From: Helicobacter sp.
GTDB lineage: Bacteria; Campylobacterota; Campylobacteria; Campylobacterales; Helicobacteraceae
Direction of reading: 5' to 3'
Length of the DNA: 42,113 nucleotides
Assembly: GCF_022770205.1 (NCBI RefSeq)
Contig: NZ_JALEIK010000014.1
Coordinates: forward strand, 1 to 42,113
This document shows, piece by piece, positions 1 through 42,113 of this stretch. Position 1 is the stretch's first letter; every line of letters begins with the position of its first letter. Below the pieces are notes generated by a model. The model did no database searches. It was not told where the DNA came from and worked only from the letters and a program-made list of their open reading frames with translations. A program made the position numbers and the translations under genes.

Positions 1-141
1 CAAATCAATGAAGCCATTGCACAATTAGAATCTGTAACACAAGATAATGTAAGTGTTGCAAACCATACAAGTGATATTTCTACAAATGTCAATAAGATTG
101 CTGATGATATTTTAGGAGATGTGAATAAGAAGAAGTTTTAA
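1..141 (+). CDS. Methyl-accepting chemotaxis protein, C-terminal end (partial)
   Basis: The window opens inside an open frame that ends with TAA at 139-141 and encodes the last 46 residues of a protein. The heptad-like pattern of small and hydrophobic residues (AIAQLESVT, then NVSVANHTSDIS) and the lysine-rich tail NKKKF fit the cytoplasmic signalling helix of a chemotaxis receptor. In that family this coiled coil relays ligand signals to CheA and CheW. The sensor domain, membrane segments and start lie outside the window, so its ligand cannot be guessed. The gene converges on panC with a 6-bp gap. Confidence 0.75.
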   Translation, partial: QINEAIAQLESVTQDNVSVANHTSDISTNVNKIADDILGDVNKKKF

Positions 142-147
142 GATTCC

Positions 148-993
148 TTAAAACCATAAATTATCTAATAATCGCACGCCTTCTATGCGTGCTACAATTA
201 GCACTAAGGTGGAATCCTTTTTGATTTCTAGCAATTCTTTTAACTCCCTATTGACAATTACTAGATATTCTACTTCTATGCCTTGTAAAATTTCTAAGGC
301 GATTTTTTTTAATGTTTTAGACTCTATAACTCCCTGCATTATCGCATTTGTGATTGCATTTAATGCGCTAGAGATTTTTAAGGCTTCTTTTTTACCATTT
401 GCGCTTAAATACGCATTGCGCGAACTGAGTGCTAATCCTTCTTGTGTGCGAACAATTGGGCAAGGCACAATGGTAATGGGCAAAAACAAGTCCTCTACCA
501 TTTTTTGAATGATTAAGAGTTGTTGTGCATCTTTTTGTCCAAAAAATGCTTTTGTGGGTTGTGTGAGATTAAAGAGTTTTAACACCACTTGTAGCACGCC
601 ATTAAAATGCCCCGGACGCATTTTTCCTTCTAGCACATTTGCTAGAGTTTTTGGGGCATTAAAGGTGGTTTGTAAGGTGGAATCCAAGGGATACATTTCT
701 GTAATCTCAGGCATAAAGACAAGTTCAACACCTGCTTCTTGGCAGGTTTTTAAATCTTCTTTTTGTTTTCTAGGATATTTGTCAAAGTCTTCGTTAGGGG
801 AGAATTGTGTGGGATTGACAAAAATAGACACGATTGTGTAATCGCATTGCTCTTTACTTTGTGTGATAAGGGATAAATGTCCATTATGCAATGCGCCCAT
901 TGTAGGAACTAAACCTAGAGTTTTATTGGGATTTTCAGCTTTAAGCTTTGCAATGTGGTAGCGTAGTTGTTGTGTGGTCGTAAAGATTAGCAT
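148..993 (-). CDS. panC: Pantothenate synthetase (pantoate--beta-alanine ligase)
   Basis: This enzyme joins pantoate and beta-alanine with ATP to make pantothenate, the precursor of coenzyme A, in the cytoplasm. The 281-residue length is normal for PanC. The class I nucleotidyltransferase HIGH-type motif appears near the N-terminus as PTMGALHNGH, followed by the family blocks IVSIFVNPTQF, FFGQKDAQQ and the KMSKS-like ALSSRN. The ATG at 993 begins directly with the conserved N-terminal strand, and no better upstream start exists. The gene is convergent with the chemotaxis receptor end and divergent from the next gene. Confidence 0.96.
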   Translation of the reverse strand: MLIFTTTQQLRYHIAKLKAENPNKTLGLVPTMGALHNGHLSLITQSKEQCDYTIVSIFVNPTQFSPNEDFDKYPRKQKEDLKTCQEAGVELVFMPEITEMYPLDSTLQTTFNAPKTLANVLEGKMRPGHFNGVLQVVLKLFNLTQPTKAFFGQKDAQQLLIIQKMVEDLFLPITIVPCPIVRTQEGLALSSRNAYLSANGKKEALKISSALNAITNAIMQGVIESKTLKKIALEILQGIEVEYLVIVNRELKELLEIKKDSTLVLIVARIEGVRLLDNLWF

Positions 994-1107
994 TTGCGAT
1001 TCCTTATTTGTGTTTGCAAGAAAGCTTGAATTATGCGCATATAAAGTTAAAAAATAAATAAAACAATATAAATATGTTAGAATGCGCCAAAATCAATAAG
1101 GGGTTGT

Positions 1108-2034
1108 ATGCAGGGATTAAAAGACTTAATAAAGATTTCAGATGCGGATTATCTTAGCATTTATGAAAGAGTGATTTTATCGCAGACAAATGAGGGTGAA
1201 GAGATTTTAGTGCCTTATATGCCAATGGGAAATTTTGCCTTTGAAGCAGCGATTAATGAGCGAAAATGCTTAGTGTATGATGATAATCCACTCATTAAGA
1301 TTAACTTTGAATCGGAGTTTTTTTATCCTACTTTTTCAGGGATTAGGAATCGTCTAGCTGAGATTAAAATCACACGCAATTATTCAGATTGTGGCGTGAA
1401 GCAGTTTTTGGATTCCAAAACTTATGATGAAGTGATGAGCGTTAGAGAGTTTTTGGATTCTGCATCTAGGGATTTTGTGAACTTATGGATTAAGCGTTTG
1501 GTTTCTGAAGCATTAAAAATGCCACAAATTGTAGATAATACAATCTCTGCCCCCAAATATTTTGACATAAGAGAACTTGCCTTACACACATATAAGGCTG
1601 TGCTATCTAATATTGATCCGATGAAAATTTTAATTTTACATTATTATGTGCCAAGTTTCTTTGACAATGAAAGTGCAGTAGATGCTGTGCTAAATGGAAG
1701 AAAAGTTAAAATGGCATATTATGCACCTTATGTGTTGAATCCAGAAATTTATTTTGAAAAACATTTGCTTAAGATGTGGTTTTCAGGCATTACTAAAGAG
1801 CGTTTAAATGCTGCGCAAGTTAGTAGTGCAGAATGTGAGAATCGTGAAAAAAAGGACTTTTTGTCTTTGCATAAAAAGCTAGAAAGTGGAGGAATGATTT
1901 TTGTGGAGAAGGCAAAAGATTATAGCTTAGATGGGTTTTTTAAGCTTGCTTTGTTTTACGGATATGAAAATCTCAAAGCATTCTGCGATACAAAGGGCAA
2001 TGCGATTTATTTGCTCCGCAAACTTGGGGCTTAA
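1108..2034 (+). CDS. DNA-methylase-fold-like protein, probably catalytically degenerate
   Basis: I do not recognise a named family. The 308-residue soluble protein starts at ATG 1108 after a purine-rich stretch (AAGGGG) and a TAGAAT-type -10 at about 1078. Residues near 32-60 (ILVPYMPMGN, then EAAINERK, then DDNP) follow the layout of the SAM-binding block of adenine-specific DNA methylases (LDPFxGSG, then EAxxxGR, then DxNP), with the key Asp and glycines changed. A later block resembles the helical part of the same large methylases (REFL, then WIKRLVSEAL). No DPPY catalytic motif is visible; YYVPSFF sits roughly where it might be. My inference is a methylase relic kept as an intact frame, perhaps as a non-enzymatic DNA-binding protein. 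The gene is monocistronic, between panC and tRNA-Phe. Confidence 0.5.
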   Translation: MQGLKDLIKISDADYLSIYERVILSQTNEGEEILVPYMPMGNFAFEAAINERKCLVYDDNPLIKINFESEFFYPTFSGIRNRLAEIKITRNYSDCGVKQFLDSKTYDEVMSVREFLDSASRDFVNLWIKRLVSEALKMPQIVDNTISAPKYFDIRELALHTYKAVLSNIDPMKILILHYYVPSFFDNESAVDAVLNGRKVKMAYYAPYVLNPEIYFEKHLLKMWFSGITKERLNAAQVSSAECENREKKDFLSLHKKLESGGMIFVEKAKDYSLDGFFKLALFYGYENLKAFCDTKGNAIYLLRKLGA

Positions 2035-2084
2035 GTTTTAGTTAAATGTTAAATGCTATAATTGCAACTCTTTTTTTATAAAAA

Positions 2085-2160
2085 GGCTCGATAGCTCAGT
2101 CGGTAGAGCAGGAGACTGAAAATCTCCGTGTCGGTGGTTCGATTCCGCCTCGAGCCACCA
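2085..2160 (+). tRNA. tRNA-Phe (GAA)
   Basis: A full cloverleaf can be drawn in 76 nt. The acceptor stem is GGCTCGA paired with TCGAGCC (2085-2091 with 2150-2156), followed by encoded ACCA. The D arm contains AGCTCAGTCGGTAGAGC. The anticodon stem is GGAGA/TCTCC with loop CTGAAAA, placing GAA at 2118-2120. The T arm is GGTGGTTCGATTCCGCC. The anticodon reads Phe codons UUU and UUC. Confidence 0.97.
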
Positions 2161-2378
2161 TTGAAACTTTTAAATCTACAAAATTTTATAAAATCCCTTA
2201 AATACCGCTACTTAATGATTCTTTTTATGTTGTCTGCAAGAGTAATGCGTATGTGTGATGCGCTCAAGTTAAGGCAATCAGAGCAGAAATAAATTTTGCG
2301 AATATTTTACAAATGCTATACAGAATAGACACATAACTAAGCCATACTTGCAAAAAATCTTTTGAAATAAGGATAAGA

Positions 2379-3435
2379 ATGGAAGCAGTAAAAAGAATCG
2401 TGATAAAGGGGATTGGAATCTTTTTTCTAGGGGCGTTAGCGTTGTATGGAATTGATGAGAGTTTGATCCAATCTGCGCAAAAAGAAGGTAGAGTAAATTC
2501 TTTAGGGATGCCTGATGCGTGGGCAAATTGGAAAGAAACTTGGGAAGATTTAAAAAGCTTATATGGGATAGAGCATAGCGACACAGATATGAGTTCAGCC
2601 CAAGAGATTGCGAAGTTTAAAGCGGAGAGAAAAAATGCAAGTGGGGATATAGGAGATGTTGGAATCTCTTTTGGTGATGTTGCGATTAAGCAAGGTGTTA
2701 CGCAACCTTTTAAAACAAGTTATTGGGAGCAGATTCCACAATGGGCAAAGGATAAAGAATGGGCATTGGATAGTGGCATACACAGGGACGATTGCCTTTA
2801 TTGTGAATAAGGAAGTGGTGAAAAATCCCCCTAAAAGTTGGCAGGAGTTATTACAAAGCAATTATAAGGTAACTGTTGGTGATGTGAGCGTGGCGGCTAT
2901 GGCAATTAATGGTGTCTTAGCAGCAAATTATTCCTTAGGTGGAGATGAGAGTGATTTAACACCTGCGCTTGATTATTTTGCAGAAATTGCAAAGCAAGGC
3001 AGACTAGTAACAAGTGATGTGTCTTTATTAAATCTTGAAAAAGGTGAAATAGAGATTGGAATCATTTGGGATTTTTTAGGCTTAGGATATAGAGAAAAGA
3101 TTGGAAAAAGTCGCTATGATGTGTTTATTCCAAGCGATGGAAGTATTACTTCAGGCTATGCAACGATTATTAATAAGTATGCAAAACACCCTAATGCTGC
3201 AAAACTCGCTAGAGAATTTATCCTATCAGATAAAGGGCAAATCAATCTTGCAAAAGGCTATGCAAGACCTATAAGGGCGGATTTTTTAAGCTTGCCTGAA
3301 GATGTAAAAGATAATCTTTTACCAAGTGAGCAATATCAAAACGCAAAGCCTATAAAAGATCAAAAAATCTGGGAAAAAACTTCTAAAAAACTTCCAGCAC
3401 TTTGGCAGGAAAAAGTTATTGTTAATATGAAGTAA
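2379..3435 (+). pseudogene. ABC transporter periplasmic substrate-binding protein, frameshifted
   Basis: Translation starts at ATG 2379 after AAGGAT. The hydrophobic N-terminus (IGIFFLGALALYGI) can serve as a signal peptide, followed by a binding-protein domain of the iron/polyamine/phosphate-ester type. The frame is lost near 2765-2775, within GATAAAGAATGGGC. The remainder continues in another frame with a convincing binding-protein block (IVAYTGTIAFIVN, then PKSWQELL, then LAREFILS) to the stop at 3435. Removing one base (for example one A, giving DKDGHWIV) restores a protein of about 350 residues. Later operon genes supply two permeases and an ATPase. The phosphatases alongside suggest a phosphorylated ligand, but that is inference; an iron ligand is also possible. 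Confidence 0.8.
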
Positions 3436-3445
3436 AGGAGAAGTG

Positions 3446-4768
3446 ATGAGAAAAATTTTATGTTTCTTATGTTTATACAGTGCTTTATTTGCCACAAATG
3501 CGTATGAAGCAAAGCTTGCGGGGCATATTGTTATCCCTGCGGAAAATTTTATTGACGCCCCTAAAGATGCGCCTACTTTTTTACAAAGCACGGGGAAGTT
3601 TTTACGCACAACAAGAAATGAAAATCTAGGAGCTTTTGATGCAAATTATGTGGAGGAAGAAACGCCTAATGCTTTTAAGATTCCTTTTAAAAAACAAGCA
3701 TTGCAAGGGCATAGTGGGATTAAATTTGCAGAGGATAAGAGCTATTGGCTTTTAAGCGATAATGGCTTAGGCACTAAGAAAAATTCTGCGGATTCTATGG
3801 TGTTTATCCATCAGTATCAATTTGATTTTAATAAGGGAGATTATAAACATCTTAAAACCCTATTTTTTAATGATAAAAATAAAAAATTTCCCTATCTTAT
3901 CAACCTTGAAGGCACAACAAGCAGATATTTAACAGGGGCGGATATAGATCCTGAGAGCTTTCAAATCATCGGTAAGAGTTTTTGGGTAGGAGATGAGTTT
4001 GGACCATTTTTGTTAGAATTTGACGAGAAAGGCACTTTAAAGGAAGTGTTTGATGTGAGTTTAAACGGAGAGCCTATTTTATCGCCTGATAATCCTTCTT
4101 TACAGCTTTCAAATCCAGATAAAGTGGAAAATAAAGCTAACATTAAACGCTCTAAAGGCTTTGAAGCAATGGCAAGCTCTAAGGATAAAACCAAACTCTA
4201 TCCTATGCTAGAATATGCGATGTTTAAAAACGGAGAGTATGAAAATAATGGGGGTAAAAATTTCCTAAGAATCTTAGAGTTTGATATCAAGGCTAGAAAA
4301 TTCACAGGCAAAAGCTATACTTACACGCTAGAGAGCAATGCACATTCTATTGGGGATTTTAATATGATTGATGAAAAATACGGCTTAATTATAGAAAGAG
4401 ATGATACCGAAGGCACGATGGATAAGGCTTGTAATGCGCAAACAACAAAGCATTGCTTTAAAAACCCGGCTAAATTTAAAAGAATTTACAAGGTTAAGCT
4501 TGATGAGAAAAAAGGCGTTGCGGAAAAAATCGCTTACATTGATCTTATGAACATTAGCGACCCAGAAAAAATCGCTAAAAAACCTTTGGTAAATGGTAAG
4601 TTTGTTTTTCCTTTCTTTACCATTGAATATGTGGATATTGTGGATTCTAAACATATTGTTGTAGCAAATGATAATAATTTTCCTTTTTCAGCAAGCAGAG
4701 AGCCTTTTATCCCTGATGATAATGAAGTGATTTTGCTAGAAGTGGAAGATTTTTTAAAGGCTAAGTGA
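3446..4768 (+). CDS. Phytase-like esterase-domain secreted protein
   Basis: The ATG at 3446 lies 5 nt after AAAGGAG (3434-3440) and is preferred to the GTG at 3443. A signal peptide (MRKILCFLCLYSALFATNA) directs the roughly 440-residue protein to the periplasm. The body matches the phytase-like esterase family, a beta-propeller: a DNGLGTKKNSADS stretch, GADIDPESF, and WVGDEFGPFLLEFD with its acidic metal-site pattern. Members are thought to act on phosphate or carboxyl esters, but the substrate is usually unknown. The gene begins 10 bp after the binding protein and ends against the alkaline-phosphatase-family gene, so it belongs to this operon. The frame is intact although its neighbours are broken. 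Confidence 0.8.
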   Translation: MRKILCFLCLYSALFATNAYEAKLAGHIVIPAENFIDAPKDAPTFLQSTGKFLRTTRNENLGAFDANYVEEETPNAFKIPFKKQALQGHSGIKFAEDKSYWLLSDNGLGTKKNSADSMVFIHQYQFDFNKGDYKHLKTLFFNDKNKKFPYLINLEGTTSRYLTGADIDPESFQIIGKSFWVGDEFGPFLLEFDEKGTLKEVFDVSLNGEPILSPDNPSLQLSNPDKVENKANIKRSKGFEAMASSKDKTKLYPMLEYAMFKNGEYENNGGKNFLRILEFDIKARKFTGKSYTYTLESNAHSIGDFNMIDEKYGLIIERDDTEGTMDKACNAQTTKHCFKNPAKFKRIYKVKLDEKKGVAEKIAYIDLMNISDPEKIAKKPLVNGKFVFPFFTIEYVDIVDSKHIVVANDNNFPFSASREPFIPDDNEVILLEVEDFLKAK

Positions 4769-4770
4769 GT

Positions 4771-5572
4771 ATGAAGCGTTGTATTTTGGTAGTCTTAGAT
4801 GGTTTAAATTACGATGTTGCTTATGAAAATATGGGCTTTTTACAAGCCTTGTGCGAAGAAAATGTAGGGAAGCTCTACAAAATGCAATGTGAGCTTCCAA
4901 GCATATCACGCCCCTTGTATGAGTGTATTTTAACGGGAGTAAAGCCTGCCTTAAGTGGAATCGTAAATAATCACTTAGGCTTTTCTACGCAAAAAAGCAT
5001 TTTTTGATTATGCTAAAAATGCAGGTTTAAAGGCAGGTGCGGCAGCGTATCATTGGATTTTTGAGCTGTATAACAAAATGCCTTTTAATCCCTATTTGCA
5101 CCGCTATGTTGATGATGAGTCCTTACCTTTGCCTTATGGGAGTTTTTATTGTGAGGATGATTATTTGGATTCTCATCTTTTTATGGATGGGGAAAATTTA
5201 CGCTTAAGAAAAAACCTAGATTTTTTTACTCATACATTCTATGAATATTGATGATAGTGGGCATAAGTTTAATCTTGCTTCAAAAGAGTATGCAAACGCC
5301 ACAAAAAAGCAGATTATATCCTTTCTACCTTACTTCCAAATTGGCTAAAAGAAGGGCTTAGTGTCATCATCACTTCAGATCACGGGATGAATACAGCCCA
5401 CACACACGGGGCTTGAGCGATGAAGAGAGGCTTGTGCCGTTTTTTGTTTTTGGAAAAAAGCTTTTCTTTAAAAGAGTGTGAAATTTCACAAACGCAAATT
5501 TGTGGAACAATTTGTGAAATTCTAAACATAGCACACGATAAAACAGCGTGCAAAATGCTATTGAAGGAGTGA
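4771..5572 (+). pseudogene. Alkaline phosphatase / type I phosphodiesterase family protein, multiply frameshifted
   Basis: Fragments in three frames form one protein of about 267 residues. The N-terminus has the metal motif LVVLDGLNYD, then LPSISRPLYE in the nucleophile region, and the C-terminal half has TSDHGMNTAHTHGG, typical of the alkaline phosphatase superfamily (nucleotide pyrophosphatase branch). Five single-base indels break it: one T too many at 5000-5005, one T too many at 5221-5227, one A short at 5303-5308, one G short at 5408-5411, and one A too many at 5454-5459. No stray in-frame stop remains after these corrections, so the decay is recent or the tracts vary. The start is ATG 4771, with GTG 4765 as alternative. 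No signal peptide is evident. Confidence 0.85.
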
Positions 5573-5574
5573 TA

Positions 5575-6606
5575 ATGAAAAAGATGATTTTTGCTCTAAT
5601 GCTTTTAGGTTTAAATCTTTTTGCAAGTGATAAGCTTATTATCGCACACAGAGGTGCGAGTGCATACTTGCCAGAAAGCACGCAAGAAGCAATGGTTTTA
5701 GCACACGCAATGGGCGCACATTATGTGGAATTTGATCTTGTTTTAAGCAAAGATAATATTCCTGTGATTATCCACGATTTATATTTGGATAATCTTAGTG
5801 ATGTAGCACAAAAGTTTCCACAAAGAAAGCGTGAAGATGGGCATTATTATGTGATTGACTTTACCTTGGATGAACTTAAGACTTTGAAAATGAGCGAAGT
5901 TTTTACACTTAAGGATGGCAAGCAAGAGCAAAAATATCCTAAGCGTTGTCCGATGGGGGATGCTTCTTTTGCTATTAGCACATTGTCTGAGATGATAGAG
6001 TTGATACAGGGGCTTAATCAAGTCTTTGGCAAAAATATAGGATTTTGCATTGAGATTAAAAAGCCTTGGTTTCACAAACAAGAAGGCAAGGACATTTCAA
6101 AAGTTGTCTTAGAAATTTTTAAAAATTATGGGCTTGACACAAATAATCTTTATTTTTCTAGTTTTGATTATCCTGAGCTAGTGCGTATTAAAAAAGAATT
6201 ATTGCCTCAAATGGATATGGATGTCAATCTTGTGTTTGCATTGGGCAAAAATGAATGGAATGAAACTTATGCACTAGAAAATGGAAAGTGGGTAGCATTT
6301 GACTACACTCCTTTTCAATCGGGTAAAAGGAATGCTGAACTTGCAAAAATTGTAATGGGAATCGCCCCTAATTATAATGAACTTTTTACCATTAAAGAGA
6401 ATAAAGCACAGCCCAACGCCTTTGTCAAAAATGCGCATAAGCATAAGCTCAAAGTGTTTGTTTGGACGCATAGAGCAGATGCTTTGCCAAGCTGGACGCA
6501 ATCCTCTGATGCGTTATTAGACGCAATTCTTTTTAAAGCAGGGGCAGATGGTGTCTTTACGGATTTTCCTGATTTAGGATTGCAGTTTTTAAAGAAAGTG
6601 CAATAA
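5575..6606 (+). CDS. glpQ: Glycerophosphodiester phosphodiesterase, periplasmic
   Basis: This enzyme hydrolyses glycerophosphodiesters, released from phospholipids, to glycerol-3-phosphate and an alcohol. The start is ATG 5575, 5 nt after AAGGAG; that ribosome binding site lies inside the end of the preceding gene. A signal peptide (KKMIFALMLLGLNLFA) precedes the TIM-barrel domain. The catalytic and metal blocks are visible: IIAHRGASAYLPEST, VEFDLVLSKDNIPVIIHD and CIEIKK, with the C-terminal VFVWTHRAD and DGVFTDFPD. The length of 343 residues is normal for GlpQ. The gene sits between two other phospho-ester hydrolases and the transporter permeases, consistent with generating the imported phosphorylated product. 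Confidence 0.93.
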   Translation: MKKMIFALMLLGLNLFASDKLIIAHRGASAYLPESTQEAMVLAHAMGAHYVEFDLVLSKDNIPVIIHDLYLDNLSDVAQKFPQRKREDGHYYVIDFTLDELKTLKMSEVFTLKDGKQEQKYPKRCPMGDASFAISTLSEMIELIQGLNQVFGKNIGFCIEIKKPWFHKQEGKDISKVVLEIFKNYGLDTNNLYFSSFDYPELVRIKKELLPQMDMDVNLVFALGKNEWNETYALENGKWVAFDYTPFQSGKRNAELAKIVMGIAPNYNELFTIKENKAQPNAFVKNAHKHKLKVFVWTHRADALPSWTQSSDALLDAILFKAGADGVFTDFPDLGLQFLKKVQ

Positions 6607-7443
6607 ATGCGTATTAAAATACTCTCTTGTGTGAGTCTTTTACCAATTTTTGCCATTTTTATTGCGTTTTTAATCCTTCCTCTTGGTTGGATTCTTATGA
6701 ATGCTTTTTATGCAGAAGAGTTGGAATCTTATTCTTTAGAAAATTTTAGGAGAATTTTTGCCTCACAATTTTATCTCCAAAGCATTGTGCAATCCCTTAG
6801 TGTGAGTTTTTATTCTAGTGTTATTGGGCTAATTATAGCAACTTTAACAAGTTATTCTATTTATGCACTTAGTCCTTCAAAGCTTGCTTCTTTTTTGTTC
6901 TCCTTAAATACGATGTTTAGCAATTTTGCTGGGATTCCTTTAGCCTTTGCGTGCATTATTATTGCGGGTAATAATGGGGTTGTGAATGTTTTGTTAAAAA
7001 GTATGGGGATTGAGCCATTTTTTAGCATTTATTCTAATATTGGAATCAATTTAGTGTATATTTATTTTCAGATTCCTCTTGGGGTTTTGCTTTTATTTCC
7101 TGCATTTAAAAGTTTAGAAGAATCCCACAAGCAAGCTTCAAAAATTCTAGGTGCTAGCAATGTTGTCTATTGGATAAAAATCGCCTGCCCCCTGTTAGCT
7201 CCTGCGCTTTTAGGTGTTTTTGTGATTTTATTTGCCAATGCAATTGGTGCGTATGCAAGCATTTATGCCTTAAATAGCAATTTTAACATTCTGCCCATTA
7301 GAATCACAAGTTTAGTCGCTGGCGATATTAGTCTTGACCCTTATTTGGCAAGTGCTTTGAGCGTGGTTTTAATGGTGATTATGCTAGGGATTACTTTGGT
7401 TGCAAATTTTATGAGTAAAAAATACAATTTTAAGGCGTTATAA
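6607..7443 (+). CDS. ABC transporter permease (first subunit)
   Basis: A 278-residue inner-membrane protein with about six transmembrane helices, starting at the ATG that directly follows the glpQ stop. The EAA loop that contacts the ATPase is recognisable at SLEESHKQASKILGASN. It belongs to the binding-protein-dependent permease family used for polyamines, iron, phosphonate and sugar phosphates. It should pair with the next gene to form the membrane channel. The stop TAA is followed immediately by the second permease start, indicating translational coupling. This frame is intact. Confidence 0.9.
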   Translation: MRIKILSCVSLLPIFAIFIAFLILPLGWILMNAFYAEELESYSLENFRRIFASQFYLQSIVQSLSVSFYSSVIGLIIATLTSYSIYALSPSKLASFLFSLNTMFSNFAGIPLAFACIIIAGNNGVVNVLLKSMGIEPFFSIYSNIGINLVYIYFQIPLGVLLLFPAFKSLEESHKQASKILGASNVVYWIKIACPLLAPALLGVFVILFANAIGAYASIYALNSNFNILPIRITSLVAGDISLDPYLASALSVVLMVIMLGITLVANFMSKKYNFKAL

Positions 7444-8226
7444 ATGAAAAATACATTGTCTTTAAAGGCTAGGATTTATCATTATAGCCTTTTATTTTTT
7501 GTGTTTCTTTTTATGGCTTCACCCATTGCTGCTACTTTATTGTATTCTCTTTCTACTTCTTGGGGGGTCAGTGTTTTGCCTGATGGCTTGACACTAAAAT
7601 GGTATGCAGAGCTTTTTAGGGATATGCGCTTTCTTGCTTCTTTGTTAAGAAGTTTTATTGTGTGCTTTGGTGCGATTTTTTAGCAATTGTTTTGATTTTT
7701 TCAATGGTTTTACTTGCGAATTTGTATTATCCTAAGCTAAAAAGCTTCTTTAATGTGCTTGTTATAATGCCTTTTGCAGTTCCGGGCGTTGTTTCTTGTG
7801 TGGGGCTTTTGCAATTGTATGCAGAAAGTTTAGTAGGGAGTGCTTTTATTTTGATTTTTGTGTATTAATTTGTGTGTTGCCCTTTATTTATCGCGCATTA
7901 GACAATGCTCTTAATCCTTTAAATCTCAGGGAGTTGATGGATTCTAATGCAATGCTAGTGGAAGTGTTTTTCAAGGCTATTTTCAAATTGATTTTACCTA
8001 ATATTAAAAATGGAATCCTTGTTGCTATTTTTTTGTCTTTTTCCTTTTTGGTTGGAGATTTCCTTTTTGCAAACCTACTAGTTGGTAGCTCTTATGAAAC
8101 CTTACAAGTTTATCTCTATCACATAAGAGGAAAGAGTGGACATTATGCAAGTGCCTTTGTATTTTTTTATTTTTTTTGATTTTTTTAGCAACTTTTATTG
8201 CAAGCATTTTTAGTATGAAGGAGTGA
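7444..8226 (+). pseudogene. ABC transporter permease (second subunit), three frameshifts
   Basis: The start is ATG 7444, adjoining the first permease. Three successive frames together encode one hydrophobic protein of about 260 residues with permease features. Each break is cured by a single added T: in the T6 tract 7676-7681 (giving AIFLAIVLIF), at 7865-7866 (FVYLICVLPF), and in the T8 tract 8170-8177 (YFFLIFLATF). The rebuilt EAA-like region is NLRELMDSNAML. The C-terminus ends at TGA 8224-8226, overlapping the ribosome binding site of the ATPase gene. Three -1 T changes and no substitution-type stop suggest slippage at T tracts. As it stands the importer would lack one channel half. Confidence 0.87.
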
Positions 8227-8228
8227 AT

Positions 8229-9224
8229 ATGTCTTATCTTAAAATTAAGCATTTGAAAAAATCCTATGGGGATAAAGCGATTTTTGATAGCATAGAGTTT
8301 TCTGCTAAAAGGGGGGAGTTTGTAACGCTTTTAGGACCAAGTGGTTGCGGAAAATCTACACTTTTGCGATGTATTGCGGGATTAAGTTCTGTTGATACAG
8401 GTAAAATTTCTCTTGCAGATAAAGACATTACAAAACTCAGTCCGCAAAAAAGAAATATTGGAATGGTGTTTCAAAATTATGCACTTTTTCCCAATTTAAA
8501 TGTGTTTGAAAATGTTGCCTTTGGTTTGAAAATCAAAAAAGTGCATAAAAAAGAGATAGAAAAAAGAGTGAAAAAAATGCTAAAACTCGTAGAATTAGAG
8601 GATTTTAGCAAAAGTTATCCCCATAGCTTTAGCGGAGGACAAGCGCAAAGAGTGGCACTAGCGCGCTCTTTAATCACAAAGCCTGATTTGTTGTTGCTTG
8701 ATGAGCCTTTATCTGCCCTTGATGCTAAAATCCGTAAGCATTTAAGGGCGCAAATTAAAGCCATTCAAAAAGAATTCCATCTTACTACAATTTTTGTAAC
8801 GCACGACCAAGAAGAAGCCCTAGAGCTTTCTGATAGAATCATTTTAATGCACCAAGGGGAGATTTTACAAAATTCCGATGCACAAAATTTATATTTACTT
8901 CCTAAGAATCGCTTTGTGGCAAGTTTTATAGGAAATTACAATATTCTTAGCCCAAAGGATTTAGATTTGCTTAATCTTTCCCATTCTTTTAAAGAAGACA
9001 TCGCTTTAAGACCAGAAACCATAGAAATTAGTGGTACACAAGGGGTGAAGGCAAAGATTAAAGAAAAAATTTTATTAGGAAATGTGATTCGCTATAAGGT
9101 AAAAATAAAGGATTTAGAGTTAAAAATTGATACTTTAAATTTTAGCAATTCTAGCCATTTTAATGTGAATGATAATGTTTATCTTAAATTCCATTTAGAA
9201 TTTGCTAAGGAGCTAACTTGCTAG
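8229..9224 (+). CDS. ABC transporter ATP-binding protein with TOBE domain
   Basis: The ATG at 8229 is 5 nt after AAGGAG (8218-8223) and preferred to the upstream GTG 8223. The roughly 331-residue protein has Walker A GPSGCGKST, Q-loop VFQNYALFP, signature SFSGGQAQRVALA, Walker B LLLLDEPLSALD and H-loop FVTHDQEEA. The C-terminal third is a TOBE-like regulatory domain, as in the PotA/FbpC/UgpC group. It powers the importer formed with the two upstream permeases. The frame is intact although its permease partner is broken. The stop overlaps the start of the HAD gene. Confidence 0.93.
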   Translation: MSYLKIKHLKKSYGDKAIFDSIEFSAKRGEFVTLLGPSGCGKSTLLRCIAGLSSVDTGKISLADKDITKLSPQKRNIGMVFQNYALFPNLNVFENVAFGLKIKKVHKKEIEKRVKKMLKLVELEDFSKSYPHSFSGGQAQRVALARSLITKPDLLLLDEPLSALDAKIRKHLRAQIKAIQKEFHLTTIFVTHDQEEALELSDRIILMHQGEILQNSDAQNLYLLPKNRFVASFIGNYNILSPKDLDLLNLSHSFKEDIALRPETIEISGTQGVKAKIKEKILLGNVIRYKVKIKDLELKIDTLNFSNSSHFNVNDNVYLKFHLEFAKELTC

Positions 9225-9855
9225 CCTTATTTGATTTAGACGGAACATTAATACAAAATGATAGTGCGCAATTATGGATTCAATTTTGCGTTAAACAAGG
9301 AATCCTAGAGCATTCTTGCTTGCAACAAGCTACACTTTTTCAACAACAATACCACGCAAAAACGCTTGATATGAGTGCATACATTGCATTTTTTTGCGCA
9401 GTGTTCAAAATAAAAGTAGACAAGAGGTGGAATCTTTAAGCGACGCTTTTATCACGCAATATATCAAGCCCCATACAAAAGCCCATAGTCTTATTGCAAA
9501 GCATAAGCAAGATCGTTGCATTGTGATTTCAGCTACGGCAGATTTTTTAGTGCGCAAAATTGCTAAACATTTAGGCATTGAAGAAAGCATTGCAGTTACT
9601 TGCGTGCTCCATAATGGAATCTTTAGCGGCAAGAGTGAGGGCATTTTTAGTTTTCAAGAGGGGAAGATTTTGCGCTTAAGAGAGTATTTAAAAGAGGATT
9701 ATGATGCTTTGATGCAGGATTCCTATTTTTATACGGATTCTATTAATGATTTACCATTGTTGGAAAATGTTTCAAAGCCTGTTGTGTGTAATGGTGATGC
9801 GGAGCTTTTAAGGATTGCAAAGCAAAGAGGTTATGCCTGCGTGGATTTAGCTTAA
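9218..9855 (+). pseudogene. HAD-IB family phosphatase, frameshifted
   Basis: Translation probably starts at TTG 9218, 5 nt after AAGGAG (9207-9212), overlapping the ATPase stop. The N-terminus carries HAD motif I, LFDLDGTLIQND. The frame ends at 9439, but the downstream frame continues with motif II-like VISATADFL and motif IV-like FYTDSINDLPLLE, placing it in the SerB-like HAD-IB group. Adding one T to the T7 tract at 9389-9395 joins the halves into a protein of about 213 residues. The likely role is cytoplasmic dephosphorylation of an imported phosphorylated compound. It is the last gene of the operon, convergent with metQ. Confidence 0.86.
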
Positions 9856-9885
9856 ATCCACTGGCAATCCTTTAAGAAAGAATGA

Positions 9886-10731
9886 TTAAAAGCTAGGGAG
9901 AATTGCGCCTTTGTATTCCTCTGTAATAAATTGTTTAACTTTTTCACTTTGTAGGGCGTTAATCAACTTTTGGATATTAGGATTGTTTTCATTGCCTGCT
10001 TTTACTACAAGGATATTTGCATAAGGAGAGTCTTTGTCTTCAATGGCGATGGCATCATTGAGGGGATTTAATCCAGCTAGTAATGCAAAATTTGTGTTAA
10101 TCACAGATGCGCTTACATCATCTAAAGTGCGTGCAAGTTGTGGGGCATCTATTTCTTTAAATTTTAGTCCTTTTGGATTTTCTACAATGTCTTGCACGCT
10201 AACAAGCTCTACATCGCCTTTTAGAGCAATGAGTCCATTTTTTTCTAAGATTCTAAGTGCGCGTGCACCATTGCTAGGATCATTTGGGAGTGAGATTAAA
10301 TCGCCTTCTTGCAATTCCTCTAAGTTTTTAATGGTTTTAGAATACACACCCATTGGTTCAATATGGATTCCTCCTACGCTGACTAAATTTGTTTTGTGTT
10401 CTTGGTTAAAGGAATCTAAATAGGGCTTGTGTTGGAAGAAATTTGCATCCAGCGAGCCATCATCTAAAGACTTATTGGGAGTTACATAATCTGTAAATTC
10501 CTTGATTTCAAGCACTATACCATCTTTTTCTAAAAGCGGTTTAATTTGCTCTAAAATTATTGCGTGTGGTTCTGGAGTAGCACCTACGATGATTTTTTCT
10601 GTTTGTGCTTGACTTGCGGTGTTATCCTGTGTGGATTCCATTTTAGAATCACAACCGCTAAAGACTGCTGCTGTAAGCAACACACCTAAAGTACCTAATG
10701 TAAATTTGCTAAAAATCGTTTTTGTTAGCAT
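9886..10731 (-). CDS. metQ: Methionine-binding lipoprotein MetQ (NlpA family)
   Basis: A substrate-binding lipoprotein for methionine uptake. The signal peptide ends in a lipobox (AAVFSGC) with the acylated Cys at residue 27. The mature domain has NlpA-family blocks: VGATPEPHA, EFTDYVTPN, DANFFQHKPYLD and LPNDPSNGARAL. Length 281 is typical. Its permease and ATPase (metI, metN) lie 2 to 4.6 kb away on the same strand, separated by the oppositely oriented katA and ankyrin genes, so it must have its own promoter. It is divergent from katA across about 208 bp. Confidence 0.93.
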   Translation of the reverse strand: MLTKTIFSKFTLGTLGVLLTAAVFSGCDSKMESTQDNTASQAQTEKIIVGATPEPHAIILEQIKPLLEKDGIVLEIKEFTDYVTPNKSLDDGSLDANFFQHKPYLDSFNQEHKTNLVSVGGIHIEPMGVYSKTIKNLEELQEGDLISLPNDPSNGARALRILEKNGLIALKGDVELVSVQDIVENPKGLKFKEIDAPQLARTLDDVSASVINTNFALLAGLNPLNDAIAIEDKDSPYANILVVKAGNENNPNIQKLINALQSEKVKQFITEEYKGAILPSF

Positions 10732-10877
10732 AATTTTTCCTTTTTAAATAAAATCGTTTGCGTTTTTTAACATAGGAATCCTTAAATTCCTGTTTCATTA
10801 TGTTTCATATTTTAATGGATAAAAAATATTATTTAGTATTTTTTATTAAAAAATGAAAATGTAGGATTTATTTTTGT

Positions 10878-10883
10878 TATAAT
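10878..10883 (+). promoter_or_regulatory. Probable katA -10 promoter element
   Basis: A perfect TATAAT hexamer preceded by a T-rich stretch, as in Campylobacterota housekeeping promoters, 56 bp before the katA start. The expected start of transcription, about 10890, falls at the edge of the inverted repeat at 10892-10912. Confidence 0.6.
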
Positions 10884-10891
10884 GTTTCTTA

Positions 10892-10912
10892 AGATAATTC
10901 ACACAATTATCT
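10892..10912. promoter_or_regulatory. Perfect inverted repeat, candidate katA operator
   Basis: AGATAATT at 10892-10899 and AATTATCT at 10905-10912 are exact reverse complements separated by 5 bp. The element begins 9 bp after the katA -10 hexamer, where a repressor would block initiation. Its AT-rich palindrome is of the kind bound by Fur-family regulators. PerR is the obvious candidate because it represses katA in related bacteria, but the specific regulator is inference. Confidence 0.5.
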
Positions 10913-10939
10913 ATCAAATTTCACTATTAAGGAGAGTTA

Positions 10940-12364
10940 ATGAGGAATCTAACAAATGATTTTGGTAACATTGTTGCGGATAATCAAAATTCATTAAGCG
11001 CAGGATCTAAAGGACCGCTTTTACTACAAGATTATATTTTGCTTGAAAAACTTGCGCATCAAAATAGAGAGAGAATCCCAGAGAGAACCGTCCACGCAAA
11101 GGGAAGTGGAGCTTATGGAGAGCTTAAAATCACAGCAGATATTTCTCAATACACAAAGGCGAAAGTTTTCCAAAAAGGTGAGGTTACGCCTTTGTTCTTG
11201 CGCTTTTCAACCGTTGCAGGTGAAGCAGGGGCAGCAGATGCTGAGAGAGATGTTAGGGGTTTTGCGATTAAATTTTATACAAAAGAAGGAAATTGGGATT
11301 TAGTAGGCAATAATACGCCAACATTCTTTATCCGCGATGCGTATAAATTTCCAGATTTTATCCATACGCAAAAGCGTAATCCCCAAACGCATTTAAGAAG
11401 TAATAATGCTGCCTGGGATTTTTGGACACTTTGTCCTGAAGCCTTGCATCAAGTTACAATTCTAATGAGTGATAGAGGGATTCCAGCAACTTATCGTCAT
11501 ATGCACGGATTTGGAAGCCATACTTATAGCTTCATTAATGCTAAGAAGGAAAGATTTTGGGTGAAATTCCATTTTAAAACACAACAAGGCATTAAGAATC
11601 TTACAAATGCAGAAGCTGAAAAAATCATTGCAAAAGACAGAGAGAGCCACCAAAGAGATTTGTATGAAGCGATTAAAAAAGGGGATTTTCCAAAATGGAA
11701 AGTGCAAGTGCAAATTCTAGCAGAGAATGCAACAGATAAACTAGGCTTTAATCCTTTTGACTTAACGAAAGTTTGGCCACATAGTGTTGTGCCCCTTATA
11801 GATATTGGTGAAATGGTGTTAAATAAGAATCCGGAAAATTATTTTAATGAGGTTGAGCAGGCAGCATTTAGCCCTAGTAATATTGTTCCTGGCATTAGCT
11901 TTAGTCCTGATAAAATGCTCCAAGCTAGAGTCTTTAGCTATCCTGATGCGCATAGGTATAGAATTGGGACAAATTACCACTTGCTTCCTGTTAATCGTCC
12001 AAGAAGTGAAGTGAACACTTATAATGTTGCAGGTGCGATGAATTTTGATGTTTATAAAAATGGCGATGCGTATTATGAGCCAAATAGCTGTGCAGATAGC
12101 CCAAAAGAAAATTCCGCTTATTTAGAGCCACCATTGGCACTAGAGGGTGATGCACAAAGATATTCGCCATTAGATGAGGATTTTTACACACAGCCTAGAG
12201 CGCTCTTTAATCTTATGAATGCAGAGCAAAAACAACAGCTCTTTAGCAACATCGCTGGAAGTATGGAAGAGGTAGAGGATGCTATCATTCAAAAGGCGTT
12301 GAAGCATTTTGAAAACATTTCTCCTGATTATGCAAAAGGTGTAAAAGAGGCTTTAGGTAAGTAA
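10940..12364 (+). CDS. katA: Catalase, small-subunit haem type
   Basis: Catalase converts hydrogen peroxide to water and oxygen and protects this microaerophile from oxidative stress. The catalytic His is at residue 52 in [12 protein letters not shown], the distal Asn lies in [10 protein letters not shown], and the proximal haem-ligand Tyr is about residue 334 in [14 protein letters not shown]. The block [17 protein letters not shown] is a family signature. The length of 474 residues is normal for Helicobacter KatA. ATG 10940 follows AAGGAG. No signal peptide is seen, so the protein is cytoplasmic unless exported by a non-classical route as reported for H. pylori. Confidence 0.98.
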
Positions 12365-12401
12365 TTTCTGCCCCTTGTGGGCGGTTATAAAAGGATAAAA
12401 A

Positions 12402-12866
12402 ATGTCTTTAACTCAAGAAGAAGAAAAAAGGTTTGAAGAATTAGGAAAGATGGCGTTTAACTTTGCTAGGAATAATCAATGTGATGATTTAGAAGTGATG
12501 ATAAAAGCGGGTTTGAATGTTAATTTAAAAACGCATAAAGGGGATAGCCTTTTAATGCTAGCTGCTTATCATAATGCTTTAGAAACCGCACAAATGCTAT
12601 TAGAAAATGGCGCAAGAGTAGATGAAAAAAATGATAGAGGGCAAACCCCTCTTGCTGGTGTATGTTTTAAAGGGTATTTGCCAATGTGCAAATTATTAGT
12701 AGAAAATGGAGCGAATATTGATGAAAATAATGGCTTAGGTATGACGCCTTATAGTTTTGCGATTATGTTTAGGAGAAAAGAGATTGCAGAATTTTTACTC
12801 CAACACTCCAAAAAAAGTTTATTTAAAAGAGGTGCATTAAAAGTGTTAAAATTATTTAACGCTTAA
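12402..12866 (+). CDS. Catalase-associated ankyrin-repeat protein
   Basis: A 154-residue protein with about three ankyrin repeats, seen as GDSLLMLAAYHNALETAQMLL, then GQTPLAGVCFKGYLPMCKLL, then GMTPYSFAIMFRRKEIAEFLL. The start is ATG 12402 after AAGGAT, 37 bp behind katA, so co-transcription is likely; a short GCCC/GGGC hairpin (12370-12382) lies between them. Ankyrin proteins next to catalase genes are known in Pseudomonas (AnkB) and in Helicobacter/Campylobacter, where they support catalase activity or export. No signal peptide is visible. The 3' end overlaps the convergent metI by 11 bp. Confidence 0.85.
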   Translation: MSLTQEEEKRFEELGKMAFNFARNNQCDDLEVMIKAGLNVNLKTHKGDSLLMLAAYHNALETAQMLLENGARVDEKNDRGQTPLAGVCFKGYLPMCKLLVENGANIDENNGLGMTPYSFAIMFRRKEIAEFLLQHSKKSLFKRGALKVLKLFNA

Positions 12867-13506
12867 GCTTCTTATAGAGAAAATCTCCAAGACTTTGGAT
12901 AATTTGCACTAAGACAATTAAAATCAAAACGGTGTATAACATAATATCAGTTTGAAAACGATAATAACCATATTTGATTGCAATATCTCCAAGCCCTCCA
13001 CCTCCTATTGCTCCTGCCATCGCGCTAAAACCTACGACTAAAATTAATGCAAGTGTGATTCCACTAATTATGCTAGGAAGGGCTTCAACAAACATAATAC
13101 GAAAAATGATTTGTAAGTTTGTTGCTCCAAAACTAAGGGCTGCTTCAATCACGCCTTTATCCACTTCTTTAAGTGCATTTTCAATAATCCGCACAATAAA
13201 GGGAGCTGCACCTATGCTTAAAGGCACAATTGCCGCTGTTGCGCCTATGCTTTTACCCACAATAATTTGTGTCAAGGGAAACAAAACCACCATTAAAATC
13301 AAAAACGGAAAAGAGCGCAAAGTGTTTGTAATGCTATCTAGTACCCTAAACACAAACGCATTAGGCGACAATCCATTGGGGGCACATAGCATTAATAGCA
13401 CACTAGGCAAAATTGCTAGGATTGTTGCAATCAGTGTTGCAAGCACGCTCATATATAAAGTATCAAAGGTTGCCTCTAAAAGTAAATGAAACATTTTGCT
13501 ATCCAT
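12856..13506 (-). CDS. metI: Methionine ABC transporter permease MetI
   Basis: A 216-residue inner-membrane permease with about five transmembrane helices. The EAA-like loop reads EAALSFGATNLQIIFRIMFVE, and the conserved GFSAMAGAIGGGGLGDIA region near the C-terminus is typical of MetI. It forms the methionine channel with MetN and receives ligand from MetQ encoded at 9886-10731. Its start overlaps the metN stop by 8 bp, indicating coupling, and its 3' end overlaps the ankyrin gene on the other strand. Confidence 0.93.
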   Translation of the reverse strand: MDSKMFHLLLEATFDTLYMSVLATLIATILAILPSVLLMLCAPNGLSPNAFVFRVLDSITNTLRSFPFLILMVVLFPLTQIIVGKSIGATAAIVPLSIGAAPFIVRIIENALKEVDKGVIEAALSFGATNLQIIFRIMFVEALPSIISGITLALILVVGFSAMAGAIGGGGLGDIAIKYGYYRFQTDIMLYTVLILIVLVQIIQSLGDFLYKKLKR

Positions 13507-14461
13507 TTATCATCTCCCAAATTGCCCCTTGTGCGTCTAAATAGTTACAAACGCTCTCTTTTGCGCTTTCTTTAATATTAATCACAAGCACGCCAAGTGC
13601 TACACCATTAAAAGATTCCAAATTCCCCCACACAATGCTAAAGTTTATCTCTAATGCCCTTGCCATTTGTGTGATGATAGGGTTTTGCGCAATGTTCTTA
13701 GGGAAGTAGATGCGGATATTTAGCCCACTTTGTGGCAAGATTTCATTTTCTCCTAAAAACTCTCTCATTTTAGGATCTGGCGATAAAAATAAATCTTCTA
13801 TCGTGCCACTTTTTAGTACCTCCCCATTTTCCATAAAAGCAGCTTCTTCACAGAGTGTTTTAACCACTTCCATTTCGTGCGTTACAAGCACGATGGTAAC
13901 GCTTAATTCTTTGTTGATGTTTTTAAGCAATTCTAAAATCGCCCCTGTAATGTTAGGATCAAGTGCGCTTGTTGCTTCGTCACTAAGGAGTAGCATAGGG
14001 TTTAAAACTAAGGCTCTTGCGATTGCCACGCGCTGCTTTTGTCCACCACTTAGTGCGTTTGGGTAGGAATTTGCCTTATCTTTTAAGCCTACAAGCTCTA
14101 AAAGATTCTTAATTTTTTGGTTGTCAATTTTAAGATTTGCGCATTGCAGGGGCAAAACAACATTTTCCCACACACTTTTGCGTTGCAATAAGGAAAAATG
14201 CTGAAAAATCATTCCAATTTTTTGACGCAAGGCTCGTAAATCTTTTACATTAAGTTTTGAAACTTCTAATCCATCAATGTTAATTGAACCACTATTTATG
14301 GATTCCAATCCATTAAAAGTTCTTAATAATGTGCTTTTGCCAGCACCACTATGCCCCACAAGCCCAAAGATAGAACCTTTTTTAATGTTTAGATTAATAT
14401 CTTTTAAAACTTCCAAATCACCAAAGCTTTTGTGGAGATTTTTTACCTTGATTAAATCCAT
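13499..14461 (-). CDS. metN: Methionine ABC transporter ATP-binding protein MetN
   Basis: A 320-residue ATPase with Walker A VGHSGAGKST, Q-loop IFQHFSLL, signature LSGGQKQRVAIA, Walker B LLLSDEATSALD and H-loop VTHEM. The C-terminal part, from about residue 245 (LNIRIYFPK onward), has the length and character of the NIL domain that senses methionine and inhibits transport. The start is ATG 14461. The gene is divergent from the small secreted-protein gene at 14526 across 64 bp. Confidence 0.95.
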   Translation of the reverse strand: MDLIKVKNLHKSFGDLEVLKDINLNIKKGSIFGLVGHSGAGKSTLLRTFNGLESINSGSINIDGLEVSKLNVKDLRALRQKIGMIFQHFSLLQRKSVWENVVLPLQCANLKIDNQKIKNLLELVGLKDKANSYPNALSGGQKQRVAIARALVLNPMLLLSDEATSALDPNITGAILELLKNINKELSVTIVLVTHEMEVVKTLCEEAAFMENGEVLKSGTIEDLFLSPDPKMREFLGENEILPQSGLNIRIYFPKNIAQNPIITQMARALEINFSIVWGNLESFNGVALGVLVINIKESAKESVCNYLDAQGAIWEMING

Positions 14462-14525
14462 TTTATTCCCAAGTTTTGATAAAATTTCGCAATTCTAGCA
14501 AAAAAAGAAATCAAAGGTAATCGCC

Positions 14526-14858
14526 GTGCGTAAAATACTATTGAAAATTTTTGGTTTATTGCTGTGTGGAGTGAGTTTAAAGGCACAGCCTTGGGTGATG
14601 TTTAGCGATAAGGATGATACTTATTTGTATGACCAAGCAAGTGGAAATGTATATATTCGCATTAAAAAGGGTGGCAAAAATTATGAAGATACCTTTGTAA
14701 AAATGGGCGTTTTAGATTCCATTAATGGTAAGAAAAAGTCTGTGACAGAACCAAAAAACACGGAATCTAAAAGCGAGTTAGAGGAGCAAAAGAAGCTTTT
14801 AAAACAGGCTCAAGAGCTACAAAGAAGCATTCAAGGCGCACTTTTAGGTGGAGAGTAG
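14526..14858 (+). CDS. Small secreted hypothetical protein
   Basis: A 110-residue protein starting at GTG 14526 with a signal peptide (LLKIFGLLLCGVSLKA, cut near AQP). The mature part starts with WVMFSDKDDTYLYDQASG, then a lysine-rich segment and a charged helical tail (LEEQKKLLKQAQELQ) that may form a short coiled coil. I do not recognise a named family. A -10-like TAAAAT near 14480 lies in the short region shared with metN. The position suggests an independent periplasmic protein rather than a methionine-uptake component. Confidence 0.7.
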   Translation: MRKILLKIFGLLLCGVSLKAQPWVMFSDKDDTYLYDQASGNVYIRIKKGGKNYEDTFVKMGVLDSINGKKKSVTEPKNTESKSELEEQKKLLKQAQELQRSIQGALLGGE

Positions 14859-14988
14859 GTTTAATAAACTTGAAAGCCTTGCGGTTAGCTTATGATAGAT
14901 ATTCTTGCTTTTTAAAATTTCACGCACAAAAGCAATAAAATGTTCGTAAAAAAATAAAGCAAGTTTTAATCTAAATGCGATTTTAGCT

Positions 14989-15603
14989 TTAAGTCTTTAA
15001 GGTGCGAAGAATATAGCTTGCACGCATTAAGGCTTGTGTGCGGTGTGAGATTGCGTTTTTTTCTTCACTGCTTAATTCTGCTAGCGTTTTGTTAAAGCCT
15101 TTGGGAATAAACATAGGGTCATAGCCAAAGCCATTTTTGCCTTTGGGTGTGCTAATCACACTTCCATACATAAAGCCGTGCGCACTAAAATCCCCTTGTG
15201 CGCTAGAGATTCCAATGCACGCACAATAATGCGCCTTTGAAGTTTTGCTAGGGAGTTTTGCAACTTCAGCGCAGAGCAAGTTTAGATTATCTGTTGCATT
15301 TCCTCCGCTATATCTTGCGCTATGGATTCCGGGTTTGCCACCAAGTGCTTCAACGCAAATCCCGCTGTCATCAGATAGCACAATATCGCTGTGGCGCAAA
15401 ACGCCCTTTAGCGCATTAAAAACTGCTTTAGATTTAATTAGCGCATTTTCCTTAAAACTCTCTCCATTTTCTACAATCTCAAAAGGCATTATAAGTCTAT
15501 CCCACGCTAGAATTTCTAAATGTAATGCTTTGCATAGGGGGCTATAAATCTCCCTAATTTCTTTAATTTTATCTGCATTGGAAGTTGCCAAAATTAAGCG
15601 CAT
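14989..15603 (-). CDS. rdgB: dITP/XTP pyrophosphatase (RdgB/HAM1 family)
   Basis: A housecleaning NTPase that converts non-canonical purine triphosphates (ITP, dITP, XTP) to monophosphates plus pyrophosphate. Family blocks are visible: ILATSNADKIKEI at the N-terminus, SFKENALIKS, VLSDDSGICVEALGGKPG with the catalytic Asp, ARYSGG, GFGYDPMF, and SHRTQAL at the end. Length 204 fits the family. The gene is divergent from the exporter gene at 15674. The 130 bp between 14858 and its 3' end contain no recognisable gene. Confidence 0.95.
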   Translation of the reverse strand: MRLILATSNADKIKEIREIYSPLCKALHLEILAWDRLIMPFEIVENGESFKENALIKSKAVFNALKGVLRHSDIVLSDDSGICVEALGGKPGIHSARYSGGNATDNLNLLCAEVAKLPSKTSKAHYCACIGISSAQGDFSAHGFMYGSVISTPKGKNGFGYDPMFIPKGFNKTLAELSSEEKNAISHRTQALMRASYILRTLKT

Positions 15604-15673
15604 ATTGCTACCTTGTATAAGTTTTTATTAGCTAGAATTGCAATTTTAGAATTTTAGCAAAAGGATTGTAAGA

Positions 15674-17035
15674 ATGGCAAAAGATTCTTTGGTCAAACAA
15701 AGTTTGCCGCTAAGTTTGATATTAGGCTCACGCTTTTTTGGACTATTTATTGTAATGCCTGTGCTTTCACTCTACACTCTATCACTTCCGGGTGTAACGC
15801 CTCTTTTAGTTGGAATCGCAGTAGGTGGATATGCCTTAACACAGGTGCTTTTTCAAATCCCCTTTGGGTTTTTAAGCGATAAATTTGGACGCAAAAGTAT
15901 GATTGCCATTGGGCTTGTCATTTTTGCGCTTGGTTCTTTAATTTGTGCTTTAAGCGAAGACATTTATATGCTAATTTTAGGACGCCTTTTGCAAGGAGCA
16001 GGTGCTGTTGGTGGCGTTGTTAGTGCGATGATTGCAGATTTAGTTAAAGAAGAGAATCGCACAAAGGCAATGGTATTTATGGGGGCAACGATTTCTTTAA
16101 GTTTTACCATAGCATTGATTTTAGGTCCGATTCTAGCGGGAAGCTTTGGTGTGCCAAGTTTGTTTTGGATAACCTGTGCTTTAGCTTGTATTGCTTTTGT
16201 TGTTCTTATTGTTACTGTGCCAAATGCACCAAAAATCACTTACAGCTTTAGAAATGCAGAGCGTAGCAGTGTTTTAAAAAATAAAAATTTGCAAATTATG
16301 AATTTGACAAATTTCTTACAAAAAGGCTTTATGACTTTAGCACTCTTAGTGATTCCAATTGCGCTTGTAAAGGGCTTTGATATGTCTAAAGGAGATTTAT
16401 GGCAGGTGTATGTTCCTGCAAGTTTGCTAGGGTTTTTTGCGATGATTCCAGCGGCGATTGTTGCAGAAAAAAAAGGTAAGTTTAAGGCGGTTATGATTGT
16501 TGGAATCTTATTTTTTGCATTAGCGTATTTGTTGATGTTAAGCCAAAGTAAAGCAGTGTTTATCTTTGGCGTGCTTGTGTTTTTCATCGGGTTTTCCATC
16601 CACGAACCCATTATGCAAAGCCTTGCAAGTCGCTATTGTAAGGCTTATCAAAAGGGAAGTGCTATGGGAATTTTTACTGCTTTTGGCTATTTAGGTTCAT
16701 TTTTTGGAGCAGTTTTAGGTGGGCATTTGTATGAATTTTTTAGCATTTTATCCCTTGTGGTTTTTGTAGTGATTGCGTGTTTTGTGTGGATTTTAATCTT
16801 TGCTTTCTTGGCAAATCCAGCAATGCAAAAAAATCTCTATCTACCCCTTGCAAATTCCACTGCAAACGCTTCTTTAGAGTCTTTAGCGCAACTTAGCGGG
16901 ATTTTAGAGTGGTATATTAATGAAAGTGAGCGTATAGCGGTGATTAAATACGATAAGCACATTATTGACAAAGATAAGATTTTAGAGTTTATTAATAAGC
17001 ATTTAAAGGACTGCTTTAAGGAGCTAGAATGCTAG
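15674..17035 (+). CDS. Major facilitator transporter, YajR-like
   Basis: A 453-residue membrane protein with twelve predicted helices and the MFS motif A GFLSDKFGRK between helices 2 and 3. A soluble tail follows the last helix: about 55 residues containing GILEWYINESERIAVIKYDK. That tail matches the YAM domain (ferredoxin-like) of E. coli YajR in size and place, and the total length is nearly the same. YajR-type proteins are proton-driven drug-efflux candidates of unproven substrate. ATG 15674 follows AAAGGATTG. The end overlaps the next gene by 7 bp. Confidence 0.85.
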   Translation: MAKDSLVKQSLPLSLILGSRFFGLFIVMPVLSLYTLSLPGVTPLLVGIAVGGYALTQVLFQIPFGFLSDKFGRKSMIAIGLVIFALGSLICALSEDIYMLILGRLLQGAGAVGGVVSAMIADLVKEENRTKAMVFMGATISLSFTIALILGPILAGSFGVPSLFWITCALACIAFVVLIVTVPNAPKITYSFRNAERSSVLKNKNLQIMNLTNFLQKGFMTLALLVIPIALVKGFDMSKGDLWQVYVPASLLGFFAMIPAAIVAEKKGKFKAVMIVGILFFALAYLLMLSQSKAVFIFGVLVFFIGFSIHEPIMQSLASRYCKAYQKGSAMGIFTAFGYLGSFFGAVLGGHLYEFFSILSLVVFVVIACFVWILIFAFLANPAMQKNLYLPLANSTANASLESLAQLSGILEWYINESERIAVIKYDKHIIDKDKILEFINKHLKDCFKELEC

Positions 17036-19509
17036 AATTTGACTTTGCACAATTTGAAAATAAAGAGTTTTTGCAAGATTTTAAAGAGGATTCGGTAAGA
17101 GAGCTTATCATAGCCCCGCTATTAAAGGCACTTGGTTTTGACACGCAAGGTGATTTTAAAGTAGCGCGCTCTAAAACCCTTACAAACCCCACAATCACAG
17201 GCTCAAACAAAAAAATAGGCGCGAAAGACTTGATGCGCCCAGATTACACACTTTATATAAAATCCAAACCTCATTGCATTTTAGACGCAAAAGCCTCCAC
17301 AGAATCCATAAACCAAGAGAGTAACAACGAACGCCAAGTCTTTTACTACGCAATCAACAAGGCGATAAAGTCCCCATATTACGCCCTATGCAACGGCTTA
17401 GAATGGACACTCTTTAGCACTAACACGCAAGAAATGCTAGAAACTTTTACCTGCCAAGAGTTGTTTTATAACACAAGCAAGCGCAATCTCTTAAAGCAGT
17501 ATTTAACCACACCGCCTAACTCTTTAAAGCAAGCCCCCACGCACACAAATATGACGTCAAAAAAGCCTGATGAATGGTATTTAACAAGAGAATTGCCAAA
17601 AATCATAATAAAACCCAAAAAAAGAGAAAAGGCAAGACATTATGGTTGCTCCGCCTACTTTACGAGACAAAGTTGGGATATTGTAGAGAGAAATATTAAA
17701 AACTTTACCGATGAAGGCGATGTAGTGCTAGACCCCTTTGGTGGTAGTGGTGTTACTGCAATAGAAGCGATGATGAATGGTAGAATTGGAATCCACGCTG
17801 ATTTAAATCCCTTAAGCGTTTTTATCACAAAGGCTTTAAGCGCGCAATGCGATTTAGACTTGCTTTATGATAGCGCAGAAGAGATTTTAGAAGAACTTGA
17901 AGCGATGCGACCAAAGAATGGAAAAGAAGCAAAGGCATTCTTAAAAAACGCTAAATACTACCCTAACGCCATTGACAATGAGTTTGGAAAAACTGCCACA
18001 CAAAAAGAGCAAGATAGCACATTTTGGATTCCGTATGATGAAATTTTACCTAAAGGTAGCAATGTGGATTCTCTCTTAGGACTTTTTACTTCTAAACAAT
18101 TAGTAGAACTAGCCTTTTTAAGACAATTAATTTTTAAAAAAACCATTCCAAGTGGAAATAAAGAAAACAGAATCCTAAAGCGCAATTTACGCTATTCTTT
18201 ACTGCTTGCATTTTATAATACCATTAATGTTGCCAACCTAACATATCACATATCAAATCATAAAGGACTTACTGATAAAGCAGGTGATAGTTCAATTTTT
18301 AGATATTATCGTTATCGTGTCGCAAAGAATCCAACACTGATTGATGTTGGTGATATATTCAAAAGTAAAATTGACAGGATAATTAAAGGAAAAAAGGAAT
18401 TACAGCCCTCCCCCCATCAGCAATCCACTTTTTACAAAGCCTATTATCAGCCCTTAAAATCCGTGATTAAAGACTTTAGCGGAACTTTGCTAGTAAATAG
18501 AGAGAATTTAGAACAATTAGATTCTATGGAATCCAAAAGCAATGGCGATAAAATCTTCCAAGCAGATGCTACAAATTTAAAAGAGATAGAAGACCAAAGC
18601 ATAGATTTTATCTACACAGATCCGCCCTATGGTGCTAAGATTCCATATTTAGACTTAAGCACAATGTGGAATGCGTGGCTTGACTTCCCTATAAATAGAG
18701 AGATTAGAGAGAAGGAATGTATAGAAAAAGGAAGCCTAGAAAAAACGCGTTATGATTATTATGATTTAATGAAAAAAAGCCTAAAAGAAATGTATAGGGT
18801 GCTGAAGTTTAACCGCTGGCTTGCCTTTGTGTTTCAGCACGAAGATGTAAGACTTTGGCAAACCCTTGTAGAAGCCGCTGAAAATCTAGGATTTGAATAT
18901 GTCAGTAGTATGCGTCAAGAAAATGGACAAACTACATTTAAAAAAAGACAAAGACCTACACGCATATTAAATGGGCAACTTATTATTTATTTTAAAAAGG
19001 TAGATAATGCAAAATCACGCACAAAGATTGAAGTTGGAGAAAATATAATAGAAAGAATATTTAAAGATATTGAAGAGATTATCGTTGAGAGAGATGGGGC
19101 GACCGCAGATGAAATTTGGAATAATCTTATTATTAAAGCAGTTGAAGGTAATTATACCGATAAAATTGTAAAACGATTTGAAGACTTTATTCTTATCATT
19201 AATGAGCGATTTGCGTGTGATAAGAACGACAAATACCATTTAAAAGAGTTTTCTGGCTTTAGCAACTATGAAATTCCATTAGAGCGCAGGGTGGAATATT
19301 TTATAAAAGCAATTTTAGGTAGAGCGCAAGAAAAAAACAAAGGCGTAAGCTTTGATGATATAGTTTTTGAAGTAATACCACTTTCAAAAAATGGTGTGCA
19401 AGCAAGTAAAAAACTTATAAGAGAAGTTTTAAAATTGTTAGCTTATGAACGCAATGGGCTTTGGTATCGCAAAGAACGCAAGCCTAGTCTTTTTGATAAT
19501 TTAGATTAA
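17029..19509 (+). CDS. Fused PD-(D/E)XK nuclease and DNA methyltransferase (type IIG-like R-M enzyme)
   Basis: An 826-residue single-chain R-M candidate. The N-terminal domain resembles the HsdR-type nuclease fold: RPD at 70-72 and LDAK at 85-88 give the PD and (D/E)XK elements. The methylase part carries SAM-binding DPFGGSGVTAIEA from residue 235 and NPL nearby, then a long helical stretch. The catalytic TDPPYGAKIPYLD starts near 530, and RVLKFNRWLAFVFQHED follows. About 150 further residues may recognise DNA. Motif I precedes IV by about 295 residues, an unusually long spacing. Such enzymes methylate and cut with one protein, so no partner is needed. Specificity cannot be read. It overlaps the upstream exporter stop by 7 bp and is followed after 15 bp by a very acidic small protein. 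Confidence 0.82.
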   Translation: MLEFDFAQFENKEFLQDFKEDSVRELIIAPLLKALGFDTQGDFKVARSKTLTNPTITGSNKKIGAKDLMRPDYTLYIKSKPHCILDAKASTESINQESNNERQVFYYAINKAIKSPYYALCNGLEWTLFSTNTQEMLETFTCQELFYNTSKRNLLKQYLTTPPNSLKQAPTHTNMTSKKPDEWYLTRELPKIIIKPKKREKARHYGCSAYFTRQSWDIVERNIKNFTDEGDVVLDPFGGSGVTAIEAMMNGRIGIHADLNPLSVFITKALSAQCDLDLLYDSAEEILEELEAMRPKNGKEAKAFLKNAKYYPNAIDNEFGKTATQKEQDSTFWIPYDEILPKGSNVDSLLGLFTSKQLVELAFLRQLIFKKTIPSGNKENRILKRNLRYSLLLAFYNTINVANLTYHISNHKGLTDKAGDSSIFRYYRYRVAKNPTLIDVGDIFKSKIDRIIKGKKELQPSPHQQSTFYKAYYQPLKSVIKDFSGTLLVNRENLEQLDSMESKSNGDKIFQADATNLKEIEDQSIDFIYTDPPYGAKIPYLDLSTMWNAWLDFPINREIREKECIEKGSLEKTRYDYYDLMKKSLKEMYRVLKFNRWLAFVFQHEDVRLWQTLVEAAENLGFEYVSSMRQENGQTTFKKRQRPTRILNGQLIIYFKKVDNAKSRTKIEVGENIIERIFKDIEEIIVERDGATADEIWNNLIIKAVEGNYTDKIVKRFEDFILIINERFACDKNDKYHLKEFSGFSNYEIPLERRVEYFIKAILGRAQEKNKGVSFDDIVFEVIPLSKNGVQASKKLIREVLKLLAYERNGLWYRKERKPSLFDNLD

Positions 19510-19524
19510 TTTAAGGGAAAATCA

Positions 19525-19869
19525 ATGGAATTCAAAGGCTACATCAAAGACACACAAAAAGAAGTAAGTTTTATCATAAAAGATAATGCGCTATTGCCTA
19601 AAGAAGCACAAGACGCAGAAGCATTACAAGAAGCTTGGGAATTTGATAGCGATGGTTTTTTGGAATTTATGGAATCCTTAAATGATGCTGTAAGCGACCC
19701 TAAAGAAAAGCTAGAAATCCTTATAAATCCGCAAGATTATGTATTTTTATATGCTAGCGATATTTATGATAGAGTATATTATGGATTAGGACCTGATATT
19801 AGCCAAGAAGAAGTAGAAGCAGAACTTGATAGAGTGTATTGCGAAGAAGTGATTTGTCAATTTGAATAG
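19525..19869 (+). CDS. Highly acidic hypothetical protein downstream of the R-M enzyme
   Basis: A 114-residue soluble protein of unknown function. By my count it has 29 Asp plus Glu against 9 Lys plus Arg, a net charge near -20. ATG 19525 follows AAGGGAAAATCA, 15 bp after the R-M gene, so the two are probably co-transcribed. No signal peptide or membrane segment is present. Small, strongly acidic proteins can mimic DNA and inhibit nucleases, and the position next to a nuclease-methylase makes that worth testing. It could equally be an unrelated conserved cytoplasmic protein. Confidence 0.65.
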   Translation: MEFKGYIKDTQKEVSFIIKDNALLPKEAQDAEALQEAWEFDSDGFLEFMESLNDAVSDPKEKLEILINPQDYVFLYASDIYDRVYYGLGPDISQEEVEAELDRVYCEEVICQFE

Positions 19870-19900
19870 TTTAATTTAATGAGAAAAATTAAGGAAACCA

Positions 19901-20668
19901 ATGCGAGTGGAAATTAGCAAAAAAATCTTAAAAATCACAGGGCAAACCAATGCGCAACTAGGGCTTATTAAAGAAGGCGATAGAGTGCTTTTAGGCTTAA
20001 GCGGGGGGAAGGATTCCATATTGTTGGCTACTTTGCTTGCTAGATTGAAGCAATATGCTCCCTTTGATTTTGAGTTTAAAGCGATAACTATTGATTATGG
20101 GCGCGGTGGAGAATACGACTACATCTTTGAATACTGCGAAAAACACGGAATCCCTTATGAACTCTACCGCACAGAGATTTATAAGATTTTAGAAGAGAAT
20201 AAAAGAGAAGGGAGCGTGTATTGTAGCTTTTGCTCGCGTATGCGTAGGGGTGCGCTCTACACAAAAGCGCTAGAAGGCGGATACAACAAGCTGGCTCTAG
20301 CGCATCATTTAGATGATGCGGCAGAGAGTTTTATGATGAATCTAACTTATAATGGTGCATTGCGTTCTATGCCACCCATTTACAAGGCGGAGAATGGACT
20401 TTTTGTCATCCGTCCTTTGATTTTTGTAAGAGAGAGACAAATCATAGACTTTATCGCTAAAAATAATATTTACATAGCCCCTGATTGCAACTGCCCGATA
20501 ATGTGGCAAAAGGATGATAAACGCCCCTTTGCAAGGGAGAAAACCAAGCAAATGTTAAAGGAAATGGAGGAGGCAAATCCAGATTTTTTCACTTCCTTAA
20601 AAGTGGCATTAAGCAATGTGCATTTAAAGAGTCTTTTTGATACGAAATATTTAGATAAACAAGATTAA
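19901..20668 (+). CDS. ttcA: tRNA 2-thiocytidine synthetase TtcA-like
   Basis: This ATP-dependent enzyme thiolates cytidine 32 of certain tRNAs. The PP-loop SGGKDS is at residues 34-39, and the CxxC motif is CSFCSRMRRG, with a further Cys pair (DCNCPI) toward the C-terminus, as expected for the TtcA iron-sulphur subgroup. Length 255 is typical. ATG 19901 follows AAGGAAACC. A run of six G encodes part of the PP-loop and could be a slippage site. Its 3' end overlaps the convergent small HTH gene by 4 bp. Confidence 0.9.
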   Translation: MRVEISKKILKITGQTNAQLGLIKEGDRVLLGLSGGKDSILLATLLARLKQYAPFDFEFKAITIDYGRGGEYDYIFEYCEKHGIPYELYRTEIYKILEENKREGSVYCSFCSRMRRGALYTKALEGGYNKLALAHHLDDAAESFMMNLTYNGALRSMPPIYKAENGLFVIRPLIFVRERQIIDFIAKNNIYIAPDCNCPIMWQKDDKRPFAREKTKQMLKEMEEANPDFFTSLKVALSNVHLKSLFDTKYLDKQD

Positions 20669-20865
20669 GATTGAGATTCCTTGTCAATTTGACGAATTAG
20701 CTCTTCAATTTCTTTTGTGTAGAAATCATCACAATTTATTTTTTCCCGTAGTTTGAAACCTGCTTCAATAATTGCAAAAAGTTCAGGTTTTGTGTATTTC
20801 CAGCGTTGCAATGTGCGTGTTGTAATTTTTAAAATTCTAGCTTTGTCTTGTTGTGTGTATTTCAT
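20665..20865 (-). CDS. Small helix-turn-helix protein
   Basis: A 66-residue protein. Its N-terminal half (DKARILKITTRTLQRWKYTKPEL) looks like a compact helix-turn-helix: a KARILKI helix, a TTRTLQRW recognition-like segment, then a helical tail. No family name is assigned. It overlaps the ttcA stop on the other strand by 4 bp and is transcribed divergently from the decayed YaaW-family gene. The gap contains perfect inverted TACGAAATA/TATTTCGTA half-sites, suggesting local autoregulation. It resembles small regulators of plasmids or toxin-antitoxin loci, but no toxin partner is visible. Confidence 0.55.
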   Translation of the reverse strand: MKYTQQDKARILKITTRTLQRWKYTKPELFAIIEAGFKLREKINCDDFYTKEIEELIRQIDKESQS

Positions 20866-20922
20866 AAAAGGCTTTCTTATTAAATTTTAAGCATTAAACA
20901 ATGATTCCTATTAATCTAAAAT

Positions 20923-20970
20923 TACGAAATATATTCATATAAAATAATTAATTTAAGAAATTATTTCGTA
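20923..20970. promoter_or_regulatory. Perfect inverted half-sites between divergent genes
   Basis: TACGAAATA (20923-20931) is the exact reverse complement of TATTTCGTA (20962-20970), with 30 bp between them. The right half overlaps a TATAAT -10 (20969-20974) for the rightward gene, and the left half lies in the expected promoter of the leftward HTH gene. The arrangement suits binding by the divergently encoded HTH protein; this is inferred. Confidence 0.45.
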
Positions 20971-21001
20971 TAATATTATGTATTTTTAGAAAGGAGAAAA
21001 G

Positions 21002-21620
21002 ATGGCAATACTAGATTTACAGAAATGCTTACTAATAACGATTTGGTAAAATATAAATATCCAGAGCACAAAGAATACATAGATTTAATTTTAGAGGAAC
21101 TTCAGTTTTTTGGAGGCAATTCTATTGTGAATGTATTTAGAGGTGGAAAGGGTGTGCTTTACAAAGAAATTCTATGTGATGTTTGTGATAAATTGAAAGT
21201 AAATTACAATGAAACATCATCAACACAAATCATTGAAGAAAATTTATTTGCAAAAATATTAGAAGATTATATAAATAATTTATCTCCAGAAGATATGAAA
21301 AAGATTGGAGGAGAGTTAATGTTTCTTTTAGCACTAAAGCGTCCTTAACTGCTAGCTTGCAAGCAATAATGAAAGCAAAAGGTTTTGCAACTTATAAATT
21401 AACGGTTATTGTAGCCAATGCGTTTTGGAAATTTATTTTTGGGAAAGGCTTATCTTTTGCAACTAATGCAACATTGACTAAAACTTTATCTGTATTCTTA
21501 GGTCCTATTGGTTGGACTGCTTTTGATATTGCTAGCCCAGCTTATAGAGTAACAATTCCAGCAGTGATTCAATTAGCGTATTTAAGACAGCTTTTAAAGC
21601 AAAAGAAAAGTGTAAATTAG
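21002..21620 (+). pseudogene. YaaW / UPF0174 family protein, decayed
   Basis: Pieces in three frames resemble the UPF0174 family (E. coli YaaW, H. pylori HP1587/HP1588), whose function is unknown. The start ATG 21002 follows AAGGAG, but only about six codons of the first frame remain before the frame changes near 21020, with roughly 30 N-terminal residues apparently lost. The middle part has ELQFFGGNSIVNVFRGGKGVLYKEILCDV. A one-base shift near 21315 moves to the C-terminal part with the hydrophobic segment and SPAYRVTIPAVIQLAYLRQL, a clear family signature. The upstream region still carries a good -10, so the gene may be transcribed. Confidence 0.75.
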
Positions 21621-21638
21621 TAACATAACTTTTACACT
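21609..21638. terminator. Possible hairpin between convergent genes
   Basis: AGTGTAAA (21609-21616) pairs perfectly with TTTACACT (21631-21638) around a 14-nt loop, exactly at the junction of the YaaW remnant and hydE ends. No clear T tract follows on either strand, so termination is only plausible. Confidence 0.35.
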
Positions 21639-23283
21639 ATTGGTGTGTAAACTCCATAGTTTCACAGGCAAAAGTTTCTGAAGTCTTAGGAAGATAATGT
21701 AAAAACTGATTTAAAAATTGCTTGTTGAAAAACATTTCTCCACAAAGAACTATGCCTTGTGTGTGGTAGTTTTCATTCATATCACGGCTAAGGTTTGCAA
21801 AAAACTCTGCTAAAGAATCTAAAATTCCAAAGCAAAGTAGGGGAGTTTCAACACCAGCAAGTTTAAAACTCATCACAGAACGCAAAGTGCGTAGTGTGTT
21901 AAGAGAAATTTTACCTTCGCTATCGCGCTCCAAGCGGAAGTCAATGCGTGGTCCCTTTTGCCCCATAAAGTTAGCAGAACTTTGTAAAACTTGCTTGTAA
22001 GCGTGTTGCAAATCTGTTTCGTTCCCTAAATCTAATAAAACTCCTGCCATTCCTATTAAATCTAGTAAATTTTCAGAGATGATGGAATCTTTAGGCAAGG
22101 ATTTTAAATGCGCAATCAAGGTTTCATTTTCTTTTGTGAAGTTTTTAAGTAGGCTTTGCGTAGTTGCATTAAGCGATTCTAAAGTAGCAATGGTATTGCT
22201 TAAATTGGATTCAAAGCTAAATTCTAAGGCTTCTTTAAAGCTATTATCAAAATACACTAAAAAGCGTGTGTTTTGTCTACCTAGATAAACTGCATTTGTG
22301 CGCTCTAAATGATTGCTTGTGATTGTGTTTTTAAATGCGTGCAGGTTCGCATTTGGTGTAAAGGGGCTAAAGCTGTGTGCTAGGATTAGCCCATTTTTTG
22401 CCACACTAATGTGTAACGGAGGGATTCCATTCTCTAGTTTTTTATCCAGTGGCAATAAATATAAACCTTGATACTCTTCTAAAAATTTGCTTAAAAGCAC
22501 TAAATGCGGTTCAAAAGGAAGAATCACATTCACAAACGCATTAGGAAAAAAGTCTGCAAAAATGCTTTTTGGACTAAGAGTAATTAAGGGCTTCTCTAGC
22601 GTGGCTAGGGCTTGTAAATCTTGCTCTTCTGCTTTAAAGATAAGCTTTGCGCAATCTAAGGAAAAAGGCATAAACATAAAATCATTCAAAAGCTTTGTTT
22701 CTTGGGCTTTGCGCTTTTCATCAAGCAAAATAACGGCGTATTTGCCAAAGATTGTTTTTAGAAAAATTTGTTCGCCATTTTTTAGTAATTGTGCATTTGT
22801 TTCTAAAGCTTGTTTTAGCTCTGCAGAGTTGCTAATTTCTAGCTTTTTATCCTTTTGCAAAAAAGTAATTTTCTCTTGTTTATAATGGATAAAATCTCCC
22901 CACAAATTACAAAAATCTTTAGAATCCTTGTTTGTAAGATTGTGAAGTTCTAAGGGAGTTAAAAAATGGCTTTTAAAGTTGGAATCCTTTTTTAAGATTC
23001 CTTGTGTGCTAAAGGATTCTATGAGCGTAAGCTCTTTAAAAGCCCATTGTAAGGATAGCGGAATGTATTGTGTTAGGGTGTTGCTAAATTCTAAAATCTG
23101 TTCTTGTGTGCCTCGTGTTTGAAGGCTAATAGAATCGTAATTTTGCACGCATTGCCCTTCTAATTGCTTGCTTTCAAGGGCAGCATATAGGGCTTGTAAA
23201 AGGAAGTTTTTAATGGAATCTGTGCTAAATTTTGTATGCTTTAAATTGGCGATATTTTCAAAAGTGTAGCTTGCAAATATCAC
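21637..23283 (-). CDS. hydE: Hydrogenase accessory protein HydE (Helicobacter type)
   Basis: A 548-residue soluble protein matching, in size and position after hydD, the H. pylori hydrogenase gene HydE (HP0635), which is needed for full NiFe-hydrogenase activity. It is not the radical-SAM HydE of FeFe hydrogenases. The C-terminal part (LLDLIGMAGVLLDLGN, then QGIVLCGEMFFNKQFLNQFL) looks like a remnant of the Kae1/HypF-like fold, ending in a gene-specific tail with one Cys. The start overlaps the hydD stop by 4 bp. The exact biochemical role is unknown. Confidence 0.8.
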   Translation of the reverse strand: MIFASYTFENIANLKHTKFSTDSIKNFLLQALYAALESKQLEGQCVQNYDSISLQTRGTQEQILEFSNTLTQYIPLSLQWAFKELTLIESFSTQGILKKDSNFKSHFLTPLELHNLTNKDSKDFCNLWGDFIHYKQEKITFLQKDKKLEISNSAELKQALETNAQLLKNGEQIFLKTIFGKYAVILLDEKRKAQETKLLNDFMFMPFSLDCAKLIFKAEEQDLQALATLEKPLITLSPKSIFADFFPNAFVNVILPFEPHLVLLSKFLEEYQGLYLLPLDKKLENGIPPLHISVAKNGLILAHSFSPFTPNANLHAFKNTITSNHLERTNAVYLGRQNTRFLVYFDNSFKEALEFSFESNLSNTIATLESLNATTQSLLKNFTKENETLIAHLKSLPKDSIISENLLDLIGMAGVLLDLGNETDLQHAYKQVLQSSANFMGQKGPRIDFRLERDSEGKISLNTLRTLRSVMSFKLAGVETPLLCFGILDSLAEFFANLSRDMNENYHTQGIVLCGEMFFNKQFLNQFLHYLPKTSETFACETMEFTHQ

Positions 23284-23819
23284 GCATAGCCTTTATAGGA
23301 AAATTTTGCAATCTCTTGTAAATCCTGATTGCCTTTTCTTTCTACAATCACATTAAGCGATTCTAAATATTTAATTGCTTGGGATTCCATAAGTTTAGCC
23401 CCTTGTAAAACTTCTTGCGTTAAATCAAAAGTTGTGCTTTCACCGATGATAAAGGGTTTGATTCCTAGAATTTTTGTTGGTGGTAAATCACCTAGCATTT
23501 CAATCATTTTTAAGGTTTGGAGTATCTCCACTTCGTGCGCACTTCCTGCCCAAGTGATGGCGTTTGGAATCGCATTAAAGTCAAAAAAATACACATCGCC
23601 AACCTTTGCATCGTTTGCATCAATGGAATCCATAATTAGCACAGAATCGTATTGTGAGATAAGCGGGATTAGGTGCTGTGCCATTGTCCCACCATCTACA
23701 ATATCCACAGAATGCTCACCGCTAAACTTGTAATTGAGCTTTAAGAGATTGGATAAATGCACGCCAATGCCTTCATCGCCAAAGAGAATATTACCTATGC
23801 CTAAAATCAGTATTTTCAA
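23280..23819 (-). CDS. hydD: Hydrogenase maturation protease HydD
   Basis: This peptidase trims the C-terminus of the hydrogenase large subunit after nickel insertion. The family motif GIGNILFGDEGIGVH, with a metal-sensing Glu/Asp, lies at the N-terminus, followed by VDGGTMAQHLIPLI, IMDSIDAND and the His-containing GSAHEVEIL. Translation starts at TTG 23819, supported by the AAGGTAGGG ribosome binding site just upstream. Length 179 is normal. In H. pylori this gene follows hydC directly; here about 4.2 kb of opposite-strand genes intervene. A TAAAAT -10 near 23855 offers a separate promoter. Confidence 0.93.
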   Translation of the reverse strand: MKILILGIGNILFGDEGIGVHLSNLLKLNYKFSGEHSVDIVDGGTMAQHLIPLISQYDSVLIMDSIDANDAKVGDVYFFDFNAIPNAITWAGSAHEVEILQTLKMIEMLGDLPPTKILGIKPFIIGESTTFDLTQEVLQGAKLMESQAIKYLESLNVIVERKGNQDLQEIAKFSYKGYA

Positions 23820-23918
23820 AACCCTACCTTAAATTGCTAATTGATTGTGGATTTTACCCAAAACGGATAAAAAATTAAAGGATAAAGTTAAGGTTTATAA
23901 AAATTCTAAAATATTATT

Positions 23919-23934
23919 AATGATAATTATTATT
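23919..23934. promoter_or_regulatory. Fur-box-like operator upstream of the metal transport operon
   Basis: AATGATAATTATTATT is an imperfect palindrome (14 of 16 positions match its reverse complement) made of GATAAT-type repeats like the classical Fur box. It lies about 24 bp before a TATAGAAT -10 element (23958-23965) and 62 bp before the first gene, the place for iron-dependent repression. It also lies between the two divergent transcripts and could affect hydDE. Confidence 0.6.
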
Positions 23935-23995
23935 AATATTTTTATAAGTTGAAAATTTATAGAATTCCCGCTATCAAATTTCTTTAAGGTTGGCA

Positions 23996-24649
23996 ATGTC
24001 GCTTTTTGATTATTCCCATTGCGATTTTAAACACATTAAAAAGCATAAGGGTATTGTTTATTTAGACACGCAGGGTTATAAAAAACCTTATGGGGATTAT
24101 TTTGAAGAAGGGCTGATTTTTTCTAAAGATGCTTATGAGGAATTTTTAAAAGAAGAGAATGTCTTTACAAGCTATAAGATTATTATCTTTCCTACGGATA
24201 TTGACCAGATTTTATTATTTGAAAATAAAAATCAAATTAAAAATTTTTTAACTAATGGAGGAATTCTTTTAAATTTTGCTCCGACTTATTTACAATATTT
24301 ACCCAAGCTTCCCCTATACACAGCGAGCAAAACACCTATTAAGCTAAGGGATATTGAACCTTTAGAGCACTGCATCACTAGGGGGGTAAAATCCTATGAC
24401 ATAAGTTATAGGCGGGGGGTTAAAGGATTTTTTTCAAGAGGTTTTATAGATTGCCCTAAAAATGCTGAAATTTTTTTAAAGGATAGCGATGGACGATGCG
24501 TCGCTTATGTAGATAACACACAAGGGCTGCTCATCCACACAGCAGGGGCAGATTTACTAGGATTTGGGTTTTTTGAAAACAGCACAGCAAAAAGACTAGC
24601 TTTTAATCTTTTGCTATGGCTCGAAGGGCATTTAAAGGAGATAGGGTGA
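23996..24649 (+). CDS. Unrecognised protein in metal-transport operon (GATase-like fold possible)
   Basis: The start is ATG 23996, 6 nt after TTAAGG, preferred to TTG 23990. The roughly 217-residue soluble protein has no signal peptide. An alternating strand/helix pattern with IIIFPTDIDQILL, then FLTNGGILLNF, and a closing segment LLIHTAGADLLGFGFFENS followed by LLLWLEG is reminiscent of class I amidotransferase-like (ThuA/DJ-1 style) domains, without an obvious catalytic Cys-His-Glu set. I cannot assign a function. It is the first gene of the Fur-box operon and overlaps the next gene, so a role in handling the imported metal chelate is inferred. Confidence 0.65.
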   Translation: MSLFDYSHCDFKHIKKHKGIVYLDTQGYKKPYGDYFEEGLIFSKDAYEEFLKEENVFTSYKIIIFPTDIDQILLFENKNQIKNFLTNGGILLNFAPTYLQYLPKLPLYTASKTPIKLRDIEPLEHCITRGVKSYDISYRRGVKGFFSRGFIDCPKNAEIFLKDSDGRCVAYVDNTQGLLIHTAGADLLGFGFFENSTAKRLAFNLLLWLEGHLKEIG

Positions 24650-25257
24650 TAAAAAGAGCTATTGTGCTAGGTGGGAGTTATTTTCATCAGGCTTTGCTTG
24701 CAAGGACTGAATTTGCGCATTTGTTTAGTGAGGTAATTTATTTGCCTAAGCTGCATAGTTATGATTTGAAAAATTATGATTGCGTTTTTCTCTCTTCGCG
24801 TTTGAATCCTAAATTTTTAAGACTCAATGCGCAAAAATTGCTAGATTATCTGGAGGAGGGTGGAAATATAGCGATTTTAGGTGGAGTGGAGGAGGAGTAT
24901 TTGCCCCATATAGTTTATAAAGAAGGAGAAGTGAATTTTTGGTGGTGGATTCACGAGGGGGCAGATTTGCCTCTTTTTGCTTTTAATGCAAACCATACAT
25001 TTTGGAATTTTCTAAGCATTGAGGAGTGTAAGTGGCATTATCACGGCACTTTTAAAGTGGAGGAAGGATGCCAAAGAATACTCATCAATGAAATTGGTGA
25101 GAACATACTTTATAAGGATGATTTGCATTTTAAAGGGAGGCTTTATTTGAGTGCCCTAGATCCGGATTTTCACATAGGGCAGGGCTTTATGCCCATTACC
25201 TTGCCCTTTTTTGAAAAATACATCCAATGGATTGAATACGACATTTTGAAAGGATAA
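24646..25257 (+). CDS. Unrecognised protein, GATase-like fold possible, paired with upstream gene
   Basis: The likely start is GTG 24646, overlapping the upstream stop (GTGA) and preceded by AAAGGAG at 24635-24641; ATG 24616 is an alternative inside the previous gene. The roughly 203-residue protein begins KRAIVLGGSYFHQALLA, then LLDYLEEGGNIAILGG, and ends with LYLSALDPDFHIGQGFMP before a short helix. Like its neighbour it resembles a class I amidotransferase fold without a clear catalytic triad. The aromatic, His-rich middle (FWWWIHEGADLPLF, KWHYHG) could bind a metal or ligand. Together the two may process or sense a metal complex; this is inference. Confidence 0.65.
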   Translation: MIKRAIVLGGSYFHQALLARTEFAHLFSEVIYLPKLHSYDLKNYDCVFLSSRLNPKFLRLNAQKLLDYLEEGGNIAILGGVEEEYLPHIVYKEGEVNFWWWIHEGADLPLFAFNANHTFWNFLSIEECKWHYHGTFKVEEGCQRILINEIGENILYKDDLHFKGRLYLSALDPDFHIGQGFMPITLPFFEKYIQWIEYDILKG

Positions 25258-25260
25258 ATT

Positions 25261-26238
25261 ATGAAAAAAATTGCGTTTGTGCTGGCTTTATGCTGCTTGT
25301 TTTATGCTCAAGGTTTTGCAAAGACAAAGGTTGCTGTCATTGGTGGAATGTGGCCTGTGCCTAATATGCTTAGTGTTTATACCGATGCTGAAATTATCTA
25401 TATGCCTAGGTCGGGTTTGATTGAGGATTCTGTGGTTTTGGACTTTTTTCCTAAGCTAAGAGAGATTAAAAAAGGAGCAAATTCTGATAATGATAATATA
25501 GAGGAGCTTTTGCTACTTAAAGCAGATTTGTATATTTGTCATCAGGCTAATGTTAAAATTTGTGGTGCTCTTAAAAAAGCGGGGGTGGAATTGATAGAGC
25601 TTGGTGTTAATGTGGATAATTATAATTTCAAGAAAGCTTTGGAGAGCTGGATTTTTCAGTTAGAAAAATATTTTCCCATTAAAGAGAAAAACCAAAAACT
25701 CATCGCCGAGATTGAGCGTATTCAAAAGGACATAGCACAAAGGATAGAGGGTAAAACAAAGCCTAGGGTTTTGATTGTTAGACAATATAGCGAGAAAAAT
25801 ATTTCTCCGGGATTTTATGCGGATTATTTTTATAAACAAAGTGGGGCAGCTAATAGCTATGATTTTAAAGCAAATGGTAGCATTAATTTAGAGGAGGTTT
25901 ATAAGCTTAATCCGGAGGTGATTTTTATTAGTAATTTCACACCGCTAATGCCACAGGATTTATATGATGATAAAAAATGGCAAGGCTTGCAAGCTGTGAA
26001 AGATAAAAGAGTTTATAAAGTGCCTTTAGGCTCTTACAGGGCTTTTGCGCCTAATCTTGATTTTGGACCTTTTTTGCTTTATCTTGCGCAAAAAAATTAT
26101 CCCGATGCTTTTAGGGATATGGATATAAAAGAGGTTTATAAAGAGCATTTTAAAACTTTTTTCAATCTTGAGCTTAGTGAAGAGCAGCTAGAGAGGGTGT
26201 TTAATCCTACTCCCATACAAGGCACGATAAAGCAATGA
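25261..26238 (+). CDS. Periplasmic metal-chelate binding protein (FecB/BtuF family)
   Basis: A 325-residue protein with an N-terminal signal peptide (FVLALCCLFYAQGFA) and a class III periplasmic-binding fold: VAVIGGMWPVPNMLSVY, LLLLKADLYICHQAN, PRVLIVRQYS, and a second lobe with EEVYKLNPEVIFISN and VYKVPLG. Class III proteins bind siderophores, haem, vitamin B12 or nickel chelates. ATG 25261 follows AAAGGATAAATT, 3 bp after the preceding gene. The ligand is unknown: the Fur box favours iron, the position inside the hydrogenase locus makes nickel worth considering. No TonB receptor gene is nearby. Confidence 0.85.
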   Translation: MKKIAFVLALCCLFYAQGFAKTKVAVIGGMWPVPNMLSVYTDAEIIYMPRSGLIEDSVVLDFFPKLREIKKGANSDNDNIEELLLLKADLYICHQANVKICGALKKAGVELIELGVNVDNYNFKKALESWIFQLEKYFPIKEKNQKLIAEIERIQKDIAQRIEGKTKPRVLIVRQYSEKNISPGFYADYFYKQSGAANSYDFKANGSINLEEVYKLNPEVIFISNFTPLMPQDLYDDKKWQGLQAVKDKRVYKVPLGSYRAFAPNLDFGPFLLYLAQKNYPDAFRDMDIKEVYKEHFKTFFNLELSEEQLERVFNPTPIQGTIKQ

Positions 26239-27224
26239 GATATATAGTTTTATTATTGATTTTGATTGTTGTTTGTTTGTATTGTTTGAGTTTGGGAAGG
26301 TATAGCTTAAGCCTTGAGGAGCTTTATAAGATTCTCTTAATGCGATTCCATCTTTTAGAATATGATGAAAATCTAGCCAATGCTGCGTTTATATTCTTTG
26401 ATATAAGGCTTCCAAGGGTAATCTTAGCACTCTTTTGTGGGGCGACTTTGGGTATTGCTGGAGCTTCTTTTCAAGCTATTTTTAAAAATCCTTTAGCATC
26501 GCCGGATATTTTAGGGGTAACTAGTGGTTCAGCATTTGGTGCGGTTTTAGCTTTGCTTTTTGGTTTGGGCGTTTTTTGGGTAAATTCTCTGGCTTTTCTC
26601 TTTGGAATCATAAGTTTGACTCTTACGCTTTTTATTGCAAGGGGAGCTAGTAATTATGTGATGATAGTGCTTGCTGGAATTATTGTAGCGGCACTTTTTC
26701 AAAGCTTCATTTCCTTGGTGAAATATTTAGCTGATCCACAAGATGTCTTGCCTGTGATAACTTACTGGCTTTTAGGTTCTTTGCAGGTTAGTGATGTGGC
26801 ACAGATAGTTTTTTGTTGTGTCATTACAAGCGTTGGAATTTTAATTTTACTCTTTTTTAGATGGAAGCATAATCTTTTAATGCTGGAGGATTTGGAGGCT
26901 AAAAGTCTTGGTTTAAATGTAACACAGCTAAGAATCATTCTTATTGTTGTCAATACGCTTATCATCTCTTCTATTGTAAGTTTGTGTGGGATTATTTCTT
27001 GGGTGGGGCTTATTATACCACATATTGCAAGGCTGATTTTTGGAAGTGATAATGCGAAAATCCTTCCTACTAGCGTATTTATAGGAGCTATCTTTATGTT
27101 GATTATTGATACTATGAGTAGGAATTTATTCGGACAGGAGATTCCTATTTCTGTATTGAGTGCCTTTATTGGTGCATCGGTATTTCTTTTTATACTTTAT
27201 CGTTTTAAAGGAGTGAATTTATGA
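26235..27224 (+). CDS. Metal-chelate ABC permease (FecCD/BtuC family)
   Basis: A 329-residue membrane protein with about nine or ten helices. Family blocks include DIRLPRVILALFCGATLGIAG, FKNPLASPDILGVTSGSAFG near the N-terminus, and GIISWVGLIIPHIARLIFG before the C-terminal helices. As a single permease it would act as a homodimer. The start overlaps the binding-protein stop by 4 bp and the end overlaps the ATPase start, showing tight coupling. Confidence 0.92.
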   Translation: MRYIVLLLILIVVCLYCLSLGRYSLSLEELYKILLMRFHLLEYDENLANAAFIFFDIRLPRVILALFCGATLGIAGASFQAIFKNPLASPDILGVTSGSAFGAVLALLFGLGVFWVNSLAFLFGIISLTLTLFIARGASNYVMIVLAGIIVAALFQSFISLVKYLADPQDVLPVITYWLLGSLQVSDVAQIVFCCVITSVGILILLFFRWKHNLLMLEDLEAKSLGLNVTQLRIILIVVNTLIISSIVSLCGIISWVGLIIPHIARLIFGSDNAKILPTSVFIGAIFMLIIDTMSRNLFGQEIPISVLSAFIGASVFLFILYRFKGVNL

Positions 27225-27958
27225 GTGTGTTTAAAATCAATGGAGCGTGTTTTGCCTATAAGGATAAGATGGTTTTTAAGGATTTAAATTTTGATTTAAA
27301 TCCCGGAGAAATTTTAGCGATTTTAGGGCATAACGGAGTGGGGAAGACAACGCTGATTAAATGTTGCATTGGGCTTTTAAAATGGACGAATGGGAAAAGT
27401 TTTTTACTCCAAAAAGATATTAAAAGCATTCCTATTAAGAAGCTTTTTTCACAAATAGCCTATGTGCCTCAAGCGAAAAATTCTAGTATCAACTTAAGCG
27501 TCTTGGATATGGTTTTGCTGGGTTGCAATATGCACATAAAAAGCATTCCTAAGAAAATGCACAGAGAAAAAGCCTATGCAATTTTAGAGTCGCTTAATAT
27601 TGCAAAACTAAGTGAAAAATCTTGTGCAAATTTAAGTGGAGGTGAATTGCAAATGGTTGTTTTAGCGAGGGCTCTTATTAATGATCCTTTGTTGATTATA
27701 TTAGATGAGCCTGAATCTAATTTAGATTTTAAAAATCAACATTGTATTTTAAATGTTTTAGAAAATTTAAAAAAGCAAAATAAAGCTATCATTATCAACA
27801 CGCATTTTCCACAAAATGCCTATAAATTAGCTGATAAGGTTTTGATTATGCAAGATAGAAAGTATCTTTTTGGAGATAAACATCTCATTAATAAAAAACA
27901 ACTCAGTACAAGTTTTGAAGTGGATGAAAACTTTTTTGATTATTTAAATTTGCTTTAA
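27221..27958 (+). CDS. Metal-chelate ABC transporter ATP-binding protein (FecE/BtuD family)
   Basis: A 245-residue ATPase with Walker A GHNGVGKTT, Q-loop YVPQAKNSS, signature NLSGGELQMVVLARAL, Walker B LLIILDEPESNLD and H-loop INTHFPQ. It completes the binding protein, permease and ATPase set. ATG 27221 overlaps the permease stop. It is the last gene of the inserted operon and converges on hydC across a strong hairpin terminator. Confidence 0.93.
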   Translation: MSVFKINGACFAYKDKMVFKDLNFDLNPGEILAILGHNGVGKTTLIKCCIGLLKWTNGKSFLLQKDIKSIPIKKLFSQIAYVPQAKNSSINLSVLDMVLLGCNMHIKSIPKKMHREKAYAILESLNIAKLSEKSCANLSGGELQMVVLARALINDPLLIILDEPESNLDFKNQHCILNVLENLKKQNKAIIINTHFPQNAYKLADKVLIMQDRKYLFGDKHLINKKQLSTSFEVDENFFDYLNLL

Positions 27959-27978
27959 TAAATACCTATAAAGCTTCT

Positions 27979-28007
27979 AAAGAATAGGGAGGATTCCTAT
28001 TCTTTTT
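27979..28007 (+). terminator. Rho-independent terminator between metal operon and hydC
   Basis: AAAGAATAGG (27979-27988) pairs perfectly with CCTATTCTTT (27996-28005), with a 7-nt loop and five T at the 3' side. It includes the hydC stop codon and could serve both convergent transcripts, though the T tract is better on the plus strand. Confidence 0.75.
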
Positions 28008-28665
28008 CAAATTTAGCACCACTTATGATAGAGTCAATTCCTCCACCTGGATAGCGTGTAGCATTCCATACAGCCATATAAATGTGAATAGGGATAAAAA
28101 TCACAAATGCCCAAGTTAAGATATGATGGATTGAACGCACATTTGCAAGCCCTCCGCACAACACTTCAATGGGCTTCATCAAAGGAGCAATAAATCCTCC
28201 AAAGCCCTCGTGATAGACATTTGCATATAGCACTAAGCCTGTAAGTGAAATTGCAAGAATGAGCAACATTATGGTGATATAAGTGATAAGCTGTAAGGGA
28301 TTATAAGAACCTTTTAAATGCGGATGTCCACCAAGCAGTAAATATGCCTTAATGACACCAATCCAAACCATAGGATTAATGAAGTCTGAAAATGAACGAC
28401 GCTCCTTTGCGCATTCTTTGGTGAAAAATAAATAAATCCGAAAAATTGTAACCGCAATGAGTGCAAATCCAAAAATCAAATGCCAACTACGCATTAGCGC
28501 ATATAGGAATCCTGTGGGCTCGCCACTAAAATTGTTAGGAGCTAAGAAGGGATAGCCTAGATAAAAGCCTGTTCCAATAAGCACAAAAATGGTAATTGCT
28601 CTTATCCAGTGAAAAATCCGTGTAAGCTTAGAAAACTCAACAACGCGTTTATATTTTGTTTCCAT
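27997..28665 (-). CDS. hydC: NiFe hydrogenase cytochrome b subunit HydC
   Basis: A 222-residue membrane protein that carries electrons from the hydrogenase small subunit to the menaquinone pool. About four transmembrane helices are seen, with conserved His residues for haem b ([40 protein letters not shown]). Length and order after hydB fit the HydC family. Its stop overlaps the terminator at 27979-28007. In H. pylori hydD follows immediately, but here the next genes belong to the oppositely oriented transport operon. Confidence 0.95.
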
Positions 28666-28675
28666 AATTTCCCCT

Positions 28676-30409
28676 TTAAATGTTACAATTCATTGCAATA
28701 GGATCAAGCTTATATTGACTAATTGCATTCCCCTTTGCGTCTATTAAATGTACAGAACACGCAATGCAAGGATCAAAGGAATGGATTGTGCGGATAATTT
28801 CAAGCGGCTGGGTTAAATCCTGAATTTTTGTGCCAATAAGAGATGCCTCATAAGGTCCCATTTGGTTTTTAGCATCTTTTGGTCCTGCATTCCAAGTACT
28901 AGGAACAACAGCTTGATAATTTGAAACCACACCATCTTTGATTCTTACCCAATGGCTTAGTGTCCCGCGTGGCACATTTCCGATATAACGCCCTTTGTAT
29001 TCCTTGCTATTATCAATATTATAAGGCGCACAAGTTGCCTGATCACTTTTTAGATTTTCCACTAAAGAATTAAAGGCTTCGATTCCATAATTTGCTGAAA
29101 GCTTGCATTCAAGTGCTCTAGCTGCTGTTCTTCCAAGCGTGCTAAAAAGTGCTTCAATAGGCAAGCCTGTATCCTCTAAAAATTGTGTGGCAATCTGTGT
29201 AATGCGCGGATTTTTCGCAGCAAGCCCCACAACAATCGCCGCTAGAGGTCCAACTTCCATAGACTCTCCATTATAGCGCGGAGATTTAATCCAGCTGTAT
29301 TTGCCATCTGTATCTAAGGCTTTCGTATGGATAAGGTTGCCATCTGGTCCAATTGTATCTTTATCTACAAATCCTGTGTAATTTGGCTCTGTTTCACCAT
29401 CATAAGGATGCAGAGGTTTATCATTTTTATACCAAGAGTGGATAGCTTCTTCTGTGATTAAATCTTCATCTAAGTCTAGGAGTTTTGAAATATCTCCATT
29501 GCGAACAATACCCGTGCTATAAAGAGTTTCACTGCGATTTACCGGAATTTCAGCGTGGCATAAGAAATTGCGCACTCCACAGCCCTTAAGCACACTTGGC
29601 TCATTCTTATACATTTCAGCTGCCATAACAATATCAGCATAATATGCACGATTTACAAATTCTTGCACTTCTTTGTATTTAGTTAGCCAATCTCCAAGTC
29701 TTGTTGGGTCTAAAAGATCCATCACGCAAGTTACCCCACCAACTGTTAGACTTTGCGGATGGGGTTGTTTTGCGCCAAAGATAGCCATCATTTGTGCTGC
29801 TACCCTTTGCACTTCAAGTGCTTTTAGGTAGTGTGAGAGAACAATTAAATTTTGCTCTGGAGAAAAATGGTAAGTTTTATGTCCCCAATATGCGTTTGCA
29901 AAAGGTCCTAAACCTTGTTTTCCGCTTGCAAACTTTTTAACTCTTTCTTGCACATTTGTTAACTCATCTGCACCTGTTGCAAGAGGCGTTTTGGAGTATT
30001 TAAAGGCAAGTTCAGAAGCTTTTTTGGGATCTGCTTTTAAAGCAGAGGTAATATCACACCAATCAAGCCCGTGCAAGTGATAAAAATGCACCAAATGATC
30101 GTGTAAGACAAGAGAAACATTCATTAAAGAACGTACCATTTCTGCATTAAAAGGGACTGTAATGCCAAGTGCGTCTTCTACTGCTGCAACTCCGGCTTTG
30201 TAATGGGAAAAAGTGCAAACCCCACAAATCCTTTGTGTCAAAAAGCCCACATCTCTAGGATCGCGATTTTTTACAATGACTTCAATTCCACGCCACAATG
30301 TTGAACTAGAATACGCATCGGTAATGACATTATTTTCATCTACCATCACCTCAATTCTCAAATGCCCTTCAATTCTTGTGATGGGATCTACAATGATTCG
30401 TTTTGTCAT
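28676..30409 (-). CDS. hydB: NiFe uptake hydrogenase large subunit HydB
   Basis: The 577-residue catalytic subunit holds the Ni-Fe active site that oxidises hydrogen in the periplasm. The nickel-binding pairs are RICGVC at 60-65 and DPCIAC at 546-551. The protease site is expected after His 554, leaving a 23-residue extension to be removed by HydD. It has no signal peptide and is exported by riding with HydA. It lies 10 bp behind hydA and 10 bp before hydC, so the three form one operon. Confidence 0.98.
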
Positions 30410-30419
30410 TCATTCCTCC

Positions 30420-31580
30420 TTATGCTTGATCTTTTTCTTTTTTGATATTGCTCAACACAGCGTGCGCTGCCATACCAATAGCAGCCGCTCCTAAAAGTGT
30501 GATTCCAATCGTGTCTGCTGTCCTATCTGCACCCCCTAGCATAGGTGTGTCATACAACTTGCTAGCAAGCGGTTCTTCAAAAGGTCCCATTGTGTCCCAA
30601 AAGTTTGGTTCGCTACAACCAATACAGCCGTGTCCTGCTTGAATAGGCCAGCTTGTGTGTGAGTTAAAGCGGAGCTTGGAGCAGTTATTGAAAGTGTAAG
30701 GACCTTTACAGCCTACTTTATACAGGCAATAGCCGCTTTTTGCGCCTTCATCACCAAAAGTTTGGACAAATTCACCCGCATCAAAATGCCCGCGCCTTTC
30801 ACATAAATCGTGGATTCTAAATCCGTATGCCCATTTAGGACGATTGTAAGCATCAAGGCTTGGTAAGGTCCCAAAAAGAATAAAGTGCAACACATTGCCT
30901 ACAATGTTTTTCTCACTTGGTGGGCAACCCGGGACATTAATTACAGGCTTATTTGTTACTGCTGTGAGCGGTTTTGAGGCAGTTGGATTTGGATTTGCTG
31001 CTTGGATACCGCCAAAGCTAGAGCAAGTTCCAATGGCAAAAATCGCTGCTGCGTGTTCACTTGCTTCTATTGCGGTTTGCATTCCTGTTTTACCATGTGC
31101 GCCAATGGTTAAATATCCACCTTCTAGTGCAGTAGGAACGCCTCCTTCTACCATTAATACATAGCGTCCTTTATAGCGTTCCATTGCAGATTCTAGGTTT
31201 TCTTCTGCTTGAAAACCAGAAGCAGCCATTAGTGTTTCGTGGTATTCTAAAGAAATGTAATCAAAAATAAGACTATCAATTCCCGGACCATCGCTTCTTA
31301 GTAGGCTCTCACTACAGCCTGTGCATTCTGCTAAATGTAGCCAAATCACTGGAAGTCTATCCGCAACTTCTGCCGCCTTTGCTGTAAGCGGAGCAAAACT
31401 TGCTGGTAACGCTAGCATTGTCGTCATTGCCCCTGCCCATTTCATAAAATCTCTTCTTGAGATTCCTTTTTCTTTAAGCATTTTTTTAATGCTATTGCCT
31501 TTTTTGAGTGCTGGAAATTTAGCAAGTTTTGCTAGCCTTTCCTCTGCTTGTTTAAGTAAAAGATTGTCTTTTTCTATCAT
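30420..31580 (-). CDS. hydA: NiFe uptake hydrogenase small subunit HydA
   Basis: The 386-residue electron-transfer subunit carries iron-sulphur clusters. A twin-arginine signal (RRDFMK at 42-47) with a hydrophobic stretch exports the HydA/HydB pair; the N-terminal extension before it (about 40 residues) is longer than in many homologues. Cluster ligands are visible in ECTGCSES, GTCSSFGG, PGCPPSE, CERRGH and GCIGCSEPNFWD. A C-terminal transmembrane helix (IGITLLGAAAIGMAAHAVL) anchors the complex. ATG 31580 follows AAGGAAGG. Hydrogen is a major energy source for Helicobacter, and the enzyme needs nickel. Confidence 0.97.
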   Translation of the reverse strand: MIEKDNLLLKQAEERLAKLAKFPALKKGNSIKKMLKEKGISRRDFMKWAGAMTTMLALPASFAPLTAKAAEVADRLPVIWLHLAECTGCSESLLRSDGPGIDSLIFDYISLEYHETLMAASGFQAEENLESAMERYKGRYVLMVEGGVPTALEGGYLTIGAHGKTGMQTAIEASEHAAAIFAIGTCSSFGGIQAANPNPTASKPLTAVTNKPVINVPGCPPSEKNIVGNVLHFILFGTLPSLDAYNRPKWAYGFRIHDLCERRGHFDAGEFVQTFGDEGAKSGYCLYKVGCKGPYTFNNCSKLRFNSHTSWPIQAGHGCIGCSEPNFWDTMGPFEEPLASKLYDTPMLGGADRTADTIGITLLGAAAIGMAAHAVLSNIKKEKDQA

Positions 31581-31949
31581 CTTAACCTTCCTTCACATTG
31601 AGAGTTGAAAAATCGTTTAGAATTTACTCTTTTTTTTCTTAATTTAAACTACAAAAAGTTAATAATTTTTTAAATTGACGAAAGTTTAAGGGTTTAGTGT
31701 GATTTTTTAATTCATCATCAAGTGCTTTATTAATATTCGTATGGTTATCAATTAAATTCCTTCGTTTGCAAAGCTAGAGTTTGACACCGCTTAAAAATAA
31801 CTTTCTTTCAAATTGTTAAAATTATAAAATCACGGCAATTTAGATTCCAACTTAGCTCTAGCGTTTCCTTTTTGCCAGCCGTTAAGTAGTTCACTTATCC
31901 TGCCCACTTTGTGTCTTTTTGCTTTGTATGATTTTATCACTTTTCTCTT
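31581..31949. other. Intergenic region upstream of hydA, no gene seen
   Basis: About 370 bp of AT-rich DNA separate hydA from the restriction remnants. On the minus strand it must hold the hydA promoter, but no unambiguous -10/-35 pair or operator stands out. A basic short minus-strand frame (about 31816-31967, including GRISELLNGWQKETLELSW) overlaps its distal end and looks like a gene remnant I cannot identify. Confidence 0.4.
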
Positions 31950-32185
31950 ACATTGTAGATTCACTTAAGCTTTTTTATAGTTCAATCTCTTTGTCCTTTA
32001 GCCAAAAAATTGAGCTTTTTAAAGAGAGAATCCTGCCTATTTCTCACATTTACATACAGCAATCCATAATTGTTTGGAAAGTTTTACTGGTGCTTACTAA
32101 ATTCTTTATTCAACCCTTTTGCTACCGCTATGTCCCAAATTTGTGAGGCTTTAAGCGAAGTGGTTACGCCTTGTAACACTTCTTT
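31950..32185 (-). pseudogene. HARE-HTH domain fragment of a restriction-associated protein
   Basis: Two minus-strand frames, joined by one shift near 32090, encode a HARE-HTH (winged helix) domain: LKASQIWDIAVAKGLNKEF, then a KTFQTIM segment, then YVNVRNRQDSLFKKLNFLAKG. The order AxxIWxxAxxxGL, then T-rich turn, then YVxVRNxxDSxFKK is the family pattern. In Helicobacter this domain occurs in HrgA and other restriction-associated proteins. No start codon or effector domain is left. It lies immediately beyond the R-M genes, so it is probably another relic of gene exchange at this hot spot. Confidence 0.55.
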
Positions 32186-32284
32186 GGGTTTTTATTCTTT
32201 TACTAGGATTTTATAAAGCCCTTATTGTAGCATTTAGTTTTACACATTTAAATCTTAAGATTTTAAAGTCCTTTCTCAAAACGC

Positions 32285-32400
32285 CCTAAATAATTTTAAA
32301 TCTTTAATTTTAGATTCCAACATTTTGCCCTTAGAATTCTTGCATTTTATGCTTATATCTATAAAGCTAGATTCTTTTTTAGTGCTTATGCGCAATCCTT
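32285..32400 (-). repeat. Partial copy 1 of the M.DpnA-like methylase 3' end
   Basis: Read on the minus strand this gives a degenerate tail KKESSFIDISIK, then LESKIKDL, homologous to the end of the methylase gene at 34391-35221 (EKESSSIDLSIK, then IESKITDL). The best nucleotide stretch is about 50 bp around 32339-32390, with roughly 80% identity by eye. It lies just after the D12 methylase gene, so this gene and its endonuclease are bracketed by copies 1 and 2. Confidence 0.6.
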
Positions 32401-32416
32401 ATAACTATCATATAAA

Positions 32417-33268
32417 TTACGCACTAAAAAGTGAAAGGCTAGATAAAGCAAAATTGCTAATTAAAAGCTCTCTGCCCTTTTGTGCCTTATCTTGCTTAAA
32501 ATTATTCATACCATACTGCACACTAAATTCTTTTACATAAAAATCCCTATAAAGTTCTCTAATAAACTCACTATCATCATAAGTTAGCAAAAATTTATGC
32601 GTTGTGTTTTTAAGATTTTCACAAAGCCTTTTGTGGTCAAAGCCTATGTGTAAATCACCCTTTTTGCCATAAAGCTTTGATTTAATCGCGCTAAAATAAG
32701 GCGGATCAAGGAATATAAACACGCCTTGCCCCTCTTTTTGCAATAGCACTTCATAATCATCGCTGCTAAAATAAAAATGCTGCAAAATCTGTGGCATTGC
32801 CCTAAGCCGCTCAATGCTACTTTGTGTAAAGCGAGATTCATAAGCCTTTTGAGAATATCCGCCACAATCAAGTAGCCCTGAAAAAGTAACGCGATTTAAG
32901 ATAAAAAAATCTACCGCTCTTTGCAATGGGCTTAAATCTTGCTTCCTGCGGCTTAAAATCTCTGTGTGTAACTCTCTGCCATCTTTATAAGCTTCTTTTA
33001 TTGCGACAATCTTTTCAATAAGACGCATAGAATCCACTTTTAATGTCTGCCAAAAGCAGTATAAATCATAGTTTAAATCATTAGCAAAAAAAATTGCGTT
33101 TGTATGTGTTTGTGCAAGATAAAGCCCCACACTCCCACCGCCAAAAAATGGCTCTCTAAACTCTTTAAAATCTTTAGGAAAAAAGTCTTGCAGAAACTTT
33201 ATCACCCTGCTTTTGCCTCCGGGATAGCGAAGCGGAGATTTGTGATAATTTTTCATAGATTTATCCAT
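32417..33268 (-). CDS. D12-class N6-adenine DNA methyltransferase
   Basis: A 283-residue methylase of the Dam/D12 (alpha-class) family. SAM-binding blocks are RYPGGKSRVI and FREPFFGGGSVGLYLA near the N-terminus, and the catalytic motif is FLDPPYF. It should protect adenines at a site cut by the endonuclease encoded just upstream; the site is unknown, and the sequence lacks the features of DpnM. The start (ATG 33268, or 33256) overlaps the endonuclease stop by 16 bp. The gene is intact in a region where most neighbours are broken. Confidence 0.88.
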   Translation of the reverse strand: MDKSMKNYHKSPLRYPGGKSRVIKFLQDFFPKDFKEFREPFFGGGSVGLYLAQTHTNAIFFANDLNYDLYCFWQTLKVDSMRLIEKIVAIKEAYKDGRELHTEILSRRKQDLSPLQRAVDFFILNRVTFSGLLDCGGYSQKAYESRFTQSSIERLRAMPQILQHFYFSSDDYEVLLQKEGQGVFIFLDPPYFSAIKSKLYGKKGDLHIGFDHKRLCENLKNTTHKFLLTYDDSEFIRELYRDFYVKEFSVQYGMNNFKQDKAQKGRELLISNFALSSLSLFSA

Positions 33269-34338
33269 ACTTCAAAATGATTGTTGCTAGATTCTATATT
33301 AAGTGCTTGAAGTGTTGCAATATGCGTTTGTGAAAAAGTATTGCGGTTGATGAAATCTTGCAAATTATCACTAGGCAATATACAGCTATCTTGTAAAAGC
33401 CCCGAAGTAAGTCGCAAAACTACTTTAAACTTCTCATAGCCCACAATAGAATCTATATTGTTATAAAGCATAAGTTTTAAGAGTCCATCTTTTACATCAT
33501 CACTACTTGGAAGCAATGCGTTTTTACTATGCTTACTCTCACATAAAACTAAAATATTATCCTGCAATAGCACATCATCACAAGTGAAAAAATACTGCCC
33601 ACCTAAATAGTTTTCTATGGTGATTTTACATTTTTGCCCTATGCCAATTTGCTCTTTTGGCTGCAAAGTTAGCATTTCTCTATGCTGTGCTGCCCTAGCT
33701 TTTGTCCGTGAGAAATCCATAAAAGATTCTTTGCTTTTTATGATTTTTGCGATGAATTTATCAATACTTTCCAAACTATGAAGTTTTACTCCAAGAGATG
33801 TAGCAATATCCACATAAGCATTTTTAGCTTTTTGTGCTAAGGCAGGAAGATTTTCAAGCTGATTTATATTCCAATGCAATGCTGATTGATGATAATTTGT
33901 AAGCTTACTAAGTTGTTTGCAAATATACTCATTATTAAATTGCTGATTGGTAATTTTGCCCTGCTTTGTTGGGTGCAAATTTGCCTTGTCATAAAAGGCG
34001 ATAATCGCATAAACATTGAGCAAACTCATAAGGCTAAGGCTATCCCATTGTAAATAATCCCTATCGCCATTTATCCCTTCATCTTTGATTAGTGGGATTA
34101 TCGTTACTACCTTATTTGTGCCACTGCTAAAAGTATCATACACTCTAGCATAAGGATAAGATCTTGTGCGTTTGGGGCTTACCCACTTGCTTATAGCAAA
34201 GCTTTTATTCTCAAAATTTACAATACATTTGCTAGGCAGGTTATTGATATTATCAAAATCATATCGCTCTAAATCCTCTCCCCAAGATTTTGTGCAAGAT
34301 TTTATATAAGAAAAATTCTTTATCTTTGCGTGTAGCAT
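33253..34338 (-). CDS. Probable type II restriction endonuclease
   Basis: A 361-residue soluble protein unlike any family I can name with confidence. A PD-(D/E)XK-like core is suggested in the C-terminal third by CDDVLLQDNILVLCESKHSKN, where the Asp and the ESK triplet have the right spacing, followed by a helix with DDVKDGLLKLML. ATG 34338 follows GGGACTTAT. It overlaps the start of the D12 methylase gene, the usual organisation of a cognate R-M pair. Cutting activity is inferred from motif and context. The pair is flanked by copies of another methylase's tail. Confidence 0.65.
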   Translation of the reverse strand: MLHAKIKNFSYIKSCTKSWGEDLERYDFDNINNLPSKCIVNFENKSFAISKWVSPKRTRSYPYARVYDTFSSGTNKVVTIIPLIKDEGINGDRDYLQWDSLSLMSLLNVYAIIAFYDKANLHPTKQGKITNQQFNNEYICKQLSKLTNYHQSALHWNINQLENLPALAQKAKNAYVDIATSLGVKLHSLESIDKFIAKIIKSKESFMDFSRTKARAAQHREMLTLQPKEQIGIGQKCKITIENYLGGQYFFTCDDVLLQDNILVLCESKHSKNALLPSSDDVKDGLLKLMLYNNIDSIVGYEKFKVVLRLTSGLLQDSCILPSDNLQDFINRNTFSQTHIATLQALNIESSNNHFEVWINL

Positions 34339-34390
34339 ATAAGTCCCTTATTATAGAGTATAAATATATTTCATTGCACAAATTATTTTT

Positions 34391-34530
34391 CTAAATATTA
34401 TTACACAACCTTAAATCAGTTATTTTAGATTCTATTGCTTTAAATTTAGAGTCTAGCTCGTCCTTGCGTTTTATACTTAGATCTATAGAGCTAGATTCTT
34501 TCTCGATACCTACAAAATGCCTACCCAAGA
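34391..34530 (-). repeat. Copy 2 (native) of the M.DpnA-like methylase 3' end
   Basis: This is the true C-terminal coding segment (VGIEKESSSIDLSIKRKDEL and onward) of the methylase at 34391-35221. Degenerate copies lie about 2.1 kb to the left (32285-32400) and 1.7 kb to the right (36125-36245). Confidence 0.65.
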
Positions 34531-35221
34531 GATTTGCTGCAATGCCTGTAGTGCTAGAGCCTGAAAATGGATCGCAAATGATAGAATCTTCATTGCTTGC
34601 CATTAAAAGCAATCGCACCAAAAGGGCTAAGGGCTTTTGTGTTGGGTGTTTGCCAAAGGTCTTTTCCCAAGGGGCGATAGCTGGGAGACTCCACACATCA
34701 CGCATTTGCTTATTGTTATTGAGCTTTTTTAGAATCTCATAGTTAAAAATATGCTTATGTTTATGACTTTTTCTAGCCCAAATGATTTGCTCAGTAGAGT
34801 GCGTAAGATAGCGACAACTAAAGTTTGGTGGGGGATTAGTTTTCTGCCAAGTAATGATATTTAAAATCTTAAAATCAAGCTTTTGCAACGCCCTGCCAAG
34901 TGAAAAAATATTATGATAAGTCCCGCTTATCATAATGCTACCTGTTGGCTTTAGGGCGACTCTAGCATTGCGTATCCACTCCATATTAAATCTATCGATT
35001 TCATCAATATTTTCTCCCCTATCCCATTCGCCTTTATTTACACTCACAATCTTACCGCTTTGGATACTTAAGCCATCATTTGAGAGAAAATAAGGCGGAT
35101 CAGCAAAAATCACATCAAAACTCTCTTTCATCTGTGGCAAAAGCGCATTACAATCACCTTGATAGAGACTAAATGTAGAATCTAGACTTGTAAAAGTAGG
35201 AGTGAGTGTATGAGCAATCAT
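34391..35221 (-). CDS. Beta-class adenine DNA methyltransferase, M.DpnA/HpyAIII-like (GATC)
   Basis: I choose ATG 35221 (276 residues) because the longer frame to 35356 overlaps the upstream gene and lacks homology. The catalytic motif ADPPYFLSN (41-45) precedes the SAM motif DPFSGSSTTG (217-226), the beta-class order. Blocks shared with M.DpnA of the DpnII system are very clear: IITWQKTNPPPNFSCRY, LTHSTEQIIWARK and KQMRDVW. The expected reaction is N6-methylation of adenine in GATC. A truncated DpnII-family endonuclease lies upstream, so this enzyme is now probably an orphan methylase. The ribosome binding site is weak; translation may be coupled to the upstream frame ending 4 bp before it. 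Confidence 0.87.
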   Translation of the reverse strand: MIAHTLTPTFTSLDSTFSLYQGDCNALLPQMKESFDVIFADPPYFLSNDGLSIQSGKIVSVNKGEWDRGENIDEIDRFNMEWIRNARVALKPTGSIMISGTYHNIFSLGRALQKLDFKILNIITWQKTNPPPNFSCRYLTHSTEQIIWARKSHKHKHIFNYEILKKLNNNKQMRDVWSLPAIAPWEKTFGKHPTQKPLALLVRLLLMASNEDSIICDPFSGSSTTGIAANLLGRHFVGIEKESSSIDLSIKRKDELDSKFKAIESKITDLRLCNNI

Positions 35222-35225
35222 TAAG

Positions 35226-35767
35226 CTAAATCTTTTTTTGCAAGCCATTAAACAGCATTGATCTACCAGACCTGTTCCAATATGTAATGTCCTGCTTGAT
35301 AAACAACCATTTAATACAACACAAAACAACAGCAATAGGTATCTCTTCATTATCATAGTTTGTAAAAGGTGGCAAATCTTTTGCTTCTTCTACAATATCA
35401 AAATTCTCACATTGAAAAATCCTATTTATCAGTTTTTTTAATTTTGTCGTATTCTTTGAAATAATGCTGTTTGTATGCCACCAAAATGGCCACGATGTCC
35501 GTATGAGAAGGGTTTCTATGTCGCCTAGCATCCCCTAATTTAAAATACATATTTTCAACATTCACAACAAAGTCAAAGCCCTTATTAAGTCGTGTAAGTC
35601 TTTGTAGATAAATAACATACTGATCTACAGATTCAACTATATACTTAATAGGCTGATCTGCCTTCAGCAAATTCCCACCCTGACTTTTCTTGCAAAAACA
35701 AGAAAATCAACTCTTTTCTTATTTCATCTCGCGTATTAGCATTTAGAACATATTCTATTTCCAACAC
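35226..35767 (-). pseudogene. Unrecognised protein gene, two frameshifts
   Basis: Three frames join into one protein of about 180 residues: LEIEYVLNANTRDEIRKEL, then PIKYIVESVDQYVIYLQRL, then a C-terminal part with FQCENFDIVEEAKDLPPF and ending DITYWNRSGRSML. Deleting one T near 35665 and one A in the A7 tract near 35440 restores the frame. I cannot name the family. It sits between the DpnII-type endonuclease remnant and the GATC methylase, where the rest of the endonuclease would be expected, so it may have replaced part of it. Codon and residue style resemble Firmicutes genes, which is only an impression. Confidence 0.55.
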
Positions 35768-35839
35768 AACAATTCTCGTTTAAATGATATAGTTTTACAA
35801 AGAAAACTTAAAGTTATATCATTTTTTTACCAATTTTTT

Positions 35840-36102
35840 TATGTGGTGGCTGAAATTTAAAACATTCGCGGATCGCTAAAATCAAAGGCAAAACATCAAA
35901 AGCCTTAGCATATTCATTAAAAAGCAAAGCAATCTCTCAAACTATCTTTTGATACACCTAGCAAAAGATTGAAATCATTAAGGCTAATACTTAACCTATC
36001 TTTATTTGCTAGACATTTTTGCCAATCCACAAACAAGCCCAAATCCCTATTTGTAGCCCTCAGAGTGCTTAGAAAAATCTCAAATGACAATGTATTTTTC
36101 AT
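35840..36102 (-). pseudogene. DpnII/HpyAIII-family restriction endonuclease, N-terminal remnant
   Basis: The start is ATG 36102 after GGGATAATT. The frame gives KNTLSFEIFLSTLRATNRD, LFVDWQKCLANKD and SLNDFNLLLGVSKDSL, then stops at 35917. Shifting by one base continues with LLFNEYAKAFDVLPLILAIRE, the expected next block of the DpnII/MboI family. Only about 90 of roughly 280 residues remain, without the catalytic core. DpnII-family enzymes cut GATC, and the M.DpnA-like gene downstream would protect that site, so a complete GATC system probably stood here once. Confidence 0.75.
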
Positions 36103-36124
36103 AATTATCCCTTTTATTAAGATT

Positions 36125-36245
36125 TTAAAATCCAATATTCTAAAGCACTATCTTTATTTTGGATTCTATCTCTTTGCGTTTTATGCCTATACAACTAGAT
36201 TCTTTTTTAATACCTATAAACAGCCTGTGTAAATTTACTGCCTAG
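36125..36245 (-). repeat. Partial copy 3 of the M.DpnA-like methylase 3' end
   Basis: On the minus strand this reads AVNLHRLFIGIKKESSCIGIKRKEIESK, parallel to the native AANLLGRHFVGIEKESSSID and SIKRKDEL. It precedes the endonuclease remnant, so the GATC locus is bracketed by copies 3 and 2. Several substitutions and small indels mark it as older or degenerate. Confidence 0.6.
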
Positions 36246-36258
36246 CTGCATTATAACA

Positions 36259-36502
36259 CTAGACTTTAAAAAGTTTCACATTCTCTTTTAATCTTTTTTC
36301 TATAAGCTTGCAATACGCTTTATCAAGCTCAAGCCCAATGCCTATGCGACAATTAGATTCTGCTTCTAAAAGCGTCGTGCCACTCCCACAAAATGGATCA
36401 AATACCACTTCGCCCACATAAGAGAAAAGTTTAATGCACCGCTTAGGCAACTCTCTAGGAAAAGGAGCAGGATTGTAAGTGCTTTTGACTTTGGGCTTTT
36501 AA
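36259..36502 (-). pseudogene. Beta-class DNA methyltransferase, C-terminal fragment
   Basis: The fragment encodes about 80 C-terminal residues. STYNPAPFPRELPKRCIKLFS leads into the SAM-binding motif VFDPFCGSGTTLLEAE and then CRIGIGLELDKAYCKLIEKRL, ending at 36259. These are standard for a beta-class N6-adenine or N4-cytosine methylase. The catalytic DPPY half is missing. It is distinct from the two other beta-class genes here, so at least three such systems have contributed to the locus. Confidence 0.75.
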
Positions 36503-36811
36503 AAAGAATTATTTTTAGTAAATTGTTGCACGGCTTGCAAAAAAAGTTTTTTTGTAAAAAATTGCAAGGCAAAAAGTGCAAAATTCTCTTTGTTTTGGGC
36601 TTGCCTTTGGGGCGCGGGATTTGGCGCGGTTTGGAGGCTTAGGCTTTATGCTTTTGTTTGTGGTAAGTTTGGCGCGAGTAAAGTGAGTGTGCCAGAAATC
36701 CGTAAAATGACTTTTTATGTCTTGCTAGTCAAAATGCCTGTTTTAGGATATTTGGGTAGTTTTTTGAAATTGTGAAAAAGCAAAATAGATTTTGGAATGT
36801 AGAATCTAAGC
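36503..36811. other. Gene-free segment with hairpin and unusually GC-rich stretch
   Basis: About 310 bp with no credible gene. At 36526-36581 an imperfect hairpin can form: TTGCAC with GTGCAA outside and CTTGCAA with TTGCAAG inside, around an A/T-rich loop. It is followed by a segment (36600-36690) richer in G and C than its surroundings, with GGGGCGCGGG and GGCGCGGTTTGG. A 61-codon plus-strand frame is open through it but has no ribosome binding site or protein-like homology. It could be a dispersed repeat or small RNA. Confidence 0.3.
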
Positions 36812-37609
36812 TCAAAACAAAGAAACTTCCTTGCGATTTTGTGAGCTTTGCAACTTAAATTCCTCTTTGATTTTTCCTTGATTTGCTAGTCTATCAAGTA
36901 TCATTGCATAATAGGGCTTATGTAATTCACAACTTAGCCATTGTCGCTTTAACTTCTCACATAGCACAAGCTCACCGCCACTTCCACCAAAAAGGATAAA
37001 CACAGAATCCCCTTCATTGGTGCAAGATTTTATTAACATTTCCACTAAGCCCAAGGGAATCTGACAAGAATGGAAGGTTTTGTCTTTGCTGACATTTTTG
37101 ACTAAATCAAAATAAAACCAAGAATAAGGCATTCTGCCCTTATGTCCTTCTTTTAGCCTTTGTAAGATTCTCTTATCGGTGGGGTTTTGGTAAGGCAGGG
37201 CGATATTGTCTTTATAACAATGATTATTCTTTGTTTTTGTCGCGTGAAGTATGCTTCTGTGGGCTGTGGTAAGGCGCCTTTTGCTATGCCCAACATTTGT
37301 ATTATATACCCATACATATTCTTGCACATCATAAGCAATAGAATCTAGGCATTTAACCCTTAGATACGCATTTTGCTTAGGATAATTCATCATAAATAAA
37401 ATTCCCGCTAGGCTTTAATACACGTATGGATTCTTTAGCCAACTCACAATACCATTGTATATAGTCTTCCCATTTTTGCGTGTATTTTGAGCCATTATAA
37501 TTAATGCCTACATTATAATCTGGGTCCCCATTACCATATCCAAGCTAGAATCTGGCAAGGTTTTAAGCACTTTTAATACATCGTCGTTATAAAGTTTATT
37601 GAGTTTCAT
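36812..37609 (-). pseudogene. Adenine DNA methyltransferase with DPDY motif, frameshifted
   Basis: Frames starting at ATG 37609 (MKLNKLYNDDVLKVLKTLP) pass through GDPDYNVGINYNGSKYTQKW, a beta-class catalytic motif in the DPDY variant, to RVLKPSGNFIYDE, and on in another frame with QEYVWVYNTNVGH, LVKNVSKDKTFHSCQIP and the SAM motif VFILFGGSGGE before the stop at 36812. At least two frame changes (near 37530 and 37390) break it; the total would be about 265 residues. The pattern recalls the VspI-type methylase annotated in H. pylori (HP0478). A candidate partner endonuclease remnant lies directly upstream. Confidence 0.75.
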
Positions 37610-37699
37610 TTCATTGCCTTACCAAAACATATTCGCACGATTTTAAAAATACAATAGAATCTAAACGCAAAGGATTACTAAAAGTATAAGCCCAAAGTT

Positions 37700-38064
37700 T
37701 TAAACTAGTAAAATATTGCTTTCACTATCATTGTATTCATTTAAAAGGCTTTTTTATATTGCCAACTTATGCGTTTTTGCAAAGCTTCAAAAGGGTGGTA
37801 GAGTTTATCAATACCCTTTATAAACTGATGATAGCCGCTACCTAAATGCAAAATACAAATATTTTCATTAATAAAGCTTTGTGGGAGTTTTTCACTAGAA
37901 TCTAGCTTTGTCGCGTCAAATGGATTGCCAAAACCATATTGTTTAGATACTTCTTTAACTAAATTATTATCAAAAGTAAAACTATTGTGTTTGCTACAAT
38001 ACTGATACAAAGCTTCCAAAACTAAATGTTTTTTACTCTCAAGCCTTTTACTCACTTTCCACAC
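37700..38064 (-). pseudogene. Putative restriction endonuclease, N-terminal fragment
   Basis: The frame from GTG 38064 gives KKHLVLEALYQYCSKHNSF, KEVSKQYGFGNPFDATKLD and ILHLGSGYHQFI, stopping at 37741; a one-base shift adds SLLNEYNDSESNILLV to 37700. The segment pattern (asking whether a short target protein holds GFGNPFDATKLD, then xHLGxGxHxFIKG) resembles N-terminal domains of type II endonucleases in Helicobacter R-M loci. The downstream DPDY methylase pseudogene would be its partner. No catalytic motif remains, so the function is inferred from context. It is followed on the upstream side by the purB-derived duplication. Confidence 0.5.
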
Positions 38065-38111
38065 CTCATTTTAGATATTTCCCAATCCATAAAACATCTC
38101 TTTTCTCACTC

Positions 38112-38260
38112 CCCAAACACCCTTTGAAAAATAGAATCTACATTTTTTGTGTAGTAGCTAAACTCAAAGCATTCTCTAATCGCAACTTCGCCGATAAGTC
38201 CTACAAGCTCAGAATCTGCTAAGAGATATTGCAAATAAAGCGATTCGCCTTTATCGTTTA
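38112..38260 (-). repeat. Duplicated purB 3' end (copy of 40728-40876)
   Basis: This 149-bp segment aligns without gaps to the real purB 3' end at 40728-40876 with about 10 mismatches (about 93% identity) in the same orientation. It corresponds to about the last 50 codons of purB minus the stop region. The right edge is abrupt at 38261, where hsdM-like sequence starts. The two copies bracket 38261-40727. Confidence 0.92.
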
Positions 38261-38416
38261 TTGTTAAATATCATTTCTAAATATTCATTTAAATTATCTT
38301 TTATATTTTTAGTTTTACCCTCGCTATCTGTGAATGTAGCGCTATGGCTTTTAGCTGATTTAATCACATTAGCAAACAACTCCGAAGGACGAATGAAAAA
38401 CCCCTTTTCTGTGCAA
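38261..38416 (-). pseudogene. HsdM fragment, part after the nuclease insertion
   Basis: The minus strand reads TEKGFFIRPSELFANVIKSA, then TFTDSEGKTKNIKDNLNEYL, which is the type I methylase (HsdM) block that normally follows the N-terminal helical domain. It continues, across the inserted nuclease gene, the N-terminal piece at 40044-40289. It is cut off at the purB duplicate after about 52 codons, so the catalytic methylase domain is missing. Confidence 0.8.
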
Positions 38417-38424
38417 GATGCGGT

Positions 38425-39705
38425 CTATCGCAAATATTTCAGAATATGTTCCTCAAATACTTTCACAGCATTTCTCACGAAATTCTTTCTGTACTGACGA
38501 TCAACTAGATTGATAGCACACTGATTCATATGCTTAAAATCCGGCACATCATCATAATAATCAAACTGATGTCTTCTATTCGGATAACACCATGTAAACC
38601 ACCAGTTGAAAGGCGTCATAACATCTCTGTCAAGATAATGGGTTGCTTCATCTATGAGATTTTCCGTTATATTGTTAACCTGATATCCTTTTTGTTTCCC
38701 GTCCTGTGATAATAACTCAGTATCAAACAGAGTGATTCCGGCATATAGATTATGCCAGAGTTCAATACGAAACCACATCTGCAGACTACCTTTTTTGAAC
38801 TTCGCTTTCTTTACTACATAATTTAATCCAGGATATGTACCATCGCTAATTTCGTAAAATTTGTCATGTTCTTTTTCTTCATACGAATAATAACCAAATT
38901 CTTTCTCAAGTTCCAGCCCATATTGGGGGGCAATGATCTCCATTTCCTCCTTAAAGTCATCAAAAACAAGTCTCATAAGACCCAGCTTAGCTGTTTTCAT
39001 AGACCTTTCAATTTCAATGCCTGCACTAAAATAGTCCGGCGATTTATATAATATTTCTAAGTTTCTTTCCATAAACCTTTTGTCTCCTTCATTTGTAAAC
39101 ATATGAATGCTGTCTATATACTGTATAATGATTGACTTCATCGGTTTATCCAGTTTTTCCAACAACTTCGTCAGCCAGCAACAAATATCGTCTTTCCATG
39201 AAATACAGCGTATGTGATTGAGTGGTAAAATATCTGTACTACCTTGTTTTTTTCGGCTATAGGGTGAGGGCGAATCTCCAAATCTTGTCAGATAAACCAA
39301 TGGAGAATTTTTCGCATATTTGTAATAATCATAACACTGCCCCTCCTGTTCATCTCCAAAAATTTTTACTTCCATTGGAATATTAAACCGAGAATTCTCA
39401 ATCATAATATCAATACGTTTGCCACGGTCTATTACATACTCTCTCATGACATGTGTGTATTCAAGCAAAGTTTCATTTACATCATCTCTATTTAGGACAT
39501 CCTCAAGAAAGGATTTCAAAAACAAAGTCCCACAACCATGCTGTCCTTCCGGATTTAGTAAATCCGCTAAAAAACGGCACATGAGTACCTCTTTTGCATT
39601 AATCCCCAGTACGTTAAAGATATTATATTCTGACATTGACTTATAAAGTGGTAGATTTTTTCTTTCGTCACATATTTTTGAAAGCAGTTCTTCGTAATGA
39701 TCCAT
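38425..39705 (-). CDS. PD-(D/E)XK nuclease-superfamily protein inserted in hsdM
   Basis: The start is ATG 39705, 9 nt after a strong AAGGAGG; TTG 39711 is too close to it. The intact protein of about 426 residues has the family pattern: NIFNVLGINAKEVLMCRFLADLLNP near the N-terminus, RIDIMIEN, then IPMEVKIFGDEQEGQ, with Asp and ExK spacing of a PD-(D/E)XK nuclease, followed by KYAKNSPLVYLT. A long C-terminal half of unknown role follows. Such proteins are common in Firmicutes, mostly uncharacterised, and are suspected in phage defence. It lies inside an hsdM remnant whose halves flank it, so it arrived by insertion. Codons (AGA, CAT, GAT) and ribosome binding site differ from the neighbours, suggesting transfer. 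Confidence 0.82.
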   Translation of the reverse strand: MDHYEELLSKICDERKNLPLYKSMSEYNIFNVLGINAKEVLMCRFLADLLNPEGQHGCGTLFLKSFLEDVLNRDDVNETLLEYTHVMREYVIDRGKRIDIMIENSRFNIPMEVKIFGDEQEGQCYDYYKYAKNSPLVYLTRFGDSPSPYSRKKQGSTDILPLNHIRCISWKDDICCWLTKLLEKLDKPMKSIIIQYIDSIHMFTNEGDKRFMERNLEILYKSPDYFSAGIEIERSMKTAKLGLMRLVFDDFKEEMEIIAPQYGLELEKEFGYYSYEEKEHDKFYEISDGTYPGLNYVVKKAKFKKGSLQMWFRIELWHNLYAGITLFDTELLSQDGKQKGYQVNNITENLIDEATHYLDRDVMTPFNWWFTWCYPNRRHQFDYYDDVPDFKHMNQCAINLVDRQYRKNFVRNAVKVFEEHILKYLR

Positions 39706-39711
39706 TCGCAA

Positions 39712-40043
39712 GTTCCTCCTTATAGATAGCTGTTCTGTTCACAAAGATCATAATATACAACATGTCATAATCCAAACTATCACAAACAAAATCTCCTTAC
39801 ATAACCTTTTGACACCTACTCAAATTCCAATATATAATTCATAAAATAGTACTCTTATCATTGCAATCATTAATATTATAAAAAACCTAAAATGCATAAA
39901 CCGTCCCAAATAATTCCCCGATTTGAAATGTATATACCAACCATTTTCCAGAAAAATCATTACAAGTAGTTCTGATTGAGGTAATAATAAAAATGTGGTG
40001 TAATTTATTCAGATAATATTTGTGGGGTGATTACATGACATTA
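39712..40043. other. Leader of the inserted nuclease gene, no gene seen
   Basis: About 330 AT-rich bases between the nuclease start and the hsdM N-terminal piece. It carries the strong ribosome binding site (39715-39721) and candidate -10 sequences such as TATATT on the minus strand, but no long frame, inverted ends or recognisable transposon sequence. It probably came with the nuclease gene as its promoter region. Confidence 0.4.
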
Positions 40044-40289
40044 CTAGACCAGGGCCCTTTCCAACTCGGCTTGGCTATCTTTTAAATTTGCATAATCAAA
40101 AGTGGTATCGCCTGCTGCTGCTCTCTCCCCTTCATTTATATAATTAGCTATATTTTCTGATATATATCTATAAAACATAACGCCTAGCACATACTGCTTA
40201 AAATCCCATCCATCCACTGAACCTCTCAAATCATCAGCGATGGACCATATCGCTTTATGTAATTCTTCTCTTTGGTGGTTGCTTGCCAT
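40044..40289 (-). pseudogene. Type I methyltransferase HsdM, N-terminal fragment
   Basis: ATG 40289 opens an 81-codon frame with ASNHQREELHKAIWSIADDL, WDFKQYVLGVMFYRYISENI, matching the N-terminal helical domain of HsdM, the SAM-dependent methylase subunit of type I R-M systems. The frame ends at an early stop (TAG 40044-40046) created where the nuclease sequence begins. The next HsdM block (GFFIRPSELF) appears beyond the nuclease gene at 38261-38416. HsdS and HsdR are absent from the window. Confidence 0.88.
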
Positions 40290-40394
40290 TTTGATTACCT
40301 TTAAATTTGATTTTTGATAGCGTGTTTTGGTGTGTATTATATATTTTCAGTAATTTTAAGAAGGCAGATGATTTGCGCCTTCCTAGATGATCTT

Positions 40395-40626
40395 GGCTAA
40401 TTGGTGTCATGGTTTGTCTTTTTGGTCAGGGTGAGAAAAGTTTGGAGTCGTAGCATCATGAATATCTATGCCTTGTGGGTAGATAAGCTTTTGATTGTTA
40501 AAATCTACTTGCTGTGTGGGAATCTATGGTTTTTGTGTAGGTAGGCTTAGAATCTAGGCTTTTAGATTCCAATTTTTCAAAGCCTAAAAGCTCTAGCACT
40601 TCTTTTAGATTTTGCTGTGTAATCAT
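40395..40626 (-). pseudogene. N-terminal fragment of a type I/IIG restriction-modification protein
   Basis: ATG 40626 follows AAGGATAGCGCA and encodes ITQQNLKEVLELLGFEKLE; a frame change near 40510 then gives VDFNNQKLIYPQGIDIHDAT and NFSHPDQKD. These blocks are typical of the first hundred residues of large Helicobacter R-M proteins of the type I/Eco57I group. It stops abruptly after about 75 codons. It starts 90 bp after the purB stop and precedes the hsdM fragment, so two R-M relics are stacked here. Confidence 0.6.
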
Positions 40627-40715
40627 TGCGCTATCCTTAAATTGACATTTTATACCAGCACAACATCACCTATAGCGGTAAAAAAGGCTTTAAAGGCTTC
40701 TGTGATGCTCTGGTT

Positions 40716-42053
40716 TTATATCTTGTTCCCAAACACTCTTTGAAAAATCGCATCGACATTTTTTGTGTAATAGCTAAACTCAAAGCATTCTCTAATTGCC
40801 TCTTCTCCAATAAGTCCTACAAGCTCAGAATCTGCTAAGAGATATTGCAAATAAAGCGATTCGCCTTTATCGTTTAGCGCATTTTTTCCTTCTTGCAAAT
40901 CGCCCCATACTTGCATCGCATTGCGTTGCACGATTTTATAGGCATCTTCGCGCGATATGCCTTGTTTTGGAAGCTCTAAAAGTATGCGCTGGGAAAACAC
41001 AAGCCCGCCTGTTAAGTTAAGATTTTTTAGCATATTTTTTGGATACACCACGAGCTTTTCAAGCAGCCCTTTTAAGCGATGGAGCATAAAATCTGTCGTA
41101 ATAAAGCTATCTGGCAAAATGAAGCGCTCCACACTTGAATGGCTAATATCCCTCTCATGCCAGAGGGCGACATTCTCCATTGCCGGCAGAGCATAGGAGC
41201 GAATCATTCTGCAAAGCCCTGTGATGTTTTCACTCAAAACCGGATTGCGCTTATGTGGCATAGCAGAGCTGCCCTTTTGTCCGCTTTCAAAATACTCTTC
41301 AGCTTCATAGACTTCTGTGCGTTGCAAATGGCGCACTTCTATGGCGATTTTCTCGCAACTACTGGCCAAAAGTGCTAAATCACTCATTAGCCTTGCATAT
41401 CTATCGCGTTGGATGACTTGGTTACTCACAGGCGCGGGCTTTAGCCCTAGTTCTTTACACACCAGCTCTTCTAATTCCATAGGTGTATGCGCGAGATTCC
41501 CCATTGCGCCACTTAGCTGCCCTACAGCAATGACTTCTAAGGTAGATTCTAAAGCGTTTAAATGCCGTCCTAACTCATCATACCAAATCGCTAGCACAAG
41601 CCCAAAGGTGATAGGCTCTCCGTGGATTCCATGAGAGCGTCCAACCATAAGCGTGTATTTATGCTCTATTGCGCGGTTTTTTATGACTTCGCGCAAGTCT
41701 TGTAAATCTTGAATGATAATTTTTAGAGAATCGCGCATTTGCAACGCCACAGCCGTATCAATGCAATCACTTGAAGTAATCCCATAATGCACCCAGCGGC
41801 TTTCTTCACCCAAAGACTCCGCGACGCTTGTGGTAAAGGCGATTAAATCATGCTTTGTAACCGCCTCGATTTTCTCAATGCGCGTAATATCAAACTTCGC
41901 ATTTTTGCAGATTTTCTCACAATCAGAATCAGGGATTAGCCCTAAGCGATTCCACCCGCGCACAAGGGCTTTCTCCACCTCTAGCCACGCGCTGTATTTG
42001 GCCTCCACACTCCAGAGATTTTTCATCTCACTTCTTGCATATCGCTCTACCAT
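40716..42053 (-). CDS. purB: Adenylosuccinate lyase
   Basis: PurB catalyses two purine steps: cleavage of SAICAR to AICAR and of adenylosuccinate to AMP, each releasing fumarate. The 445-residue length fits. The superfamily signature is GSSAMPHKRNP, and the active-site His lies in VGRSHGIHGEPITFG, with HYGITSSDC near residue 88. ATG 42053 follows AAAGGAAAA. The last 50 codons are duplicated at 38112-38260. The gene is intact and provides the outer border of the restriction-gene cluster. Confidence 0.98.
   Translation of the reverse strand: MVERYARSEMKNLWSVEAKYSAWLEVEKALVRGWNRLGLIPDSDCEKICKNAKFDITRIEKIEAVTKHDLIAFTTSVAESLGEESRWVHYGITSSDCIDTAVALQMRDSLKIIIQDLQDLREVIKNRAIEHKYTLMVGRSHGIHGEPITFGLVLAIWYDELGRHLNALESTLEVIAVGQLSGAMGNLAHTPMELEELVCKELGLKPAPVSNQVIQRDRYARLMSDLALLASSCEKIAIEVRHLQRTEVYEAEEYFESGQKGSSAMPHKRNPVLSENITGLCRMIRSYALPAMENVALWHERDISHSSVERFILPDSFITTDFMLHRLKGLLEKLVVYPKNMLKNLNLTGGLVFSQRILLELPKQGISREDAYKIVQRNAMQVWGDLQEGKNALNDKGESLYLQYLLADSELVGLIGEEAIRECFEFSYYTKNVDAIFQRVFGNKI
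40728..40876 (-). repeat. purB 3' end, native copy of the long direct repeat
   Basis: This is the source-like copy within the purB coding sequence, ending 10 bp before its stop triplet region. It matches 38112-38260 with a constant offset of 2616 bp and no indel, with about 10 mismatches clustered at two places. The lack of gaps means one duplication event, with later divergence. Confidence 0.92.
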
Positions 42054-42113
42054 TTTTCCTTTCCTTGTGCTTTAGATTTATCTGATTTTACTTGCTTTTT
42101 AGTTTGGTAGACG

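Follow-up and report, generated by a model that had tools for sequence, protein, structure and literature searches.

A predicted Fur-controlled iron-chelate import operon with a ThuA/GATase1-like protein pair between hydC and hydD in a Helicobacter genome

The closest described counterparts of the operon analysed here are the Fur-regulated ferric-chelate importers FecBCDE and CeuBCDE, which share with it a FecCD permease, a Peripla_BP_2 periplasmic substrate-binding protein (SBP), an ATPase and a Fur box. The H. pylori NiuBDE system (CeuE/FecDE) draws on the same SBP, permease and ATPase superfamilies and, as appears to be the case for our operon, was acquired horizontally (PMC5140060). A third metal ABC importer, NikABCDE, is encoded in the same genome as the operon, where it is the assigned nickel system and has a permease of an unrelated family; enterohepatic Helicobacter take up nickel mostly via NikABCDE (PMC5140060).

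Compared with FecBCDE/CeuBCDE, the present operon has one permease gene, two ThuA/GATase1-like partners (g1 and g2) and no receptor, and a sequence comparison of its SBP with the PDB did not return C. jejuni CeuE. Unlike NiuBDE, which as described lacks g1 and g2, it carries a Fur box and no NikR site, and its SBP is just remotely similar.

Gene content and organisation

The window, by which we mean the whole 42,113-nucleotide stretch of Helicobacter sp. DNA that was analysed, contains the following features.

21637..23283, reverse strand: hydE-like gene
23280..23819, reverse strand: hydD, hydrogenase maturation protease, family confirmed by profile match
23850..23860, reverse strand: possible extended -10 element of hydD (GGGTAAAATCC side), with a similar element upstream of hydD in G007, G010 and G013
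23913..23938, no strand assigned: predicted Fur box, an AT-rich palindrome with core TAATGATAATTATTATTA
23958..23965, forward strand: possible -10 element of g1 (TATAGAAT), immediately 3' of the Fur box
23996..24649, forward strand: g1, 217-aa protein with a ThuA/GATase1-like predicted fold and no Pfam or NCBIfam family; ATG at 23996, with TTTAAGG upstream
24616..25257, forward strand: g2, 213-aa paralogue of g1 with a ThuA/GATase1-like predicted fold and invariant H141, H143, D182, H186 and NF-WW
25261..26238, forward strand: SBP, Peripla_BP_2; nearest solved chain 4ovk
26235..27224, forward strand: FecCD-type permease, FecCD family match, the sole one in the genome
27221..27958, forward strand: ABC ATPase, ABC_tran match
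27979..28005, no strand assigned: hairpin at the hydC 3' end, seen by folding
27997..28665, reverse strand: hydC, b-type cytochrome subunit, family confirmed by profile match

The cassette g1-g2-SBP-permease-ATPase spans 23996-27958, diverging from hydD across a 176-bp intergenic gap and converging with hydC. All four of its junctions are overlapping or 3 bp apart, and the five ORFs are therefore read as a single operon. The ORFs, their strands and their families uphold the original prediction of a five-gene convergent/divergent operon dividing hydC from hydD, and the presence of a Peripla_BP_2 SBP, a FecCD permease and an ABC_tran ATPase in one operon, as in FecCD-type iron-chelate importers, marks it as the metal-transport type that had been proposed. 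Its gene order is that of the g1-g2 cassettes of Campylobacterota. The hydE-like protein (21637-23283) gives a weak, sub-threshold match to the HypF C-terminal domain (E 0.0015).

The hydC-hydD junction

That the operon splits the hyd locus had also been predicted, and the synteny comparison proposed as a check agrees. Contiguity of hydC and hydD was found in 31 of 35 relatives, a set of 18 same-genus and 17 other Helicobacteraceae genomes; no more than 461 bp separate hydC from hydD in 16 of the 18, and the two genes are adjacent in 15 of the 17. Because contiguity prevails among relatives, the split in the window is taken to be derived. Besides the window, the genes are not contiguous in four genomes, G007, G013, G021 and G033. 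The close relative G007 holds a different six-gene insert between hydC and hydD (L091, 3882-9037), made up mostly of unassigned genes and including an LpoB-like protein, a weak FlgT_N match, DUF6844, DUF1425 and a TPR protein. This separate insert implies that the junction has received genes more than once, and the junction would seem to accept inserts readily.

The hairpin at the hydC end (GAATAGG...CCTATTC) is identical in the window, G007, G013 and G015, and could end both converging transcripts. In G007, G010 and G013, as in the window, hydD is preceded by a T-rich stretch that contains a GCTAAAAT-like element. Close relatives free of the cassette share this hairpin and have a comparable promoter-like element upstream of hydD, so the two hyd blocks seem to be transcribed separately within the clade. 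The insertion may thus have been tolerated because hydC already had a conserved terminal hairpin and hydD a promoter-like element of its own. Neither a search for sigma-70 promoters nor a strict search for terminators gave a clear result in the intergenic regions.

The Fur box and metal specificity

Within the hydD-g1 gap, TAATGATAATTATTA at 23918 matches 13 of 14 positions of the H. pylori Fur 7-1-7 consensus TAATAATnATTATTA (PMC4557348), a score that 3 out of 500 dinucleotide-shuffled sequences attained (P=0.006). The box also agrees with TGATAATnATTATCA at 13 of 14 positions (P=0.002, shuffles), and just 2 of 477 overlapping 176-bp stretches across the 42-kb window score this high. The resemblance to a Fur site that had been pointed out therefore stands at the level of sequence, and with it the operon has the Fur-type operator at its promoter that accompanies FecCD-type iron-chelate importers. 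The box overlaps the likely g1 promoter. The NikR operator of NiuBDE has no comparable counterpart, the best NikR-like candidate in the hydD-g1 gap being not above chance (P=0.22).

Apo-Fur represses hydABCDE in H. pylori (PMC4557348), and with hydD and g1 this close together, Fur at the box could in principle also control hydDE through the shared gap, coupling hydrogenase maturation to iron. We regard such control as improbable: the box is centred ~84 bp upstream of the point where hydD transcription apparently starts, on the g1 side, with the hydD promoter-like element ~60 bp beyond the box; relatives without the cassette also have that element; and no Fur-like site was found upstream of hydA in the window genome. 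The position of the box and the promoter-like element of cassette-free relatives likewise speak against the earlier suggestion that the shared gap couples hydDE to metal supply.

A nickel importer, or one for nickel and iron, that supplies the NiFe hydrogenase in the manner of H. pylori NiuBDE is a very unlikely description of the operon. In its favour are the match of the SBP to H. pylori CeuE/NiuB (66 bits), nickel transport by the FecCD-type NiuD of H. pylori (PMC5140060) and the adjoining hyd genes. However, the gap offers a Fur box and only a chance-level NikR candidate, Firmicute relatives have near-perfect Fur boxes, and the genome encodes NikABCDE on another contig (C18), with NikA at 479.7 bits (cut-off 393) and NikC at 368.7 bits (cut-off 335). 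NicO (NixA) is absent from the window genome. The cassette is moreover unlinked to the hyd genes elsewhere: hydC and hydD were present in 36 of 36 genomes tested, as against only 22 of 121 family genomes for the cassette, and in seven other Helicobacteraceae in which both were mapped they lie on different contigs. These results run counter to the idea that the transporter feeds hydrogenase maturation, and the cassette is probably a neighbour of the hydrogenase genes merely by chance. If real, a hydrogenase link would connect hydrogen use to the supply of iron or nickel.

The reading that we consider likely is that the operon encodes a Fur-repressed, horizontally acquired importer for an iron chelate, a ferric siderophore or similar, with no functional tie to the hydrogenase. 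Each of the 17 Firmicute g1-g2 operons that were compared is preceded by a Fur box; these boxes are of the TGATAATCATTATCA type and match TGATAATnATTATCA at 12-14 of 14 positions (P 0 to 0.03, 200 shuffles each). In Paenibacillus, g1-g2 accompany an Opp/Nik-type importer instead of FecCD and a Fur-type box is again present, an arrangement that suggests that g1 and g2 follow the cargo rather than the permease. Counting against iron are the boxes of several Campylobacterota and spirochaete relatives, which are weak or not above chance, and the remote similarity of the SBP to the nickel-binding H. pylori CeuE/NiuB, although its group is marked by conserved GxYR and WP motifs.

Heme, instead of a ferric siderophore, is an unlikely cargo. 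The receptors of related cassettes score highest against heme/hemoglobin receptor models, and the SBP gives a weak IsdE match; but the best receptor scores, against heme and siderophore models, all fall below cut-off with the siderophore models close behind, and the conserved gene set includes no recognised heme-degrading gene.

The cassette, its receptor and the g1-g2 pair

The same gene set occurs in Helicobacter, Campylobacter, spirochaetes, Firmicutes, Corynebacterium and Alphaproteobacteria. Of 121 genomes of the family, 22 have g2, which is also present in a second family of the order; its named carriers are Helicobacter (apodemus, mesocricetorum, cinaedi), Campylobacter, spirochaetes, Firmicutes, Alphaproteobacteria and Corynebacterium. 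Most of these cassettes follow the arrangement g1-g2-SBP-(TBDT)-permease-ATPase, although the receptor-permease half is inverted in some Helicobacter. The window g2 is 71% identical to that of Campylobacter sp. MIT 21-1684, whose contig stops inside the SBP gene of the cassette, compared with 59% to that of same-genus H. apodemus. It also pairs with the MIT 21-1684 sequence (100/98), and spirochaete g2 sequences nest inside the Campylobacterota group; together these placements point to horizontal transfer. One relative encodes a second, distant CeuE-like SBP (27% identity; L030, 7802-8788) with no permease or ATPase genes adjacent.

A TonB-dependent receptor is present in the other complete Campylobacterota cassettes and broken in one. 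The window cassette has none: nothing of a receptor gene is left between SBP and permease, and the genome as a whole contains no orthologue of the cassette receptor. CfrA with ExbBD-TonB may replace the lost receptor for this importer; the genome encodes a CfrA-like ferric enterobactin receptor (1198.8 bits against a cut-off of 1200) next to exbB-exbD-tonB and with its own Fur-like site. CfrA orthologues occur in nine same-genus genomes, only three of which have the cassette, which rules out tight co-occurrence. Six same-genus genomes with CfrA have no full-strength FecCD permease match, so a partnership of CfrA with the importer would not be obligatory.

The proteins g1 and g2 are paralogues (hhalign 97.6%, E 3.3e-12), and their predicted models (pLDDT 90 and 85 for the g2, g1 pair) indicate a class I glutamine amidotransferase-like (GATase1) fold. 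The g2 model aligns best with 3soz (Z 15.2, rmsd 2.8, 183 aligned) and the g1 model with 3rht (Z 12.9, rmsd 3.1, 183 aligned). Relative to the ThuA-like and class I glutamine amidotransferase-like proteins 3soz, 2gk3, 3rht and 1t0b, however, both stand at 12-16% identity and lack an invariant cysteine in their alignments. Ordinary class I glutamine amidotransferases, with a conserved catalytic cysteine, were rejected as an assignment. Neither protein could be placed in a family of Pfam, NCBIfam or PHROGs, PDB sequence searches with their profiles returned chance matches only, and a literature search found no description of them.

Several variations accompany the pair elsewhere. A family of ~170-185 aa with no Pfam match adjoins g1/g2 in Firmicutes and Alphaproteobacteria (L193 7586-8119, L204 8612-9169 and 16 other loci) and carries the motif SGHAGPGFRDAFEYVTRA in Firmicutes. 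Staphylococcus, Lysinibacillus and Salinicoccus (L191-L201) have a further g1/g2 pair, which either precedes the first or diverges from it, and apparent g1-g2 fusions of ~450-515 aa occur in some species (L027 4180-5673, L140 6999-8345, L148 6611-8158).

SBPs of this kind generally capture their ligand in the periplasm, and FecCD permeases with their ATPases then import it. In the model that we infer, from chelate substrate and Fur binding to g1/g2 roles and partner receptor, Fur would come off its site at 23913-23938 when iron is scarce, which would allow the operon to be transcribed. The chelate would enter most plausibly through CfrA with ExbBD-TonB, encoded on another contig, be captured by the SBP in the periplasm and be carried into the cytoplasm by the permease and ATPase, where g1 and g2 would process it, for example by helping to free the iron. 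The cassette, which lacks the TonB-dependent receptor of its relatives, would have arrived by horizontal transfer and settled between hydABC and hydDE, since the clade already transcribed these two blocks separately.

A role for g1 and g2 in handling the imported chelate is suggested, with the caveat that a shared fold is no proof of function. We tentatively propose that they form a new ThuA/GATase1-like pair that binds the incoming iron chelate or frees its iron in the cytoplasm, as part of a Fur-controlled system of Campylobacterota, spirochaetes, Firmicutes and others that works with FecCD-type and Opp/Nik-type importers alike. The locus thereby draws attention to a widespread Fur-linked import system with two predicted cytoplasmic partners that have neither a Pfam family nor a sequence-detectable solved relative, and the function of g1 and g2 could reveal a new mechanism of iron release from imported chelates.
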